A stretch of 64,000 bases of DNA from Sporosarcina oncorhynchi. GTDB taxonomy: Bacteria; Bacillota; Bacilli; Bacillales_A; Planococcaceae. The notes under the pieces were generated by a model. It searched no databases. It had not been told where the DNA came from and worked only from the letters and a program-made list of their open reading frames with translations. Made by a program: the position numbers and the translations under genes. Positions 1 through 64,000 of this stretch are shown in pieces. The DNA is taken from contig NZ_CP129118.1 of NCBI RefSeq assembly GCF_033304615.1, forward strand, positions 1,732,001 to 1,796,000, in the 5' to 3' direction. The stretch's first letter is position 1, and the number at the start of each line of letters is the position of its first letter.

Positions 1-356
1 TGCTCTGTTTCGACAAGTACAGAGATTTCATCCACTTGACGTCTCGATAATCCCGATGTACCCACAACAGGGTGCACACCGTGAGCAAGTGCCTCTTCTA
101 CATTTTTGAAGACCGCATCAGGATCTGTAACGTCTAATAATACGTCTATAGCATGATTTTCCATCATTTGAGCCATGCTTGTATAGATTGGAATGCCGTT
201 ACCTTCATCGTTTATATTTCCATTATGTAAATGCAATCCATTATATTTATAATCGAGTGCTGCAATCGCTTCAACGTCGGGTGAAGACTCAATCGCTTCA
301 ATTGCCGTCGTTCCCATTCTACCCCTAGCACCAGCTATGGCAACTTTGATCGTCAT
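1..356 (-). CDS. dapB: 4-hydroxy-tetrahydrodipicolinate reductase, 5' part of gene (3' end outside window)
   Basis: This is the first 118 codons of DapB, which reduces the dihydrodipicolinate precursor with NAD(P)H in the lysine/meso-diaminopimelate pathway. It feeds cell wall, lysine and, in spore formers, dipicolinate. The N-terminal Rossmann motif GARGRMG is at residues 9-15, and the HPVVGTSG segment near residue 100 fits the family. The ATG at 356 overlaps the stop of ypjD as ATGA, so translation is coupled, and the pair matches the ypjD-dapB order of Bacillus. The gene runs off the left edge of the window, so its catalytic half cannot be seen. The identification is firm; the gene is cut only by the window border. 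Confidence 0.95.
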   Translation of the reverse strand, partial: MTIKVAIAGARGRMGTTAIEAIESSPDVEAIAALDYKYNGLHLHNGNINDEGNGIPIYTSMAQMMENHAIDVLLDVTDPDAVFKNVEEALAHGVHPVVGTSGLSRRQVDEISVLVETE

Positions 357-700
357 TCCTGCTCCTCCTTTTTAGTCCATCGATCTGCATCACGTTCTTT
401 GAATTTAGTTAAAACAGTAGTCAAAGCCTTTTCAAGACTAATGCCTTGGGAGTTTGCGAAACAGATAAGCACGAAAAACAAATCACCCGTCTCTTCTTCC
501 AACGATCTGATCTGTTCGGTACTCTTCTTCTTTTTCATGCCAAAGACGTGTTGGACTTCTCGTGATAATTCACCAAGTTCTTCTGTTAAACGGGCCAACA
601 ACTCCATTGGTGGAAAATAGCCTTCTTTAAAACCAGCTATATAGGTATGGACGTCATCTTGAAGTAATTGTAATGATTTCGATTGTTCCATTTGCTTCAT
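353..700 (-). CDS. ypjD: MazG-like nucleotide pyrophosphohydrolase YpjD
   Basis: Small all-helical MazG-type pyrophosphohydrolase of 115 residues, the usual size for YpjD. The family hydrolyses nucleoside triphosphates to monophosphates and is thought to clean the nucleotide pool; the substrate of YpjD is not settled. The Mg-binding acidic motif is visible as E40/E41/E44, followed by E69-E70 and D73 in the second helix. It sits directly upstream of dapB with a 4-base overlap. An internal ATG at 691 has slightly better spacing to the AAGGGA Shine-Dalgarno site than the ATG at 700, so the exact start is uncertain by three codons. Confidence 0.9.
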   Translation of the reverse strand: MKQMEQSKSLQLLQDDVHTYIAGFKEGYFPPMELLARLTEELGELSREVQHVFGMKKKKSTEQIRSLEEETGDLFFVLICFANSQGISLEKALTTVLTKFKERDADRWTKKEEQE

Positions 701-754
701 TTCCCTTCATCTGATATCTTATTCATTCGTATCGCTATTGTCAAAATTTGAAGA

Positions 755-1669
755 ATGGTTGATAATAAAAAGGTCTTCAAGAAAGGTGGTCATCTTTTGC
801 TGCGTGGTATAAAATTCAAAAACATCTTTTTCATCTTGTTAGGTGCTGCCATTTTCAGTTTTGGACTCGTGCATTTCAATATCCAACATGAACTTGCTGA
901 AGGCGGCTTCACAGGTATAACGCTAATTCTGTTATTTGCATTCAAATGGGATCCTGCCATCATGAACCTCGTCTTGAATATACCGATGTTCGCCATTGGT
1001 TGGAAACTACTAGGCAGAAAAGTATTTATTTATACGATTATCGGAACTGTTGGTGTTTCTGTGTTCCTGAAAGTTTTCATGAAGTACCAATTTACGATTC
1101 ATATGGAAGATGATATGTTCCTCGTTGCTCTATTCGCCGGTATATTCATCGGAATCGGACTCGGCATCATTTTCCGCTATGGTGGAACTACTGGCGGTGT
1201 AGATATTATCGCACGTTTGGCACATAAATACATAGGCTGGAGCATGGGAAAGACCATGTTCATGTTTGACGCATTCGTCATTATGCTTTCATGGGCTGTA
1301 TACTTGGACTATCGTTCCATGATGTACACACTCGTTGCGCTGTTTGTCGGGGCTCGAGTCATCGACTTCGTTCAAGAAGGGGCTTATGCGGCAAGAGGAG
1401 CGTTCATCATTTCAGAATATCAGGATGAGATCGCTTCCAAAATCACGGCGGAAATGGATCGGGGCGTTACTGTTTTCAGGGGCTATGGCCATTTCACCAA
1501 ATCCGACCGTGAAATATTATATTGCGTCGTTGGGAGAAATGAAATGATGCGTTTGAAAAATATTATTACCTCAATTGATCCACATGCTTTTGTGTCAGTG
1601 ACGGATGTACATGATGTACTTGGTGAAGGCTTTACACTAGATGACCAGAAACGACCGTTAGATCATTAA
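755..1669 (+). CDS. YitT family membrane protein (YpjC-like)
   Basis: A 304-residue membrane protein with an N-terminal YitT block of about five transmembrane helices (residues 25-205), rich in Gly near GIGLGIIFRYGGTTGG. A soluble C-terminal DUF2179 domain (about residues 215-295) follows. YitT proteins are widespread in Firmicutes; their transport substrate or role is unknown. The gene is divergent from ypjD and lies where B. subtilis has ypjC. The ATG at 755 has only a weak ribosome site. A TTG at 797, behind AAAGGTGG with 7-base spacing, is an alternative start that would remove 14 residues. A bidirectional terminator follows. Confidence 0.85.
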   Translation: MVDNKKVFKKGGHLLLRGIKFKNIFFILLGAAIFSFGLVHFNIQHELAEGGFTGITLILLFAFKWDPAIMNLVLNIPMFAIGWKLLGRKVFIYTIIGTVGVSVFLKVFMKYQFTIHMEDDMFLVALFAGIFIGIGLGIIFRYGGTTGGVDIIARLAHKYIGWSMGKTMFMFDAFVIMLSWAVYLDYRSMMYTLVALFVGARVIDFVQEGAYAARGAFIISEYQDEIASKITAEMDRGVTVFRGYGHFTKSDREILYCVVGRNEMMRLKNIITSIDPHAFVSVTDVHDVLGEGFTLDDQKRPLDH

Positions 1670-1682
1670 AATTTTATAAAAG

Positions 1683-1718
1683 AAAAACCCGACCAATTAC
1701 CATTGCGGTCGGGTTTTT
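1683..1718. terminator. Bidirectional rho-independent terminator
   Basis: Perfect 12-base stem (AAAAACCCGACC / GGTCGGGTTTTT) with a 12-base loop lies between two convergent genes, the YitT-family gene and the zinc peptidase. The A-run on one side and T-run on the other let it work in both directions. Confidence 0.85.
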
Positions 1719-1721
1719 GAG

Positions 1722-2396
1722 TTAGTCTCTGTTTGTGAAAATAAGAATGAGTCGAAGCAATTCCATTACAGCAACTGCTGTAGCGGCAACATACGTCATT
1801 GCAGCAGCACTCAATACTTTTTTCGCATGTGGCTCTTCTTCATTTCGGATAATCCCAAGCTCAACAATTTGGCTCATTGCACGGTTAGATGCATTGAATT
1901 CTACCGGCAATGTTACGATTTGGAATAAAACACCTACTGCCATAAAGGCAATACCAATTCCTAGTAAAGATTTTCCCATCGGGATCGTTAAGAGCATACC
2001 CGCAATAATGAAAATCCATGAAGCATTTGATGTAATATTTGCAACTGGCGCTAACCGGTGACGGAAGCGCAGGAATGCATAAGCTTCCTTGTCTTGTATA
2101 GCATGTCCTACTTCGTGTGCGGCAATTGCAGTACCCGCGACGGACGCATGATGAAAATTGTCTGAAGATAAAGCGACTATTTTTGTCATTGGATTATAAT
2201 GATCGCTTAGAAAACCTTTGCTCTCTACCACTTTTACATCTTCCAAGCCATTACGGTCCAAAATAAGACGTGCAACTTGTGCCCCTGTCATTCCCGATGT
2301 AGATCGGACTTGTGCATATTTTTTATATGTGCTTTTTACTTTGAATTGAGCATACAATGGAAGCAAAATGATAATGCCCAGATAAATCAAAAACAT
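1722..2396 (-). CDS. Zinc metallopeptidase, YugP family
   Basis: A 224-residue membrane-anchored peptidase of the YugP family (neutral zinc metallopeptidase, DUF-type). The HExxH zinc site is HEVGH at residues 94-98. An N-terminal helix (residues 2-16) and two helices near residues 120-160 and 200-220 place it in the membrane. The substrate is unknown; the family is found beside housekeeping genes in many Bacilli. The start is well set by GGGGAGGGG upstream of ATG 2396. It follows ypjA on the same strand with a 68-base gap, and ends at the shared terminator. Confidence 0.88.
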   Translation of the reverse strand: MFLIYLGIIILLPLYAQFKVKSTYKKYAQVRSTSGMTGAQVARLILDRNGLEDVKVVESKGFLSDHYNPMTKIVALSSDNFHHASVAGTAIAAHEVGHAIQDKEAYAFLRFRHRLAPVANITSNASWIFIIAGMLLTIPMGKSLLGIGIAFMAVGVLFQIVTLPVEFNASNRAMSQIVELGIIRNEEEPHAKKVLSAAAMTYVAATAVAVMELLRLILIFTNRD

Positions 2397-2464
2397 CTTC
2401 GGTTCCCCTCCCCTTTTCTATCACTATTTTATAACGCCTACCATGTAAGCGCAACTTTTTACTA

Positions 2465-3094
2465 TTACGCTATAACTTTATCTGTTTTTGTTCTGTTTTT
2501 CCATACCCAATAGGCAATCGTTATACAGATGATTGAAAGCCAAAATGTGAAGTAACCGATTTCATTTATATTTTTCATCAAATCATGATAAATCGGCATC
2601 TGTTCAAAGACATAATCGATAAAATCATTATGTAATGTCCAAATCGCGGCTATTACAATGTGACCAAAACGGAATTTATAAAACGGAATATATAGTAACG
2701 CCTGCAATGCCATTGCAAAATGTGAAATGATGAGCATCCATCCCACCCAACCGATTGATCCGTTCTCTAAAAGTGTCAGAAGGTTCATAACGACTGCCCA
2801 TAAGCCATATTTAACAAGTGTGATAAGCGCGAGTGCTTCAATCAGCTTAAAATGTTTTCCGATAAGCCAACCCAAAATGGCAATTGTGAAAAACAAGCTT
2901 GCTGTTGGACTGTCAGGCACAAATATCCAGAAAATCGGGTCTGTTATTTTCAATTGCCACATATACCAGTCATAGCCATATACAGTTCCGAGCAAATTAA
3001 CGAAAAGCAATATCCATAAAAATGATTTATGGGATAATATCAACCATATTCGAGTTATCAAAGAAATCTTGACCATCTCCCCATTGATTTGCAT
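2465..3094 (-). CDS. ypjA: DUF1405 membrane protein YpjA
   Basis: A 209-residue integral membrane protein with about six predicted helices, matching the DUF1405 family that follows qcrC in Bacillus. The function is unknown; the conserved place after the menaquinol:cytochrome c reductase genes hints at a link to respiration, which is inference only. A strong terminator lies between qcrC and this gene, so it is probably transcribed mainly by read-through or from its own promoter. The ATG at 3094 has no clear ribosome site; the in-frame ATG at 3076 is preceded too closely by GGGGAG. The true start is therefore unresolved. Confidence 0.85.
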   Translation of the reverse strand: MQINGEMVKISLITRIWLILSHKSFLWILLFVNLLGTVYGYDWYMWQLKITDPIFWIFVPDSPTASLFFTIAILGWLIGKHFKLIEALALITLVKYGLWAVVMNLLTLLENGSIGWVGWMLIISHFAMALQALLYIPFYKFRFGHIVIAAIWTLHNDFIDYVFEQMPIYHDLMKNINEIGYFTFWLSIICITIAYWVWKNRTKTDKVIA

Positions 3095-3101
3095 GTAACA
3101 A

Positions 3102-3131
3102 AAAAAGAGTCAGTCTCCTGACTCTTTTTTG
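3102..3131 (-). terminator. Terminator after qcrC
   Basis: A 13-base stem (AAAAAAGAGTCAG / CTGACTCTTTTTT) with a 4-base loop sits immediately after the qcrC stop and ends in a T-run on the minus strand. It closes the qcrABC unit before ypjA. Confidence 0.85.
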
Positions 3132-3902
3132 TTATTCACCAGATTTTAGATTAGCAAGGAATTCAGCTAAAATTTCAAGATCTTCATCCGTGCCTGTCCA
3201 TTGGTCTGCAGGCATTGTACCGATTCCGTTATGAGCGATATCAATGATTTCTTCTGCAGTCAGACCAGTATCAGCTAATGCGGGTCCAAGTGCTCCTTGG
3301 AATGCATCACCGTGACAGTTAATACACGAAGAACCAGCATAAATCTGATATTCATCAGATTCCGTATCAAATACGACTTCCTCACGGATAGCTCCTTGTT
3401 CTTTAGCTTTCGCCCAGTCATGGTTCGCAACAGATTCCCATGTCAAGTAGAAAATTGATGCAAAGGCTAGAAGCATAAACGCTGTTGGTAAAGGACGTTT
3501 AAACGGACGTCTTTCCTTCGATGTATCCATAAATGGAACTAGCATCAAAGCACCTACAGCCAAGCCTGGAATTACGAGAGCTCCAATGACGTTGTAAGGC
3601 CCGGAAGCAAATTCATATTTCAGCAATTGATACATGAATAGGAAGTACCAGTCTGGAACTGGTATATAAGTTGTATCTGTCGGATCCGCTTGACGCTCAA
3701 GCGGCGATGGATGAGCAACTGTTATAATCAAATATCCAATTAGGAAGATAGCTCCGATCATCCACTCTTTCAAGAGGAAGTTCGGCCAGAATGCTTCCGT
3801 TTTACCCGGATATTCAGAGTAATCTTTTGGAACGTTCGGCATTTTACCAGTAGCTTTAATGCGCGAGTCGCCAACGAATTTCATACCTTTTCCGCGTTGC
3901 AT
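3132..3902 (-). CDS. qcrC: Menaquinol:cytochrome c reductase, cytochrome b/c subunit
   Basis: QcrC (256 residues) is the fused subunit of the Bacillus bc complex. The N-terminal part corresponds to the C-terminal half of cytochrome b, with the quinol-site stretch PVPDWYF at residues 81-87 and three membrane helices. It is joined to a cytochrome c domain with the heme motif CINCH at 193-197 and a likely distal Met in GTMPADQW near residue 233. It moves electrons from menaquinol to cytochrome c in the cytoplasmic membrane. The split b subunit (qcrB) and the Rieske protein (qcrA) lie directly upstream. The start has an AAGGAGGG ribosome site. Confidence 0.96.
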   Translation of the reverse strand: MQRGKGMKFVGDSRIKATGKMPNVPKDYSEYPGKTEAFWPNFLLKEWMIGAIFLIGYLIITVAHPSPLERQADPTDTTYIPVPDWYFLFMYQLLKYEFASGPYNVIGALVIPGLAVGALMLVPFMDTSKERRPFKRPLPTAFMLLAFASIFYLTWESVANHDWAKAKEQGAIREEVVFDTESDEYQIYAGSSCINCHGDAFQGALGPALADTGLTAEEIIDIAHNGIGTMPADQWTGTDEDLEILAEFLANLKSGE

Positions 3903-3959
3903 TTTGTACCCTCCTTATTCTAATTTCAGACAATCGAACATCCACGATTGAAGTGGATC

Positions 3960-4634
3960 TTATAGAGGTCCGGAAATACCTTGTCTTCTGATCATGATAA
4001 AGTGTGCTGCAAGCAACCCAAGCAAAGCAGCTGGTAGGAAGAATACATGAATCGCGAAGAAACGTGTTAATGTTTGTGCACCTAGGATAGTCGAATCCCC
4101 TGCAAGGAGGATCTTGATCTGTTCACCGATAAACGGTACAGATGCTGCAATTTCGATACCAACTTTGGTAGCAAATAATGCTTTCATATCCCAAGGCAAT
4201 AGGTAACCTGTAAAGCCTAGACCTAACATTGTAACGAAAATAAGAACACCGACGATCCAGTTAAGTTCACGTGGTTTCTTATAAGAGCCTGTAAAGAATA
4301 CACGCAACGTATGTAGGAACATCATTACGATAACAAGCGATGCCCCCCAATGGTGCATCCCGCGCACAATTTCTCCGAATGCTACTTCGTTTTGAAGATA
4401 GTAAACGGATTTCCATGCATTTTCAATATCCGGGGTATAGTACATTGTAAGGAACATTCCTGATAGAATCTGGATGACCGTTACGAAAAACGTCAAACCA
4501 CCGAAACAATAGATGAATGCAGAAAAATGATGTGCAGGGTTTACGTGCTCTGGTACTTCATGGTCAGCGATATCCCGCCAAATCGGGGTGATATCCAACC
4601 GTTCATCAACCCAGTCATAAATTTTGTTTAGCAC
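3960..4634 (-). CDS. qcrB: Menaquinol:cytochrome c reductase, cytochrome b subunit
   Basis: QcrB (224 residues) is the cytochrome b6-like subunit with four transmembrane helices that binds the b hemes. Conserved heme-ligand surroundings are seen at HHWGAS (H94/H95) and MFLHTLR (H108) and again near residue 200 in the last helices. It works with QcrA and QcrC to oxidise menaquinol. The gene starts with GTG at 4634 behind GGGGGTACG. It has the standard length for the split-type b subunit of Firmicutes, and lies in the qcrA-qcrB-qcrC order typical of Bacillus. Confidence 0.96.
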   Translation of the reverse strand: MLNKIYDWVDERLDITPIWRDIADHEVPEHVNPAHHFSAFIYCFGGLTFFVTVIQILSGMFLTMYYTPDIENAWKSVYYLQNEVAFGEIVRGMHHWGASLVIVMMFLHTLRVFFTGSYKKPRELNWIVGVLIFVTMLGLGFTGYLLPWDMKALFATKVGIEIAASVPFIGEQIKILLAGDSTILGAQTLTRFFAIHVFFLPAALLGLLAAHFIMIRRQGISGPL

Positions 4635-4656
4635 TTCGGTCGTACCCCCTTACATA

Positions 4657-5157
4657 TTAAACTAATGTGTTTGGAACTGTTTTTCCAAGATGAAGATACC
4701 CATCCACGATTTCGACCAAATATTCGTCAAGTGGTCCAATAGGTGGTGTTCCCGGTATATTCTTACCGTTTTTCTGGTAACGTCCTGCGTGGCAAGGGCA
4801 GAAAAATTCATTTTCATGCTTGTCGCCTTCCCAGCTTACTGTGCATCCAAGATGCTTACAGACAGGAGAAAGTGCTATGATCTCATCGCCTTGTTTGTAC
4901 ACCCAAGCGGTGTCGGAAACGTCTGACTTGTACCAGCCATCTTTTCGATCTTTAATCGTAAAGTCAACACGTACAGGTGTTTCGCTCAAGTCAGCCACTT
5001 TTTGAGAAGTGGGAATGAAATCGCCATCACCCTTCGTCTGCAATACAGGATCAACCGCAAAGCGGACCATCGGCATAACTGTGGCCGAAACCATAAATCC
5101 ACCGACACCCATCAATGTGTAACTCAGGAATTGGCGCCTTGAAACTTTGCTGCTCAT
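4657..5157 (-). CDS. qcrA: Menaquinol:cytochrome c reductase, Rieske iron-sulfur subunit
   Basis: Rieske protein of 166 residues. It has a twin-arginine-like N-terminus (SRRQFL, residues 6-11) and one membrane anchor (about 12-30), so it is probably exported by the Tat pathway. The [2Fe-2S] ligands are in CKHLGC (C100, H102, C105) and CPCHAG (C120, C122, H123). It takes electrons from menaquinol and passes them to the c-type heme. ATG 5157 is preferred over the TTG one codon earlier because GAGGAGGG lies at the right distance. First gene of the qcr operon. Confidence 0.96.
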   Translation of the reverse strand: MSSKVSRRQFLSYTLMGVGGFMVSATVMPMVRFAVDPVLQTKGDGDFIPTSQKVADLSETPVRVDFTIKDRKDGWYKSDVSDTAWVYKQGDEIIALSPVCKHLGCTVSWEGDKHENEFFCPCHAGRYQKNGKNIPGTPPIGPLDEYLVEIVDGYLHLGKTVPNTLV

Positions 5158-5367
5158 CAATTTCCCTCCTCTTACTCCAAAATCAGTCCAACGGACATAT
5201 TATTGCATATTGTAATACTAGGACATATCTATGATATATCAATATTAATGTAAATTCAATCATGCCATACATAGTAAAAGCAGAATGTGAACAATTCATG
5301 AATTTTAATCATTCAATCGACAATTATTTGCTTCCAATACCGGTATATTAAAGATAGGATGGGATTT

Positions 5368-5817
5368 TTACATCATTGACCACTGTTCTGTGAATTTCGG
5401 CAGTATTTGTCTTAGCTGATCTTCAAGAATAGATTGCCGCAATGACACTTCCATACTTTCAAGAGGGATGGAAGGCATCCAGATGACTTGTCCCCCCAAT
5501 TCTATTTCGCTCCAAGCGTGATCCGTCGTAAGATAAAACACATGCTTGAAAGAAGTGTCATTAAATTCCTGCAATGTCGTTTGTGCCATATTTGCCCTAT
5601 CCGTTTTAGATGTATAGACAACTGGGGGCACAAACATCATCCTTCCTTTGAACTGTGTTTCAATAAGCGAAGCGAGATGCATGACAAATTCTGTCGAAGA
5701 TGCGCTTGTCTTTATATTATCCATGTTCGTTTCGACTTTTACAAGCGGTATCACTAAAGTGTCGATATATTCTTTCTGTTGCAAATATGTATTCATATCT
5801 TTGCCTGTCCAATTCAA
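5368..5817 (-). CDS. ypiF: YpiF, DUF2487 family protein
   Basis: A soluble protein of about 149 residues of the DUF2487 family, found between ypiB and qcrA in Bacillus. The function is unknown; co-occurrence with qcr and aro genes is the only hint. The TTG at 5817 is chosen because GAGGAGG lies nine bases upstream, and the resulting N-terminus (NWTGKDMNTYLQQKEYID) is as expected for YpiF; a longer reading from 5874 would add 19 unlike residues. No membrane segments or signal peptide are seen. About 210 bases without a gene follow before qcrA. Confidence 0.8.
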   Translation of the reverse strand: MNWTGKDMNTYLQQKEYIDTLVIPLVKVETNMDNIKTSASSTEFVMHLASLIETQFKGRMMFVPPVVYTSKTDRANMAQTTLQEFNDTSFKHVFYLTTDHAWSEIELGGQVIWMPSIPLESMEVSLRQSILEDQLRQILPKFTEQWSMM

Positions 5818-5873
5818 CTGTTTTAACCTCCTCTGTAATCCAAGCAAATGACCCCATCGTGAAGACGGAGTCA

Positions 5874-6425
5874 TCAGTCTTTTGCAATTTTCATATCGTT
5901 TAACATTGCGGACAAGATGAGAAAACGTTCCCTGTCATTTGAATCGAGGGCTTCATCCACTCTCTTCATCAACAACTCGAGCGACATTGATGTTGCGCTT
6001 TCTTCTAACAGCCGTTCAGCGATTTTACGGTCCCTTGCGCTGACTTGCAGTTCTACAGGCAGGAAAGGATTTTCCTCACGTACACTGGCGTAATGAGGAC
6101 ATGTGTGGCTGTTCGGGAAGTTCAGCTGGATATACATTTTTTCATCCGGATGCAGACGTAGATCATGAAAAGACTTTTCCGCATCCGCCGTCATGAGATT
6201 GCCTTTGTAAAAACGGAAGGGTATGCTTTCTGAATTGATCGTTGAAATGACCATTGCTCTCGGACAGTAATGAGCTTCATCTGTAAAGTGTACATTTTGA
6301 AGAAGTTCCTCATGGCTAAGGAGATAATTCAGAATCCATACACATTCCCTGCGCTTCAATTTATAGCGCTTTAAGAACCATCTAACAAAATCTTTTTTGG
6401 CAGCGACAGGAATCATGGCTGTCAT
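5874..6425 (-). CDS. ypiB: UPF0302 family protein YpiB
   Basis: A 183-residue soluble protein of the UPF0302/YpiB family, conserved in Bacilli next to the TPR gene ypiA. The well-conserved N-terminal block KKDFVRWFLKRYKLKRREC and the SHEELLQNVHF stretch identify it. The biochemical role is unknown. ATG 6425 is preferred over the upstream reading because GAGGAGGTG sits seven bases before it. It lies 19 bases after ypiA and 56 bases before the preferred ypiF start, so the three genes are probably co-transcribed. Confidence 0.85.
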   Translation of the reverse strand: MTAMIPVAAKKDFVRWFLKRYKLKRRECVWILNYLLSHEELLQNVHFTDEAHYCPRAMVISTINSESIPFRFYKGNLMTADAEKSFHDLRLHPDEKMYIQLNFPNSHTCPHYASVREENPFLPVELQVSARDRKIAERLLEESATSMSLELLMKRVDEALDSNDRERFLILSAMLNDMKIAKD

Positions 6426-6444
6426 ATCACACCTCCTCGTCATT

Positions 6445-7692
6445 TTACATTTCAAGAAAAGCGGTCCATTCCTCATGAGGTTCCAATTTTACAAGCACCC
6501 TTACTACTTCGATAGCTTCATCCTTTTTTCCTTCATCCAAAAGGAATCTTGCGTATTTATCTAAAAATGATGGATCATCTTTCATACCAGTATATGCTTT
6601 AGTGTAAGATACGTATGCATCCTCGAATTGTTCACTGTTTTCCAATGCAAATGCTTGAAATGCTGATAAAAGTGGCAGCTCCATAACTTCTTCCGTCACG
6701 CCAGAGAGCAGTTCAAGCAATTCTTCATTCTGCTCCTTCTGATTGTAAAGTGATGCTAGCGTGATAATGGCATCGATGTACTCTGGATCCAGAGCGATTG
6801 ACTCGGAAAGATGCTGTTCCGCCTCATCTGTAAATCCAAGCTTCAACGCCGATTTGCCAGCGGAGAGCTGCAATTCTTTATCGAATTCGTCACGATTAAT
6901 ACCGAGTTTGAACAGTTTATAGGCCTTTTCATCTTCACCTGAATTTGCATAAGCCTGACCGCCAAGCATGTATGCCGAAAAATAATCAGGGTCGATTTCG
7001 ATAAGCTCTTCGACAAGCTCACTACTTTTTTCCGGTTGCCCACTTTGGAAGTATGCGAAAGCGGCTCCAAATAATGTGTCTGGCAGGACTTCATCTTTTA
7101 GAATATCATTGTAAAACGGAAGTGCCTCTTCGTATGCAGCTCCGGCACTGTAAGTTTCAGCGATTCTTAATCGGATGTTCACACCTGCAATATCAGCATT
7201 CCCTTCATTGTAAAGATCGGTATAGAATTTTGCAGCTTCGATATACCTTCCCGCATCTAATAGCAGTTCAGCATAAGCGAATCGGATGATCGGTTCATGG
7301 GGTGCCAACCGATATGCCTCTTTCACTTTATCAAGCGCAGCTTCTGCCATTCCAATCATTTGATAATAGTCTGCCAGCGCCATTAATGCTTGAACGTACT
7401 CATCATCATCTGGGGTAATATCAGATAAAAGCAGTAATGCCTCATCCTCTTCTCCAAGTTCCAGCAATGTACCTGCCCTATCGATTTTCAATTGTGCTTC
7501 ATCGGGTATATGGATCATAAGTACTTCGTATATATGATCTGCTTGTCCGATATAACCGAAATTTACGAGCAATCCTGCAGCTTCATACAGCAAGTCATAG
7601 TTTCCATCACTTTCGACTTGATCGATGAGTTCATTAATCTGTTGGATATCTCCATCTTGGACAGCTTTTTCAAAATCATGTAACTGCATCAT
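6445..7692 (-). CDS. ypiA: TPR-repeat protein YpiA
   Basis: A 415-residue protein made of about ten tetratricopeptide-like helical pairs, acidic overall, with recurring A-x-x-Y-x-x-A-L spacing (for example near residues 100-140 and 240-300). TPR arrays are protein-binding scaffolds; the partner of YpiA is unknown. It lies between aroA and ypiB as in Bacillus. The start ATG 7692 follows CAGGTG. It is separated from aroA by 39 bases on the same strand, so it may be the tail of the aromatic supercluster transcript. Confidence 0.88.
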   Translation of the reverse strand: MMQLHDFEKAVQDGDIQQINELIDQVESDGNYDLLYEAAGLLVNFGYIGQADHIYEVLMIHIPDEAQLKIDRAGTLLELGEEDEALLLLSDITPDDDEYVQALMALADYYQMIGMAEAALDKVKEAYRLAPHEPIIRFAYAELLLDAGRYIEAAKFYTDLYNEGNADIAGVNIRLRIAETYSAGAAYEEALPFYNDILKDEVLPDTLFGAAFAYFQSGQPEKSSELVEELIEIDPDYFSAYMLGGQAYANSGEDEKAYKLFKLGINRDEFDKELQLSAGKSALKLGFTDEAEQHLSESIALDPEYIDAIITLASLYNQKEQNEELLELLSGVTEEVMELPLLSAFQAFALENSEQFEDAYVSYTKAYTGMKDDPSFLDKYARFLLDEGKKDEAIEVVRVLVKLEPHEEWTAFLEM

Positions 7693-7731
7693 ATTTTCAC
7701 CTGTTCCTTCAAGTTGTATACATTAGGAAAA

Positions 7732-9030
7732 TTATTCTTCATATGTTGTCAAAGCAAGTTCTTCCAAGTGTTCAAAAAAGTTTGGGTAAGATATAGCGAT
7801 ACAGGATGGATCTTCAATATGAATCGCACCTTCAGATACGAGAGAAGCAATTGCCGCCATCATACCAAGTCGGTGGTCTCCGTATGATTTGAGCGTTCCA
7901 CCAGTCAGTGGAGTTGGTCCTTCAATGATCATCCCATCTTCAGTCGCCTCTATCCTAGCTCCCAATTTAGTCAACTCAGTCGTAACTGCTGCAATCCGAT
8001 CAGTTTCTTTGACGCGAAGTTCAGCAGCATCCTTAATAATCGTTTTCCCTTTCGCTTGTGTTGCAAGCAAGGCGATCACAGGCAATTCATCTATAAGAGT
8101 AGGAATAATATCTCCGCCGATTTCAATGCCGTGTATTGAAGAATGAGAAACACGTATTCTTCCATAAGGTTCTCCTACTTCATCGGTTTGTTCAAGCAAT
8201 TCCACTTGGGCGCCCATTTGCCGCAACACCTCAATAATCCCTGTTCTCGTCGGATTCAATCCGACATCGATGAAGTCACAAGTTCCCCCTTCCACAATTG
8301 CCGCAGCGACCATAAAGAATGCGGCGGAAGAAATATCTCCGGGAACAGTGACGTCTGTCCCAGTGAGAACACTTCCTCCACGAATCGTCGACGAAGTCCC
8401 CTGTTGGCTGATATCTGCACCGAATTGCTTAAGCATACGTTCAGTATGGTCTCTTGAAATCGTCGTTTCAGTGACTGTTGTATCACCTTCCGCATTCAGT
8501 CCTGCGAATAAGATTGCTGACTTCACTTGTGCACTCTCGACAGGCATATCATATTCAATGCTTTGAAGTTTCCCTCCAGTAATGGTTAGCGGTAGCAAGT
8601 CGCCTCCTTTGATGGAGGCGCCCATCAATTCCAACGGCCCTGTAACTCTTTTCATCGGCCGTTTTGATAATGAATCATCGCCTGTTAAAACGGATTCAAT
8701 TTCTGAAGCTGACAATATGCCAAGCATCAGTCTTGCTGTTGTGCCCGAATTTCCCGCGTACAAATCAACTGCCGGTTGCCTCCAGTTTCTCAAACCTGGG
8801 CTGTCAATAACTACATTCGTGCCCATCCGTTCAATTGTTACGCCAAGTTGCTTAAAAATATCTACCGTTCGTAGACAATCTTCGCCGTCGAGAAAGCCTT
8901 TTATTGACGTTCTACCTTCTGCGATGGACCCTAACATAATTGCACGATGTGAAATGGATTTATCACCAGGAACTTTTATCGACCCTTTAATGACCGGTTT
9001 ATCGAACTTAACGGTTTTTAGTTCAGTCAT
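7732..9030 (-). CDS. aroA: 3-phosphoshikimate 1-carboxyvinyltransferase (EPSP synthase)
   Basis: EPSP synthase of 432 residues joins phosphoenolpyruvate to shikimate-3-phosphate, the sixth step of the shikimate pathway. Signature motifs are PGDKSISHR (21-29, phosphate-binding Lys/Ser/Arg), GNSGTTAR (93-100) and the C-terminal SYGDHRLGM block. Length and domain duplication are normal. It is named aroE in some B. subtilis lists. It is the last enzyme gene of the tyrA-aroA pair and lies 16 bases after tyrA. The ribosome site TAGGAGTGG supports ATG 9030. Confidence 0.97.
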   Translation of the reverse strand: MTELKTVKFDKPVIKGSIKVPGDKSISHRAIMLGSIAEGRTSIKGFLDGEDCLRTVDIFKQLGVTIERMGTNVVIDSPGLRNWRQPAVDLYAGNSGTTARLMLGILSASEIESVLTGDDSLSKRPMKRVTGPLELMGASIKGGDLLPLTITGGKLQSIEYDMPVESAQVKSAILFAGLNAEGDTTVTETTISRDHTERMLKQFGADISQQGTSSTIRGGSVLTGTDVTVPGDISSAAFFMVAAAIVEGGTCDFIDVGLNPTRTGIIEVLRQMGAQVELLEQTDEVGEPYGRIRVSHSSIHGIEIGGDIIPTLIDELPVIALLATQAKGKTIIKDAAELRVKETDRIAAVTTELTKLGARIEATEDGMIIEGPTPLTGGTLKSYGDHRLGMMAAIASLVSEGAIHIEDPSCIAISYPNFFEHLEELALTTYEE

Positions 9031-9046
9031 GATCTACCACTCCTAT

Positions 9047-10162
9047 TCAAAGAATATGCATGCTATAATCCGTCGCTTTTGAGAGTGCAAATCTCGCAGC
9101 TTTCCGGTCTTCTGCCGTCTGGAAACTGATAACAAGAATTCCGTAGACATCTGTTCTCGTTTCTACAATTCGAATGTTCGTCAAACTGATTTCTTCTTCA
9201 GCAAGAATTTTAGTAATTTCAGATATGACACCGGGGTGATCAGGTATGTCGATATGCAAATCGAAGGTCATATATAATGCGCCTTGGATAGCCCCTTCAT
9301 ACGTGGATGGAAGTTCATCCCTGAACTTTTTAGCGTCATTGAAAAAATCGAATATCTGTTCAGGATCATTGTTAATGATCATTTCCCGTACATGATTCAT
9401 CTCCTGTAACCAGCCATCTAGTTGTTCAAGTAATTCAAGTCTATTCTGAATCGTAATATCTCGCCACATTGTTGGATCTGCAGAAGCAATGCGGGTAAGG
9501 TCGCGGAAGCCCCCTGCCGCCAACTTCTTTACGAATGGCTGAGATGATTCTTGGTCCGCCAACCTACCTACGAGCGAAGAAGCAACAAGATGAGGGAAAT
9601 GACTGACAATTGCAGTCATTCGGTCATGCTCCAGTGCATCCAACACAACAATTTTTCCTTTTGTAGGAACCAACAAGTTTGATAGCGTTCGAATTCGCTC
9701 TTCGCTTTCATCTCCGATTGGAGTCAATATATAATAAGCATTTTCAAATAGATGCCCTTTGGCAGCCGTGACTCCACTTTTGTGGGAGCCTGCCATAGGG
9801 TGACCGCCAATGAATGTAAATCCTTTCTCAATCAAACATTTTGCCGCTTCCATAATGGGGCTTTTTGTACTGCCTGTATCTGAAATAATGACGTCTTTTT
9901 TGAGATCCCAATCACTTGCTTCTTCTAATAATGATACCGTCGTATTGACCGGCGTTGCGAAAATGATAAAGTCTGCTCCTTCGCATGCTGATTTGGCAGA
10001 AGCGGCGACAGTATCGATGATGCCACGACGATAAGCTTTGTCGGCTGTTGCATACGAGCGATCAAAACCTGTTATATGTATATCCTGGTCTTCGCGCTTA
10101 AGCGCAAGACCAAGTGAACCACCTATGAGACCAAGTCCAATTATTGTAATATATTTTTTCAT
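9047..10162 (-). CDS. tyrA: Prephenate dehydrogenase with C-terminal ACT domain
   Basis: TyrA (371 residues) oxidises prephenate with NAD to 4-hydroxyphenylpyruvate for tyrosine. The N-terminal nucleotide-binding motif GLGLIGGS is at 9-16, the catalytic region contains FIGGHPMAGSHKSG near residues 117-130, and a C-terminal ACT domain (about 298-371) suggests feedback control by an aromatic amino acid. It lies six bases after hisC, whose product supplies the matching aminotransferase activity in Bacilli. The AGGTAGG ribosome site supports ATG 10162. Confidence 0.95.
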   Translation of the reverse strand: MKKYITIIGLGLIGGSLGLALKREDQDIHITGFDRSYATADKAYRRGIIDTVAASAKSACEGADFIIFATPVNTTVSLLEEASDWDLKKDVIISDTGSTKSPIMEAAKCLIEKGFTFIGGHPMAGSHKSGVTAAKGHLFENAYYILTPIGDESEERIRTLSNLLVPTKGKIVVLDALEHDRMTAIVSHFPHLVASSLVGRLADQESSQPFVKKLAAGGFRDLTRIASADPTMWRDITIQNRLELLEQLDGWLQEMNHVREMIINNDPEQIFDFFNDAKKFRDELPSTYEGAIQGALYMTFDLHIDIPDHPGVISEITKILAEEEISLTNIRIVETRTDVYGILVISFQTAEDRKAARFALSKATDYSMHIL

Positions 10163-10168
10163 AATTAC

Positions 10169-11260
10169 CTACCTGTTTTCATTTAGTAATCGATCAAACG
10201 CATGAAATAAACCTGTGTTTTGTTCTTCTGTGCCAATTGTGATTCTTAAATATCCCGGTGTTCCTAAAGCATTTCCGCTTCTGACGATATAACCATTCGT
10301 TAATAAGAATTCCGCTGCAGCATCCGCATCACATGGTACTTCAATCAGCACAAAATTTGTTTGTGAATCATAAATATGTAACCGATTATTTTCGGCATAC
10401 GTTTCGAACCGTTTTCGCTGTTCTTCATTCAATGCTCGACATTTTTCTACAAATACATCGTTTTCCAACGCTTTGCTAGCCACTGCAATTGCCAGTGTAT
10501 TGGTGTTGAATGGATTACGAATCTTATTCAATTCAGTGATAATATTTGGTGAGGAGACTGCATAGCCAATTCTGAATGATGCAAGTCCGTAAGCCTTTGA
10601 GAAAGTACGCAAAATAAGGATATTCGGAAAACGTTCTAGCAAGCTGATGGAATCCACATGCAACGGATCAGTAACATATTCATAATAAGCTTCATCTAGA
10701 ACGACAAGAATATCGGAAGGCACTTCTTCAAGGAAACGTAGCAAATCTTTGTGAGCAATCAAGTTACCTGTCGGATTGTTTGGATTGCACACCCACATGA
10801 TTTGCGTACGTTCATCGATTGCTGCTAGGTGTGCATCTAGATTATGTTGCCCGTCAACTAACGGAATTTCAGTTATGGCTGCCCCTTCTACTTTTGCATT
10901 ATGGGCGTATTGCGGAAATGAAGGAGTGGGCATGACAGTATGCGCGTCTTCATCGAGTAATGCACGGCATATGATTGAAATGATTTCGTCAGAACCGTTG
11001 CCAAAAAGAATTGCTTCTTCTTGCACACCATGCTTTTCGGCTAGCTTCTCCCGTAAGATCGTTGCATGTCCATCAGGATAAATCTCAAAAGGCAGGGACG
11101 AGCTAGTCAAAAATTCAACCACATGAGTTGAGCAACCATAAGGGTTTTCATTAGAAGCCAATTTAACCACTTCATCAAGCTGGTACTTTTCTTTTACGTC
11201 TTCGATTGATCTGCCGGGCTTATAGGGCTTCATTGTGCTTAATGCTTCTTTCCATTTCAC
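10169..11260 (-). CDS. hisC: Histidinol-phosphate aminotransferase (also aromatic aminotransferase)
   Basis: Class II PLP aminotransferase of 363 residues. The PLP lysine is K222 in TFSKAYGL, and the conserved NPNNPTG stretch (159-165), the LDEAYYEY aspartate and the final FRIGY arginine are present. In Bacillus this enzyme serves histidine synthesis and also transaminates phenylpyruvate and hydroxyphenylpyruvate, which explains its place between aroH and tyrA. The GTG start has a strong GGAGGAG site. Here it follows aroH directly; the trpEDCFBA genes found at this point in B. subtilis are absent. Confidence 0.95.
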   Translation of the reverse strand: MKWKEALSTMKPYKPGRSIEDVKEKYQLDEVVKLASNENPYGCSTHVVEFLTSSSLPFEIYPDGHATILREKLAEKHGVQEEAILFGNGSDEIISIICRALLDEDAHTVMPTPSFPQYAHNAKVEGAAITEIPLVDGQHNLDAHLAAIDERTQIMWVCNPNNPTGNLIAHKDLLRFLEEVPSDILVVLDEAYYEYVTDPLHVDSISLLERFPNILILRTFSKAYGLASFRIGYAVSSPNIITELNKIRNPFNTNTLAIAVASKALENDVFVEKCRALNEEQRKRFETYAENNRLHIYDSQTNFVLIEVPCDADAAAEFLLTNGYIVRSGNALGTPGYLRITIGTEEQNTGLFHAFDRLLNENR

Positions 11261-11292
11261 TTGAGCTCCTCCAATCTGTTAGATAGTCGCTA

Positions 11293-11658
11293 TTATTTTT
11301 GTAAATCAGGACGAAGTTTTACGGCTTCATTTTGATAAATATGTTGAATATCGTTTTGTGGAGTTTCAGTATTTACATGCATGAGCACTCGGATACATAG
11401 TGGCATTCCACCGGGTACGTTCATTTCATGCGTGCACATGACAGGTACGAAAGTCCATCCTTGAATTGATCTGACCGCTTTAGCGGGAAATGCAGATGCA
11501 ATATCCTGTGTAGTCGAGATGACAACTGATACGATATCAGTAGGATTGACATTATTCAGTTCAGCCATTTCCTTCACCAATGATTCTGTAGCAACAAGGA
11601 CGTAGCCCGCTTCATCTGCCACGACTGTCGTCGCTCCTCTAATTCCCCGAACTGTCAT
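11293..11658 (-). CDS. aroH: Chorismate mutase, monofunctional AroH type
   Basis: AroH-class chorismate mutase (121 residues) rearranges chorismate to prephenate, the branch step to Phe and Tyr. It carries the RGIRGATTV start, the VISTTQDI segment, and the NVPGGMPLCIRVLMH block near the end that supplies active-site residues in the trimeric family. ATG 11658 is selected because GGGGGAG is placed just upstream; a longer reading to 11712 would overlap aroB by 43 bases and has no ribosome site. It forms aroC-aroB-aroH in tight series. Confidence 0.95.
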   Translation of the reverse strand: MTVRGIRGATTVVADEAGYVLVATESLVKEMAELNNVNPTDIVSVVISTTQDIASAFPAKAVRSIQGWTFVPVMCTHEMNVPGGMPLCIRVLMHVNTETPQNDIQHIYQNEAVKLRPDLQK

Positions 11659-11669
11659 ATGCTCTCCCC

Positions 11670-12761
11670 CTATTGGATTCTTCTTACTAGTTCCTCGAAA
11701 ACTTTTCGACACTCCTCTGTACTAATCGTTTTGACGATTGGCGATCCAAGCTTTTCAAGGACAACGAAATTCATTTTTCCGAAAGTCGCTTTTTTATCTT
11801 TTATCATAAATGCTAAAAACTCTTCAAACTCGTAATCAGATACAGGTGAAAAAGGATAGCCATTTTTCTTGGCAAATTGAATGAATTTGTTCGTAAACAC
11901 GGCATCCAATTCACCGTGATTTTCGCTCATTACGAAACTGAATGCCATGCCAATCATAATACATTCACCGTGACTCAGTCCGCCAAATCCACAAACTGCT
12001 TCAACGGCGTGGCCAAACGTATGTCCAAAGTTCAAATACTTTCTTGATGATTGTTCAAATTCATCCTCAGCAACAATAGTTGCTTTCACTCGAATTCCTT
12101 TTAAAAGCTCTTCAGCAAGCCACTTTTCACTAGGGGAAATAAAACTCTTTTCAGCTAAAAGCTGTTGGCTCCAGTAGGGGTCAGAGATGAATGCATGCTT
12201 CATAAGCTCTGCTAACCCTGATCGGATTTCACGTACAGGCAACGTCCTAAACAGGCTTGTTTCAAATAGAACAGCCGCTGGTTGATGAAAGGAGCCGATC
12301 ATATTTTTTCCTTCGGGCAAATTGATAGCTGTTTTTCCTCCAACTGCACTGTCATGTGAAAGAATCGTTGTAGGGCATTGGATAAACCTGATTCCCCGCA
12401 TGAATGTTGCTGCAATGAAACCAGTTAAATCCCCGCAAGCTCCTCCCCCGAAAGCAATTAACATCGAATTCCTTGTGAAGCTTTCATTTAACAGAAATGA
12501 TTGACACTCTACATAGACAGCCGCAGTTTTGCATTGTTCACCCGCCGGTACAATTTTTACGACCGGTTCAATACCGCATTTTTGCAATGCGACCAAAAGT
12601 ATCTGGAGATGAATGGATGCCACTTGTTCATCCGCAATAATACCGATTTTATCGGCACTATCCAACAGTTCCTTATAACGGTTGGATAACAACTCATATA
12701 CACCATTGTCTATATGCACATCATACGATGTATCCGGCAATTGAACTGTAAGTGTGCCCAT
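11670..12761 (-). CDS. aroB: 3-dehydroquinate synthase
   Basis: AroB (363 residues) converts DAHP to 3-dehydroquinate with NAD and a divalent metal, the second step of the shikimate pathway. Recognisable features are the NAD-binding FGGGACGDLTGFIAATFMRG block near residues 103-122, the SAVGGKTAINLPEGKN block, and metal ligands in the SGLAELMKHA and NFGHTFGHAVE motifs. Length is typical. It starts one base after the aroC stop, with its AAAGGAG site inside the aroC end, so the two genes are translationally linked. Confidence 0.96.
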   Translation of the reverse strand: MGTLTVQLPDTSYDVHIDNGVYELLSNRYKELLDSADKIGIIADEQVASIHLQILLVALQKCGIEPVVKIVPAGEQCKTAAVYVECQSFLLNESFTRNSMLIAFGGGACGDLTGFIAATFMRGIRFIQCPTTILSHDSAVGGKTAINLPEGKNMIGSFHQPAAVLFETSLFRTLPVREIRSGLAELMKHAFISDPYWSQQLLAEKSFISPSEKWLAEELLKGIRVKATIVAEDEFEQSSRKYLNFGHTFGHAVEAVCGFGGLSHGECIMIGMAFSFVMSENHGELDAVFTNKFIQFAKKNGYPFSPVSDYEFEEFLAFMIKDKKATFGKMNFVVLEKLGSPIVKTISTEECRKVFEELVRRIQ

Positions 12762-12762
12762 G

Positions 12763-13944
12763 TCAGAACTCCTTTACATATTTTCTATACTTCGAAATTT
12801 CCTCTTTCAATCCCTCAATTGTGTCTGAACGGAATTCGTCCATAATCGCTTTCGCCATTTCTGTCGCGATGACATGCTCTGCAACAACGGATGCGGCTGG
12901 AACTGCACATGGATCTGACCTTTCGATTGTTGCGGTAAATGCCTCTTTCGTTTCGATATCAACACTTTCAAGCGGCTTATACAAAGTTGGAATAGGCTTC
13001 ATGACTCCGCGTACAACGATTGGCATTCCTGTAGTCATTCCTCCTTCGAGGCCACCGAGGCGATTTGTTTTGCGGTAATAGCCACGGTCTTCTGACCAAG
13101 CAATTTCATCATGTACTTCACTGCCCGGAATTTTCGCCATGCCGAAGCCAAGTCCGAATTCCACACCTTTAAACGCATTTATGCTCATCATCGCTCCAGC
13201 AAGCTTTCCATCCATTTTACGATCGAACTGCACATAACTTCCAATTCCAGGTGGACAACCTTCAATGACAACTTCGACGACACCACCAAGCGTATCACCT
13301 CGGCCTTTGATGTCATCGATTGCAGCAACCATTTTGGCCGAAGCTTCCTGATCTGCACAATAAACAGGATCATTTTCGACAATTGCCCGCAATTCTTCTA
13401 TCGATACATTTGCATATGAATTCACATTTGTTTTTATTCCGCCGATTTCAGTCACATAGGAGACAGTTTGAATGCCAAGTTCGCGTAAGAACTGTTTTGC
13501 TACTGCTCCGATCGCAACTCGCATAGTTGTTTCTCTGGCTGAAGACCTCTCAAGTACATTACGTAAGTCACGGTGACCGTATTTCATACCACCGACGAGA
13601 TCTGCATGGCCAGGACGTGGTCTTGTAATTTGTCTTTTAATGTCTTCCGGTTTGACGTCATCCTCCAAAGGCTCGATTCCCATAATTCCAGTCCAATGCT
13701 TCCAGTCATCATTGACGACAGTCAGCGTAACTGGTGATCCAAGTGTTTTACCATGTCTGACTCCAGAAGTGATTAGAACTTGATCCTTCTCAATCTGCAT
13801 CCTGCGACCGCGTCCATGACCACCTTGTCTTCTCTTCAATTCGGTATTGATCATTTCTGCCGTCAATGGCATCTGAGCAGGCAAACCTTCTATAATAGCG
13901 GTCAATTGCGGACCATGTGACTCTCCAGCTGTGAAAAACCTCAT
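12763..13944 (-). CDS. aroC: Chorismate synthase
   Basis: Chorismate synthase (393 residues; aroF in B. subtilis nomenclature) removes phosphate from EPSP using reduced FMN and yields chorismate. Family signatures are seen: [13 protein letters not shown] at the N-terminus, [12 protein letters not shown] near residue 38-49, [10 protein letters not shown] near 115, and the [15 protein letters not shown] block near residue 290. First gene of the aro group on this strand, with an AAGGAGGAA site before ATG 13944. About 110 bases without a gene separate it from cheR. Confidence 0.97.
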
Positions 13945-14056
13945 TCCAATTCCTCCTTTGTCATTATCTAAGACGGATTAGCAAACTTCCGTTTCATAGC
14001 ACTTTATCAAACCAGAACAGGTTTGACCATATCTATATTTATAAAATGAATGATTA

Positions 14057-14833
14057 CTAGATTTTTCGGTAAAAGAAAGTCTCTTCAGATTCAAATCCGT
14101 ATTTACTAGGATTGAAAATCTGTTCAGTACTGCCAACGAATAATACGCCTCCAGGTCTAAGTGCTTTTGAGAAGCCTTGGTAAATTTGGTCTTTCGCTTC
14201 CTCAGTAAAATAAATCATGACATTTCTGCAGACAATTAAATCAAAACCTGTACCATACGGATCATTCAAGAGATTTTGTTGCTTAAATTGAACCGTTTTT
14301 TTGATTTCATCTTTTACTTGGTAATGCTGTCCTTCATTAATGAAATATTTGTTCAGAATTACTTTTGGTACCTCTTTCAACGAACGTTCAGAGTAAAGTC
14401 CGACTTTTGCCCGTTCTAACACTCCGGAATCAAGGTCTGTCGCCAATATCGAAATATCTTTCAGTGGGCTATGTGAAGAGAGGACCATCGCAAGTGAATA
14501 AGGTTCTTCCCCCGTGGAACATGCCGCACTCCAAATCTTCAGTTTCTTGTTAGCGGACAGTAACATCGGGAAAATCTTTTTATCGAGTACGTCCCAGCGC
14601 TGACTATTCCTATAAAACTCTGAGACGTTAATTGTCATCCTATCCAAAAATTCATCAAGCAATTGTTTATCATTATGTATGGCTAAATAATAATCGTTAA
14701 AGTTCTTAAATCCTCTTTTTTCATATAAAGAAGTGAGTCTTCTCTTCATTTGGGCCTCTTTATAAAGTGATAAATCGATTCCTGTTTTTTTATTGATTTT
14801 TTGTATAAAATCCGTATAATCCGTCAATCCCAT
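14057..14833 (-). CDS. cheR: Chemotaxis protein methyltransferase CheR
   Basis: CheR uses S-adenosylmethionine to methylate glutamates of chemoreceptors. The N-terminal helical domain ([18 protein letters not shown]) and the SAM-binding [16 protein letters not shown] region are typical, and the length (about 258 residues) is normal. As in B. subtilis, it stands among aro genes, away from other chemotaxis genes. The start is ambiguous: ATG 14833 is only three bases from AGGAGG, while a TTG at 14827 has ideal nine-base spacing; a further upstream ATG at 14860 has no ribosome site. Confidence 0.93.
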
Positions 14834-14973
14834 TTCCCTCCTGCAAACCTTTTTTCCCATTATAGCCGAAAAGGGTCAGATAATGTGTGAAAAATACAAT
14901 TCGGTACAACAAACTGACATATTCACTTATATTTATGCAGTAAATGCATATCGATTAAACTTTTAATAATAGC

Positions 14974-15009
14974 AAAAACAGCCGTGCGTCGGAACGCTTG
15001 GCTGTTTTA
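14974..15009 (-). terminator. Terminator after ndk
   Basis: Stem AAAACAGCC / GGCTGTTTT with an inner GCGT/ACGC pair lies 26 bases past the ndk stop and upstream of cheR. The T-rich end on the minus strand fits a rho-independent terminator. Confidence 0.75.
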
Positions 15010-15034
15010 ATAGTGATCAGATTTGCTGAGTCGC

Positions 15035-15481
15035 TCAGTTAATCCAGCTGATCATTGACTTATCGTAGCTTACAAGCTCTTCTTCTTTGAAGAACAGGTT
15101 GATTTCACGAGCTGCTGAATCAGATGAATCAGAACCGTGGATAATGTTTTTGCCAACAGTGACTGCGAAATCTCCGCGGATTGTTCCTGGAGCTGATTCT
15201 TTAGGATTAGTTGCTCCCATCATCAAACGAGCTGTTGAAATGACGTTTTCCCCTTCCCAGACCATTGCGAAAACTGGACCGGAAGTGATGAAGTCAACTA
15301 GCTCACCAAAGAATGGACGCTCTTTGTGTTCGCCATAATGCTGTTCTGCCAACTCCTGAGAGATGTTCATAAGCTTCGCGCCCACTAATGTAAATCCTTT
15401 GTTTTCAAAGCGATTTACGATTTCTCCAACTAGGTTACGCTGTACGCCGTCAGGCTTGACCATCAAAAATGTTTTTTCCAT
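15035..15481 (-). CDS. ndk: Nucleoside diphosphate kinase
   Basis: Ndk (148 residues) moves the gamma-phosphate between nucleoside triphosphates and diphosphates through a phosphohistidine. The active site is NIIHGSDS, with catalytic H115; the [16 protein letters not shown]-terminus is standard. It follows hepT in the menaquinone group, as in B. subtilis, with an 88-base gap, and ends at a terminator. GAAGGAGTG lies before ATG 15481. Well conserved and certain. Confidence 0.98.
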
Positions 15482-15569
15482 TTATAAACACTCCTTCACA
15501 TATGTATGGAATTTTCTCCTTACTGATCGTACCACTCAGATTGCAAATTTTCAACTGTGATCTCACCAA

Positions 15570-16544
15570 TCAATACTTTCTTTTGCTAAGAAATTCAGCA
15601 ATTTGCAATAATGATCTTTTCGCTTCACCTTCGGGTAAAGACTCCACTTCTAAGACTGCTTTGTTCAGATATAGATTACTCACACATTGCGCTTTCTCTA
15701 CAGCTCCGGATTGTCTTATAAAAGCAAGCATTTTTACGCGATCTTCTTCAGTCAAAGAACCTTCAAAAGCAGATTTCAAGTACGGTTGGAAATCAGGATC
15801 ATCTTTTATGTATAATGTCGGCAACGTCAAGTGTCCGTTCAGCAAGTCGCTTCCAGCAGGTTTACCTAACTTTTCATCTGTCGATGTGATATCCAGAATG
15901 TCATCCACGATTTGGAAAGCCATTCCTGCAAAGTATCCAAATCTCTTGAGCTTGCCAACTATTTCAGTTTCAGCATTCGAAGCAAGTGCGCCTAGCTCAC
16001 AACTGGAAGATAGTAACAAGGCTGTCTTTCTCTTAATACGGCGTAAATAATCTCTAAAATTCTGATCAACTCTTTTTTGATATTCAATCTGGATAATTTC
16101 GCCTTTGCATATTTCCAACATTGTTTCTGCAAGCAATTGATGGACGGCTGGAATTTCAATTTCACCAATGGAAACTAGGGCTCGCGAAAAAATATAATCG
16201 CCCGTATACATCGCAATACGATTATTCCATCTTGCTTTAACCGTTTCAAAACCTCTTCGCACATCAGAATTGTCTATGACATCATCATGGACAAGTGAAG
16301 CCATATGTATAAGTTCAAGTGAAACCGCGACTTTGGAAACATTGTCCAAAGAATATTCGCCAAATTGGGAAGACAATATGACAAAAATTGGTCGGATCCT
16401 TTTCCCGCCCGCACGCAATAATAAAAGTGATGCTTGCCGAATGACTGGGGAAGACGAGTCCACGGATTGCTCAAGCTCCTTTTCAATGAACGAGAGGTCT
16501 TTTCGGAAAGCTGTGTAAAGCGACATTAACTTCAATTTCTCCAA
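15570..16544 (-). CDS. hepT: Heptaprenyl diphosphate synthase component II
   Basis: Catalytic subunit of the two-part enzyme that builds the C35 side chain of menaquinone-7. The two Asp-rich motifs are present: DDVID at about 87-91 and DDILD at about 212-216, together with the GGKRIRP substrate site. It acts with HepS (component I). The TTG at 16544 is preferred because GGGGAAGG lies eight bases upstream and the resulting N-terminus (EKLKLMSLYTAFRKDL) fits homologues; ATG 16526 is the alternative. menG lies immediately upstream. Confidence 0.94.
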   Translation of the reverse strand: MEKLKLMSLYTAFRKDLSFIEKELEQSVDSSSPVIRQASLLLLRAGGKRIRPIFVILSSQFGEYSLDNVSKVAVSLELIHMASLVHDDVIDNSDVRRGFETVKARWNNRIAMYTGDYIFSRALVSIGEIEIPAVHQLLAETMLEICKGEIIQIEYQKRVDQNFRDYLRRIKRKTALLLSSSCELGALASNAETEIVGKLKRFGYFAGMAFQIVDDILDITSTDEKLGKPAGSDLLNGHLTLPTLYIKDDPDFQPYLKSAFEGSLTEEDRVKMLAFIRQSGAVEKAQCVSNLYLNKAVLEVESLPEGEAKRSLLQIAEFLSKRKY

Positions 16545-16568
16545 GACAATTACCTTCCCCGCTTGCAA

Positions 16569-17264
16569 TTATTTGAATGCGATGTGCCCTGCAGCTGCTC
16601 CACCGCTGTACTTTTTGAATGATACTTCTTTGAACCCGGCATCAACGAACATTTGGGATAATTCCAGTGCTCCCGGGAAATCATCGGCCGATTCTTGAAG
16701 CCAGGAATACTCATCATAACTTTTCGCAAATAGTTTTCCGAAAAGCGGCATAATGAACTTGAAATAAAACCTGAATAATTGTCGGAAGACAGGAATTTCA
16801 CTCTGGGATGTCTCCAGACAAGCTGCCATTCCTCCCGGCTTTAGTACTCGCTGTATTTCTTTAAGTACTTGCCCGTAGTCAGGTACATTACGCAATCCGA
16901 AACCAATTGTCACATAGTCAAATGAATTATCTTCAAATGGCAGTTGCATTGCATTACCTTGAATTAGATGGATATTCGGATATGGTTTAACTTTCGGTGC
17001 CGCAGATGACAGCATACTTTCGCTGAAATCCAACCCTGTCACATGCCCCTGAGGACCAACAGTATCAGCTAGCGCAATTGTCCAATCCGCTGTTCCACAG
17101 CAGACATCCAATGCACGTGAACCTTCTTGGACATTCATCCGTAACATAATATCATTTCGCCATTTTTTGTGCTGGTTAAAACTAATGACAGAGTTCATCT
17201 TGTCATATTCTCCAGCAATGTTCTCAAAAACATGATGGACCTTTTCTTCTTTTGGTGTTTCCAT
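16569..17264 (-). CDS. menG: Demethylmenaquinone methyltransferase
   Basis: MenG/UbiE (231 residues) carries out the last step of menaquinone synthesis, SAM-dependent methylation of demethylmenaquinone. The SAM motif [11 protein letters not shown] is near residues 53-62 and the motif [11 protein letters not shown] near 127-137 is diagnostic. It stands between hepS and hepT, so the three menaquinone genes form one unit (gerC locus in B. subtilis). GGAAGGAAG precedes ATG 17264. Confidence 0.96.
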
Positions 17265-17282
17265 AAGTTTTCTCTTCCTTCC

Positions 17283-18017
17283 TCAAATCGTCTTTCCTAA
17301 TAGAGGTGTCGCCATCCTATGGATTTCCTGCTTTAAAAACGGGCTTAGAAAACCGGCTTTCATAAGCTCCTCATGAAGTGTGGAAGTTAGTATGGATATT
17401 GCCGTTTCAATATTGGACGTTTTCATCTTGTTGCTTGTCCAACCATTTTGTACAGCAGGATCCTTCATCAATTTTCTGGAAAACCATATAAGCGCCAAAG
17501 CAGTTCGTGATATGTCGGCATATCGTGAAAACCCGTAGCTCTGATGGAATTCGGTAATACACCCAGATTCAATGCACATCATCGCATGCATGAGTTTTTC
17601 CGGACTTAACATCCCTTCCATTAGCACATTAGTCTTTGTCTCATTAATGCGGCCAATCACTTCAGACATAGCTGTTATAAATTTAAAATCCGGTATCGAA
17701 GCTAATAATCTGTAATGGATACCGCTAAAATGATCTCCTGATAGTACCATAAGCTGTTGGTCTTTAGATGAGGCATCCAGCATATCTACTCGATCATGTA
17801 TATCGAATGCGGCATGGACTGCTCCAACAGCGATCGCAGATGTGTTAAGAGCGTACGACCATTCTTCCCCATTTAAAAATGGCAATAGAAGAAAAAACGC
17901 CTTAGCCTCGTCAAATGGCATTCTCCCGAGCTCCCTATGTGTAATAGGTTCACGGATGGAATGCTCGACTTCCCTTATATAGTTTTGGATCGTTCGATTC
18001 ATTATTTGTCTGTCCAT
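17283..18017 (-). CDS. hepS: Heptaprenyl diphosphate synthase component I
   Basis: The 244-residue regulatory or accessory subunit of heptaprenyl diphosphate synthase. Component I proteins are weakly conserved; position between mtrB and menG and the all-helical composition, with the AFDIHDRVDML segment near residue 74, support the call. It has no Asp-rich catalytic motif, as expected. ATG 18017 is chosen because TGGAGAA lies six bases upstream; an earlier TTG at 18035 lacks a ribosome site. Confidence 0.88.
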   Translation of the reverse strand: MDRQIMNRTIQNYIREVEHSIREPITHRELGRMPFDEAKAFFLLLPFLNGEEWSYALNTSAIAVGAVHAAFDIHDRVDMLDASSKDQQLMVLSGDHFSGIHYRLLASIPDFKFITAMSEVIGRINETKTNVLMEGMLSPEKLMHAMMCIESGCITEFHQSYGFSRYADISRTALALIWFSRKLMKDPAVQNGWTSNKMKTSNIETAISILTSTLHEELMKAGFLSPFLKQEIHRMATPLLGKTI

Positions 18018-18065
18018 CTTCGGTTCTCCATTCAAAGATAACGTGAAAGAGCAATCCCGTATGAT

Positions 18066-18287
18066 CTATTCTTTCCCATCGCTGTAAACAATGCCGTGCG
18101 CAGAATGAATTTCAGACTTGCCACGGATTTTCATAGCAGATGTGTGCTCAGTAAATTGAGCAATCATAACTTCGCCGCGATCCAGTTTTTCGGTATGGTG
18201 GAATTTTGTATCATTTCCCCTTGTAAGACCGATGACATTTACACCGTCTTCAAGAGCTTTGATCATTATATAATCAGGTTGTGCCAT
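18066..18287 (-). CDS. mtrB: Trp RNA-binding attenuation protein (TRAP)
   Basis: TRAP (73 residues) forms an 11-mer ring that, when loaded with tryptophan, wraps (G/U)AG-repeat RNA and stops trp transcription and translation in Bacillus. The RNA-contacting residues align with the B. subtilis K37, K56 and R58 as K34, K53 and R55 (EKLDRG and MKIRGK). The [17 protein letters not shown] core is highly conserved. ATG 18287 has AGGAG eight bases upstream. It follows folE (mtrA), as in the mtrAB operon. No trp genes occur in the window, so its targets lie elsewhere. Confidence 0.95.
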
Positions 18288-18359
18288 GTGTACCACTCCT
18301 GTCGTTCATATATATTCCATCATATCATAGAATTCCGTCGCTTCGCAAAGACATCAAGC

Positions 18360-18923
18360 CTACTTGATAAGAGACAGAATCTCCGCTCTTTTCACATCAT
18401 CATGTTCATAAATGCCACGAGCTACTGTTGTCACAGTTTTTGATCCAGGTTTCTTTATACCTCTCATCGTCATGCACATATGCTCAGCTTCGATAACGAC
18501 ATAGACACCGACAGGATTAAGCATTTCCATCATAACATCCGCGACAGTGGAAGTGATTCTTTCTTGTAATTGTGGACGTTTCGCCGTTGTTTCGACAGCC
18601 CTTGCTAACTTGCTCAATCCAGCAACGACTCCGTCACGCGGTATGTATGCAATGTGGGCATGTCCATAAAATGGCACAAGATGATGTTCGCACATTGAAT
18701 GGAATGGTATATCTTTGACGAGCACCACTTCATTGTGGTTCTCATGAAAAACCGTTTCAAAGTAATGTTTCGGATCAATATTAAGTCCTTCGAAAACTTC
18801 AGCATACATTTTCGCAACCCGTTTAGGTGTTTCCAGTAAACCTTCACGTTCTGGATCTTCACCGATCGCCTCAAGAATCATCGTAACAGCTTTTTCAATC
18901 TTACCGAGATCCATTTCTGTCAT
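18360..18923 (-). CDS. folE: GTP cyclohydrolase I
   Basis: FolE (187 residues; mtrA in B. subtilis) opens GTP to dihydroneopterin triphosphate, the first step of folate synthesis. Zinc ligands lie in [11 protein letters not shown] (C78, H81) and EHMCMTMRG near residue 150. TRAP in turn controls folate and tryptophan genes in relatives, which fits the folE-mtrB pair. The GAGGGGATT site precedes ATG 18923. Full length and unbroken. Confidence 0.97.
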
Positions 18924-19035
18924 TTTGCCAATCCCCTCATCATTCAGTAATGCTATTCCTTCAAAGATAGTAGCATAAACCTACAAATACGTACAGTTCG
19001 CGGATTCCTTCAAGTTGCTAACCCGCTGGGCAAAT

Positions 19036-19090
19036 GAAAAAGAGGGCCGCCCGATCCATCTGTTAGCCAGACTTTGCGGACGGACCCCCT
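19036..19090 (-). terminator. Terminator after hbs
   Basis: An 11-12 base GC-rich stem (GGGGTCCGTCCG / CGGGCGGCCCT, some mismatches) with a long loop is followed by TTTTT on the minus strand. It lies directly after the hbs stop. Confidence 0.7.
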
Positions 19091-19105
19091 ATGTAACCTT
19101 AAAGA

Positions 19106-19378
19106 TTACTTGACAGCATCTTTAAGAGCTTTACCTGCTTTAAATGCAGGAACCTTGCTAGCTGCAATTTCAATTTCTGCACCAGATTGCGGATTACGTC
19201 CTTTACGAGCAGCACGTTCGCGCACTTCAAAGTTTCCGAAACCAATCAATTGTACTTTATCACCATTAGCAAGTGTCGATTGGATTGTATCGAATACAGC
19301 TTCAACCGCTTTAGTAGCATCTTTTTTAGTTAGACCCGCTGCTTCAGCAACCGAGTTGATCAATTCTGTTTTATTCAC
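19106..19378 (-). CDS. hbs: DNA-binding protein HU
   Basis: HU (90 residues) is the abundant histone-like DNA-bending protein. Residues [20 protein letters not shown] at the start and the arm [15 protein letters not shown] with conserved Pro are diagnostic. The second GTG (19378) is used as start since AGGAGG is eight bases away; the first GTG at 19387 would be inside the ribosome site. It lies between folE and spoIVA as in B. subtilis, but its upstream region is filled by a tandem repeat array. Confidence 0.96.
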
Positions 19379-19416
19379 ACCATTCACCTCCTCTCAATGG
19401 GAACTATACTTTAGAT

Positions 19417-19769
19417 GCTCCGAGTGGCAGCCGTTCGGGTCGTTTCAGAATTACCGAAAGGCAAAAAACGCCTTTGCAGGAATTCTTCCAACGCCTGTCA
19501 CGGCTAAACGCCACTCTCCGCTTTTCTTTTGTCCAGCTCCGAGTGGCAGCCGTTCCGGTCGTTTCAGAATTACCGAAAAGGCAAAGGACGCCTTTGCGGT
19601 AATTCTTCCAACGCCTGTCACGGCTAAACGCCACTCTCCGCTTTTCTTTTGTCCAGCTCCGAGTGGCAGCCGTTCGGGTCGTTTCAGAATTACCGAAAAG
19701 GCAAAGGGCGCCTTTGCGGTAATTCTTCCAACGCCTGTCACGGCTAAACGCCACTCTCCGCTTTTCTTC
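19417..19769. repeat. Three tandem copies of a 120-bp hairpin-rich repeat
   Basis: Units begin at 19417, 19536 and 19656 (period 119 and 120) and are nearly identical. Each unit opens with GAGTGGCAGCCG and ends with CGGCTAAACGCCACTC, which are inverted copies of each other. Inside is a second, tighter palindrome, AATTACCG...GGCAAAGG..GCCTTTGCGGTAATT. As RNA each unit would fold into a long two-tier stem. The array is 38 bases upstream of the hbs start codon. The final copy ends at a TTTTCTTCA junction with unique DNA. Confidence 0.9.
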
Positions 19770-19778
19770 ACTGTAAAA

Positions 19779-19807
19779 AGAGTAACATACTAAAAACCGC
19801 GGTGCAA
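19779..19807 (-). promoter_or_regulatory. Possible sigma-A promoter for hbs, upstream of the repeat array
   Basis: On the minus strand TTGCAC (-35, 19802-19807) and TACTCT (-10, 19779-19784) are 17 bases apart, with a TG one base before the -10 (extended -10). The -10 itself is weak. If used, transcription would start near 19772 and the whole repeat array would become the hbs 5' leader of about 390 bases. This is inference from motif spacing only. Confidence 0.4.
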
Positions 19808-19859
19808 CAATATTATCAGCGTTTCCACGCTATTTTGGCATATTTACGTAAAAACAGAA

Positions 19860-19884
19860 AAAGACCCGTAAAATACGGATCTTT
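19860..19884 (-). terminator. Terminator after spoIVA
   Basis: Stem AAAGACCCGT / ACGGATCTTT (one mismatch) with a 5-base loop lies 39 bases past the spoIVA stop, followed by T-rich sequence on the minus strand. Confidence 0.7.
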
Positions 19885-19922
19885 CGAGGGTCAAGCTTGA
19901 CAAATCGGAACTTCACCACTAT

Positions 19923-21401
19923 CTAAACGATAAATGTGATCATTCCTTTATTGCCGTCATTTACCATCTGTTCAATTGTCTCCCTAAGTCTTTTACGGGC
20001 ATTTGGTGGAACAGAAGATGTTTTGAAACGAATACTTTCTTTCATTACTTCATGCAATGGTGTACCGAATAGTTGTGTCTGCCAGAGTGCATCCCGATCA
20101 TGCAAATATGCATTTTTCAATTCCTTCAATAGATGTTGACTATGAAATTCTGATCCGATTAAAGGTGAGAACTCTGCATCCATGTCAATGCGAATAATAT
20201 GAAGGGATGGTGCAGCAGCTTTCATACGTACACCATAGAAATTATCCTGTTTAATAAGTTCCGGTGGGGACGGCTGGAAATCGTCGATTGTCGGTAAAGC
20301 AACACCATATCCAGTCTTCTTCGCCGTATCAATGGCTTCCGCATACATATCATATGATTTTTTCGCTTTTACAGCGTCCTTAACGAATAACAACCAATCT
20401 TTTTTAGTCGTCATTTCTTGCTGCATTAAATCTTCGCATACTTCAAGAAACGCCCGCTCATCCATTTCGATGTTAACGGTAGCTTTTCCTTTTCCTGCAT
20501 CCACTTCAACCACTTCAGCACTTCGCACATATTTCTCATCTTTCAGCCGCTCAGCCAACTCCTGGACTTTACGGATTTTTGATGCAACGAGGAAGCCTTC
20601 CTTGATGACATTGTCTATGGATGTATTCAGTTCATGATCTGCACCGAGCACGTCCATCCAATCGGGCTTTTGTAATTCAATGTCCGTAATTGGAAATTCA
20701 TACAAAGCCTCTTTTAAAATGAGCTGAATCTCTTGTGCATTCAATTGGTCGGCGCTAATGGCGATCACCGGCACACCATGTTTTTCATGCAATTGCTCTT
20801 TCAATGCAACGGTCCTGTCATGCGCAGGCATTTTTGAATTCAAAACGATGACAAAAGGCTTGCCGATTTCTTTCAACTTGCCTACAATCTCCTCTTCTGC
20901 AACTTCAGCTGCGGCTCTCGGAATATTGTTTACTGTCCCGTCTGTCGTCAAGAGGATACCGATTGTGGAATGGTCACGGATTACTTTATCCGTACCGATG
21001 CGGGCCGCTTCCTCGAATGGAATCGGTTCATTATGCCAAGGCGTATGGACATACTTCGGGCCATCCTCGTCTTCATAACCTTTCACACCATCGATGACAT
21101 AGCCAACACAGTCCGCCAGCCTCACTTGGAATGAAAGTTCTCCGTCCCCGATTGAAACTTGTGTGCCTTGTGCGGGAACGAATTTAGGTTCGGCTGTCAT
21201 AATAACTGGACCTGGCGAACTTTGAGGCAATTCATCTTGCGCCCTTGCCCTGTCTCCCGCATCCGTCATATTTGGTATGACGACTTCTTCCATCACCCTT
21301 TTCACGAACGTCGACTTCCCGACACGGACAGGGCCCACTACACCTATATAAATATCCCCATCAGTTCGTCGAGCCAAATTTTCATACAACTCTTCTTTCA
21401 T
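19923..21401 (-). CDS. spoIVA: Stage IV sporulation protein A, coat basement-layer ATPase
   Basis: SpoIVA (492 residues) is an ATP-hydrolysing protein that polymerises on the forespore surface and forms the base of the spore coat. The Walker A motif GPVRVGKST is at 23-31 and a D-x-x-G element, DCVGYVIDG, near 97-105. The conserved C-terminal region, used in other species for anchoring to SpoVM, is present to the end. Length equals that of the B. subtilis protein. AAAGGAGGG precedes ATG 21401. Gene order hbs-spoIVA-yphF is conserved. Confidence 0.97.
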   Translation of the reverse strand: MKEELYENLARRTDGDIYIGVVGPVRVGKSTFVKRVMEEVVIPNMTDAGDRARAQDELPQSSPGPVIMTAEPKFVPAQGTQVSIGDGELSFQVRLADCVGYVIDGVKGYEDEDGPKYVHTPWHNEPIPFEEAARIGTDKVIRDHSTIGILLTTDGTVNNIPRAAAEVAEEEIVGKLKEIGKPFVIVLNSKMPAHDRTVALKEQLHEKHGVPVIAISADQLNAQEIQLILKEALYEFPITDIELQKPDWMDVLGADHELNTSIDNVIKEGFLVASKIRKVQELAERLKDEKYVRSAEVVEVDAGKGKATVNIEMDERAFLEVCEDLMQQEMTTKKDWLLFVKDAVKAKKSYDMYAEAIDTAKKTGYGVALPTIDDFQPSPPELIKQDNFYGVRMKAAAPSLHIIRIDMDAEFSPLIGSEFHSQHLLKELKNAYLHDRDALWQTQLFGTPLHEVMKESIRFKTSSVPPNARKRLRETIEQMVNDGNKGMITFIV

Positions 21402-21444
21402 ACTTAGCCCTCCTTTTTTCGCGCATATTAGTTTATGTAATAGA

Positions 21445-21480
21445 AAAACGTTTCATGCCAATAAAGACATGAAACGTTTT
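21445..21480 (-). terminator. Terminator after yphF
   Basis: A 13-base perfect stem AAAACGTTTCATG / CATGAAACGTTTT with a 10-base loop lies six bases after the yphF stop, between yphF and spoIVA. A T-run follows the stem on the minus strand. Confidence 0.85.
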
Positions 21481-21485
21481 GAAAT

Positions 21486-22214
21486 CTATTTGCCAGGAAT
21501 GTTTGCCATAAAGACAGGTTCATTCTGTTCATTCACAGTATATGGCAGAGAGTAGGCGGGTACTACTAAACTTTCTTCCTCAAGCAGAAAACGAATATCG
21601 TCACCCGGCTTAACTTCAGGCTTCTGTTCACTTAAAATCCGGTTCAAATCGATTGAATAATCGACGTAGAAATTCCCATCTCCACTCACAATGATTGGAA
21701 GCTGAGCATTCGAATAAGGGCTATCAATCATCAATGGTGCTTCGAAGCCCATCTTTTTATAATCAATTTCATATACATTTTCTCCGACAGACTCTTTAAA
21801 TGGCAGATTTCCATTAATCTGTCTCCGTAGATGCAACTCCCTGATGCGTTCTGCAGTTCGTAAATCCACAAGCTTAACGGTAGGATTTTCATCCACATCA
21901 ATGAGGATATATTGGAAGATGCCACCACTTTCATAAGCATTGGAAGGAATCTTTTCAGTATATGCAGGAACAATTTTCGAGAATTCAATCGGGTATTTTA
22001 TGTAACGATCCGTCTCTAAATCCTTTGTTTTGATAGGTAATAGTCCATCATTACTCTCTTGGTACGAGTTTACCGCCTTCTGGACAGTTTCAACCTGATC
22101 TGCATAAGGATTTTCTCTTACTGCTTTTTCATCACCGGGATACATACAACCAGAAAGTAAAATCGTCAGCATAATCGTCAACAACAACGTGATCTTTTTG
22201 TGATGTGTATTCAT
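21486..22214 (-). CDS. yphF: Lipoprotein YphF
   Basis: A 242-residue predicted lipoprotein: a Lys-rich N-terminus, a hydrophobic stretch, and a lipobox LLSGC with the lipidated Cys at residue 23. The rest is soluble and outside the cell. It matches the position of yphF (between yphE and spoIVA) in B. subtilis; the function is unknown. ATG 22214 is preferred over ATG 22220 because the GGAGG site lies six bases before it. The yphE stop overlaps the first ATG, so yphE and yphF are coupled. Confidence 0.82.
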   Translation of the reverse strand: MNTHHKKITLLLTIMLTILLSGCMYPGDEKAVRENPYADQVETVQKAVNSYQESNDGLLPIKTKDLETDRYIKYPIEFSKIVPAYTEKIPSNAYESGGIFQYILIDVDENPTVKLVDLRTAERIRELHLRRQINGNLPFKESVGENVYEIDYKKMGFEAPLMIDSPYSNAQLPIIVSGDGNFYVDYSIDLNRILSEQKPEVKPGDDIRFLLEEESLVVPAYSLPYTVNEQNEPVFMANIPGK

Positions 22215-22216
22215 CT

Positions 22217-22417
22217 TCATCCTCCTCCTGGTCCGCTGAATACCAGGTAAACCATTGCAAAAAACGAGAAAATCAGTAAAGCATAAGCTATCAGGGCCAA
22301 AATAAATTTAATTAATCTATTAGAAAGTTTGTGTCTGCTCAAATAAATAAGCCCCATGGAAATTGCCATGAAACCCATTGCATAAAAAGACAGCCACATT
22401 TTATCCAAAGGAGACAA
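22217..22417 (-). CDS. yphE: DUF2768 small membrane protein YphE
   Basis: A 66-residue protein with two membrane helices (about 5-25 and 37-60) ending in a Gly-rich tail, of the DUF2768 family found downstream of gpsA in Bacillus. The function is not known. A TTG at 22417 is preferred since AAGGA lies eight bases upstream and the N-terminus then reads SPLDKMWLSF; the ATG at 22441 lacks a ribosome site and would only just follow gpsA. It ends in ATGA overlap with the yphF region. Confidence 0.78.
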   Translation of the reverse strand: MSPLDKMWLSFYAMGFMAISMGLIYLSRHKLSNRLIKFILALIAYALLIFSFFAMVYLVFSGPGGG

Positions 22418-22446
22418 GTGGATCATCCTTTCGTCTATCATGAAGC

Positions 22447-23469
22447 TTAATCATTTAAGAAAAAGTCTTCTATTTCATGTTTTTTCGTTCTGTTCATAAG
22501 CTCATCAACTGCTCCTTTTGGAGGGATATCCTTAAATAGTATGGCGTACAGCGCTTCAGTCAACGGCATAGAAACTTCGTAGCGCTTCGCCAGCTGATGG
22601 GCAGCTTTAGTTGTCCTGACGCCCTCGATGACCATGCCCATACCAGAAACGACTTCATCAAGGCTATTCCCCTTCCCTAGCAAGTTGCCGGCTTTCCAGT
22701 TTCTTGAATGCACGCTTGTACACGTAACGATCAAATCACCAAGTCCAGTTAATCCTGAAAACGTAAGGGGATTTGCTCCCATTTTCACGCCCAGTCTCGA
22801 TATCTCCGCAAGTCCACGGGTAATTAAGGCCGCTTTCGCGTTATCTCCATAACCAATGCCATCTGATATACCAGCAGCTAATGCAATGACATTTTTTAGA
22901 GCAGCACCAATTTCAACGCCAATCAGGTCGCTGTTCGTGTACACACGAAAGTAGTTATTGCTGAACAGATCCTGGACTCGTTCTGCGGATAGCTGATCTG
23001 TAGACGCGGCGGTAATTGTTGTCGGATGTCGCAGTACAACTTCTTCTGCATGGCTTGGACCTGACAACGCGACAACCGCTTCCCGTTTGTCTGGACTGAT
23101 TTCATCCTCTATCACTTCTGAAATTCGTTTCAACGTATCCGGTTCAATGCCTTTGGAAACGTGAATAAACAGACACTTTTTCTCTATAATCCCTGCTATA
23201 TCATTACAAAGATCGCGGATTGCTTTTGTCGGAACAGCAATCACAATTGTTTCAGCATGCTCAATAGCGGTTTTTAAATCTGAAACGGCTTGTAGATTTG
23301 TCGGCAATGAAATACCCGGCAAGTAGGCTTCATTCGTATGACGTTCATTTATTTCAAATGATTGTTGTTCTCGCCTGGTCCAAAGCAGACAGTCATGACC
23401 GTTTTCAGCAAGGACAAATGCAATGGCAGTACCCCAGCTACCAGCTCCGATTACTGTAACTTTTTCCAA
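22447..23469 (-). CDS. gpsA: NAD(P)H-dependent glycerol-3-phosphate dehydrogenase
   Basis: GpsA (340 residues) reduces dihydroxyacetone phosphate to sn-glycerol-3-phosphate for phospholipids. The nucleotide motif GAGSWGTA is at about 8-15, and the conserved [17 protein letters not shown] block with catalytic Lys is near residue 180. The TTG at 23469 is the likely start: GAGGTG is six bases upstream and the protein then begins EKVTVIGAG. Downstream of der, as in B. subtilis. Confidence 0.95.
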
Positions 23470-23488
23470 AAGTCCCACCTCTTTCATA

Positions 23489-24799
23489 TCAACTTCTTGC
23501 GCGTGTTATGAGACGAATTGGCGTCCCTTCGAATCCGAATGATTCACGTAAACGGTTTTGCAAGAAGCGTTCATAAGAAAAATGCATAAGTTCAGGTTCA
23601 TTGACGAAGACAACGAAGACCGGTGGCTTGACAGCTACTTGTGTTGCATAATAAATGCGTAGTCTACGACCTTTGTCAGATGGTGCAGGGTTACGCGCAA
23701 CTGCATCTTCGATGACTTCATTTAAGACACTTGACTGAATACGCATCGCATGATTTTCACTAATTATTTTAATCTGATCAAATAAAGTTGTCACACGCTG
23801 TTTTGTCTTAGCTGAAACATAAGCGATTGGTGCATAATCAAGGAATAAGAAGTTCTTTCTAATATCATCATTAAATTTATTCATCGTCTTGTCGTCTTTT
23901 TCGATAGCATCCCACTTGTTGACGACGAACATGACACCTTTCCCTGCATCTTCAGCATAGCCAGCAATTCTTTTGTCCTGCTCACGTATTCCCTCTTCGC
24001 CATTTAGGACAATCAGCACGACGTCGGAACGGTCAATCGCTTTTAATGCTCTCAGCACACTGTATTTCTCCATATTTTCATACACTTTGCCTTTTTTTCG
24101 CATACCAGCTGTGTCGATAATTTTATATTTCTGTCCTTCAAATTCATAGGAAGTATCGACGGCATCAGTTGTTGTACCGGCTACTTCACTGACGATAACC
24201 CGGTCTTCACCGAGTAAAGCATTGACGAGTGAAGATTTCCCTACATTTGGTCGTCCAATCAAAGAGAAACGGATGACGTCATCTTCCACAAGCTCTTCTC
24301 CTGGTTCAGGGAAGCTCGCGGCTACAGCATCGAGTAAATCTCCGAGTCCTAGCCCGTGCGATCCTGAGACGGGGTACGGATCTCCAAAGCCAAGTGAATA
24401 GAAATCATAAATCATATCACGCATATCGGGGTTGTCCACTTTATTGACGGCGAGGACAACAGGTTTTTTCGTTTTGTACAATATTTTGGCAACTTGTTCA
24501 TCAGCATCTGTGACACTTTCCCGACCATTGGTCAAAAATATTATTACATCTGCTTCTTCTATTGCGATTTCAGCTTGTAAACGGATTTGTTCCATAAACG
24601 GCTCATCGCTAATATCAATTCCGCCAGTATCAATAAGATTAAAATCATGCGCTAGCCAATCTGCAGAGCTATAGATGCGGTCACGTGTTACTCCGGCAAC
24701 ATCCTCGACGATTGAAATACGCTCTCCGACAATACGATTAAAAATCGTCGATTTCCCTACGTTTGGTCTTCCAACAATTGCTACAGTTGGTTTATTCAT
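23489..24799 (-). CDS. der: Ribosome-associated GTPase Der (EngA)
   Basis: Der (436 residues) has two tandem GTPase domains and a C-terminal KH-like domain, and helps assemble the 50S subunit. The first G1 motif is GRPNVGKS at 10-17 with DTGG downstream, the second GRPNVGKS is at about 182, with DTAG and NKWD. ATG 24799 follows GGAAGGGTG; an ORF upstream from 24895 is not supported. Conserved order der-gpsA. Confidence 0.97.
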
Positions 24800-24920
24800 A
24801 AGTAAACACCCTTCCAGTATATCTCTTGTGTTATTATACACAAAAAAGATGATGATGCCTATGCAAGCACCATCACCATTTAGTTTGACGTTCATTCAGT
24901 TGTTCATGAAACGGACAAAA

Positions 24921-26060
24921 TTATTCCGAGAACTTTTTTAACTGATCGCCAATTACATCACTTAACGAGAATCCAGTTTCTTCTTTCATCTCATAATCGC
25001 CATATGAATTATCATCTTCGTTGTCGACAAGATCTTTAATACTCAACGAAAGACGTCTGTCATCTGCATTGACATCAATAACTTTCACATCAATTTTCTG
25101 TCCTTCTTCTAACACTTCGTTCGGCGTTCCGATATGCTGATGAGAAATTCGCGAAATATGCACGAGCCCTTCTACTCCCGGGAACACTTCTACAAACGCT
25201 CCGTAAGTGACAAGGCGTTTTACTGTCCCTTCCAAGACAGATCCTTTTGGTGCACGATCTTGAATTCCCTCCCATGGCCCAGGCAATGTTTCTTTGATGG
25301 ATAGGGAAATTCTTTCTGAATCACGATCGACAGATAGGATTTTAACATTTACCTTGTCGCCTTCTTTTAGTACGTCAGACACTTTATCGACATGTTCATG
25401 AGATAGTTGAGAAATATGGACTAACCCATCCACACCGCCGATATCTACGAATGCGCCAAATGAAGCGATTCTCTGAACCGTTCCTTCGAGCACTTGACCT
25501 TCATTTAATCCGTCTAGGATTTCTTCTTTCTTGCTCGCTTTTTCTTCTTGAAGTATCGCGCGGTGCGAGAGGATCAAACGGTTTTTCTCTTTGTCCATTT
25601 CAACGATTTTGAATTCCATCGTCCGCCCTTTGTAGTCTTCAAAAGATTCAACAAAGTGATCTTCAACCAGAGAGGCTGGAATAAATCCACGCACACCCAG
25701 ATCCACGACTAAACCGCCTTTGACTACATCTTTCACTTCGGTTTCGATTGTTTCCTGCTTATTGAATTTCTCTTCAAGCGAATCCCATGCGTTCTCGGCA
25801 TCCACTTTTCTTTTAGATAGGACAAAATTATCGTCTTCAACTTTAGTAATAATCAATTCAAGCTCATCGCCGACATCAACCGCATCGGACGCTTTCTCAA
25901 TGTGTAGACTTGATAGTTCACTGATGGGAATCACGCCATCGAAAGGTGCTCCGGAAATTTCGACCATCACGGATTTATCTTCGATGTTCGTCACTTTTGC
26001 GGTGACACGGTCACCTTCTTTATAAGCGTTCATCTCATCTAAATTCATTTCTTCAGTCAT
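24921..26060 (-). CDS. ypfD: S1-domain RNA-binding protein, 30S S1 homologue
   Basis: A 379-residue protein with four S1 (OB-fold) RNA-binding domains: about 12-80, 98-165, 182-252 and 268-338. Short S1-like proteins of this kind replace full-length S1 in Bacillus (ypfD). The acidic C-terminal tail has no further domain. It lies between cmk/plsC-like and der, as usual. AGAGGAGG precedes ATG 26060. Whether it is truly ribosomal or a general RNA-binding protein is not settled for the family. Confidence 0.93.
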   Translation of the reverse strand: MTEEMNLDEMNAYKEGDRVTAKVTNIEDKSVMVEISGAPFDGVIPISELSSLHIEKASDAVDVGDELELIITKVEDDNFVLSKRKVDAENAWDSLEEKFNKQETIETEVKDVVKGGLVVDLGVRGFIPASLVEDHFVESFEDYKGRTMEFKIVEMDKEKNRLILSHRAILQEEKASKKEEILDGLNEGQVLEGTVQRIASFGAFVDIGGVDGLVHISQLSHEHVDKVSDVLKEGDKVNVKILSVDRDSERISLSIKETLPGPWEGIQDRAPKGSVLEGTVKRLVTYGAFVEVFPGVEGLVHISRISHQHIGTPNEVLEEGQKIDVKVIDVNADDRRLSLSIKDLVDNEDDNSYGDYEMKEETGFSLSDVIGDQLKKFSE

Positions 26061-26140
26061 ATGTAGTCCTCCTCTATAATGATTCCTACCTCTATATTAT
26101 TCGAATCGATTCATAAAAACAAAAAATTACGCTTATCATT

Positions 26141-26722
26141 TTATTTATGTTGATTTAATAGGGACTGGATTTCTTTCATAATCACTTCCGTGACTTCTTC
26201 TGCGGACGCTCTGTTTTCCCGGTATGACGTCATATCAATCGGTTGACCATAGATGACATGTAACCTCTTGAATTTCTTATAAGGACCAACAATAGCACAG
26301 GGTATTACTGCTGCATCACCTTTTAGTGCAAAAAAACCTGCACCAGCAAGTCCTTTTCCAAGTTGTCCGTCTTTACTCCTTGTCCCCTCAGGGAACATAC
26401 CCACAACTTTACCGCCGCGCAGCAGTTTCAGGGTTGTCCTGAAAGCATCCCTGTCACTCATGCCACGCTTGACTGGAAAAGCTTGCACTTGAGGAAGTAC
26501 AGACTTCAAGATTGGCATGTTGAAAAGCTCTTCCTTCGCCATAAAATGGACAGTTCTTGGACACGTGATCCCAACGACTGGCGGATCAAGATTATCAATA
26601 TGATTCGTACAAAGCAGCACTCCTCCTTCTCGGGGGAAATTCTCCTTACCAGTCACCTTAATACGATATAACGGATAAAAAATTGTACTTATAAGAAACT
26701 TACCGAGCGGATACAAGTTCAT
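26141..26722 (-). CDS. plsC: 1-acyl-sn-glycerol-3-phosphate acyltransferase (PlsC family)
   Basis: PlsC-family acyltransferase of 193 residues; the family adds the second acyl chain in phosphatidic acid synthesis. The catalytic HX4D is NHIDNLD (H41, D46), and the FPEGTRSKDG motif near 118-127 binds substrate. A membrane-seeking hydrophobic N-terminus is seen. The ATG overlaps the cmk stop as ATGA. The cmk-plsC-rpsA-like order is shared with other Bacillales. The exact acyl substrate is inferred. Confidence 0.9.
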   Translation of the reverse strand: MNLYPLGKFLISTIFYPLYRIKVTGKENFPREGGVLLCTNHIDNLDPPVVGITCPRTVHFMAKEELFNMPILKSVLPQVQAFPVKRGMSDRDAFRTTLKLLRGGKVVGMFPEGTRSKDGQLGKGLAGAGFFALKGDAAVIPCAIVGPYKKFKRLHVIYGQPIDMTSYRENRASAEEVTEVIMKEIQSLLNQHK

Positions 26723-27396
26723 GGCTGCATCCTCATTTCAGCGAGTACAATAACCTTGTCTACCACTTGATCAATTGTCATGGAAGTAGTGTCAACGAGA
26801 ACTGCGTCATCCGCCATCTTCAAAGGTGATACAGCGCGCTCACTATCTGATTGGTCACGTTTTTCGATTTCCTGTTTCAGCTGTTCAAGCGGAGTATAAA
26901 TTCCTCTCGACTCATTTTCTATGAATCTGCGCTCTGCACGTTCATCTACCGAAGCTGTCATGAATATTTTCAGTTCCGCTTTGGGAAGTACGGCTGTTCC
27001 AATATCTCGACCATCCATGACAACACCCGTTCCAGTAGCAAGCTCTCTTTGTTTTTCAACCATAAGTTTGCGAACACTCATATGGGTAGCAACCGCTGAT
27101 ACGCCAGCTGTCACTTCATGTGATCTGATTTCCTCGGAACAATCAATGCCATCAATCAAAACGGCTTGATTATCTCCATCCGGCTTCAAATGGATGTCCG
27201 TGTTCTCCAATAAAGCAGTCAAATCATGATCACTATTTAAATTTATGTCCAACTGAATCGCTTTATGTGTCAATGCACGATACATAGCTCCCGTATCAAT
27301 GTACGTATAATTCAATTTTTGCGCGATTTTTTTGGCGATTGTGCTTTTTCCAGCAGCAGCCGGTCCGTCAATCGCTATGATAATCCCATTTAACAT
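26719..27396 (-). CDS. cmk: Cytidylate kinase
   Basis: Cmk (225 residues) phosphorylates CMP and dCMP. The P-loop GPAAAGKST lies near residues 11-19, and the VVMDGRDIGTAVLP block near residue 97 is typical of CMP kinases. ATG 27396 is chosen, with GGGGGTAG eight bases upstream; the longer reading from 27417 is unlikely. The stop overlaps the plsC-like start by four bases. Confidence 0.96.
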   Translation of the reverse strand: MLNGIIIAIDGPAAAGKSTIAKKIAQKLNYTYIDTGAMYRALTHKAIQLDINLNSDHDLTALLENTDIHLKPDGDNQAVLIDGIDCSEEIRSHEVTAGVSAVATHMSVRKLMVEKQRELATGTGVVMDGRDIGTAVLPKAELKIFMTASVDERAERRFIENESRGIYTPLEQLKQEIEKRDQSDSERAVSPLKMADDAVLVDTTSMTIDQVVDKVIVLAEMRMQP

Positions 27397-27444
27397 ATCA
27401 TCTACCCCCGAATTCAATTCGAAAACATTGTAACATATGGAAAT

Positions 27445-27477
27445 GGGAAAAGTCCTGAATTAAACAGGTCTTTTCCC
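27445..27477 (-). terminator. Likely terminator after ypfA
   Basis: Long stem GGGAAAAGTCCTG / CAGGTCTTTTCCC (one mismatch) with a 7-base loop between ypfA and cmk. The T-run after the stem is short, so termination may be partial. Confidence 0.5.
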
Positions 27478-27494
27478 ATTACTACACTTTTTCT

Positions 27495-28133
27495 CTACTT
27501 TTCATTACGATGCTGTAATTGTCGCTCAAAACAGAAACGGATGATATTCTGTCGATCCGTCGTATCAATTTCAGAAAACTGCATCGAAGCAATCCGACGC
27601 CCATCCTTTTCCCATATTCGTACTGCTTGTGCTTCTGTTCGGACGTATTTGATATCGTCATTCACATAAGGCAGAACTACACTCAGATTCACAATATCCG
27701 ATTCTTCAAAAACCTCTTTGTCGCCAAGATTCAGTGCAATACCACCTGCGCTAATATCTTCAGCTACAAATTGACTGCTGACACCCGCATGATTGACTGC
27801 AACATCAATCGCTGTTTCGACACGAACAAATTCACGCCTCTGGATTTTGATCAACTGCTCATCGCCGGGATAGGATAATTTCAGCATAGGTATCCCTTTG
27901 TTCATTCTCCCTGTGACTTCAGCTCTAAAAGCAAAGGACATTTTATTATCGACGAATGATATGAGCAATTGCGTGCCATCCATGAAAAATGCTGTGCGAT
28001 TTGTTTCTATATGTGCAGGATAGTCAATCATTACATAATCGTCCCCTGCGTCTACAACTTTGCTTTTATATTTGTCTCCATTCTCGGTGTAATCTTTATC
28101 AATGATGACAGTTGTACCAACTTTAAGACGCAT
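27495..28133 (-). CDS. ypfA: PilZ-domain cyclic-di-GMP receptor YpfA (MotI/DgrA type)
   Basis: A 212-residue protein with an N-terminal YcgR-like domain and a C-terminal PilZ domain. The c-di-GMP contact motifs are RREFVR near 107-112 and EDISAGG near 135-141. In B. subtilis YpfA (MotI/DgrA) binds c-di-GMP and acts as a flagellar clutch. The window holds cheR and this gene but no flagellar genes. It stands upstream of cmk, as in B. subtilis. AGGTG precedes ATG 28133. Confidence 0.9.
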   Translation of the reverse strand: MRLKVGTTVIIDKDYTENGDKYKSKVVDAGDDYVMIDYPAHIETNRTAFFMDGTQLLISFVDNKMSFAFRAEVTGRMNKGIPMLKLSYPGDEQLIKIQRREFVRVETAIDVAVNHAGVSSQFVAEDISAGGIALNLGDKEVFEESDIVNLSVVLPYVNDDIKYVRTEAQAVRIWEKDGRRIASMQFSEIDTTDRQNIIRFCFERQLQHRNEK

Positions 28134-28245
28134 CTGAAAACACCTACCCTTTTACTAGTTGTATCTATTATCGCACGGGTAGGCATAAATTCCAATATTG
28201 AATTTCAGTTCATTTGAACTAATCGTAAAAACGATTGGAATTTTG

Positions 28246-29544
28246 TCAATGCAGTCTCTCTGTTTTGATAACCTCCGTATTTTCTGTATCTACAAGAACG
28301 TTATACGTTCCAGTTTGGCCATTCTCATCGCGTGTAACCGTTAAATAATAAGCTAATCTTTGTTCAAATTTGCTATTTTCAACATAAGCCATTTCATTTT
28401 TCGCAATTTTCACGTCTTCAAAGAAGAATTCATTCCAATCGATTTTTTCGATTTTCTGCCGATGGAGTTTCTCTTTTTGAATATATTCCGTAGCGTCAAG
28501 CCCGATTAACTCTCCAGTATCTTTTGCAATTTTGAGGTGAATTGCATCTGAAAATACTTTAGCTTCATAAAAGGGTTCTTTCCTGACATAGACGAGATGC
28601 CATGCTGTTGAATTCTCTCTAGCTTCTTCGAAAACGAGGTCATTATATTCCGCTAATTCGAGGAAAGCATCTCCTCTTTTTTCAATCTCTTCAAAAGTAA
28701 GGCTTCCTTTTCCAAAAGGCCTTTCGGATAAGTAGGAAAGCACATGGCCACCCTTTTCTGTTATGTCAATATAGCCAAGCGATTCACCATCAGTGAACCG
28801 GATATGAAAGAATGGATAAGGCGCACCGGGTTTGCTCATTTCAACACCCATCACATCATTGGATACTTCCGGGAAAAGAGTTTGGAACCTCTTGACAGCT
28901 TCTGCCTGTTTCACTTTTGGCTCATCGATATTTTTTAATTCCTTCTTTTTCATCCTGTCAGATTCACTTGCAGTCAGGGGAAAATCACTTTCGGTATAAC
29001 TTTTGATGGATTGACTAATATTCGTCCAGTTAGACTCGTTATTCGTTGCATTTAAACGATCTGTCCATTCATCCATAGAATATCTTCCGTCTACTAGCCC
29101 AGACGTAGCGACCAACCATTCCTTCTTCATCTCACCAAGATTTTTAGAAGCTTGTGACATAACTGTATGATAATCTTTAGGCATCCCCGAAGCGTCAACC
29201 TCTTTTGCGTAATTTCCGATTCTTCCAAGATAGTTCATCCACGAAGTGGAAAATCCCTGGTCTAGAGGTAATGAGGATACTGAATTTTTAATATCGGATG
29301 ACAGCCTCCAAATATCATCTCGAGCTTTTGAAGACCCTTCAGATTCATTGAACAAAAGTGTCTGTTTCACTGCAGAATCTAGTTCTTCGAATTTTTCGGA
29401 TGCATCCGACATTTTTTTTGCATATTGGTTACTTAGCGCCAACGATAATTTCTCATTTTCTGCAGACTTGTTTACTGCAAACACTGAAACAACGACTAAA
29501 ACGTAAGCGAGAACAAAAAGTATTTTTTTCATAGTGTTGTCCAC
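28246..29544 (-). CDS. ypeB: Germination protein YpeB
   Basis: YpeB (432 residues) has an N-terminal membrane anchor (about 5-22), an extracellular helical region and three PepSY-like repeats in the C-terminal half. In Bacillus spores it stabilises and localises SleB and is needed for cortex breakdown. It follows sleB directly, in the usual bicistronic order. The start is uncertain: GTG 29544 is only two bases after GGAG, while the ATG at 29532 is about 14 away. Either gives the same membrane anchor. Confidence 0.93.
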   Translation of the reverse strand: MDNTMKKILFVLAYVLVVVSVFAVNKSAENEKLSLALSNQYAKKMSDASEKFEELDSAVKQTLLFNESEGSSKARDDIWRLSSDIKNSVSSLPLDQGFSTSWMNYLGRIGNYAKEVDASGMPKDYHTVMSQASKNLGEMKKEWLVATSGLVDGRYSMDEWTDRLNATNNESNWTNISQSIKSYTESDFPLTASESDRMKKKELKNIDEPKVKQAEAVKRFQTLFPEVSNDVMGVEMSKPGAPYPFFHIRFTDGESLGYIDITEKGGHVLSYLSERPFGKGSLTFEEIEKRGDAFLELAEYNDLVFEEARENSTAWHLVYVRKEPFYEAKVFSDAIHLKIAKDTGELIGLDATEYIQKEKLHRQKIEKIDWNEFFFEDVKIAKNEMAYVENSKFEQRLAYYLTVTRDENGQTGTYNVLVDTENTEVIKTERLH

Positions 29545-29592
29545 AGCTCCATTTTTTTAACGGAGCTATTCAATCCTCCTTCATTTACAGAA

Positions 29593-30378
29593 TCAGTGAC
29601 AGAAAACATGCAGCCCTATTTTCTTAATCTGGGGTCTCGACCATATCCATTTACTTGTTGCTGTAATAGGATTGAAATAGTAAATGGAACTTTCCGATGG
29701 ATCCCACCCGTTCAAAGCATCCAATACAGCCTCTTTCGCACGATCATTGGGCGTTAGCCATATTTGACCATCTGCTACAGCTGTAAATGCTCCTGGTTGG
29801 AAAATAACACCGCCAACTGTATCTGGAAAGTCAGGGTGTTCTACGCGGTTAAGGATGACAGCTGCGACGGCGACTTGCCCTTCATATGGCTCTCCTCGGG
29901 CTTCACCGTAAACAGCATTAGCCATTAATTTCAAGTCTTGTTCAGAATACTTGGATGGCAAGTGTATATTTTCTTTCTTGCCACCTCCCTTTTTAACTTG
30001 AGATGACAGTGGCGTCCCTCCATAATAAGTAAACTGATTCCCTTTCTTTATGTTATCCATGACAAACTTCTCGTCATATGAAGAAGCAGCAGTCAACTTC
30101 TTTTTCGTCAAGGATCCAGCAATTCCATCTAACGGCATGCCATATTTTTCTTGAAAATTACGTAAAGCCCAATAGGTTCCATAGCCAAATTTACCGTCAA
30201 TCTCTCCATTATAAAAACCAATATATTGCAGTCTGGCCTGCAGTTCGATGACATCGTCCCCTGTTGCACCTTTACTTAAATCCCTGGAGGAAAAAGCATC
30301 TGTGTGATCACTTGTAACCATAAACGAAATTCCAATTACAGCAATAACCGCCAATAAGCTTGTAAATATTTTCTTCAT
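29593..30378 (-). CDS. sleB: Spore cortex-lytic enzyme SleB
   Basis: SleB (261 residues) is a lytic transglycosylase that cuts cortex peptidoglycan at muramic-delta-lactam during germination. It shows a signal peptide (about 1-28), a peptidoglycan-binding domain (about 38-95, GDDVIELQARLQYIGFY) and a C-terminal hydrolase domain with MANAVYGEARGEPYEGQVAV near 150-170; the Glu in EARGE is the candidate catalytic residue. AAAAGGAGGG precedes ATG 30378. Made in the forespore under sigma-G in relatives; I could not identify a promoter with confidence. Confidence 0.95.
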   Translation of the reverse strand: MKKIFTSLLAVIAVIGISFMVTSDHTDAFSSRDLSKGATGDDVIELQARLQYIGFYNGEIDGKFGYGTYWALRNFQEKYGMPLDGIAGSLTKKKLTAASSYDEKFVMDNIKKGNQFTYYGGTPLSSQVKKGGGKKENIHLPSKYSEQDLKLMANAVYGEARGEPYEGQVAVAAVILNRVEHPDFPDTVGGVIFQPGAFTAVADGQIWLTPNDRAKEAVLDALNGWDPSESSIYYFNPITATSKWIWSRPQIKKIGLHVFCH

Positions 30379-30444
30379 ATTAGACCCTCCTTTTCTTCAG
30401 TTTGTCCAAGTAATACGGTTTTATTAGTTTTTGACAATAAAAAA

Positions 30445-30474
30445 AATCCGACTGTATCGCCGGATCTTCGGATT
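30445..30474 (-). terminator. Terminator after prsW
   Basis: Stem AATCCGA / TCGGATT with a loop that can form more pairs, followed by eight T residues on the minus strand, directly after the prsW stop. Confidence 0.75.
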
Positions 30475-30483
30475 GGTATTCAG

Positions 30484-31170
30484 TTATCTTTTAATCTTCA
30501 AATTCGCTTTTCTTCTGAATTGCTGCATAGCAAATGTATGAGCGTATTTCACCCTTGTTAGCCCGAACCACCATAAAAAAAGCATGAAAGGTATAATCAG
30601 ATATAATGAAAGATCGTTTACCCCTAGAATCCCGTTATAAATGAAGTGTAGTATAAAAGGGGCGAAAAAAGCGAAGAACAACATACCTTTTCGGTTTGAA
30701 CCAACTATGAATTTAGCTCTCCCGAAATAATAACCCATGACGACACCGAATAATGCATGACTCGACACAGGCAACAAAGCTCTCAAGAAAGCCGTATCCA
30801 CCCCAAAAGTAAACAGGTAAAGGATGTTTTCCACTGTCGCAAAGCCCAAAGAAACACTTGCGCCGTAAAGAATTCCATCGTATGCGTCTTCGAACTCGAC
30901 ATGTTTAAAGATGGCAATTAATAAGATGAGCCATTTGAAAAACTCCTCTATACCACTCGTGAAAATAGCGTTCCGAAAAAACTCATTCTGGATTATCTGC
31001 TCTTCTTCAAACACATGTTGAACGAACATAATCGGGAATGTCATGATAGCACCATAAATGAACGTATGAAACAAAGTAAGTGAAGGTTCCTTAGCTATCT
31101 GTTTACGCAAATAAAAATAGCTGAATAAAGCCAGACCTGGCGCAATCGCCACTGAAAGCAAAATGATCAT
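30484..31170 (-). CDS. prsW: PrsW family intramembrane protease
   Basis: A 228-residue polytopic membrane protein with about seven helices. The catalytic acid motif EExxK is seen as EEFFK at 75-79, as in PrsW of B. subtilis, which cuts anti-sigma factor RsiW at site 1. The RsiW-SigW pair is not in the window, so its substrate here is unknown; RsiX, in the window, is not a known PrsW substrate. Upstream of sleB as in B. subtilis. Length and topology are typical. Confidence 0.92.
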   Translation of the reverse strand: MIILLSVAIAPGLALFSYFYLRKQIAKEPSLTLFHTFIYGAIMTFPIMFVQHVFEEEQIIQNEFFRNAIFTSGIEEFFKWLILLIAIFKHVEFEDAYDGILYGASVSLGFATVENILYLFTFGVDTAFLRALLPVSSHALFGVVMGYYFGRAKFIVGSNRKGMLFFAFFAPFILHFIYNGILGVNDLSLYLIIPFMLFLWWFGLTRVKYAHTFAMQQFRRKANLKIKR

Positions 31171-31236
31171 ACCCAGGCAGTCATCCTTTCCCTACTACTC
31201 ATCATTCCGATGTTTTAACAAAACAGCTAGCAAACA

Positions 31237-32202
31237 CTATAACATCCGCCTGCTTATATCCTCCGCAATAAGTCCGCCATGCAGTCTTCCGTTTTCTATA
31301 AATATTTCATTTGAATTATTCCCTGCGGCAATGACACCCGCAATATATAAACCTTCGACATTCGATTCCATAGTCGAATCATTAAATTTCGGTTTTCCAC
31401 TTTCTTTATCGATTTCTACACCCATACGAGCTATAAATTCGTGATCAGGATGGTACCCAATCATCGCAAATACATAATCATTGGCAACTGTCAACTTTTC
31501 ACCATTCGTATCGAACTGCACTGATGTTTCAGTGATTTCCTCGATTGTCGCATTAAAATGCATCGAAATTTCACCGCTTCGAACAAAACTGTCGAATGTA
31601 GGTAAAATCCAAGGTTTTACACTTGGGGAATACTCCGACCCTCTATAGAGTGCTGTGACGGATGCACCTGCACGTACAAGTTCAATCGCAGCATCAATTG
31701 CAGAGTTCTTACCGCCGATAATAACAACATTCTTACCAAAGAAAGGATGCCCTTCTTTAAAATAATTGAAAACTTTAGGTAATTCTGCTCCTCGTACGTC
31801 AAGCTTGTTTGGATTGTCATAATAACCTGTAGCGACGACAACATATTTAGCTGAATAAGTGTTTTTATCCGATTCAACAATGAACTCATTATTAGTTTTC
31901 TTGACATTTCGCACAGTTTCAAAACTGTTCAAAGCTAGATTTTTCATTTTGGCAACTGTACGGTAGTAGACAAGCGCATCATTTCTTTTTGGTTTTTCTT
32001 TCGCAGTGATGAACGGAATATCCCCGATAGATAGTTTTATACTAGAACTGAAAAACGTTTGGTGTGTGGGATAACGGTAGATCGAATTGACAATATTCCC
32101 TTTTTCAATTATGAGAACATCCAATCCTTTATCCTGTAATTCAATAGCGGCGGATAAGCCACATGGCCCTCCACCGATAATGATGACATCTTTATTGTTC
32201 AT
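31237..32202 (-). CDS. ypdA: YpdA family putative bacillithiol disulfide reductase
   Basis: FAD/NAD(P)H pyridine nucleotide oxidoreductase of 321 residues. The FAD-binding motif GGGPCG is at 10-15 and the NADPH-binding GGKNSAID block near 161-168. In Firmicutes YpdA reduces bacillithiol disulfide. The Cys in GGGPCG is characteristic of the family. Between prsW and ypbG-like, as in Bacillus. Its presence supports bacillithiol use in this organism; the synthesis genes are outside the window. Confidence 0.93.
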   Translation of the reverse strand: MNNKDVIIIGGGPCGLSAAIELQDKGLDVLIIEKGNIVNSIYRYPTHQTFFSSSIKLSIGDIPFITAKEKPKRNDALVYYRTVAKMKNLALNSFETVRNVKKTNNEFIVESDKNTYSAKYVVVATGYYDNPNKLDVRGAELPKVFNYFKEGHPFFGKNVVIIGGKNSAIDAAIELVRAGASVTALYRGSEYSPSVKPWILPTFDSFVRSGEISMHFNATIEEITETSVQFDTNGEKLTVANDYVFAMIGYHPDHEFIARMGVEIDKESGKPKFNDSTMESNVEGLYIAGVIAAGNNSNEIFIENGRLHGGLIAEDISRRML

Positions 32203-32224
32203 TTAAAATCAGCTTCTTTCAACA

Positions 32225-32998
32225 TCAATAATTTATTTTAATAACATGACTTTCCGGCTTGGCACCGAGTCTCAATGGAAGTAGTGAAGTTCCATATCCG
32301 TTGCTAATCAGTTTGGCTTTGCCCTCTTGTTCTGAAAACTTGCCTAACGGTTGCATACCGTACTTTCCGAATCGGATTTGTCCTCCATGCATATGTCCGG
32401 CAAGCATCAACTCTGGATGAATGATTTCTTCGATTTTTCTAAACAGAGACGGCGTATGTGTGGCAACAATCAAATGCTTATACTGATTGATATTTTTTAA
32501 AGTACTTTGCACATCGACATTCCGATTTGAAGGGTCATCCGTTCCACAAATAGCCCAAGAAGGATGGACTTTAATAACCGCATTTTCATTATCCAATATT
32601 GTTCCACCGTTTCGTGTGATAATCTCTCTTAACGCTTCCTCACCAATTTCACGGTCGTTATTTCCCCAAATGAAAAACAATTGACCAAGTTTTGAAAGCT
32701 CTTTTACATTACGATTGATTCGTGAAAGTGGTACACCGCCTTCAGCTAGATCACCGCCAATTACAACGACATCCATTTCTCCAAATGTTTTCACTTGCTT
32801 CATCAATCGTTTGTCAATACGTCTTCGATGTATGTCAGAGATGAAAAAAACGGACAGAACCTTCCGTTCCGGATTTTCAGAATCTACACTGTACGAATGG
32901 TGGCAAACATTACGTCGTTTTGCTAAAAAGAACATATGCATTAATAAACTAATTATGAATAGAAAAACAGCTAAAGTGCATTTAAATAGTATTTTCAT
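32225..32998 (-). CDS. ypbG: Metallophosphoesterase, YpbG-like
   Basis: Calcineurin-like phosphoesterase of 257 residues, with an N-terminal membrane anchor (about 4-23). Metal-binding motifs are present in order: FISDIHRRR, VIGGDLAEGG, WGNNDRE, ATHTPS and GHMHGGQ. Members may act on lipid or nucleotide phosphates; the substrate is not known. ATG 32998 follows ATAGGTG; the GTG start at 33013 is less likely. Adjacent genes are ypdA and the LysM gene. Confidence 0.85.
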   Translation of the reverse strand: MKILFKCTLAVFLFIISLLMHMFFLAKRRNVCHHSYSVDSENPERKVLSVFFISDIHRRRIDKRLMKQVKTFGEMDVVVIGGDLAEGGVPLSRINRNVKELSKLGQLFFIWGNNDREIGEEALREIITRNGGTILDNENAVIKVHPSWAICGTDDPSNRNVDVQSTLKNINQYKHLIVATHTPSLFRKIEEIIHPELMLAGHMHGGQIRFGKYGMQPLGKFSEQEGKAKLISNGYGTSLLPLRLGAKPESHVIKINY

Positions 32999-33065
32999 GT
33001 TGGCACCTATCACAAGAAAAAGGCAAAGAAGCGAACTTTGCCTAACTCTGGATTCTCAGAATATA

Positions 33066-33782
33066 TCACTTTGGTATTATTAATTTTTGTCCTACTCTTA
33101 TATCATTTGACGATAGACCATTCGCTTTCTTGATCTTTTCAACACCAACATCTGATCCGTAATAATTCATAGAAATACGGTATAACGTCTCATTAGCAGC
33201 GACAATATGTGTTGCTGACTGAGGTTTTGTTTCAGGTTTTGTTTCAGGTTTCGTTTCAGGTTTCCTTTGTGGCTTCGTTTCAGGTTTTACTTCAGGTTTC
33301 GCTTGCGGCTTTGTTTCAGGTTTCACTTCAGGTTTTTCCACTTCAGGTTTTTCTTTCCCGTCAGAAACATCATCTTTTCCATTTGCGGGAGGATTAACTG
33401 ACACTGGCGGTTTGCCCGCACCTGTATTTGTTTCTATTTTAGCACTATCGGAGTTCTCTTCCTTATCTGAATCATCCACAACCGAGACAGATCCTGCCGT
33501 CTTTCCAGGTGATATGTCCATTGTTACGTCTGATTTGTCACTAGCCGAACCGCTATCCGAACCAAAATAGAAATTATAGATCACAAACGCAAATATTAAA
33601 ATAGGAATAAACGCAAAGACCCCAAGAATAATATTTATCATCGTATGGTTAGAGGTTTTTCTCGACTTGCGTTGTCTCCCATGCCGTTCAATTCTAGAAG
33701 GCAATTGGTCATCGGTACCATTGTTCAGATCTATTTCTTTACGCTGTTCTTCGAAATCGGTTTTATAATCATTATTATTCAT
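33066..33782 (-). CDS. ypbE: LysM-domain membrane protein, YpbE-like
   Basis: A 238-residue protein: a basic cytoplasmic N-terminus (to about 45), one transmembrane helix (about 47-70), a long Lys/Pro/Glu-rich linker with repeated KPETKPE-type units (about 145-190), and a C-terminal LysM domain (about 193-236, THIVAANETLYRISMNYYGS). LysM binds peptidoglycan, so the protein likely links membrane and wall. The repetitive linker is low-complexity and variable. ATG 33782 is preferred, with AGGAG nine bases upstream. It sits beside ypbG-like and recS. Confidence 0.85.
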   Translation of the reverse strand: MNNNDYKTDFEEQRKEIDLNNGTDDQLPSRIERHGRQRKSRKTSNHTMINIILGVFAFIPILIFAFVIYNFYFGSDSGSASDKSDVTMDISPGKTAGSVSVVDDSDKEENSDSAKIETNTGAGKPPVSVNPPANGKDDVSDGKEKPEVEKPEVKPETKPQAKPEVKPETKPQRKPETKPETKPETKPQSATHIVAANETLYRISMNYYGSDVGVEKIKKANGLSSNDIRVGQKLIIPK

Positions 33783-33862
33783 CTGCATATTCTCCTATCC
33801 CATGATGCTCTTCATTCTATTATGACGAATAATGTCGTAAAAGTAAACGACCATACGATATA

Positions 33863-35299
33863 TCACCCCAGTAGCTTAGTTATCCTTTCGTCCCAACTCA
33901 TTATCGATTGTTCGGACTGCCCACTTTTTCCGGAAAATAACCATTCGATTTCCTCAAGTCCACAATTCGAACAGCATTGAGCCGGTTTTACGTTATAGCT
34001 TTCACCAAAATACGACAAAGCATTTCGACGAATACACTTATCACTAGTGACAAGTGTAAGCATTTTTTTCAATTGGTAATCCTTCTCTTCAGCTATGTCT
34101 TTCAGTTTCAAAACGATTTCGTCCACAGTAAGTTTTTCAACATAGTAATCGATTACCCTTTTCCCTGTTTCCGTCAAACTTGTAAACTTAGCAGCATCTG
34201 CTGATTCTATTCCTTGATGGAGAAGATTTGTATAATGACGAACTTCTACTTCACGCGGGATATCCGCTTGTATGATGAATTCCGTTAACCGCTCATCTGA
34301 AGGCATATATAACAAAGTTGCAGCTGATAACAGACCGTCCCTGCCTGCCCTTCCAACTTCTTGAATGTAATCTGCAATAGTAGAAGGCATGTGTTCATGT
34401 ATGACCTGGCGGATATTATTGATATGTATTCCCATTCCAAATGCGTTCGTTGCACATATCCATTGAAGCTCACCAGAGAGAAATTGACCTTGAATAATCG
34501 ATCGGTCATCCTGATCCTTGCCTGCATGATAAGATTGACATGAAACGCCCATTTTTTGAAGTTCCATCGCTAATTGGTCGGCACGTTTGCGAGAACTTGT
34601 ATAAATGATTCCCGGGCCAGTCGTATTGGCTACACGTTCTTTAATCCATTCCAGTTTGGCGGATTGTGTATCCAATTGCAATACTGAGTAACTAATGTTT
34701 TTTCGATCCAATGATTGTCGCACGATAGCAGGTTTGTCCATCTGCAAGTAGCGGGTAATGTCCATTGTCACTTTGTCATCTGCAGTTGCTGTCAATGCTA
34801 AAACAGGTGTAGACGGAATAGTAGAAATGAATTCACCAATTCGTAAATAATCAGGCCGGAAGTCGAATCCCCATTGTGAAATGCAGTGGGCTTCATCCAC
34901 AACAACTAATCCAATAGTAAGTTTTTTTAAATGCCCTATACTATTTTTGCGAGCCAGCATTTCTGGTGAAATGAAAATGAATTTATAGTGGTTTAATTCA
35001 TTCATCACTATTTCACGAGCACTGTACGACAAAAAAGAATTCAGTGCAATGACCCGCTTTTCCCCGTTCTTACGCATTTGAGTGACTTGATCTTCCATTA
35101 ATGAAACGAGCGGCGAAATAATTAAAACAGTGCCTGTCATCAAATAGCCTGGTAACTGATAACATAAGGATTTGCCCATCCCTGTTGGAAGGATAGCAAT
35201 CGTGTCCTCGCCTTCCAAAACATGCTCAACCACTTCCCGCTGACCAGGCCTGAATTGTTCATAACCGAAGTGCCGTTGCAGTTCACGAATAAGATCCAT
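33863..35299 (-). CDS. recS: RecQ-family DNA helicase RecS
   Basis: Superfamily 2 helicase of 478 residues. The motifs are in order: motif I GMGKS near residue 41, motif II DEAH in VVDEAHCISQWGFDFRPDY near 135, motif VI QEVGRAGRDG near 318, and a zinc-binding C-terminal region with Cys in KCIRRNALSYF and CCSNCG. It is a short RecQ without an HRDC domain, as RecS/YpbC. The ATG at 35299 follows AAGGATGG, overlapping the ypbB stop by one base. The two genes are thus coupled. Confidence 0.92.
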   Translation of the reverse strand: MDLIRELQRHFGYEQFRPGQREVVEHVLEGEDTIAILPTGMGKSLCYQLPGYLMTGTVLIISPLVSLMEDQVTQMRKNGEKRVIALNSFLSYSAREIVMNELNHYKFIFISPEMLARKNSIGHLKKLTIGLVVVDEAHCISQWGFDFRPDYLRIGEFISTIPSTPVLALTATADDKVTMDITRYLQMDKPAIVRQSLDRKNISYSVLQLDTQSAKLEWIKERVANTTGPGIIYTSSRKRADQLAMELQKMGVSCQSYHAGKDQDDRSIIQGQFLSGELQWICATNAFGMGIHINNIRQVIHEHMPSTIADYIQEVGRAGRDGLLSAATLLYMPSDERLTEFIIQADIPREVEVRHYTNLLHQGIESADAAKFTSLTETGKRVIDYYVEKLTVDEIVLKLKDIAEEKDYQLKKMLTLVTSDKCIRRNALSYFGESYNVKPAQCCSNCGLEEIEWLFSGKSGQSEQSIMSWDERITKLLG

Positions 35300-36336
35300 C
35301 AATGTTCACCATCCTTATACACAGCCATTATTAATCTTAATTTAAAATAGGAAAGTGAGCTAAATGCCTCTTTCAATACCTTTAAACGTTTTGTTCCAAT
35401 TGAATCAGCTTTTGCAATGACAGCTTTCATTTGTTTTTCAGTAACGAAATTCACAATAGGAAAAGAACTGTCATTCATCGCTATTTCAATCATATGATCT
35501 TCAATGGTACTCATTTTCAATTGCCTGATCTCAGCGATTCGCTCCAAAGCATGCCCCTGATCATAAAGTTTTTTTGTCCTGTTAGCCGAGTCGGTTAAAT
35601 AGGACTGAACTTTTATGTCAGCCGTTAGTTGCAAGAGGAAAGGTGTTCTCTTCGAAGTATCTATGCTATTCAGTAGTCTATGCAAACTCTCAATGAACAG
35701 TAGACGGATTGTAGGTGGTGGTTCATTCAATTCCATCGCTAATTGATCCCATGTTTTGGCGGTGCAATCTTTTCCGGAAAGGCGGCAACTGAAAATATAT
35801 TTTTGTATATCAGACATTCCACTTGCTTCAAGCGCAACGATTAGTTCAGAACCGATAGCTTTTGCAAATTCAGCTGATGTTATTGGTTGTTGATGCAACA
35901 TGTTTTTGACAAACAATTGGACTTCTCGATCTCTTTCAATTGGAAGAAATGTGCTCGTTCCTTGATGCAGATGTGAAAGCGTCTGCACAGTAAGTGCTAA
36001 TCTTTTAAAGAAGAGAATTTCCTTACCCCGGTAATCCCAACCGCTGAAATGGAAAGCATCCAATTTACCGGCTGCAATTTCACCAGTTGTCGTTAATCGG
36101 ATAAGTTTCTTATCCTCTTCAATGAAATTAGCTTTCCTAAGTACGTCTGTTGCTTCATCAAACTCCTGATCTGACAATTTAGGAAGAATACCAAAGAATG
36201 GTTTTACAGCAAAATATTCAACATCTTGAAGGGTTTGCCCAGATTTTTTCCCCCTCAATAAATGCAAACCGGCATTTATCGTACGCTCTCCATTCATTTT
36301 GCTTATAATAAATAATAGGATTGAAGACAAATCCAT
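35299..36336 (-). CDS. ypbB: YpbB, helix-turn-helix protein upstream of recS
   Basis: A 345-residue soluble protein with a C-terminal helix-turn-helix ([26 protein letters not shown], split around residues 272-297), as in the C-terminal domain of some helicases. YpbB is always paired with recS in Bacillus, which suggests a shared role in DNA repair or replication; direct function unknown. ATG 36336 is selected because GGGAGG lies eight bases upstream. Confidence 0.85.
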
Positions 36337-36414
36337 GCCTAATTCCTCCCGAAACAATGTTTTTAGGTTGAAAACAAACGAAAACAGCTTTAGAATGATA
36401 AGGGAACTAATTAG

Positions 36415-36702
<288 letters not shown>

Positions 36703-36758
36703 CTCCAACTGAGTCTATGAATAGGTAGTATTAAAAAAGCCATCCAAAACGAATGTCT

Positions 36759-36871
36759 CAGACTATAGACAAAAGGGATAGAAATCTAATTGATTTCCAT
36801 CCCTTTTGTTTTTTTTACTATTTGGCTCAAAAACGTTAGACTGACACGACGTTGATTTCCGTTCCGGGCGG
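36759..36871. repeat. Intergenic repeat copy A, with terminator hairpin
   Basis: This 113-base stretch is nearly identical to 62237-62351 in the same orientation. It opens with CAGACTATAGACAAA, holds the 16-base stem described separately, and closes with a common tail containing ACGTTAGACTGACACGACG and TTCCGGGCGG. In this copy unrelated A/T-rich DNA follows the tail. Confidence 0.9.
36771..36816 (+). terminator. Terminator after fer (inside repeat copy A)
   Basis: Stem AAAAGGGATAGAAATC / GATTTCCATCCCTTTT (16 bases, one mismatch) with a 5-base loop, followed by GTTTTTTTT. It is on the sense strand of fer, 68 bases past its stop, and part of a longer repeat. Confidence 0.85.
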
Positions 36872-36950
36872 TTGCTTTCTTACCTCTAGTAAAACATTTT
36901 TATTTAAAAAGAATACGAAAGCTGAGTAACTTAATGGAGGAACGCTAAGA

Positions 36951-37075
36951 TTTCCGCTCCAGACAGGCGCTTTCCGTGGGGCGGGAGGAAGCCTCCTCGG
37001 TCGCAAAAGGCGCGACACTGCGGGGTCTTGCCTATCCCGATATCTCCCACAGGAGTCGCCTGTCTTCCGCTACAA
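36951..37075. repeat. GC-rich inverted-repeat intergenic element
   Basis: A roughly 125-base GC-rich block opens with GACAGGCGCTTTCCGTGGGG and closes with CCCACAGGAGTCGCCTGTC, which pair imperfectly, with two inner hairpins (GAGGAAGCCTCCTC; GTCGCAAAAGGCGCGAC). Its tail-like start TTTCCGCTCC resembles the end of repeat copies A and B. Similar extragenic elements occur in other Bacillales genomes; I see no coding potential. Confidence 0.7.
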
Positions 37076-37146
37076 TCTTACATAGCGAGAAAAAAAGAAA
37101 CTGACAAGCTAATTTCCTTCCTTATTTTAAGGTATCACAAATAGAC

Positions 37147-37303
37147 CTAACGCTTAGATAATTCAAGAGCGTTGCTGATATCTGTTTTTTGGTGACGCAT
37201 ACTTCCTGTTGCCATTTGAAGCTTAGCGCCTAATAGATTCATGCGTGTATATGAAAAGTTTTCATCTTGTAAAAAGCGCTCCAGACCCTGCGAATAGACA
37301 CCG
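37147..37303 (-). pseudogene. Possible remnant of a small protein gene
   Basis: On the minus strand one frame stays open from about 37303 to a TAG at 37147 with protein-like composition: NGVYSQGLERFLQ, then DENFSYTRMNLLGAKLQ, MATGSMRHQKTDISN and ALELSKR before the stop. It has no start codon with a ribosome site, and its 5' side runs into a GC-rich repeat block at about 37304. It looks like the last 50 codons of a gene cut by repeat insertion. I do not recognise the family. Confidence 0.3.
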
Positions 37304-37400
37304 TTGGTTGGAGCGGAGAGCGGCGACTCCAGCGAACGGCGTTTGCGAGCAGAAGCGTAGCTTTGCGAGCAGAAGGCTGCCTGAAGCCGTGTACCCGAAA
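37304..37400. repeat. GC-rich intergenic block with internal 14-bp direct repeat
   Basis: The block begins GTTGGTTGGAGCGGAGAGCGG and contains TTTGCGAGCAGAAG twice (37342-37355 and 37362-37375; 20-base period). Its composition (rich in GCG and AGC) differs from the A/T-rich DNA on both sides. Blocks starting with TGGAGCGGA are a recurring intergenic type in this bacterial group; no other copy is seen in the window. Confidence 0.5.
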
Positions 37401-37431
37401 ATCAAAATGGTAGCTTTATCTCTATTTTTTT

Positions 37432-37480
37432 AAAAAAGACTGTAGGCAAACACCCAAATTCATGGAGTTTGTCTACAGTC
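37432..37480 (-). terminator. Terminator after ribU
   Basis: A 14-base stem GACTGTAGACAAAC / GTTTGCCTACAGTC (one mismatch) ends in TTTTTT on the minus strand, 46 bases past the ribU stop. Just before it a second hairpin (AGCCATCC / GGATGGCT, 37484-37504) follows the ribU stop. The stem arm carries the same CAGACTGTAGACAAA word as the fer terminator region. Confidence 0.8.
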
Positions 37481-37525
37481 TGAAGCCATCCTAAACGGAT
37501 GGCTTTTTTAAGTTCTATAATTTTA

Positions 37526-38110
37526 TTACTGTAATGTCAGTTCGCGTTGTTGCTTATCGATCCATTTGCTCATGCTCTTGTAAAGAAGCAATGAGATGAC
37601 CATCAGCATAACACCTTTAATTAAGTTGAACGGAAGAATCCCTAATACTACTACATTGAACAGTGCTACCCCTTCATATGGAGGCATGTTCAGGAAATAG
37701 ACATACATCGGCAGGAAAACTAAATAATTCAAAACACTCATTCCGATTGCCATTGTAGCGGTACCTGCTACCAAGCCTGCCGTAAGGCCTTTTGCAGAAC
37801 GGATTTTGTTAAATATGAAGTATATCGGCATGATGAACAATACGCCTGTCACAAAGTTCGCAATCTCTCCTACAGGTACTCCGGTCGGACTGCCTGACAA
37901 AAACCAATGTAATAGGTTTTTCAGCAATTCTACAGAGATTCCAGCCAATGGTCCCATTGTCATTATTGCAATAACTGCAGGAATTTCACTGAAATCAACT
38001 TTCAGGAAGACCGGCATTGCAGGCAATGGAAAATTCAACTGCATTAGTACAGTTGATATACTGCCCAGCATTGCGATGAGAATCATTTTTCTCAGTTTCT
38101 TGTTATTCAT
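37526..38110 (-). CDS. ribU: Riboflavin ECF transporter substrate-binding subunit RibU
   Basis: A 194-residue integral membrane protein with five to six helices, of the S-component family of energy-coupling factor transporters; RibU binds riboflavin. The N-terminal KLRKMILIAMLGS segment and the LPAMPVFLKVDFSEIPAVI block are typical of RibU. It needs the shared ECF module, which is outside the window. ATG 38110 follows AAAGGAGAGAGG. An FMN riboswitch and an intrinsic terminator lie between its promoter region and the start, so expression should fall when FMN is high. Confidence 0.93.
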   Translation of the reverse strand: MNNKKLRKMILIAMLGSISTVLMQLNFPLPAMPVFLKVDFSEIPAVIAIMTMGPLAGISVELLKNLLHWFLSGSPTGVPVGEIANFVTGVLFIMPIYFIFNKIRSAKGLTAGLVAGTATMAIGMSVLNYLVFLPMYVYFLNMPPYEGVALFNVVVLGILPFNLIKGVMLMVISLLLYKSMSKWIDKQQRELTLQ

Positions 38111-38302
38111 TTGTTCCTCTCTCCTTTTGCGATTCACTTCAAAAGAGGAAAGGTCTGACCGTAATTCATATTGTCTATTGCATCTAATTTAGGCATCTAG
38201 ACATTCAGTTTCATAAGGTAACCCTGCTTTACAGAAAAAACTGTTTTACAAGTCTGCCTCACGTCTGTCACATCTAATCGATTCGCCTACTCAATAGATA
38301 TA

Positions 38303-38331
38303 AAAATCCCTAAAGCTAAAAAGCTTCAGGG
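38303..38331 (-). terminator. Riboswitch-linked terminator in ribU leader
   Basis: Stem CCCTGAAGCT / AGCTTTAGGG followed by ATTTTTA on the minus strand lies between the FMN aptamer and ribU. It is the likely expression platform: FMN binding would favour this stem. Confidence 0.7.
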
Positions 38332-38446
38332 AGAGTTAAAAAGGCAACATTAAATAAGGGATTAAATAAAGAATGAAAATCCTTTATTCCCGCACTTAAA
38401 TACGCACCCTTTTTGTAGACAATACAAAAAGACGGCTGCACCTTCA

Positions 38447-38568
38447 CCTTCTCCCATCCAGACTATACTGTCGGCTCTGGAATCTCACCAGAATCAGCTG
38501 TTAAGCTCGCGGGCTAAGAAAATTTCTTTTCTATTTCCGCCGGTCGGGAATTACACCCTGCCCCGAAG
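38447..38568 (-). ncRNA. FMN riboswitch (RFN element)
   Basis: On the minus strand the conserved RFN blocks appear in order: CTTCGGGGCAGGGTG, then TTCCCGACCGGCGG, GCCCGCGAGC, GATTCTGGTGAGATTCCAGAG, and the closing GTCTGGATGGGAGAAGG. The element controls ribU about 330 bases downstream. Recognition is by direct match to the consensus. Confidence 0.95.
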
Positions 38569-38605
38569 ATGAATCAATATTAGATTACGTTACTATTGTA
38601 TACAA

Positions 38606-38648
38606 AAAAGAACGTCTTGTAAACTTCATTGTTTACAAGACGTTCTTT
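38606..38648 (-). terminator. Terminator after rsiX
   Basis: Very long perfect stem AAAAGAACGTCTTGTAAAC / GTTTACAAGACGTTCTTTT with a 5-6 base loop and T-run, directly after the rsiX stop. It also separates rsiX from the ribU leader. Confidence 0.9.
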
Positions 38649-38651
38649 TAG

Positions 38652-39848
38652 TCATCTCCACATGATTGGATTCACACCCACCGGTTTCGGCAAAGGCTTT
38701 GTAAGATCGTAGTTTCCAAAGAACTCCTGTTGGACATTCTTTAGTTGTATTTGCATATCATAACTTTCCGCAGTTAACATAAAACCTTCTAACATTTCGT
38801 TCACTTCATTAATCGCAAATCGGGTCAAATCCAACGAAGCGTCGAATGTCAACATAATTGTGCCATCTTGCACTTCCACTGAATAATCCACTCCTGAAGG
38901 AATGACTTCCTGCACTACATCATTCGTAGCCTGCCGCATTGCGAGCAATGCTTCACTTACCGTTTTGGTGTCCCCGTTCTGATATGGGACAAGATAGACA
39001 CGCCCATCAGCCATAACGTATTTGAAGTATGGTCCTCTGCGCTCCAGATGAAACTCCATCTCTAAACCAATATAGTCAAAGGCTACAGGATTCCCCTTTT
39101 CATCAACCACTTTCCACTTTGTATGGTCGGTACTGAATGTAGCGATTGCGGAGTTCGTATATATTTCCAACGTGGTTGGTGAATTATCGTATAAATGATT
39201 TTCACCAACTTGATGGATAATTTCATCCGCTGATTCGGAAATTTCTCCTTTGTATGGATGATAGTCATCAAACCCTAGTTCTTCTTCTCTTACTTGACTT
39301 ACATATTTATTATATAATTCCACGCTTGATGGTGAACTACCCGGGAAGTCATTCGTTAACATCTCTTCAGGCATTATAAATGTTACTGGAATAACAGTCG
39401 CTTCATGGATTAGCCCAATAGGAAACAGGCGACCTTCCACATAGTCATCAGGGATAATGACATGGCTTGTCGTTACTGACTTCAAGGAAAATGAAGCTGC
39501 GTCCATGCTTTCTTCCGCCGCGGAGGATTGTTCCGACTCCTCCATTTCGACTGATTCAGTTGCGCCTTTCCCTTCAGTTCTCATAGTTGCAGGCTCTGAA
39601 CTTATATTCATTTGACCTTTATTTCCATTCAACATCGAAGGAACGAGCAGACTTAGTACAAATAGTGCTGCAACAGCGACCAATCCAGGTATCCATTTTT
39701 TTGCAAAACGATTAGATGACTTCGTCATTAGTCGATCATCTTTTTTCAGTTGGTCCAATATATCACTGGCGCTTCGTTCATCCGACGCTTTTGGCATCGA
39801 GCGAAGAAGGTATTCAATTTTATCATCGTTCCAATTATTGTCCGGCAT
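38652..39848 (-). CDS. rsiX: Anti-sigma factor RsiX-like
   Basis: A 398-residue single-pass membrane protein: a cytoplasmic N-terminus (about 1-45), a transmembrane helix (about 50-69) and a large outside domain of unknown type preceded by a Ser/Glu-rich linker. It starts within three bases of the sigX stop and should bind and hold SigX at the membrane. Sequence conservation of RsiX is low, so the call rests mostly on the sigX neighbour and topology. GAAGGGGGAAG precedes ATG 39848. Confidence 0.8.
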   Translation of the reverse strand: MPDNNWNDDKIEYLLRSMPKASDERSASDILDQLKKDDRLMTKSSNRFAKKWIPGLVAVAALFVLSLLVPSMLNGNKGQMNISSEPATMRTEGKGATESVEMEESEQSSAAEESMDAASFSLKSVTTSHVIIPDDYVEGRLFPIGLIHEATVIPVTFIMPEEMLTNDFPGSSPSSVELYNKYVSQVREEELGFDDYHPYKGEISESADEIIHQVGENHLYDNSPTTLEIYTNSAIATFSTDHTKWKVVDEKGNPVAFDYIGLEMEFHLERRGPYFKYVMADGRVYLVPYQNGDTKTVSEALLAMRQATNDVVQEVIPSGVDYSVEVQDGTIMLTFDASLDLTRFAINEVNEMLEGFMLTAESYDMQIQLKNVQQEFFGNYDLTKPLPKPVGVNPIMWR

Positions 39849-40376
39849 TCATCTTCCCCCTTCATCCGAAGAAGCGTTCAATTTCTTTTGTAGTGATTTG
39901 ATAGCCCGATGTTGTGTCGTCTTCACTTTCCCTTCAGTCCAGCCAAGTGTATCGGCGGTTTCTGAGATGGTCAACTCTTGAAAATACCTCAATACAATGA
40001 CCATTTTCTGATCACCTGTACATGTATCCAATACACGAAGCAATTCTTTCATATCATCGTTCAATAAAACGATATCTTCAGGGGCAGAGTTAGCTGAAAC
40101 AAGCTTATTCGCTTCCCAGTCGAATTCGTTAAATTGATGCTTTTGCCTGACCGTTTTTTTTCTGAAATGATCAATAGCAACATTTTTGGCAATTGAAAAT
40201 AACCATGTTTTTTCGGAACTCTTCCCTTCGAATCCGGCATATGCTTTAAGCACCCTGACATATACTTCATGCATCAGATCCTCAGACTGGTTCCGATCAC
40301 CTGTCAAATAGATCAGGAAGTTGAAGACATCCTGGTGATATTGTTCATATAGCCGATGGAAAACGGAGTCATCCAC
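39849..40376 (-). CDS. sigX: ECF sigma factor SigX
   Basis: A 175-residue ECF sigma factor with region 2 (about 10-75, DLMHEVYVRVLKAYAGF) and region 4 (about 115-170, ETADTLGWTEGKVKTTQHRA). SigX in B. subtilis controls cell-surface charge and cationic peptide resistance genes. The gene order resE-sigX-rsiX is the same as in B. subtilis. GTG 40376 follows GGGGGG. A likely ECF-type promoter lies just upstream. Confidence 0.9.
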   Translation of the reverse strand: MDDSVFHRLYEQYHQDVFNFLIYLTGDRNQSEDLMHEVYVRVLKAYAGFEGKSSEKTWLFSIAKNVAIDHFRKKTVRQKHQFNEFDWEANKLVSANSAPEDIVLLNDDMKELLRVLDTCTGDQKMVIVLRYFQELTISETADTLGWTEGKVKTTQHRAIKSLQKKLNASSDEGGR

Positions 40377-40400
40377 GAAATCCCCCCGTTCATTTCATTA

Positions 40401-40426
40401 GTCGTAATTCAAGACAAAAAGTTTCA
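40401..40426 (-). promoter_or_regulatory. Possible autoregulated ECF promoter of sigX
   Basis: On the minus strand TGAAAC (40421-40426) and CGAC (40401-40404) are 16 bases apart, close to the known sigma-X pattern TGTAAC-N16/17-CGAC. It lies 25 bases before the GTG of sigX, which suggests SigX transcribes its own operon. Motif-based only. Confidence 0.5.
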
Positions 40427-40465
40427 CTCTATTTGTATTACACGAATAGATATACATATTTCTTC

Positions 40466-42253
40466 TTATTCGTTATGAGTGTCGATCGGAAGAATACAGG
40501 TGAAGACTGTTCCTGATTCCGAGCCTATTTCGGCACTGATTTGCCCTTCATGCGAATCGATTATATTTTTAGCTATTGCGAGTCCCAGACCCGTACCACC
40601 TTTACCGCGCGTCCTCGCTTTGTCTGCTTTATAGAAACGCTCAAAGATGAAAGGTAGATCCTCGACAGGAATACCACTTCCTGTATCGGCTAACGAAATT
40701 TCAGCCATCTCTCCTTTTCTTTCGACAGAGATTGTCACCTTTCCTGCATTCGGCGTATGTCGGATTGCATTGTCTATCAGGTTTGTGAACACTTGTTCAA
40801 GTCTATCTGCATCTGCAAAGATGATGATAGGCTCCAATTCTTTCGGATTTTCCAAAGACAGTGTGACATTTGAATCACGGGCAATTTGCATGAATTTATT
40901 CATGACTCTTTCCAGGAACTCAACTAGATCCAGATTGTTTTTGTATAAACGCATATGTCCTGATTCCATTCTTGCAAGATCCAAAAGATCGGTAACGAGT
41001 CTACTCATTCTTTTCGATTCATCATGAATGATTTGGACCATTTCATTGCGTTCTTCTTCAGACGTGACGACATCATCAATAATCGCTTCGCTATAGCCTT
41101 GCAGAAGCGAGATAGGCGTTCTCAGTTCATGCGATACATTTGCAATGAAATCAGAGCGTAATTTATCCAATTTGTGCTGATCAGTCATATCCCGCAAAAC
41201 CGCAACGGCTCCACGTATACTATTCTCACTGTATAAAGGACTAATTGATACCCCGTAAAACTGCCCTCCAAGTTCTAATTCTTCTTCTATTTCCTCAGCA
41301 AATGAGATGACATGCTCAAGCATATGAAAAATCTCAGGCGGCAGAACATTGTCATTTGCACCATTGGCGAAATACCATTTTTGCAGTAGACGCTCCGCTT
41401 GTGGATTGCTCAATAATATCGAATAATCTCGGTTAAATGTAATAACTGCATCCGTCATTGATGTAAGAATGCTTGATAATTGTTCTTTTTCCTGTTTAAT
41501 CAATTCCATCTGGTATTTCAATTGCCTGCCCATTTGGTTGAATGCTGAAGCGAGTTGGCCGATTTCATCGTTTTGAGTGGCCGGCAACCGCATGTCAAAA
41601 TTCCCTTTGGACAGTTCAAAGGCTGCTTGCTTCATGCCCCGGAGCGGCGAAGTAATTCGTGTTGAAAGAAAGAATGCAAAGAACGTCGTCAGGACGAATG
41701 CGATGAATGCGGATAAGAAAACAATTTGCGTCGTGCTTTTTGTTGTACGGTGGACAGCATCCAAGCTTTGATACATAATCAACGACTGGCTGAAATCGTT
41801 TTCAAGCTGAAAAGGATAGACGAGCACAAGAAATTGTTCCATTACATTTTCATCGGATAGTGAAGGTAATATCATTTCTTTCATAACTTTTTCATTCGGT
41901 TTCAAATCAGCAAATATTCGATTTTCAGATAAAATCTTTTCTTCAATCAATTTCTGATTTAGGCCACTGTGAAACGCATACTTAACATTTTTTTCCGAGT
42001 CGATGATTAATGCATTCGTTTCATCATCGAGTATATCCCGTATGATTAACCGCATGGCAGATTCACTATCATGATCAATAACAATCTTTCCGATAGTCGT
42101 CGCTTCCCTACGCAATGAATCTTCAGCTTGCTTCGTATGAAAATTATCCAAGAACTCCAGTAACAGCAACGTCACGATAAACAGGACAAATGAAACGAGA
42201 AGCAATATGGTTGCCCATAGCTTCCCGACAATCGAATGCCATATTCTATTCAT
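40466..42253 (-). CDS. resE: Sensor histidine kinase ResE
   Basis: ResE (595 residues) is the membrane kinase of the ResDE system that responds to low oxygen and nitric oxide. It has two membrane helices (about 10-35 and 175-198) around an extracellular loop, HAMP (about 197-250), PAS (about 257-365), the phospho-acceptor H375 in SHELRTP, and a C-terminal HATPase with DRLEQVFTNLIDNAI and GTGLGLAI. ATG 42253 is used: GAGGTTCC is just upstream, inside the end of resD. Eight bases overlap with resD. Confidence 0.95.
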   Translation of the reverse strand: MNRIWHSIVGKLWATILLLVSFVLFIVTLLLLEFLDNFHTKQAEDSLRREATTIGKIVIDHDSESAMRLIIRDILDDETNALIIDSEKNVKYAFHSGLNQKLIEEKILSENRIFADLKPNEKVMKEMILPSLSDENVMEQFLVLVYPFQLENDFSQSLIMYQSLDAVHRTTKSTTQIVFLSAFIAFVLTTFFAFFLSTRITSPLRGMKQAAFELSKGNFDMRLPATQNDEIGQLASAFNQMGRQLKYQMELIKQEKEQLSSILTSMTDAVITFNRDYSILLSNPQAERLLQKWYFANGANDNVLPPEIFHMLEHVISFAEEIEEELELGGQFYGVSISPLYSENSIRGAVAVLRDMTDQHKLDKLRSDFIANVSHELRTPISLLQGYSEAIIDDVVTSEEERNEMVQIIHDESKRMSRLVTDLLDLARMESGHMRLYKNNLDLVEFLERVMNKFMQIARDSNVTLSLENPKELEPIIIFADADRLEQVFTNLIDNAIRHTPNAGKVTISVERKGEMAEISLADTGSGIPVEDLPFIFERFYKADKARTRGKGGTGLGLAIAKNIIDSHEGQISAEIGSESGTVFTCILPIDTHNE

Positions 42254-42965
42254 TCGGAACCTCAAACTTGTATCCGACCCCCCAGACCGTAACAATCATC
42301 TTGGCTGCGCGTTCTGATACACGGCTCAATTTCTCCCGCAAACGCTTGACGTGCGTGTCTACCGTCCTCAAATCACCGAAAAATTCATAATGCCATACTT
42401 CCTTTAATAACTGTTCACGATCAAACACTTTGTCAGGTGATTTCGCAAGGAAATAGAGCAACTCATACTCTTTCGGTGTTAAATTCACTTCTTTGCCTTC
42501 CGCGGTCACACGATGTGCGTCATGATCGATTGTCAGTTGAGGGAAAACAACCAGATCCTTTGAACTGTTCGTTGCAGCAGCATCAGGAAACGTAACTGAA
42601 CGTCTGAGTATCGCTTTAACCCTTAAAACGACTTCCCTTGGGCTGAAAGGTTTCACTATGTAATCATCTGCGCCTGTTTCAAATCCTTCTACGCGATCAG
42701 ATTCTTCACCTTTTGCAGTCAACAATATGACTGGCGTCATTTTCTTCTCTTCCCTCAACTCTTGTAGAACTTCCAAACCGTCTTTTTCAGGCATCATCAA
42801 ATCAAGGAGGATACAATCGTAGTGATTAGCCATTGCTTTTTCAATCGCTTCGGCACCATCCACTGCCTCATCAATTTCAAACCCTTCACGGGAAAGGTAC
42901 ATATTTAGAAGTCGTCTAATGCGATCTTCATCATCTACTACGAGCAACTTAACACTTTCTTCCAT
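42246..42965 (-). CDS. resD: Response regulator ResD
   Basis: ResD (239 residues) is an OmpR-family regulator. The receiver domain shows D11-D12, the phospho-acceptor D55 (LLDLMMP) and the conserved Lys in IVKPF near residue 105; the C-terminal winged helix (about 140-235) includes LTPKEYELL and RTVDTHVKRLREKL. It controls genes of aerobic and nitrate respiration, including resABC in B. subtilis. AAGGGG precedes ATG 42965. Coupled to resE. Confidence 0.96.
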   Translation of the reverse strand: MEESVKLLVVDDEDRIRRLLNMYLSREGFEIDEAVDGAEAIEKAMANHYDCILLDLMMPEKDGLEVLQELREEKKMTPVILLTAKGEESDRVEGFETGADDYIVKPFSPREVVLRVKAILRRSVTFPDAAATNSSKDLVVFPQLTIDHDAHRVTAEGKEVNLTPKEYELLYFLAKSPDKVFDREQLLKEVWHYEFFGDLRTVDTHVKRLREKLSRVSERAAKMIVTVWGVGYKFEVPNE

Positions 42966-43030
42966 CGTTAATAACCCCTTTCAAAATCCACTAATACTCT
43001 TATTGTACAAGCAGTGTGAAAAAAAAGAAA

Positions 43031-43061
43031 GACTGCACAACCTGTTAATGGTTGTGCAGTC
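43031..43061 (-). terminator. Terminator after resC
   Basis: A 12-base perfect stem GACTGCACAACC / GGTTGTGCAGTC with a 7-base loop and TTTCTTTTTTTT behind it separates the resABC transcript from resDE, which then needs its own promoter or read-through. Confidence 0.9.
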
Positions 43062-43069
43062 CAATCGGC

Positions 43070-44254
43070 TTACGCATAAGAGTGCAAACCTGCAATTATC
43101 AAGTTAACGGCAATGAGGTTGAACATGATGATAATGAAACCAATTACTGCCAACCAGGCAGACTTTTTGCCTTCCCAGCCTTGAGATAGACGGAGATGTA
43201 AGAAAGCTGCATAAAATAGCCATGTAATAAGCGCCCATACTTCTTTCGGATCCCATCCCCAGAATCTGGACCAGGCTTCATGTGCCCAAATCATTGCGAA
43301 GATTAAGGCACCGAGTGTAAATACAGGGAACCCAATTAGTACTGATCTATAGCCAATTTCGTCCATTAGCTGCGAATTTGCTTTTTTAGCGAAAGGTTGC
43401 AGTAAGGTAGCAACAGGTCGCCTAATGATCAGCCGCAACAGTAGATAGATTACAAGCCCTGTCGCAATTGACCATACGAATGTCGTTAAAGTCTTTGCAT
43501 TGACGATAGAAGGCATTTCTATAAGTGGAGTCATTGCTTCAGGCGTTTGCGCTTCATAGCCACTCATACCGAATAATGGTGGATAATTATACTCCATTTT
43601 CGCCGGCTGTTCGTTTTTATCAATATATGTGAAATGGGCTTCATAACCTGTAAGTTTAAATGTAGTTGACGAAACGACAAATCCTACTACTAATATAAGG
43701 GCAATCATAACCGCTTCAAGCCAGAAACGTTCTCTTGAAGGTTTTTTCAAATCAACATTTTTCAAGAGAAAAATAAGTCCTGCAACTGCACTAATGACCA
43801 AGATTGCTTCACCAATAACCGTCGTAATAACGTGGATGACTAGCCAATGGCTTTGCAACGCTGGAATTAGCGGGGTAATGTCCTTAGGAAACATGCTCGC
43901 GTAGGCAATCATAATAATAGCAATTGGCAATGCGAATAGGCCAAGAGACGGTGTTCTATAAAGATAGAACAAAAGTATGAATGCACCAACAAGCATCATT
44001 CCAAAAGCAGCGGTGAATTCAAACATATTACTTAATGGAATATGACCCGAAGCCATCCATCTTGTTATAAAGTAGCCAATATTTGAGATGAAACCAATAA
44101 TTGTGATGATAATACCAATCTGACCCCAACGGCTTTTTTTATATGTTGTTTCCGAACTTGCCTTTTTGATGGCTCCACCGAAAAATGCGGTGGCCACCAA
44201 ATAGGCAATAAAAGATACTAAAAGCATATTGGCGCTTAACGAAGCGAGTCCCAT
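43070..44254 (-). CDS. resC: Cytochrome c biogenesis protein ResC (CcsA)
   Basis: A 394-residue polytopic membrane protein of the CcsA/CcmC superfamily. The heme-handling tryptophan-rich signature is seen as [23 protein letters not shown] near residue 320-342 (WxWDPKE), and conserved His residues lie in flanking helices. With ResB it forms the system II heme lyase for c-type cytochromes such as QcrC. Starts with AGGAGAAAA, three bases after resB. Confidence 0.95.
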
Positions 44255-44256
44255 GA

Positions 44257-45903
44257 TTATTTTTCTCCTTCCTCTTGCTCTGATTCAATGTCGGTATCCC
44301 GTCGATCTACATAGTTCGGTAAACCCGCATAATCTTTAACGGCATCCAGTTCCTTTTTCAACGAGAACCAGTTTTTATTCGTATGAGCCGCAATCAATAG
44401 ATTGTCGTCTTCACCTTTTTGAACCCAAATTCTTCTATGATTCCAGTAGGAACCTTGGATGACACCGATCATAAAGATGATTCCGCCTAGTAGTAAAATA
44501 TAGAGCGTTTTATCTTTCCGGATCGTCAAACCAGAGATATGTCGGGTATCAGCGCTGACAAACTTGACTTGATATGCGTTCTCTTCAGTTTCAAGTGTTT
44601 GTTGAATCGCTACAAAACTTTTTTCGCCTTGAGGCTTATCAGGTGTTCTCATATCAAAAATAAAAGCTGGATTGTTTGGAATTGGTGACTTGGAGACAGG
44701 TTCTCCATTTTCAACACCGTCATAATCTGCATAATAACCAATCAGATTGACCGTCGCTCCATCTTCAAGCTCGTAGACGCCTTTCGGATCATCCAGGTCG
44801 ATCGTGAATTCACCGAATGATTTTTCAGTCGCTTTTTCAATCAGTTTCATCTTCATGGATTTTAATTCATTCAATCGATAGTCCATTTGGAAGACATTAT
44901 AACCATCAAACTTCAGTGGTTTGTTAACAATAATCGAGTAATCTTTTTCAAATTCAAGATCTGTTGAACCTGGCAAACCGTCTTCTTTTTTCTTGTATAG
45001 CGAGACGTCCGTCTGATAATTTTTAACAATCGATCCGACTCTGTCCAACGCATTACCGAAAACCTCGTCTGCTTCTTCTTTCGTATACATCTCCATAATG
45101 AACTTATTGCTCTTTAAATAGTACTCGGGCGCGCCGGGGATCGATCTTAGTTCCCCTTCACGTATCCACATCGTCTCGTCGACATAAAAACCCGGAATAC
45201 CTCGAAGAAGGATTCCAAACAGGAAAATAATAAGTCCTGTATGATTTATATAAGGACCCCAACGTGAAAAACGGTTCTTCTCGGCTAATATAGCGCCATT
45301 TTCCGTTTTCACATTATATTTCAGTTCCTTTAATTTTTCTGCAGATTTTTCCAGGGAAAGATCAGGCGTTACAGCAGCTCCGTCTCCATAGATTCTTTGT
45401 CGTTTCATGAAGGATGGATGCCGCTTTGTACGCTGTCTCTTCAACGACTTGTAAAGTGGGAATACCCTGTCCACACTCGCAATGATGATGGATGTTCCTA
45501 ACATACCTATAAGAACTTTGAACCACCAGCTATTATACATATCATAGAAGCCCAATTTGTAGTATAGTGTTCCCACAAATCCGTAAAGTCGTTCATAATA
45601 AGCGAGCAAATCCGCATCGGTTTGAACAGGCACATAAAACTTTTGTGGGAATAAGGTTCCGATTGCAGAAGTAGCCAACACAGCAATGATGATGCTTACT
45701 CCTATTTTGACGCTTGAAAAGAAGTTCCAAATTTTATCGATGATTGAACGTTTATACGTTTGGGATCTACGTGCAGATCCCTCATACCTCATATCTACTA
45801 CTTCACTTTTTTTCGCTTCATCAGTCATCGGACGACCGCATTTTTCACAGAGTACTGTTCCAAATGGATTTTCATGACCGCATTTGCATTTGATCTTACT
45901 CAT
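44257..45903 (-). CDS. resB: Cytochrome c biogenesis protein ResB
   Basis: ResB (548 residues) is the large partner of ResC. It begins with a zinc-ribbon-like CKCGH..CEKCGRP segment (residues 6-25), as in the B. subtilis protein, followed by membrane helices near 70-90, 132-150 and 215-235, a large external domain, and a final helix near 470-490. It passes reduced heme to apocytochrome outside the membrane. AAGGAGTTCG precedes ATG 45903. Confidence 0.95.
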
Positions 45904-45916
45904 GTGTACGAACTCC

Positions 45917-46450
45917 TTATTGAGGTAGAACGCTTTCCATTAAGGAAATGATTTCTTCCTCACTCATTTCTTGTTTGATGATATCCTGAATTACGCCATC
46001 TTTGTTAATCAGAAAGGTTGTCGGGAGAGGAACGACATTATACAAGTCCCTCACGTCTTTCGTTTTATCGATAACGACTGGAAAAGTCAGCCCATACTGA
46101 TCACGGAATGTATCTACCTTCAGATTAGATTCAGCAATGTTAACGGATAAGACATGTACACCTTTTTCACTGAACTCTTTATACTGATTTTCAATATAAG
46201 GCATTTCCTTCTTACAAGGAGGACACCAGGTACCCCAGAAGTTTAAGAAAACTCCCTCACCATTAAAGTCGGATAAACGATGAACATTTCCATCCGTATC
46301 AACAAGTTCAAAATCTGGTGCTTTATCGCCTACTGCCAAAACTTTTACTTTATCTTTGGAGAATATGGAAAACAGAATTGCCGATGCTAATAAAAGCAGG
46401 ACTACTCCCCTGAAAATGAGACGAGAGCGCTTTTTGTTCGGTTTGGACAA
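45917..46450 (-). CDS. resA: Thiol-disulfide oxidoreductase ResA
   Basis: ResA (177 residues) is an extracytoplasmic thioredoxin-like protein with one N-terminal membrane anchor (about 12-32) and the active site WCPPC (C76, C79). It reduces the heme-binding cysteines of apocytochrome c before heme attachment by ResBC. TTG 46450 follows GGGGGCT. First gene of the resABC unit. Confidence 0.95.
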   Translation of the reverse strand: MSKPNKKRSRLIFRGVVLLLLASAILFSIFSKDKVKVLAVGDKAPDFELVDTDGNVHRLSDFNGEGVFLNFWGTWCPPCKKEMPYIENQYKEFSEKGVHVLSVNIAESNLKVDTFRDQYGLTFPVVIDKTKDVRDLYNVVPLPTTFLINKDGVIQDIIKQEMSEEEIISLMESVLPQ

Positions 46451-46575
46451 TTGGATAGCCCCCTTACAGTTTTAAGATTTCAACTTACATTATAACAAAA
46501 CATCTTTTTAAAAAGAGATGAAGTCGTGATAGGTTTGTGAACGTTCATAATTATGTCGAAAAACGGTTTAGTAAG

Positions 46576-47307
46576 TCATCCAATCTTACCTGTTTCCGCT
46601 AGCACTCTTAACTGTTTTACTTCATGCGTCGTTAATTCGCGTGCTTCGCCTGCATTTAACCCTAAAGTAGTCAACATCGCAAACGATTCCCTTCTCAACT
46701 TCTGAACTGGGCAACCGATCGCATCGAACATTCTGCGCACCTGGCGGTTTCTGCCCTCATGAATAGTGATTTCGACAAGAGCAGTACCTGTTTTTTTATC
46801 GAACGACTGCATTTTTACACGTGCTGGAGCTGTCACTCCATCCTCCAACTCAATACCACGTTCAAGCTTTTTAAGCGCATCCCGTTCTGGAACGCCTTTC
46901 ACTTTTGCAACATACTTCTTTTGGATACCGTATTTTGGATGCGTCATCAAATTAGAAAAGTCGCCGTCATTTGTCATGATGATGATACCAGAAGTGTCAA
47001 AATCAAGACGTCCTACCGGGAAAATTCTCTCTTCAACCATCGGTAGCAGATCCAAGACAGTCTTCCTGCCTTTTTCATCACTAACCGTGGATATATAACC
47101 TCTAGGCTTGTACAACAAATAGTAGACAAACCTTTCTTTGACGAGTTCCACGCCTTCCACTTCAACACGATCCGCACGGGTCACTTTTGTTCCTAATTCA
47201 GTCACAACTTGTCCATTCACTTTCACTTTACCATCGACGATGAGCGTTTCAGCCTTCCGACGTGATGCAACGCCTGCTTGCGCCAATACTTTTTGCAATC
47301 TTTCCAA
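46576..47307 (-). CDS. rluB: 23S rRNA pseudouridine synthase RluB
   Basis: A 243-residue pseudouridine synthase of the RsuA/RluB type: an N-terminal S4 RNA-binding domain (about 1-60) and a catalytic domain with the aspartate D102 in GRLDFDTSG. It should modify U2605 (E. coli numbering) of 23S rRNA. It lies between resA and dacB-like gene; spmA and spmB, found here in B. subtilis, are absent. TTG 47307 follows AAGGTG. Confidence 0.93.
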   Translation of the reverse strand: MERLQKVLAQAGVASRRKAETLIVDGKVKVNGQVVTELGTKVTRADRVEVEGVELVKERFVYYLLYKPRGYISTVSDEKGRKTVLDLLPMVEERIFPVGRLDFDTSGIIIMTNDGDFSNLMTHPKYGIQKKYVAKVKGVPERDALKKLERGIELEDGVTAPARVKMQSFDKKTGTALVEITIHEGRNRQVRRMFDAIGCPVQKLRRESFAMLTTLGLNAGEARELTTHEVKQLRVLAETGKIG

Positions 47308-47427
47308 CTCGACACCTTCTTTCTATCTCAAAAAATTATGTCACATTTTCGTGCAAATGAAAAGAAGACCGACCTATATACAGTCAGCCTTCCCGAATTA
47401 TTTAGACACATTTACAAACTTCCCACA

Positions 47428-48429
47428 TTACTTCCTTATTTCTACGTGAGCAGTGACAAGTGGTTCATTATCCAAGGAGACTGTCCAAGTCCCTTTACCA
47501 TGGGTTCCTTGACCTCTTGGTATATAGAGCACATGGGATACCCGTTCAATTTCTTTTTTGTTCAAAAGGACGGTAATCGGTTGCTTCAATACACCCGTAG
47601 TCCCGGCTAAAATTTTATATTTACCTTTTTTTGCTACAGTGACCAATTCATAATTGTTAAACGTTTCATTCGCTAAGTGTTCATGGGTATTCCAGTCATT
47701 CCCGTTATTTAACGTGACGACAATGATTTTTTTACCATCTTTTTCGAAATAGGTTGCTAGTGTTCTTCCCGCAGCTTTCGTGAACCCCGTTTTTCCGGCG
47801 ATGACTGTTTTATTAGAATGAATGAGCCGGTGCTTATTCCGCCAACTTCTCACTTCATCACCTTTACGGTATACAAAGTTTTCGGCAGAAGCAATCTTTT
47901 TAAATCGTTCATTCTGCATTGCGTAGTGAAGCATAAGCGCTGTTTCATAGGCTGTGGATAAATGCTTTTCATGATGAAGTCCGGATGGATTCACAAATGT
48001 AGTCTTCTCCAGTCCATAAAAACTCGCTTTATCGTTCATCAAATCGATAAAGCCTTCTACAGAGCCTCCAGCAAATTCAGCCAACGCGAATGCAGCGTCA
48101 TTTCCCGAACGCAACATAAGTCCGTACAGCATTGCTTCACTCTCCATTGATGTACCCTGTTCCAAATAAAGTGAAGAACCTTCTGCTGATGCTGCCTCTG
48201 GTGAAATAAGGATTTCTCCCGAGGAATGTCCACTTTCCAGAAAAGTGAATGCCGTCCAAATCTTTGTCAAGCTCGCTATCGGCAGTTGCATATTTTCATT
48301 TGATCCGTCCAATAATCGGCCGGTATCCGCATCAATTACAGCCCATGCGCTTCCTGGAGCGTCAGCATTTGCTGGAAAAGCCGGCAATAGTAGTGTCAGT
48401 ATAAGGACAACGATGAATGTCCGTTTCAA
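47428..48429 (-). CDS. D-alanyl-D-alanine carboxypeptidase (DacB-like PBP5 family)
   Basis: A 333-residue exported serine peptidase with a signal peptide (about 1-22). Active-site motifs are SLTK (S53, K56), SGN (108-110) and KTG (213-215). B. subtilis has the sporulation enzyme DacB at this place next to spmAB; here only this gene is present, and its role in sporulation is not shown by the sequence. TTG 48429 overlaps the scpB stop by four bases (TTGA), so it is coupled to scpB, which is unusual for a secreted enzyme. Confidence 0.88.
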   Translation of the reverse strand: MKRTFIVVLILTLLLPAFPANADAPGSAWAVIDADTGRLLDGSNENMQLPIASLTKIWTAFTFLESGHSSGEILISPEAASAEGSSLYLEQGTSMESEAMLYGLMLRSGNDAAFALAEFAGGSVEGFIDLMNDKASFYGLEKTTFVNPSGLHHEKHLSTAYETALMLHYAMQNERFKKIASAENFVYRKGDEVRSWRNKHRLIHSNKTVIAGKTGFTKAAGRTLATYFEKDGKKIIVVTLNNGNDWNTHEHLANETFNNYELVTVAKKGKYKILAGTTGVLKQPITVLLNKKEIERVSHVLYIPRGQGTHGKGTWTVSLDNEPLVTAHVEIRK

Positions 48430-49037
48430 TCAGTGTTTCCTCCTTCATCAGATAGGTCAAATGCTTCCTGAAACTTTGTCATAAATAAATCCGTATCCCC
48501 AAAAGGCTCATCATCATCTTCAATCAAAGGTGGTAACATCTCAATCGATTCCAATCCGAATCGATCCAAAAATAAATCGGTTGTCCCGTACAGGATTGGG
48601 CGGCCACTGCTTTCCAACCGACCTTTTTCCATAACGAATCCTTTTGCTATAAGTGTCTGAATCGGACCATCCGATTTGACTCCTCGCAAATCATCAATTT
48701 CCACACGAGTCACTGGCTGCTTGTAAGCGATGATTGCCAAAACTTCAAGCGATGCCTGGGTGATGGAGTTCTTGGACGGGTTTTCGAGCATTCTAAGAAT
48801 ATCGTCTGCATACTCCGCCTTTGTCACAAGACGGTAACTTCCTCCGTACAAGCGCAGTGTGATACCCGAATCATTTCTTGTTTCGTAGTTTACGCGTAAT
48901 TGCTCAAGAGCTATGGCTGTCCCTTCAGATTCCAACTCAAGTAAGATCGATAGTTGCCCTATTGACAGACCATCATCTCCAGCTATGAAGAGGAAGCTCT
49001 CAAGCATCCCAAGTAGTCGTTCATCGATTGGCTCCAT
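48426..49037 (-). CDS. scpB: Segregation and condensation protein ScpB
   Basis: ScpB (203 residues) is a winged-helix (two tandem) partner of ScpA in the SMC complex that organises the chromosome. The conserved ALEVLAIIAYKQPVTRVEID block (about 92-111) is characteristic. ATG 49037 follows AGGAGG; a start at 49058 is not needed. It overlaps scpA by 17 bases and dacB-like gene by four. The acidic C-terminus is normal. Confidence 0.95.
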   Translation of the reverse strand: MEPIDERLLGMLESFLFIAGDDGLSIGQLSILLELESEGTAIALEQLRVNYETRNDSGITLRLYGGSYRLVTKAEYADDILRMLENPSKNSITQASLEVLAIIAYKQPVTRVEIDDLRGVKSDGPIQTLIAKGFVMEKGRLESSGRPILYGTTDLFLDRFGLESIEMLPPLIEDDDEPFGDTDLFMTKFQEAFDLSDEGGNTD

Positions 49038-49785
49038 CAGTGTCCTCCTGTCCGGCAAACACGGTCATTTTCCCGAAATTGCCTTGCTGTTTAACTATAA
49101 TATCTAGTCTTTTCATCAGTTCCAAAAGTGAAAGAAACGTCACAACAAGATCATTGACATCCCCATCTTCAAATAACGATTCAAAGTCACAACTTCCTCC
49201 AATTCTTTCCAATCGTGTCATGATGTCATCCATCTTTTCACTGACGGAAAGTTCGGATCTTAAAATACTTGCTGTTAATGGTGAGCGCAACCTCTTCCGA
49301 TCGAGCATTTTTTGGAAAGCGCCTATTAAGTCAAATACATTCATTTTTTCTTCGGTGTTATTAACGACGACCTCACCAAATTCAGATAAATCTTCAGGAA
49401 GTTTTGTAAAATGGACGGATCGATCCTCTGCTGATTCCTTCAATGTGTGGGCGGCTTCTTTAAACTTCTTATATTCAATCAGTCGGGCAACCAGTTCATC
49501 ACGTGGATCTTCCTCCATTTCAAATTCAGCTTCATGATCAAGCACATCCCCTTCATGAATAGGCAGCAACATTTTGCTTTTGATTTCTATTAATGTTGCA
49601 GCAAGTACGAGGTATTCACTAAGTTCATCAAGTTCCAATACCCGCATCGCATGGAGATGTTCTATGTATTGACTTGTCAGTTCAGACATTGGTATATCAT
49701 AGATATCGATTTCAAGTCTGTTGATTAAATGTAATAATAGATCCAGAGGACCAACAAACGCTTCGAGTTTCACTTTATATGTCAT
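49021..49785 (-). CDS. scpA: Segregation and condensation protein ScpA
   Basis: ScpA (254 residues) is the kleisin that bridges Smc heads and binds ScpB. The N-terminal FVGPLDLLLHLINRLEIDIY block (about 9-28) and the C-terminal winged-helix are typical. ATG 49785 follows GGAGGAACC; the upstream ATG 49806 is not supported. scpA-scpB overlap indicates coupling. Confidence 0.95.
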   Translation of the reverse strand: MTYKVKLEAFVGPLDLLLHLINRLEIDIYDIPMSELTSQYIEHLHAMRVLELDELSEYLVLAATLIEIKSKMLLPIHEGDVLDHEAEFEMEEDPRDELVARLIEYKKFKEAAHTLKESAEDRSVHFTKLPEDLSEFGEVVVNNTEEKMNVFDLIGAFQKMLDRKRLRSPLTASILRSELSVSEKMDDIMTRLERIGGSCDFESLFEDGDVNDLVVTFLSLLELMKRLDIIVKQQGNFGKMTVFAGQEDTDGANR

Positions 49786-49839
49786 AATGGTTCCTCCATA
49801 CTGCATGTATTAAGTATTGTCATTGAAAGGACTGATTGT

Positions 49840-50352
49840 ATGCATCCATATCATCATCCATTGTTCTGTAAGTTTATTGTTTATTTCAACGAAAATCAAG
49901 ATTACTTTGAATGCCATGAAGTATTGGAAGACTATTGGAAGTCCATTCCTGGCTATACAAAAGAGCATCCACTGACAGCTTTCATCCTGTTAGCGACAGG
50001 TATGTATCACTGGAGAAGAGATAATCATAGTGGAGCATATAGAACAATGCTCAAAGCCGAGAGGAGAATGCTGGATTTCGCGTCGCATGGTGAGCTTTAT
50101 ATCGAGGAAATCGATTTTCAGCTATTATTGCAAGACATTCACCAAGCTTTGGAAAACGTGAAGATCGGACATAGTTTTGTTCCATTTAAAATAGCTGTTT
50201 CTTCTAAAACACTAAAGTGTCTTGTCGAAAACTCACCTGGCCAACTTGAACTTCTTCCTGCTAATAGTGATGCTGTCATTCATAAACATATGCTTCGGGA
50301 CCGTTCAGATATTCTTGCTGAACGCGAAAAGAAAAAGGGCAGACCGGATTGA
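49840..50352 (+). CDS. ypuF: DUF309 family protein YpuF
   Basis: A 170-residue soluble protein with the DUF309 motif HEVLEDYWKS near residues 26-35. This family sits between scpA and ribT in B. subtilis; its function is unknown. It is on the plus strand, divergent from scpA. AAAGGAC lies before ATG 49840. The last codons are inside the downstream bidirectional terminator, an efficient use of space. Confidence 0.85.
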   Translation: MHPYHHPLFCKFIVYFNENQDYFECHEVLEDYWKSIPGYTKEHPLTAFILLATGMYHWRRDNHSGAYRTMLKAERRMLDFASHGELYIEEIDFQLLLQDIHQALENVKIGHSFVPFKIAVSSKTLKCLVENSPGQLELLPANSDAVIHKHMLRDRSDILAEREKKKGRPD

Positions 50353-50366
50353 TCTGCCCTTTTTTC
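50332..50366. terminator. Bidirectional terminator between ypuF and ribT
   Basis: Stem AAAAAGGGCAGA / TCTGCCCTTTTTT with a 9-base loop overlaps the 3' ends of two convergent genes. Confidence 0.85.
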
Positions 50367-50737
50367 TATTCCATTTTGGATTCATTGTCATTCTGTTTAC
50401 ACTTTTGCAAGAAAGACTCCGTATCATCGGTGCTTTTACACTCAAGTTCTGGAAACACTTGTCCAATCATGTCTATCATTTCCCTGCCAACGCCTTCACC
50501 TCTAAAGGAAGGATTCACTGCAATGTGCATGACTGTGTAAGTAGTTTCATCCAATGAAATACCAATGATTCCAATAAAGTCTTCGCCCTTTTTCAATAGG
50601 AATAACTGCCAAGATTCATTTTCCTCATATTGATGGACGAGTTCCTGAAGTTTCTTAACGGCTTTTTCCCCCGGCATATAGGAGAGTAAGCCCATGGCTA
50701 TTTTTTCATATGCCTTCTTATATCTTAAAAGTGTCAT
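50366..50737 (-). CDS. ribT: GNAT acetyltransferase RibT
   Basis: A 123-residue GNAT-family protein with the acetyl-CoA-binding element RGEGVGREMI near 79-88. In B. subtilis ribT is the last gene of the rib operon, but here the rib synthesis genes are not next to it. Its acceptor is unknown. AAGGG precedes ATG 50737. The upstream sequence has a possible TTGACG -35 near 50853-50858 but a poor -10. Confidence 0.82.
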   Translation of the reverse strand: MTLLRYKKAYEKIAMGLLSYMPGEKAVKKLQELVHQYEENESWQLFLLKKGEDFIGIIGISLDETTYTVMHIAVNPSFRGEGVGREMIDMIGQVFPELECKSTDDTESFLQKCKQNDNESKME

Positions 50738-50882
50738 TGAAATCCCTTCTTTTCAAAAAAATCCTTAAGTTGCAATGCCGGATAAACTTGAAAAACAGGC
50801 ATTTTCGCTCATTCAAACAATTAAAAGCTTTATAGAATTTATCGTACCCGATACGTCAATCATTTTCAATGATCGGGAAAGT

Positions 50883-50990
50883 TCATTTATTCGGCAATGA
50901 AAAAGGGGCAATAAAGTACCAGTATACGACACCCCAGATAAGCGCTAAGATCACTAGGATTAATAATAGTATCATATTTGGCTTCTTCAT
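50883..50990 (-). CDS. 35-residue membrane peptide, overlapping lysA stop
   Basis: A short ORF starting with ATG 50990, which overlaps the lysA stop as ATGA. The product has a KKPN N-terminus, one strong transmembrane helix (residues 6-23), a WYWYF-like aromatic edge (VYWYF), and a short FSLPNK tail. It is too short for normal gene calls. The overlap suggests translation by coupling to lysA. I do not recognise the family; function unknown. Small helices of this form occur in sporulation and stress proteins. Confidence 0.6.
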   Translation of the reverse strand: MKKPNMILLLILVILALIWGVVYWYFIAPFSLPNK

Positions 50991-52315
50991 GACAATTTAC
51001 CACTATCCGTTTTTTGAAGCGGAATATCAAGTTTGATAATATCTTCATAGGTCTCCCTGCGGACTATGAGCTGATGCTCTCCATCCTCACAGAAGACAAT
51101 TGCCGGTTTAGGGAGGCGGTTGTAATTGCTCGCCATAGAATAAGTGTACGCTCCTGTGCAGAAAACAGCAACGATATCTCCTTCTACCGGTTCTGCAAGA
51201 TACGTATCTTCAATAAGTTTATCACCTGATTCACAGCATTTTCCCGCAATCGTCACTTTATCCAAATGAGGATCCATCATCTTTCCGGCGGAAACAGCAG
51301 TATATTTCGCTCCATAAAGGGCTGGTCTAATATTGTCAGACATCCCGCCATCAACAGCGACATAAGTCCTAGTTCCAGGCACTGTCTTTGTACTGCCGGT
51401 TTTATAAAGTGTTGTCCCTGCATCCCCGACAAGTGAGCGACCAGGTTCGATCCAAATTTCAGGTAAAGGATAATTATGTTCGCGCGTCATGGATAGTACA
51501 ACATTCTCCATTTCCTGAACGTAATCTGAAGGTGGAAGAGGTTTATCTTCGCTCGTATAGCGTATACCGAAACCTCCACCCAGATTAAGAACCGGACAGA
51601 CAAATTTAAACTTTTTTCTCCATTCAACCATTTTCTCCATTAGTGCCTCTGCTGCAAGTCGGAAAGCAGCCGTTTCAAAAATTTGAGAACCGATATGGCA
51701 ATGCATTCCTAAAACAGTTATATAGGGATGGTTAAACAATTTCAAAAAAGCATCATCTGCCTGGCCGTTCTTCAAATCGAAACCGAACTTCGAATCTTCC
51801 TGACCTGTTGTAATATAATCATGTGTTGATGCATTGACACCTGGTGTTACACGCAACAGAACATTCATACTTTGCTGACGAGCTTCTGAAATCTCCTTTA
51901 TTAGTTCTATTTCCAAGAAATTATCGATGACGATGCATCCGATTTTCTCATCAAAAGCGTATTGTAATTCCTCAAAGCTTTTATTGTTTCCATGGAAATG
52001 GATTTTCTCCCGTGGAAAATCTGCCATTACCGCGGTATAAAGTTCGCCCCCAGAGACAACATCCAGCGAGAGATTCATCTGTTTTGCAACCTCATAAATC
52101 GCGATAGAAGAAAATGCTTTGCTCGCATAAGCGACTTGCGCTTTTATGCCCGCCTGCTTGAACGTTTCCTTAAAAGCTTTAGCCCGTTGCCTGAATAACG
52201 CAATATCGTATACAAGCAGCGGTGTTCCATACGTAGTTGCTAATTCTACAGCGTCGACGCCGCCAATTGTCAGATGGCCTAAATTGTTCACAGATTGTGT
52301 TCCGTAAAGATGCAT
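50987..52315 (-). CDS. lysA: Diaminopimelate decarboxylase
   Basis: LysA (442 residues) removes CO2 from meso-diaminopimelate to yield lysine. It is a fold-type III PLP enzyme: the PLP lysine is K66 in AYASKAF, and HCHIGSQI, GGGFGI, EPGRSLVG and the CESGD catalytic Cys are present. ATG 52315 follows GGAGGAATGG; a start at 52354 would be unusual. Downstream of spoVAF as in Bacillus. Confidence 0.97.
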   Translation of the reverse strand: MHLYGTQSVNNLGHLTIGGVDAVELATTYGTPLLVYDIALFRQRAKAFKETFKQAGIKAQVAYASKAFSSIAIYEVAKQMNLSLDVVSGGELYTAVMADFPREKIHFHGNNKSFEELQYAFDEKIGCIVIDNFLEIELIKEISEARQQSMNVLLRVTPGVNASTHDYITTGQEDSKFGFDLKNGQADDAFLKLFNHPYITVLGMHCHIGSQIFETAAFRLAAEALMEKMVEWRKKFKFVCPVLNLGGGFGIRYTSEDKPLPPSDYVQEMENVVLSMTREHNYPLPEIWIEPGRSLVGDAGTTLYKTGSTKTVPGTRTYVAVDGGMSDNIRPALYGAKYTAVSAGKMMDPHLDKVTIAGKCCESGDKLIEDTYLAEPVEGDIVAVFCTGAYTYSMASNYNRLPKPAIVFCEDGEHQLIVRRETYEDIIKLDIPLQKTDSGKLS

Positions 52316-52376
52316 ATTCCATTCCTCCAAGTCATATAGATAAAACTTTATCATATCTCAAAGGTTGGAAGCAATC

Positions 52377-53825
52377 TTATGAAAGCCTATTACGATCAGG
52401 AGATTTTGTAATGAACGGTCTTGGCGAGTCGACCGTCATAGGATATCTTATGAGTATTCTTGTCATTGCTTTTGGAAAGAACGGTACTGCCGGCCATAGA
52501 TAGGGAGTACCCATCGGCTTTAGTGCCGCAAGATAATAAAATAGAGCTACAACACTTAAGAAAAACCCGCTCGCTCCAAAAATCGCTGTAAAAATTAGAA
52601 TGAATAATCGAAAAACCTTGGTTGTGATACTTAATTCATAAGAAGGTATGGCGAATGTGAATATCGCACTGACAGCCACATACAAAATCACTTCGGCGGT
52701 GAAAAGTCCTACATCGATTGCCACTTGTCCAATAACGATTGCCGCTACCAGTCCCATGGCGGTGGACATTGGTGTAGGTGTATGAATTGCTGCCATACGA
52801 AGAACTTCTATCCCTACATCCGCAATAAGTACTTGTATGATCAAAGGAACAGTCCCAGGATCATCCGGTCCGATGAAACTTAGGGATAGCGGTAAATACT
52901 GTTGGTACGTAGACAGTAAATACCAGAGCGGAAGAAGAAAGAGACTTAGCGTAGCCCCTAATAGACGAATCCAGCGGACAAAGGTACCGATGAACGGAGC
53001 CTGCCGATATTCTTCCGCATGTTGCAAATGATGGAATAAGGTCGTCGGAACAAGTATGACAGATGGTGAAGTATCAACGATAATCGCGATATGTCCTTCC
53101 AAAAGATGTGCAGCGCAAATGTCGGGACGTTCTGTATACCTGACGAAAGGCATCGGATGGAAACTTTGTTTAAAGAGAAATTCCTCGAGTGACTTATCTG
53201 TCATCGTCAAGCCGTCGGTCTTAATGTCATCTAACCTTTTCCTAATATAATCCAGATGTTCTTCACTTGCCGCTTCTTTCAAAAATGTAATGGCGACATC
53301 CGTCTTACTGTTCAATGATGTCTGATGCATTTCAAATCGCAGATTCTCGGTTCTGAGTCTTCTTCTGACTAAAGCCGTATTCAGAATGATATTCTCAGTA
53401 AAGCCATCTCTTGCACCTCGAATCACTTTTTCAGTATCAGGTTCCTCAGGCTGTCTGCCTGGATAATTTCTGATATCTCCTATGAAAGTGAACCCATCCG
53501 GAATAACAAAGCCGACTTGCCCACTCAATATATCTGTTAAAAATTTTTCCCTTTCATCTACATCTGATAGCGCATGATAAGGAAAGTATGTCAGAAAATC
53601 AGTAGGGTTTTCGCGATACTCATCCGAATTACGATAGTTCTCCTGCATTTCCGTCAACAGCGATGTGAGCGTCTGCCCGTCTACCAGGCCATTTATATAA
53701 AATAACCCGACAGGCATTCCCCACAGATGGATACTTTTAAATGTGGCATCAAAAGTTTCGTCTATTCCAAATTTGCTTTGGAACCATTCTTCCGCTTCTT
53801 TCACAGATGTGAATAATTTAGCCAT
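52377..53825 (-). CDS. spoVAF: Stage V sporulation protein AF
   Basis: SpoVAF (482 residues) belongs to the GerA A-subunit family: a soluble N-terminal half (about 1-270) with a bipartite fold, and five membrane helices in the C-terminal half. In B. subtilis it is made in the forespore and influences germination with a partner (FigP/YqhR). Here it directly follows sigF; the spoVAA to spoVAEA genes usually between them are absent. GGACGG precedes ATG 53825. Confidence 0.92.
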   Translation of the reverse strand: MAKLFTSVKEAEEWFQSKFGIDETFDATFKSIHLWGMPVGLFYINGLVDGQTLTSLLTEMQENYRNSDEYRENPTDFLTYFPYHALSDVDEREKFLTDILSGQVGFVIPDGFTFIGDIRNYPGRQPEEPDTEKVIRGARDGFTENIILNTALVRRRLRTENLRFEMHQTSLNSKTDVAITFLKEAASEEHLDYIRKRLDDIKTDGLTMTDKSLEEFLFKQSFHPMPFVRYTERPDICAAHLLEGHIAIIVDTSPSVILVPTTLFHHLQHAEEYRQAPFIGTFVRWIRLLGATLSLFLLPLWYLLSTYQQYLPLSLSFIGPDDPGTVPLIIQVLIADVGIEVLRMAAIHTPTPMSTAMGLVAAIVIGQVAIDVGLFTAEVILYVAVSAIFTFAIPSYELSITTKVFRLFILIFTAIFGASGFFLSVVALFYYLAALKPMGTPYLWPAVPFFPKAMTRILIRYPMTVDSPRPFITKSPDRNRLS

Positions 53826-53845
53826 TTATCAATCCGTCCTCGCTA

Positions 53846-54616
53846 TTATGTCAATTCTTCTGGTTGCGCACTCATCCACTCTTTTAACTGTGCCAATATC
53901 TTCTTCTCCAACCTCGAAACCTGGACTTGCGAAATACCGATCCGTTCCGCAATATCGCTTTGTGTACAGTCTAAATAATAGCGCATGTAAATGATTGTCT
54001 GATCTCTCTTATTCAATTTGGACACAACATCACGTAGTGGAATATGATCAAAAAATCTTTCAGACCGTTCATCCTTCAACTGATCCATCAATGTAAGACT
54101 ATCTCCTTCACTTTCATAAAGCTGTTCATGAAGTGAAGCTGGATCCCGCAATGCATCTGATGCGAGAATAATATCATCCACTGTTACTTCCAGAATTTCA
54201 GCTACTTCTGAAATTGAAGGAGATTTTCCATGTTTTTTCACATAATCGTCAGTGGCATGTCTGATTTTAAAACTTAGTTCCCTAATCGATCTGCTTACTT
54301 TAACCATACCGTCATCTCTTAAAAATCGTTGAATTTCTCCAACAATCATAGGTACGGCATAAGTGGAAAATTTCACTTCATAAGACAAATCAAATTTATC
54401 GATTGATTTCATCAATCCAATACAGCCAATCTGAAACAGATCTTCCAAGTCCGCACCACGGGAAGCGAATCGTTGCACGATGGACCAGACAAGCCTTGTA
54501 TTCCCTTCCACCATCATACGCCTAGCTTCTTTATCGCCGTCTTGCGATTGCTGAATAAGGATTCTCATTTTTTCCTGGGACAATAGGGCATCTTGTCTCT
54601 CAACAGACGTATCCAT
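53846..54616 (-). CDS. sigF: Forespore RNA polymerase sigma factor SigF
   Basis: Sigma-F (256 residues) starts forespore gene expression. Regions 2 (about 30-100, DLEDLFQIGCIGLMKSIDKF), 3 and 4 (about 200-250, CTQSDIAERIGISQVQVSRLEK) are intact. It is held by SpoIIAB until SpoIIAA is dephosphorylated. The start follows GAGGTGACCG and lies three bases after spoIIAB. Order spoIIAA-spoIIAB-sigF is the standard operon. Confidence 0.98.
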   Translation of the reverse strand: MDTSVERQDALLSQEKMRILIQQSQDGDKEARRMMVEGNTRLVWSIVQRFASRGADLEDLFQIGCIGLMKSIDKFDLSYEVKFSTYAVPMIVGEIQRFLRDDGMVKVSRSIRELSFKIRHATDDYVKKHGKSPSISEVAEILEVTVDDIILASDALRDPASLHEQLYESEGDSLTLMDQLKDERSERFFDHIPLRDVVSKLNKRDQTIIYMRYYLDCTQSDIAERIGISQVQVSRLEKKILAQLKEWMSAQPEELT

Positions 54617-54619
54617 CGG

Positions 54620-55066
54620 TCACCTCATTCTGCTTGCTTCCGTAACCGGAGAAAACATTTTCTCGAAGCGTACAATCGTTCCGTTTCCTGGAGTCGAATC
54701 TACAGAAAGGTTATCTGAAAAGCTTTCCATAATTGTAAACCCCATACCTGACCGTTCCATAAGAGGTTTGGTCGTGAACATCGGCTCCATAGCCTGTTCG
54801 ACATCAAATATTCCTTCGCCCTGATCTTCTACTGTCATACTCACTTTTGAGCCATCCATCTCAGCATGGATTGTGACAAGACTTTGACCATCGCAATTAT
54901 ATCCATGGATAATGGCATTCGTGACGGCCTCGGATACGATTGTCTTGAATTCCGAGATTTCTTCCAATGTCGGGTCCAGGGGTGTGATAAAACATGTTAA
55001 TGCCATCCTTGCTAACGCTTCGTTCTCTTCAATCGCGACAAATGATAATGTCATTTCATTTCTCAT
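54620..55066 (-). CDS. spoIIAB: Anti-sigma F factor and kinase SpoIIAB
   Basis: SpoIIAB (148 residues) is a GHKL-type kinase that binds sigma-F and phosphorylates SpoIIAA. The N-box SEAVTNAIIHGY (about 40-51) and the G1 DQGEGIFD and G2 RSGMGF segments form the nucleotide pocket. ATG 55066 follows GGAGGGG; it overlaps spoIIAA by 11 bases, a sign of balanced synthesis. Longer reading to 55111 is not supported. Confidence 0.97.
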   Translation of the reverse strand: MRNEMTLSFVAIEENEALARMALTCFITPLDPTLEEISEFKTIVSEAVTNAIIHGYNCDGQSLVTIHAEMDGSKVSMTVEDQGEGIFDVEQAMEPMFTTKPLMERSGMGFTIMESFSDNLSVDSTPGNGTIVRFEKMFSPVTEASRMR

Positions 55067-55406
55067 GCAGTACCCCTCCGATTTCGCCAAGTACACTTTC
55101 GACCGTGCCATGTCTGATAGTTGAAGCCAATCCTGAAAAACTAAAGATTTTCTCCATCGTCGGGGATGGATTCAAAATGAACGTTTCCCCTTTATAAGGT
55201 GCTAAATCGCGCATCCTCCCAAGTATCAAACCAATACCCGCACTATCCATAAATCCGAGTTTACTTAAATTCCAAATAACCGCCTTTACAGTACCTGTAA
55301 ATATCGAAGACGAGATTGTTGAACGGATTTTATTCGCTTCAAGATTATCTAGCTCGCCTGCTAACGTTACTACTACAATATCGCCAACTTGATTAATATC
55401 AGCCAT
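55056..55406 (-). CDS. spoIIAA: Anti-sigma F factor antagonist SpoIIAA
   Basis: SpoIIAA (116 residues) is a STAS-domain protein. When unphosphorylated it frees sigma-F from SpoIIAB. The phosphorylated serine is S55 in GFMDSAGIG. GAGGGAGGG precedes ATG 55406. The operon is read from a sigma-H promoter in B. subtilis; a GTCGAATCA element is seen upstream (near 55490-55500) but the paired -35 box is not convincing. Confidence 0.97.
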   Translation of the reverse strand: MADINQVGDIVVVTLAGELDNLEANKIRSTISSSIFTGTVKAVIWNLSKLGFMDSAGIGLILGRMRDLAPYKGETFILNPSPTMEKIFSFSGLASTIRHGTVESVLGEIGGVLHEK

Positions 55407-55645
55407 GCTGAATCCCTCCCTCTAGCGGAACATTCAACATACTAAGAACAAAACCCTTTTCAACGACAAAACTAGTCACTTCTTACATCTTTCTCTCATG
55501 ATTCGACATACTTGCTCGCCTTTAAAAGCCTTTCCATTTAAAACGCTTTTTACACATACATTGGATAAATAATCCGCAATTAGTCACCAAATAGTTGCAA
55601 GAGTACAGTAGTAATTCAATTGGTATTTAATTCATCGTAAATAAA

Positions 55646-55688
55646 AAAGCCGTTTCATCATCCGTATAATGGATGATGAAATGGCTTT
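55646..55688 (-). terminator. Terminator after pdp
   Basis: An 18-base stem AAAGCCATTTCATCATCC / GGATGATGAAACGGCTTT (one mismatch) with a 7-base loop and T-run on the minus strand, beginning ten bases past the pdp stop. It isolates the pdp transcript from spoIIA. Confidence 0.9.
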
Positions 55689-55697
55689 ACAGTCCTG

Positions 55698-57005
55698 TTA
55701 TTCGGTTATCATTCGTAAGATCAATTCAGGCTTTTTTTGCGCCTCTTTAGATATATGAATATGCTGTTGAATGAGTTTCATGGATTTTGAAACATCTTCT
55801 CTGTTCGAATGGATGACTGCAATCGTTTCCCCTTCTCGAACCGCATCGCCAATCTTTTTCTTAAGCATGATTCCGACCGCTAAATCAATGTCATCATCTT
55901 TCGTTTCCCGACCAGCTCCTAATACCATTGCTGCGACTCCGATCTCATCCGCTTCCATTTTCGAAACGAAACCTGTCGTCAATGCGGGAACATTAATTTC
56001 ATAGGTTGCAAAAGGCAATAAAGATGTGTCATGAATGATTTCACTATTGCCCCCTTGTGCATCGATCAATTCACCAAATAGCTTTAATGCTGACCCGTCT
56101 TCTATTACTTTTTCAAGTAATAGACGCGCTTCATCTATCGATTCTGCTTTGCCGCCCGCGACAACCATTTTGCTGCCAAGTACGAGACAGAGTTCTGTTA
56201 GATCTTCAGGCCCACGTCCTTGCAATGTTTCAATCGCTTCTTTCACTTCTAAGGCATTGCCAATCGCAAATCCGAGCGGCTGACTCATATCTGAGATGAC
56301 AGCCATCGTATTTCGTCCAACTTGTCTGCCAATTGAAACCATTGCATGCGCCAGAGCTTCTGCATCTTCAACCGTTTTCATGAATGCTCCGTCCCCCGTT
56401 TTCACATCGAGGACAATCGCGTCTGCCCCTGCTGCAATCTTCTTGCTCATAATCGAACTTGCAATAAGTGGAATGCTGTTAACGGTTGCTGTTACATCAC
56501 GCAATGAGTAAAGCTTCTTATCAGCAGGTGTTAAATTACCACTCTGGCCGATTACAGCTAGTTTCAAATCATTCACTTGTTTGACGAATTGTTCCTGCGT
56601 TAATTCAATATGGAATCCTTCAATTGCTTCCAGTTTATCCAGTGTTCCTCCGGTATGCCCCAATCCTCTTCCGCTCATTTTAGCTACAGGTACGCCGCAT
56701 GCCGCCACTAATGGAACTAATATTAATGTTGTCGTATCGCCGACCCCACCTGTAGAATGCTTATCGACTTTGACGCCGCTTATATCTGATAAGTCAATCT
56801 GATCACCGGATTCGACCATCGCCAGTGTCAAATTGCCTTGTTCTTCTGAAGACATTCCATTGAAGTAAATCGCCATCAACAAAGCACTTGCCTGATAATC
56901 AGGAATCGTCCCAGCAGTATAGCCATCGATAAAAAATGATATCTCTTCTTTAGATAGTCTTTCCCCGTCTCTTTTCTTCTCAATAATGTCAACCATTCTG
57001 AACAC
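55698..57005 (-). CDS. pdp: Pyrimidine-nucleoside phosphorylase
   Basis: Pdp (435 residues) cleaves thymidine and uridine with phosphate for nucleoside salvage. The glycosyltransferase 3 family block [20 protein letters not shown] is near 109-128, and the KHSTGGVGD phosphate loop near 80-88. GTG 57005 is preferred: it is about ten bases past AAAGG and gives an [11 protein letters not shown]-terminus like homologues; a GTG at 57014 overlaps the deoB stop (GTGA). It follows deoB, so ribose/deoxyribose phosphates are handled together. Confidence 0.93.
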
Positions 57006-57010
57006 AGATA

Positions 57011-58204
57011 TCACACCTTTTCAATTAATGAACATAAAAAACTTTCTCCGAATTGCGGCATTTTGACAGCAAAGTTATCAGCAATTGTCGCTCCTAAATC
57101 AGAGAATGTCTTACGCAACGGCATTGAGCCACCTTTTTTAAATGATGGTGAATAGATGAGCAGCGGAACGAATTCACGGGTGTGATCGGTTCCACTATGG
57201 ACCGGGTCATTCCCATGATCTGCAGTGATGATAAGCAAATCATCCTCCCGTAGTGCCTGCATAATTTCAGGCAGACGTTCATCAAAATCTTGCAATGCAT
57301 TACCATAACCGATTGGATCTCTTCGGTGACCGTATAATGCGTCGAAATCAACAAGATTCGTAAAACTCATACCGTGAAAGTCAGATTTCATAACTTCCAG
57401 CAGTTTATCTACTCCATCCATATTGCTCACAGTACGTACTGATTCCGTGACGCCTTCTCCGTTGAAGATATCAGCGATTTTCCCTACAGCCAAGACATCG
57501 AATCCGGCATCCTTCATTTCATTCATGACTGTCCTATCAAATGGCTTTAATGCATAATCATGACGATTAGTCGTACGGATAAAGTTACCCGGTTCTCCCA
57601 CAAACGGTCTGGCAATGACACGACCTACCAGAAATTCAGGCTGCAAAGTGATTTCCCTTGCGATTTCACAGATTTCATATTGTTCTTCAATCGGGATAAT
57701 TCCCTCATGTGCTGCAATCTGAAGCACGGGATCAGCAGATGTGTATACGATGATTGCACCAGTCTTCATATGTTCTTCACCAAGTTCCTGGATAATTGCA
57801 GTACCACTTGCTGGTTTATTGCCAATGACTTTCCTGCCCGTACGAGTTTCCAATTCATCGATTAACTCCTGTGGGAATCCATTCGGATAGACTTTAAACG
57901 GCTTATCAATATTAAGCCCCATCATCTCCCAATGACCTGTCATTGTATCTTTTCCGACAGATGCTTCCTGCATTTTCCCGAAGAGGCCAATCGGATTTTC
58001 ATCAGGCGAAATGCCTTGGATTTCTTTAATGTTCGACAAGCCTAGACGACCCATATGTGGCATTTTCAAGCCGCCCATTGCTTCACCTATATGACCAAGG
58101 GTATCAGCTCCTAGATCACCGAATTGCTCTGCATCAGGTGCTTCACCGATTCCTACAGAATCCAAAACAATTAAATGTACCCGTTTGAAATTTTTCTGTT
58201 CCAT
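57011..58204 (-). CDS. deoB: Phosphopentomutase
   Basis: DeoB/Drm (397 residues) interconverts (deoxy)ribose 1- and 5-phosphates in nucleoside breakdown. It is an alkaline-phosphatase-superfamily metalloenzyme: metal ligands in [12 protein letters not shown] (near residue 13-24), KDTMTGHWE (near 93-101, with the phospho-acceptor Thr), and ITADHGNDP (near 325-333). ATG 58204 follows TTGGAGGG. In a row with xerD upstream and pdp downstream. Confidence 0.96.
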
Positions 58205-58238
58205 GTGTATCCCTCCAATTTTTATCCATTCCATCACT

Positions 58239-59138
58239 TCATGCGCGCGGATGGAATTTCACATATACATCTTTCAGTCTAGACTTGCTGACATGGGTGT
58301 AAATCTGAGTAGTGGAAATGTCCGCATGTCCGAGCATTTCCTGAACCGCCCGTATATCGGCTCCGTTTTCAATCAGATGGGTTGCAAAAGAATGACGTAA
58401 GATATGTGGAGTCAATTCTTTATGTATACCCGCTTTCACTGCATATCCTCTAAGTATTTTCCAACATCCTTGACGGGTCAACCTTGATCCTCTCATATTC
58501 ACAAAAAAGGCGTCTGTACCGGGTTTATTGGCAACAAAGCTCGGTCGTGCATCTCTTGTATACACTGAACACGCTTTCACTGCTCCGCCACCTAGTGGAA
58601 TGATTCGTTCTTTGCCGCCTTTTCCAAAGACCCTCACAAACCCCATGGAAATGTGGACATCATCCATATTCAAACCAATTAGCTCACTGACGCGCATCCC
58701 TGTGCCGTACAACAGTTCTAAAAGTGCTATGTCACGTTTACCTTGAGGCTTGCCTTCTTCAGGAATCGAAATAAGTTTGTCCACTTCCGAAATAGATAGA
58801 ACTTCCGGGAGTTTTTGTTCAAGTTTCGGCATTTCCAAATGAACAGTAGGATCTTCAGTCGAAACTTTCTCACGCAACATGAACTGATGAAATGAACGGA
58901 TTGAAGAGATATGCCTGGCAATCGTTCGCGACGACTTACCCTCTTCTTTCATGCGGTGCAAATGATTCAGTATTGCAGATCTGTCAATTTGTGAAATTGT
59001 TTGTAAACCATTCTTTTCCATCGCATCAATATAATTATCGAGATCACGTTTATAGGAGAAAATAGTATTTTGAGATAGTTGACGTTCGATTTTCAGAAAG
59101 TGCACGTAATCTTCCAATGCAAATCGGGCATCCTTCAT
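58239..59138 (-). CDS. xerD: Site-specific tyrosine recombinase XerD
   Basis: XerD (299 residues) resolves chromosome dimers at dif with XerC. Catalytic residues are R149, K173, H245, R248, H271 and the nucleophile Y280. The SAM-like N-terminal domain (about 8-90) is intact. The start at 59138 has no ribosome site of its own; it overlaps the stop of a 7-codon ORF with a strong site (59135-59158). Downstream of fur, as in B. subtilis, but yqzK is absent. Confidence 0.94.
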
Positions 59139-59158
59139 AGTAAATTGACGAAATGCAT
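59135..59158 (-). promoter_or_regulatory. Seven-codon micro-ORF coupled to xerD
   Basis: A micro-ORF (MHFVNLL and stop) begins with ATG 59158 behind AAAAAAGGAGAGAAGG and ends with TGA at 59135-59137, which overlaps the xerD ATG as ATGA. xerD lacks its own Shine-Dalgarno, so it is probably translated by termination-reinitiation. It may be a start-site relic of the missing yqzK gene. Confidence 0.45.
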
Positions 59159-59218
59159 ATCGCCTTCTCTCCTTTTTTTACAAATGACAAAAGGGACAGC
59201 GCTTCGCCATCCCCCATT

Positions 59219-59677
59219 TCACTTTTCATTGTTTGTTCCTGACGTTTTACAGTTTTGACAAATACCATGGAATGTTAACCAATGGTCTTTTACATTGAAG
59301 CCATAACGACTTTCGACAATTTTCTCAACGTCCCCTAAAAGGTCTTCTTGGATTTCAGCAACTTTTCCGCACTCGATACAGATGAGGTGATGATGGAAAC
59401 GCGATGCCCCTTCAGTTCGCAAATCATATCGGGATACACCGTCGCCAAAATTTATCTTATCGACAATTTTAAGTTCTGTTAATAATTCCAATGTACGATA
59501 GACTGTCGCAAGTCCTATTTCCGGTGCCTTCTCTTTTACGAGTAAAAACACATCTTCAGCACTTAAATGATCTTCCTCGTTTTCCAGAAGGACCATGACC
59601 GTAGCTTCCCGCTGAGGCGTCAACTTATAGCTGGCCCCGTGCAATTGCTTCTTGATCCGTTCAATCCGGCTTTCCAT
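59219..59677 (-). CDS. fur: Ferric uptake regulator Fur
   Basis: Fur (152 residues) is the iron-dependent repressor. It has an N-terminal winged helix (about 1-85, with GLATVYRTLELL as recognition helix) and a C-terminal metal/dimer domain. Structural zinc Cys are C100, C103, C140 and C143, with HHH at 95-97. Length and motif layout favour Fur over PerR or Zur, and its place next to xerD is as in B. subtilis. Confidence 0.92.
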   Translation of the reverse strand: MESRIERIKKQLHGASYKLTPQREATVMVLLENEEDHLSAEDVFLLVKEKAPEIGLATVYRTLELLTELKIVDKINFGDGVSRYDLRTEGASRFHHHLICIECGKVAEIQEDLLGDVEKIVESRYGFNVKDHWLTFHGICQNCKTSGTNNEK

Positions 59678-59762
59678 ACGACGCCCCCCTCAACACTGAA
59701 ACCATTATATCAAATGGTAGTTGAGTGTGACAACATAAAGGAAAGAGTTACATACATTTTGT

Positions 59763-60275
59763 TCAATTCACTAGTAGATGGAAGAGTGTCATTTCGACTA
59801 ATAAGATGATGGCATAGGCTGCTAGCAAGACTGGTACAGCTCTTAAATTCCGTTGTCTTCTCGATATTCTATTAAAATAAGGAGGACTCAGAACAGTGCA
59901 ATATACTAGAAACAAGAGGCAACCTAGCAGTTGAAACGGGAACCACCAGACCGTGTACACTAGTAGTGCCATCCCGGAAGCTAGCAAATAGGAAGATGAT
60001 AATCCAAAAATCACACACTTGACCGCACCGATTAAAAGAATTGCATGGCGCGTTTTATTGTTGAATGATAGTCCGAATGCCGTTAAAAAAAATAAGATTG
60101 TCGTCAATATAGGTTTTAACAGGCTTCCCTCTCCCGAAGACACGATTCGCGGATCAAAAAAAAGAATCCATTTTTCTGAAGCTTCCAGAGGTATCTCACG
60201 GAATAATAGTGCACCGCCGATATATCCTATAGACAATATGACGAATAGATGGATAAATGATAAAGAACGGACCAT
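59763..60275 (-). CDS. spoIIM: SpoIIM-like membrane protein (divergent)
   Basis: A 170-residue protein with about five transmembrane helices, in the place (between nudF and fur) where SpoIIM is found in B. subtilis. SpoIIM works with SpoIID and SpoIIP to thin septal peptidoglycan so engulfment can begin. The segment ILLIGAVKCVIFGLSSSYLLASG (residues split 78-100) resembles the family core. It is shorter than the usual 214 residues, and divergent, so the call rests partly on position. ATG 60275 follows AAGGTG. Confidence 0.6.
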   Translation of the reverse strand: MVRSLSFIHLFVILSIGYIGGALLFREIPLEASEKWILFFDPRIVSSGEGSLLKPILTTILFFLTAFGLSFNNKTRHAILLIGAVKCVIFGLSSSYLLASGMALLVYTVWWFPFQLLGCLLFLVYCTVLSPPYFNRISRRQRNLRAVPVLLAAYAIILLVEMTLFHLLVN

Positions 60276-60335
60276 AGGTTTCACCTTCACCTTCACATCG
60301 TTTGTTCATCGTATGCTTGTCCGTTCGAAAATAGC

Positions 60336-60881
60336 TCAAAAATCGAGAAGTTTTTCAGCATACAAAATCGCAAAGGCTGTTTTAGCATCATAGATTTGTT
60401 CTTCCTGAACCATTTGTTTTGCCTCTTCTATAGTGCATTCAAGGATGCGGATAAATTCGTCCTCATCACCAGGAGCGGGATTCTCTACTTTGTACAAATC
60501 ACGAGCCAAGTAAATATGAATGATTTCATTCGCAAATCCTGGTGATGTGGCAAACGATTGTATGTATGTGAATGCACGTGATCCATAACCGGTCTCCTCT
60601 TCAAGCTCACGGATAGCGGTCAACTCTTTATCTTCCCCCGGTTCAATTTTACCGGCGGGAATCTCGATTATGGAACGATTTAATGCTTTTCTGTATTGCT
60701 CTACAAATACGATTTTATTATCATCAGTAATGGCGAGGACCGCGACAGCTCCGGGATGATCAATTAGCTCCCTTAAAGCATGATTACCATCTGGCAACTC
60801 CACCTCTTCTAGTCTTAGTTCGATTACTCTGCCTTTATAGACATTCGTTGATGAAATTGTTTTTTCTTCAAATCGATTCAT
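60336..60881 (-). CDS. nudF: ADP-ribose pyrophosphatase, Nudix family
   Basis: A 181-residue Nudix hydrolase that splits ADP-ribose to AMP and ribose 5-phosphate. The complete Nudix box (GX5EX7REUXEEXGU) lies at about 77-99 as GKIEPGE..RELEEETGY. ATG 60881 follows AAGGAG eight bases away. Upstream of the spoIIM-like gene as in B. subtilis. Confidence 0.94.
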   Translation of the reverse strand: MNRFEEKTISSTNVYKGRVIELRLEEVELPDGNHALRELIDHPGAVAVLAITDDNKIVFVEQYRKALNRSIIEIPAGKIEPGEDKELTAIRELEEETGYGSRAFTYIQSFATSPGFANEIIHIYLARDLYKVENPAPGDEDEFIRILECTIEEAKQMVQEEQIYDAKTAFAILYAEKLLDF

Positions 60882-60983
60882 TTCCAACACTCCTTCATAA
60901 GTAGGTAAGTACTAATGCTTTCACTTTTCTAGGCATGATTGTACCATTAATAGTTAAGTTGACCAAAATACGGAGGTGCAATT

Positions 60984-61886
60984 ATGAAAAAAAGAGAGCT
61001 GGGAAACAGCGGCATGTTTGTATCGGAACTTGGACTAGGCTGTATGTCTTTACCTGAAAATCCAACTGAAGCAAAAAATATTATTGATGCAGCATTCGAG
61101 GCAGATATCAATTTCTTTGATACAGCTGACTTATATGCATCGGGAAATAACGAGTCAATCGTCGGAGAAGCTTTAAAGGGAAGACGTGATAAAGTCATTC
61201 TGTCTACGAAAGTAGGAAACCGGAGAATTCCGGGTCAGGATGGATGGACTTGGGATCCTTCCAAGCATCATATAATAGAAGCTGTAAAAGGCAGTTTAAA
61301 ACGGCTAGGCACTGATTATATCGATTTATATCAACTACACGGCGGCACAATGGAGGACGATGCGGATGAGGTGATTGATGCATTCGACAGCTTAAAAAAG
61401 GAAGGGCTCATTCGCCAATACGGAATCTCTTCTATCCGACCGAATGTTATCAGACGCTTCTTGGAAAAGAGTACGGCTGTATCAGTCATGATGCAATACA
61501 GTATGCTTGATCGCAGGCCAGAAGAATGGTTCTCTTCTATACAAAAGCATAATACATCCATATTAACCCGTGGCACATTGGCAAAAGGCTTGTTAACAGC
61601 TGAAGGAATTGGAAGACTGAAAAAAGCGAACGGATTTGCGGAATTCGGAAACGTCGAACTCCAAGAAACGTTAAAAATCATTCATCACCAATTCGAAGAT
61701 GTCCATGCTTCTGCTATCGCATTCAATCTACACAATGAGGCTGTTGCGTCGGCAATAGTTGGAGCAAGTTCAACAGGTCAACTTTTAGATTCGATTATCG
61801 CCTATGAGAAAAATGTCGATTCAAAGATGCTAGATGACATTTCCGCTGCTTTGGTCATTCATCAATATACGGAACATCGTCCGTAA
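60984..61886 (+). CDS. Aldo/keto reductase (YqkF-like)
   Basis: A 300-residue NADPH-dependent aldo/keto reductase. The catalytic tetrad is visible: D46, Y51, K76 and H119 (YQLHGG). C-terminal GASSTGQL binds the cofactor phosphate. Its physiological substrate is unknown. It is on the plus strand, divergent from nudF, with GGAGGTG before ATG 60984. Located where B. subtilis has yqkF. Confidence 0.9.
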   Translation: MKKRELGNSGMFVSELGLGCMSLPENPTEAKNIIDAAFEADINFFDTADLYASGNNESIVGEALKGRRDKVILSTKVGNRRIPGQDGWTWDPSKHHIIEAVKGSLKRLGTDYIDLYQLHGGTMEDDADEVIDAFDSLKKEGLIRQYGISSIRPNVIRRFLEKSTAVSVMMQYSMLDRRPEEWFSSIQKHNTSILTRGTLAKGLLTAEGIGRLKKANGFAEFGNVELQETLKIIHHQFEDVHASAIAFNLHNEAVASAIVGASSTGQLLDSIIAYEKNVDSKMLDDISAALVIHQYTEHRP

Positions 61887-62001
61887 CGGCCCATTACACT
61901 TCAGAAATATTTGTGTAACACAAACGTAATGATTAATTAAATCTTCGCCGGGTATCTAACAAGTAAGCTACATTAATTATAAAACTTGGAGGAGATCACA
62001 A

Positions 62002-62199
62002 ATGAAACTATTAACAGAAGATAAAAAATGGATGAAACTTGGAGCAGCAACATTCTTATCAGTCGGGCTTCTCGCAGCTTGTGGTGACGGCAAGGACGAT
62101 GTAGATGTAGATGTAGACAATAATCCGCCGGCAGATGTAGATGTAGACGTGGATGATGGTGTCGATGATGGAGTCGACATGGATGATGATAGTAAATAA
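62002..62199 (+). CDS. Small Asp-rich lipoprotein of unknown function
   Basis: A 65-residue predicted lipoprotein. A short charged N-terminus and a hydrophobic stretch lead to a lipobox LLAAC with C27. After it, nearly all residues are Asp, Val, Asn, Gly or Pro, with repeated DVDVD units encoded by GATGTA-type tandem codons. GGAGGAG precedes ATG 62002. It could bind cations such as Ca or simply be a spacer; no known family. It is not cut: the stop is followed by hairpins. Confidence 0.7.
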   Translation: MKLLTEDKKWMKLGAATFLSVGLLAACGDGKDDVDVDVDNNPPADVDVDVDDGVDDGVDMDDDSK

Positions 62200-62212
62200 T
62201 AGTTCTAGAAAT

Positions 62213-62235
62213 GCAGCCCCTTTTAAAGGGGCTGC
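62213..62235 (+). terminator. Hairpin after the lipoprotein gene
   Basis: A perfect 11-base stem GCAGCCCCTTT / AAAGGGGCTGC lies 13 bases past the lipoprotein stop. There is no T-run, so it may not terminate alone; a second strong hairpin follows within 14 bases. Confidence 0.55.
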
Positions 62236-62236
62236 G

Positions 62237-62351
62237 CAGACTGTAGACAAAAGGGATGGAAATCGAATTGATTTCCATCCCTTTTGTCTTATTTTACGCA
62301 TTTGGCTCATAAACGTTAGACTGACACGACGTTGATTTCCATTCCGGGCGG
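62237..62351. repeat. Intergenic repeat copy B, with terminator hairpin
   Basis: Near-identical to 36759-36871. Starts CAGACTGTAGACAAA, holds the terminator stem, and ends with TTCCGGGCGG. Unlike copy A it goes on into GACGCTTTCCGGGGGGC, a common continuation, before the IS begins at 62380. Confidence 0.9.
62249..62296 (+). terminator. Terminator after the lipoprotein gene (inside repeat copy B)
   Basis: Perfect stem AAAAGGGATGGAAATC / GATTTCCATCCCTTTT with a 5-base loop, extended by GAC/GTC pairs, then TTATTTTA. Same structure as the fer terminator. Confidence 0.85.
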
Positions 62352-62379
62352 ACGCTTTCCGGGGGGCTTGCCCTCAGCC

Positions 62380-63999
62380 CATAGCTGTCAACTTAAGATA
62401 AATGTGTGATTTTTCCGAAATGTTGGTATGTAATAATTACCAACAACTTTTGGAAAGGAGTTCTTTTCATGACTACATCTCAGACAACTCAACTTCTTGA
62501 ACAGCTTTTTGAAAGTATCCAACCAACACGTGTAGATGAAATTGCGAAGGAAACAGGTTTTATTAAAAGAAAGCGTCTCGTTACTGCAAGTGATTTTCTT
62601 GCCCTACTCTTTCAATTTCACGGGAACTTTGCAGGATGTTCTATTCAGGAACTCTGTTCAAAACTAGTCATTGAACAAGATATCCTGATCAGTAGAACTG
62701 CCCTAGATAAGAAGTTTACCCCAGAAGCCGCACTGTTTCTTCGACGCCTTGTCCAAGAGATTCTACATCATCAGTTCCTAGAACACGTTCCTACTCATTC
62801 TTCTGCAGACCCGTTCCCATTTCTAAGCATCCGCGTGCTTGATGCGACAGCTATCGAAGTACCAGATCATTTGAAAAAACGAGCCGTTAAAACAGAGCAG
62901 GAATCTGTGAAAATTCAATATGAGTACGATATCTTGTCAGGTAAAACTACGTTCTTAGATATTGATTTCCAACGTGTGAATGATACAAGAAAGGGTGCTG
63001 AACGTTTAGCTTACATCAACGACCATGATTTATGTTTGCAAGATTTGGGGTATTTCAGTTTTGAACAATTTGGCCAGATGCAGGAAAACGGAGGCTTTTT
63101 TATCACGAAGCTAAGAAATGATGCCTATCTGGCATTCAAAAACCCTTTTCCTGCTTATCATCAAAACGGAAAAGTGGTTCAAAGTAGCCTGTATCAACGA
63201 ATTGACCTGGTAAAGCTTTGTGAAAATCTAGAACCTGGTGAATATTTGGAGCTTGAGGGAGTTCATTTTGGTAGGGACTCCCATTTTCCAGCCCGTTGTA
63301 TTGTGTTTTCACACGATGAAACTCAACGGCAGCACCGCTTAAAAAAAATTCACCGGCGTACTACCAAATCCGGAAAGAAACCTAAGAAAGTTGTAAGTGA
63401 CCTGGCGGGCATAACAGTTTATATGACAAATCTGCCTGAATCCATTCCCGCAAAAAAGTTGGTAGAATTATATCGTTTGAGATGGCACGTCGAACTATGT
63501 TTTAAAACATGGAAATCCTACCTCGGTGTGGATCAATTCAAGGTGATGAAGAAAGAACGGTGGCTCTGTCATCTTTATGGAACACTTCTAGCAATCATCA
63601 TCAGCCAACTGATAGCTTATCAACTGCGTAATGTCATTTGGGATGAAGAACAGTTGGAAATCAGCGAGATGATCGCCGTACGCACTGTAGCCATAGAATT
63701 CTTGCCGAAGTTATATCGAATCTTTATCCACAAAAAGAGGGCGTTGAAGGACTTTTTGTGTCTGGCAATCAGGCTACTCATCAAAACTGCCCGAAAACCA
63801 AAGTCATCCAAAGGAACAGCCCTTCAACGCCTTCAATTCAATTAGAGAAAACAATCAACCCTCTCGCTAAAAAAGGAAAATTGTAGTCTCAACATCTCAA
63901 CAATTCAATTCCCCTAATTTCAAAGAGCAAACCTATTTTATCTTCAGTCCGGCTTAAATAATGGAAGATTTACTCCAAGTCCTTAAGTTGACAGCTATG
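62380..63999 (+). mobile_element. IS231-like insertion sequence (IS4 family)
   Basis: About 1620 bases bounded by inverted ends: CATAGCTGTCAACTTAAG at 62380-62397 and its exact complement at 63982-63999. One long transposase gene fills it. The ends and size resemble IS231 elements of the Bacillus group. The right end lies at the window border, so target-site duplication cannot be checked. The element sits in an intergenic repeat. Confidence 0.9.
62469..63845 (+). CDS. IS4-family transposase
   Basis: A 458-residue DDE transposase. The likely triad is D125 (RVLDATAIE), D192 (QDLGYF) and E342; the IS4 signature Y-(2)-R-(3)-E-(6)-K is met exactly by Y335, R338, E342 and K349. Length matches IS231 transposases. 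ATG 62469 follows AAAGGAG with eight-base spacing; the upstream reading from 62406 has no ribosome site. The frame is intact, so the IS is probably active or recently inserted. Confidence 0.93.
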   Translation: MTTSQTTQLLEQLFESIQPTRVDEIAKETGFIKRKRLVTASDFLALLFQFHGNFAGCSIQELCSKLVIEQDILISRTALDKKFTPEAALFLRRLVQEILHHQFLEHVPTHSSADPFPFLSIRVLDATAIEVPDHLKKRAVKTEQESVKIQYEYDILSGKTTFLDIDFQRVNDTRKGAERLAYINDHDLCLQDLGYFSFEQFGQMQENGGFFITKLRNDAYLAFKNPFPAYHQNGKVVQSSLYQRIDLVKLCENLEPGEYLELEGVHFGRDSHFPARCIVFSHDETQRQHRLKKIHRRTTKSGKKPKKVVSDLAGITVYMTNLPESIPAKKLVELYRLRWHVELCFKTWKSYLGVDQFKVMKKERWLCHLYGTLLAIIISQLIAYQLRNVIWDEEQLEISEMIAVRTVAIEFLPKLYRIFIHKKRALKDFLCLAIRLLIKTARKPKSSKGTALQRLQFN

Positions 64000-64000
64000 T

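Follow-up and report, generated by a model that had tools for sequence, protein, structure and literature searches.

A dispersed palindromic repeat element, probably mobile, forms a three-unit array in the predicted hbs leader of Sporosarcina oncorhynchi

The window analysed here is a 64,000-nucleotide stretch of the Sporosarcina oncorhynchi genome (contig NZ_CP129118.1), in which hbs, the gene for the HU protein, lies on the minus strand (19106–19378) and is read from a GTG at 19376–19378 into MNKTELIN; the open reading frame list puts the start 9 nt earlier, at 19387. hbs gave a single match at E ≤ 1e-30 in 59 of the 61 genomes of the genus, and two partial matches in 2. Ahead of the gene, and all on the same minus strand, are its ribosome-binding site (AGGAGGT, 19386–19392, also part of the pattern searched in relatives) and three hairpin units arranged head to tail, delimited by a covariance model at 19656–19765 (unit 1, the first to be transcribed, 126.7 bits), 19536–19645 (unit 2, 124.5 bits) and 19417–19525 (unit 3, 116.1 bits). 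The spacer between units 1 and 2 (19646–19655) consists of TGGA and CAAAAG, as judged from the sequence and from spacers compared among arrays, and that between units 2 and 3 occupies 19526–19535. Beyond the array is a candidate hbs promoter (19779–19807), with a -35 hexamer TTGCAC (19802–19807) and a TG-extended -10 hexamer TACTCT (19779–19784) 17 nt apart, so that along the minus strand the promoter is followed by a gap of 13 nt, the three units, a further 38 nt that includes the ribosome-binding site, and the GTG of HU. The array begins a few bases downstream of the predicted transcription start. Farther upstream, a terminator-like hairpin (19859–19885, minus strand, from a terminator scan) lies behind a minus-strand gene of 492 aa (19923–21401), which we take to be spoIVA. 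Tandem Repeats Finder returned an array at 19417–19768 with a period of 120, 2.9 copies and 96% matches, in agreement with the initial annotation, which had described three near-identical copies of about 120 bases ending 38 bases before the hbs start codon.

Three other features of the window were recorded. A 239-aa open frame on the plus strand (19074–19793) runs antisense across hbs and the entire array, but is unlikely to be a real gene; the repeat period, being divisible by three, helps to keep the frame open. An FMN riboswitch (38442–38574, minus strand, 117.9 bits) was recovered in the Rfam search, and a tandem repeat of 12/24/36 bp, a coding-type period, was found at 33222–33353.

The candidate hbs promoter is far from consensus, with three of six matches per hexamer by hand count, and it is absent from the output of a consensus scanner that demands four of six per hexamer. 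We searched 61 hbs loci of the genus for TTGCNN, 15–19 nt and a TA-type hexamer followed by a ribosome-binding site, and found this pattern in 57 of the 61 genomes, always with 17 nt between the hexamers and with a -10 of TACTCT (56) or TAATCT (1); the four loci lacking the pattern were left out of the 57 readable leaders. The promoter call is supported because the same layout is conserved in these 57 genomes, and the array, lying between the conserved promoter and the ribosome-binding site, is on sequence grounds very probably inside the hbs leader, as had been proposed. The leader is predicted to extend from about 19773 to 19379, or approximately 395 nt.

Folded alone, units of 119, 120 and 113 nt had predicted energies of −48.2, −57.2 and −54.5 kcal/mol (z −4.4, −6.2 and −6.3), and for each unit none of 200 shuffles was as stable, which bears out the nested hairpin ascribed to each copy; the opposite strand of the middle unit folded about equally well (−51.5 kcal/mol, z −6.5). 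Folding of the leader, which had been recommended as a check, gave −185.7 kcal/mol for the stretch 19350–19773 (z −9.1). In this predicted fold the ribosome-binding site is not free, with five of its seven bases paired to early codons at 19353–19360, and the array pairs with itself, except for a spacer that pairs immediately upstream of the ribosome-binding site, where the transcript 5′ end also pairs. At the gathering score the array matched no Rfam 15 family, and relaxing the threshold to E values up to 5 yielded three microRNA-type hits far below their cut-offs. We also considered that the units act as attenuators, in which an apical hairpin (GCAAAGG/CCTTTGC) followed by CTTTT could end transcription within the leader. 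Terminator-like matches do occur on the hbs strand at 19717–19701 and 19597–19581, and five such sites were found in 601 scanned bases compared to 0.6 in shuffles. However, two of the five are on the opposite strand and a third is that of the upstream gene, the apical pairing competes with a much longer stem, and the tail is merely CTTTTCGG, making attenuation extremely unlikely.

The unit is dispersed through the genome. A BLAST search with one unit matched 17 places in the 3.48-Mb S. oncorhynchi genome, and a covariance model of 110 positions built from 39 units, with consensus ends AAAAGCGGAG...GnAGC, matched at least 55 places (63 candidates scored), with 41 units in 13 arrays in the re-searched stretches. 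These matches define a noncoding element of about 114 bp, AAAAGCGGAG...GGAGCTGGA. With the covariance model, the element was detected in 60 of 61 sampled Sporosarcina genomes, in 114 of 150 genomes sampled from the order, representing 13 of 17 genera, and in 31 of 250 genomes of the class, 15 of them from the same family and 16 from nine other families. An exact-pattern scan of named genomes matched 95 stretches, of which the 80 listed came from Sporosarcina, Psychrobacillus or Filibacter. Viral contigs contained no match to the exact pattern, and plasmids and phages gave no blastn match. The initial annotation had proposed a regulatory role for the array upstream of hbs and had suggested a genome search for other copies, naming many scattered copies unconnected with hbs as a result that would refute its reading. 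Such copies are what the search found, and a regulatory link to the gene is unsupported.

We then compared the hbs leaders of relatives. The distance from the -10 box to the ribosome-binding site was 28–42 nt in 46 of the 57 readable leaders, too short for an array, and 77–386 nt in the other 11. The element, hereafter A, was present in seven of the 11 long leaders (7 of 57 overall, assigned partly by eye), with three units in S. oncorhynchi, two units in two other loci (one of these another subtype), one unit in two loci (one degenerate), a composite in one and a short remnant in one; between species, the number of units at hbs ranges from 0 to 3. The remaining four long leaders held non-A inserts, comprising a palindromic element, B, in three (one a remnant) and an insert, C, in one, and all A, B and C inserts lay between the same promoter and ribosome-binding site (partly by eye). 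Empty hbs sites were seen in loci L243 and L244, which read GTGTTGAAAG joined to CAATTACATTT, and the same site is filled in L242.

The leuB–leuC gap offers a second site of this kind. Among 30 loci inspected, which were the best 30 matches among 56 genomes with insert families assigned partly by eye, five contained A and one contained B. In a comparison between species, arrays at leuB–leuC had 1, 2, 2 and 4 units, two of these arrays containing runs of N. The proportions with inserts, 6 of 30 at leuB–leuC (A or B) and 11 of 57 at hbs (all inserts), are indicative only, because both sites were chosen for a known insertion and the 30 loci are the best matches of 56 genomes; as far as these loci go, the hbs spot does not look privileged for insertion.

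The other inserts have features of their own. Family B, GGCGGATGTCACGGATTTTGAA...TTCAAAATCC...CAATTACG, occupies the same kinds of site as A (by eye), being found in the hbs leader of L057, L065 and L066, behind a terminator in L209 and in the leuB–leuC gap of L328, and in the hbs leader of L053 a B module is apparently nested within an A unit (by eye). Insert C in the hbs leader of L061 is of yet another sequence, with 185 nt from the -10 to the ribosome-binding site. A third hairpin repeat, GCCGTTACGAAGAACGGC-like, was noticed by eye in the folE–hbs gap of L052, L053 and L055, in tandem in L052.

These comparisons bear on whether the array is a dedicated cis-regulatory leader of hbs, with three similar RNA domains responding to some signal and thereby determining the level of HU. 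The whole array is contained between the conserved promoter and the ribosome-binding site, its folds are strong, its structure covaries (see below), and the predicted pairing of the transcript 5′ end and an array spacer just ahead of the ribosome-binding site would suit such a role. Yet 46 of 57 readable relatives have no room for an insert and four others carry inserts of different sequence; the element is neither conserved upstream of hbs orthologs (7 of 57) nor rare elsewhere (at least 55 matches in the genome), and it lacks an excess of G-U over A-C pairs outside three special pairs. We therefore consider a dedicated hbs leader very unlikely. Of the initial interpretation, the promoter, the position in the leader and the expansion of the units were upheld, and the regulatory role was not.

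To describe array anatomy, we took a census of 80 of the 95 stretches (L067–L146), nine S. oncorhynchi loci and the window, omitting 4 of 193 model matches (three antisense self-matches and one 43-nt AT-rich match) and joining units on the same strand into arrays; besides the three antisense self-matches, no opposite-strand neighbors were listed. The resulting 189 units formed 96 arrays, of which 44 were single, 25 double, 19 triple and 8 longer, with up to seven units. Within the 52 multi-unit arrays, spacing was 119–125 nt in 87 of 93 cases. Nearly all arrays (94 of 96) overlapped no predicted gene by more than 30 nt, according to a simple open reading frame scorer that missed at least one gene (in L009). 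Spacers consist of T(G/A)GA plus 5–8 nt that often repeat the left flank. Flank repeats were tested in the 87 of 96 arrays with enough sequence left before the end of the contig or locus. The left flank was repeated over at least 6 nt after the first unit in 14 (shuffled mean 2.2, maximum 7 in 200 shuffles) and after the complete array, on its right, in 7 (shuffled mean 1.5, maximum 6), the latter a weak excess. Several single copies showed no right-hand repeat, and at another site, behind a terminator, comparison of filled and empty versions made the insertion point visible, with no clean duplication. Target-site duplication thus appears clear from the flanks for some arrays only, and the spacer and flank repeats are consistent with a block, a few bases of flank included, having been duplicated on the spot, whether or not there was also a genuine target-site duplication. 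In many arrays the last unit is partial and truncated at its 3′ end, and internally deleted units also occur (by eye). Separately, one unit of S. ureae (L129) has a 5′ arm of one subtype and a 3′ arm of another (by eye), which suggests exchange between neighboring units.

Placement relative to genes is precise at the 5′ end of the element but not at its 3′ end. We scored an array end as stop-adjacent when a same-strand frame of at least 60 codons ended between 12 nt before and 4 nt inside it, using the 80 of 96 arrays that lay far enough from the ends of contigs and loci. Stop codons adjoined the 5′ end of 39 of these 80 arrays and the 3′ end of 0 of 80, compared to 750 of 18,800 random placements (4.0%). 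After orthologous sites were merged, 26 of 38 same-strand sites were stop-adjacent, while 4.3 were expected from uniform placement in the same gaps. Left flanks tend towards (A/T)AA(C/G); simulating a simple flank motif raised the expectation to 5.2 of 38 sites and a flank weight matrix to 5.1, and a target motif as the sole cause of stop adjacency was rejected on these figures. The bias recurred in other families, where a stop was found at the 5′ end of 16 of 36 arrays and at the 3′ end of 0 of 36 (random 603 of 14,400, 4.2%), in a nonrandom set from eight genomes of four families whose 35 loci were the listed best matches, 15 of them from one genome. TAG, TAAG or TAAC, however, closes the left flank of 16 of these 36 arrays, so that in the distant families the stop may belong to the target motif or to the element. 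The leuB reading frame stops at one and the same residue in all 30 loci, whether an insert follows or not; the leuB stop was therefore not brought in by the element, and supply of the stop by the element is ruled out at this one site checked for a native stop. Other arrays are preceded by a terminator T-run or lie antisense against a ribosome-binding site (by eye). With respect to the upstream gene, 56 of 86 arrays are in sense orientation, and in 30 of 86 that gene is on the other strand.

Because of its dispersal, the differing unit numbers at one site, the filled and empty hbs and leuB–leuC sites and the placement of its 5′ end at stops, the element looks mobile, and we consider it probable (roughly 0.78) that all three units derive from a dispersed palindromic element, non-autonomous and of the MITE, bcr, ERIC or REP kind, that entered the hbs leader and multiplied there. 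On insertion its 5′ end would have come to lie at a position resembling (A/T)AA(C/G), a few bases downstream of the hbs transcription start, after which a 120-bp block, made up of the unit and 5–8 nt like the left flank, would have been duplicated in place to give three units, either by slippage or by unequal exchange at short direct repeats. The near-identity of the units supports the recent expansion suggested in the initial annotation. Several observations count against this reading, namely the commoner sense orientation, the 3′-truncated end units, which simple slippage does not predict, target-site duplications that are clear for some arrays only, the failure to find a transposase or autonomous partner, the stop-like left flanks in the distant families and, from the structure described below, the conserved internal loops and the excess of G-U over all pairs.

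Covariation was assessed on the best 150 of 193 matches (147 distinct). In this alignment, whose fitting to the model favors the structure, 94.8% of cells were paired and two-sided changes occurred in 32 of 36 pairs; the covariation score was 0.595, compared to 0.189 when shuffled and at most 0.114 when slid. Pairing reached 96.8% of cells in the outer helix, which corresponds to terminal inverted repeats. If the structure were maintained as RNA, G-U should be accepted more readily than A-C on its own strand throughout. Over all 36 pairs, G-U exceeded A-C (274 vs. 69; 37 vs. 18 in close relatives), and most of the extra G-U cells came from one loop-closing pair, G-U in nearly all copies, and two internal-loop pairs. 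With these three special pairs set aside, the counts were 70 and 66 (22 and 17 in close relatives), and an earlier, smaller set with one pair excluded gave 19 and 22; an RNA-strand signature was rejected accordingly. We read this equality as reflecting a constraint on a DNA hairpin or palindrome-templated repair, rather than as proof of RNA function, and strong covariation can accompany a mobile palindrome, so that on its own it is no proof of RNA function. The internal-loop bases (GACA/CGA and GGA/GA on the modelled strand) are 89–100% conserved, which could reflect a folded RNA with its own function and would be explained by a functional folded strand of either RNA or DNA.

These data leave some room for a role in RNA at many sites, as for REPs, in which a hairpin just after the stop slows the ribosome or protects the 3′ end of the mRNA, copies are kept for that role and the hbs copy is an off-pattern case. 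The 5′ ends beside stops in both array sets, with 3′ ends never so placed, the conserved internal loops and the retention of elements across species at some orthologous sites would agree with such a role, and ribosome stalling has been reported for E. coli REPs that lie within 15 nt of a stop (PMC12306157). On the other hand, copies also lie behind terminators, presumably outside the upstream mRNA (by eye), the upstream gene is on the other strand in more than a third of arrays (the 30 of 86 above), unit number per site drifts, and G-U equals A-C approximately outside the special pairs. A general RNA role is thus possible, though we regard it as doubtful. Under the favored reading of a mobile element, the hairpin would most likely be maintained by a mover that recognizes the folded strand, as single-stranded DNA or a cruciform, together with hairpin-templated repair, rather than by RNA function.

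No transposase or autonomous partner was found for the element, the candidate tested being PF01797. This domain represents the Y1 (RAYT/IS200-like) transposases, which might move the element via a folded single strand, as for REPs. The palindromic architecture would suit such an enzyme, PF01797 occurs in 46 of 61 genomes of the genus, and median copy number was 21 in genomes with the domain and 7 in those without, a difference that was nonsignificant (p = 0.21). However, the rank correlation between copy number and PF01797 was weak (ρ = 0.22, p = 0.086), 6 of the 15 genomes without the domain contained 27–60 copies, and no copy lay within 1.5 kb on either side of the sole PF01797 gene found in S. 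oncorhynchi. In addition, the flank repeats between units do not, to our knowledge, fit Y1 chemistry. Mobilization by a Y1 transposase is therefore improbable. That sole PF01797 gene (L036; G000:C1:563126-563452) sits in a 221-aa open frame just behind a gene with an apparent in-frame stop (by eye), which is presumably yifB/comM-like. A broader possibility, which we think unlikely, is a Bacilli-wide mobile element with a folded single-strand substrate, whose 5′ end would be joined behind stops and terminators by an undescribed enzyme, possibly one copying the strand into a break. The folded single-strand substrate is suggested by the conserved G-A internal loops, the nearly strict Watson–Crick stems and the lack of a clear strand signature, and strand copying into a break by arrays that grow in place and often end 3′-truncated.

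For hbs itself, transcription would be expected to produce long stem-loops ahead of the ribosome-binding site. According to a review, RNase J1 trims most hbs mRNA as far as the initiating ribosome, following endonucleolytic cleavage (PMC3997798); should the same apply in S. oncorhynchi, the leader would be expected to tolerate an insert. We would expect ribonucleases to trim the stem-loops, with a modest effect on HU.

Among known systems, the bcr1–bcr18 repeats of the Bacillus cereus group are likewise interspersed and intergenic in Bacilli; bcr1–bcr3 are described as MITE-like, and mRNAs are reported to contain about half of the bcr copies of one strain and 40% of those of a second (PMC3446304). 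bcr1 is specific to the B. cereus group, going by the title of a reference in PMC3733652, whereas the element, compared to bcr by description and not by sequence, occurs in 13 of 17 sampled genera of its order and in nine other families of the class sample. Bacterial MITEs are described as 70–300 bp long, noncoding, often near genes and transcribed (PMC3733652), and the element resembles ERIC, RUP, NEMIS and EFAR in size, in being noncoding, dispersed and located between genes, and in having terminal inverted repeats in the form of its outer helix; compared again by description, those families belong to other hosts, while the element has tandem arrays and sharp placement at stops. Bhal-1 of Bacillus halodurans, reported as a stem-loop family of 74 nt with 36 copies and conserved structure (PMC2267715), is similar by description as a repeated stem-loop family of conserved structure, but shorter than the unit of about 110 nt. 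REPs, which have also been treated in PMC2817692, are reported to be 20–40 bp long, to carry a GTAG or CGTC tag (PMC3733652) and, in E. coli, to affect translation when within 15 nt of a stop (PMC12306157). The element is like them an extragenic palindrome found in good part right after stops (39 of 80 and 16 of 36 arrays), but differs in its unit of about 110 nt, in having neither tag at its consensus ends (by eye), in its head-to-tail arrangement with a 120-nt period, and from RAYT-associated REPs in having no clear association with Y1 genes, with none flanking the S. oncorhynchi PF01797 gene. We found no name for the family in the literature searched, which comprised titles and abstract openings and included few subscription journals, and the part of PMC4666352 available to us contains nothing on it. 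We conclude that this is probably an unnamed element family of a known kind of repeat, with unusually sharp placement at stops and arrays formed in place.

A riboswitch-like leader of HU is thus replaced by a widespread element family with no match in Rfam 15. Its placement at stop codons parallels that of E. coli REPs despite different size and sequence, and the parallel provides a testable case of either convergent placement or a shared effect on translation termination.
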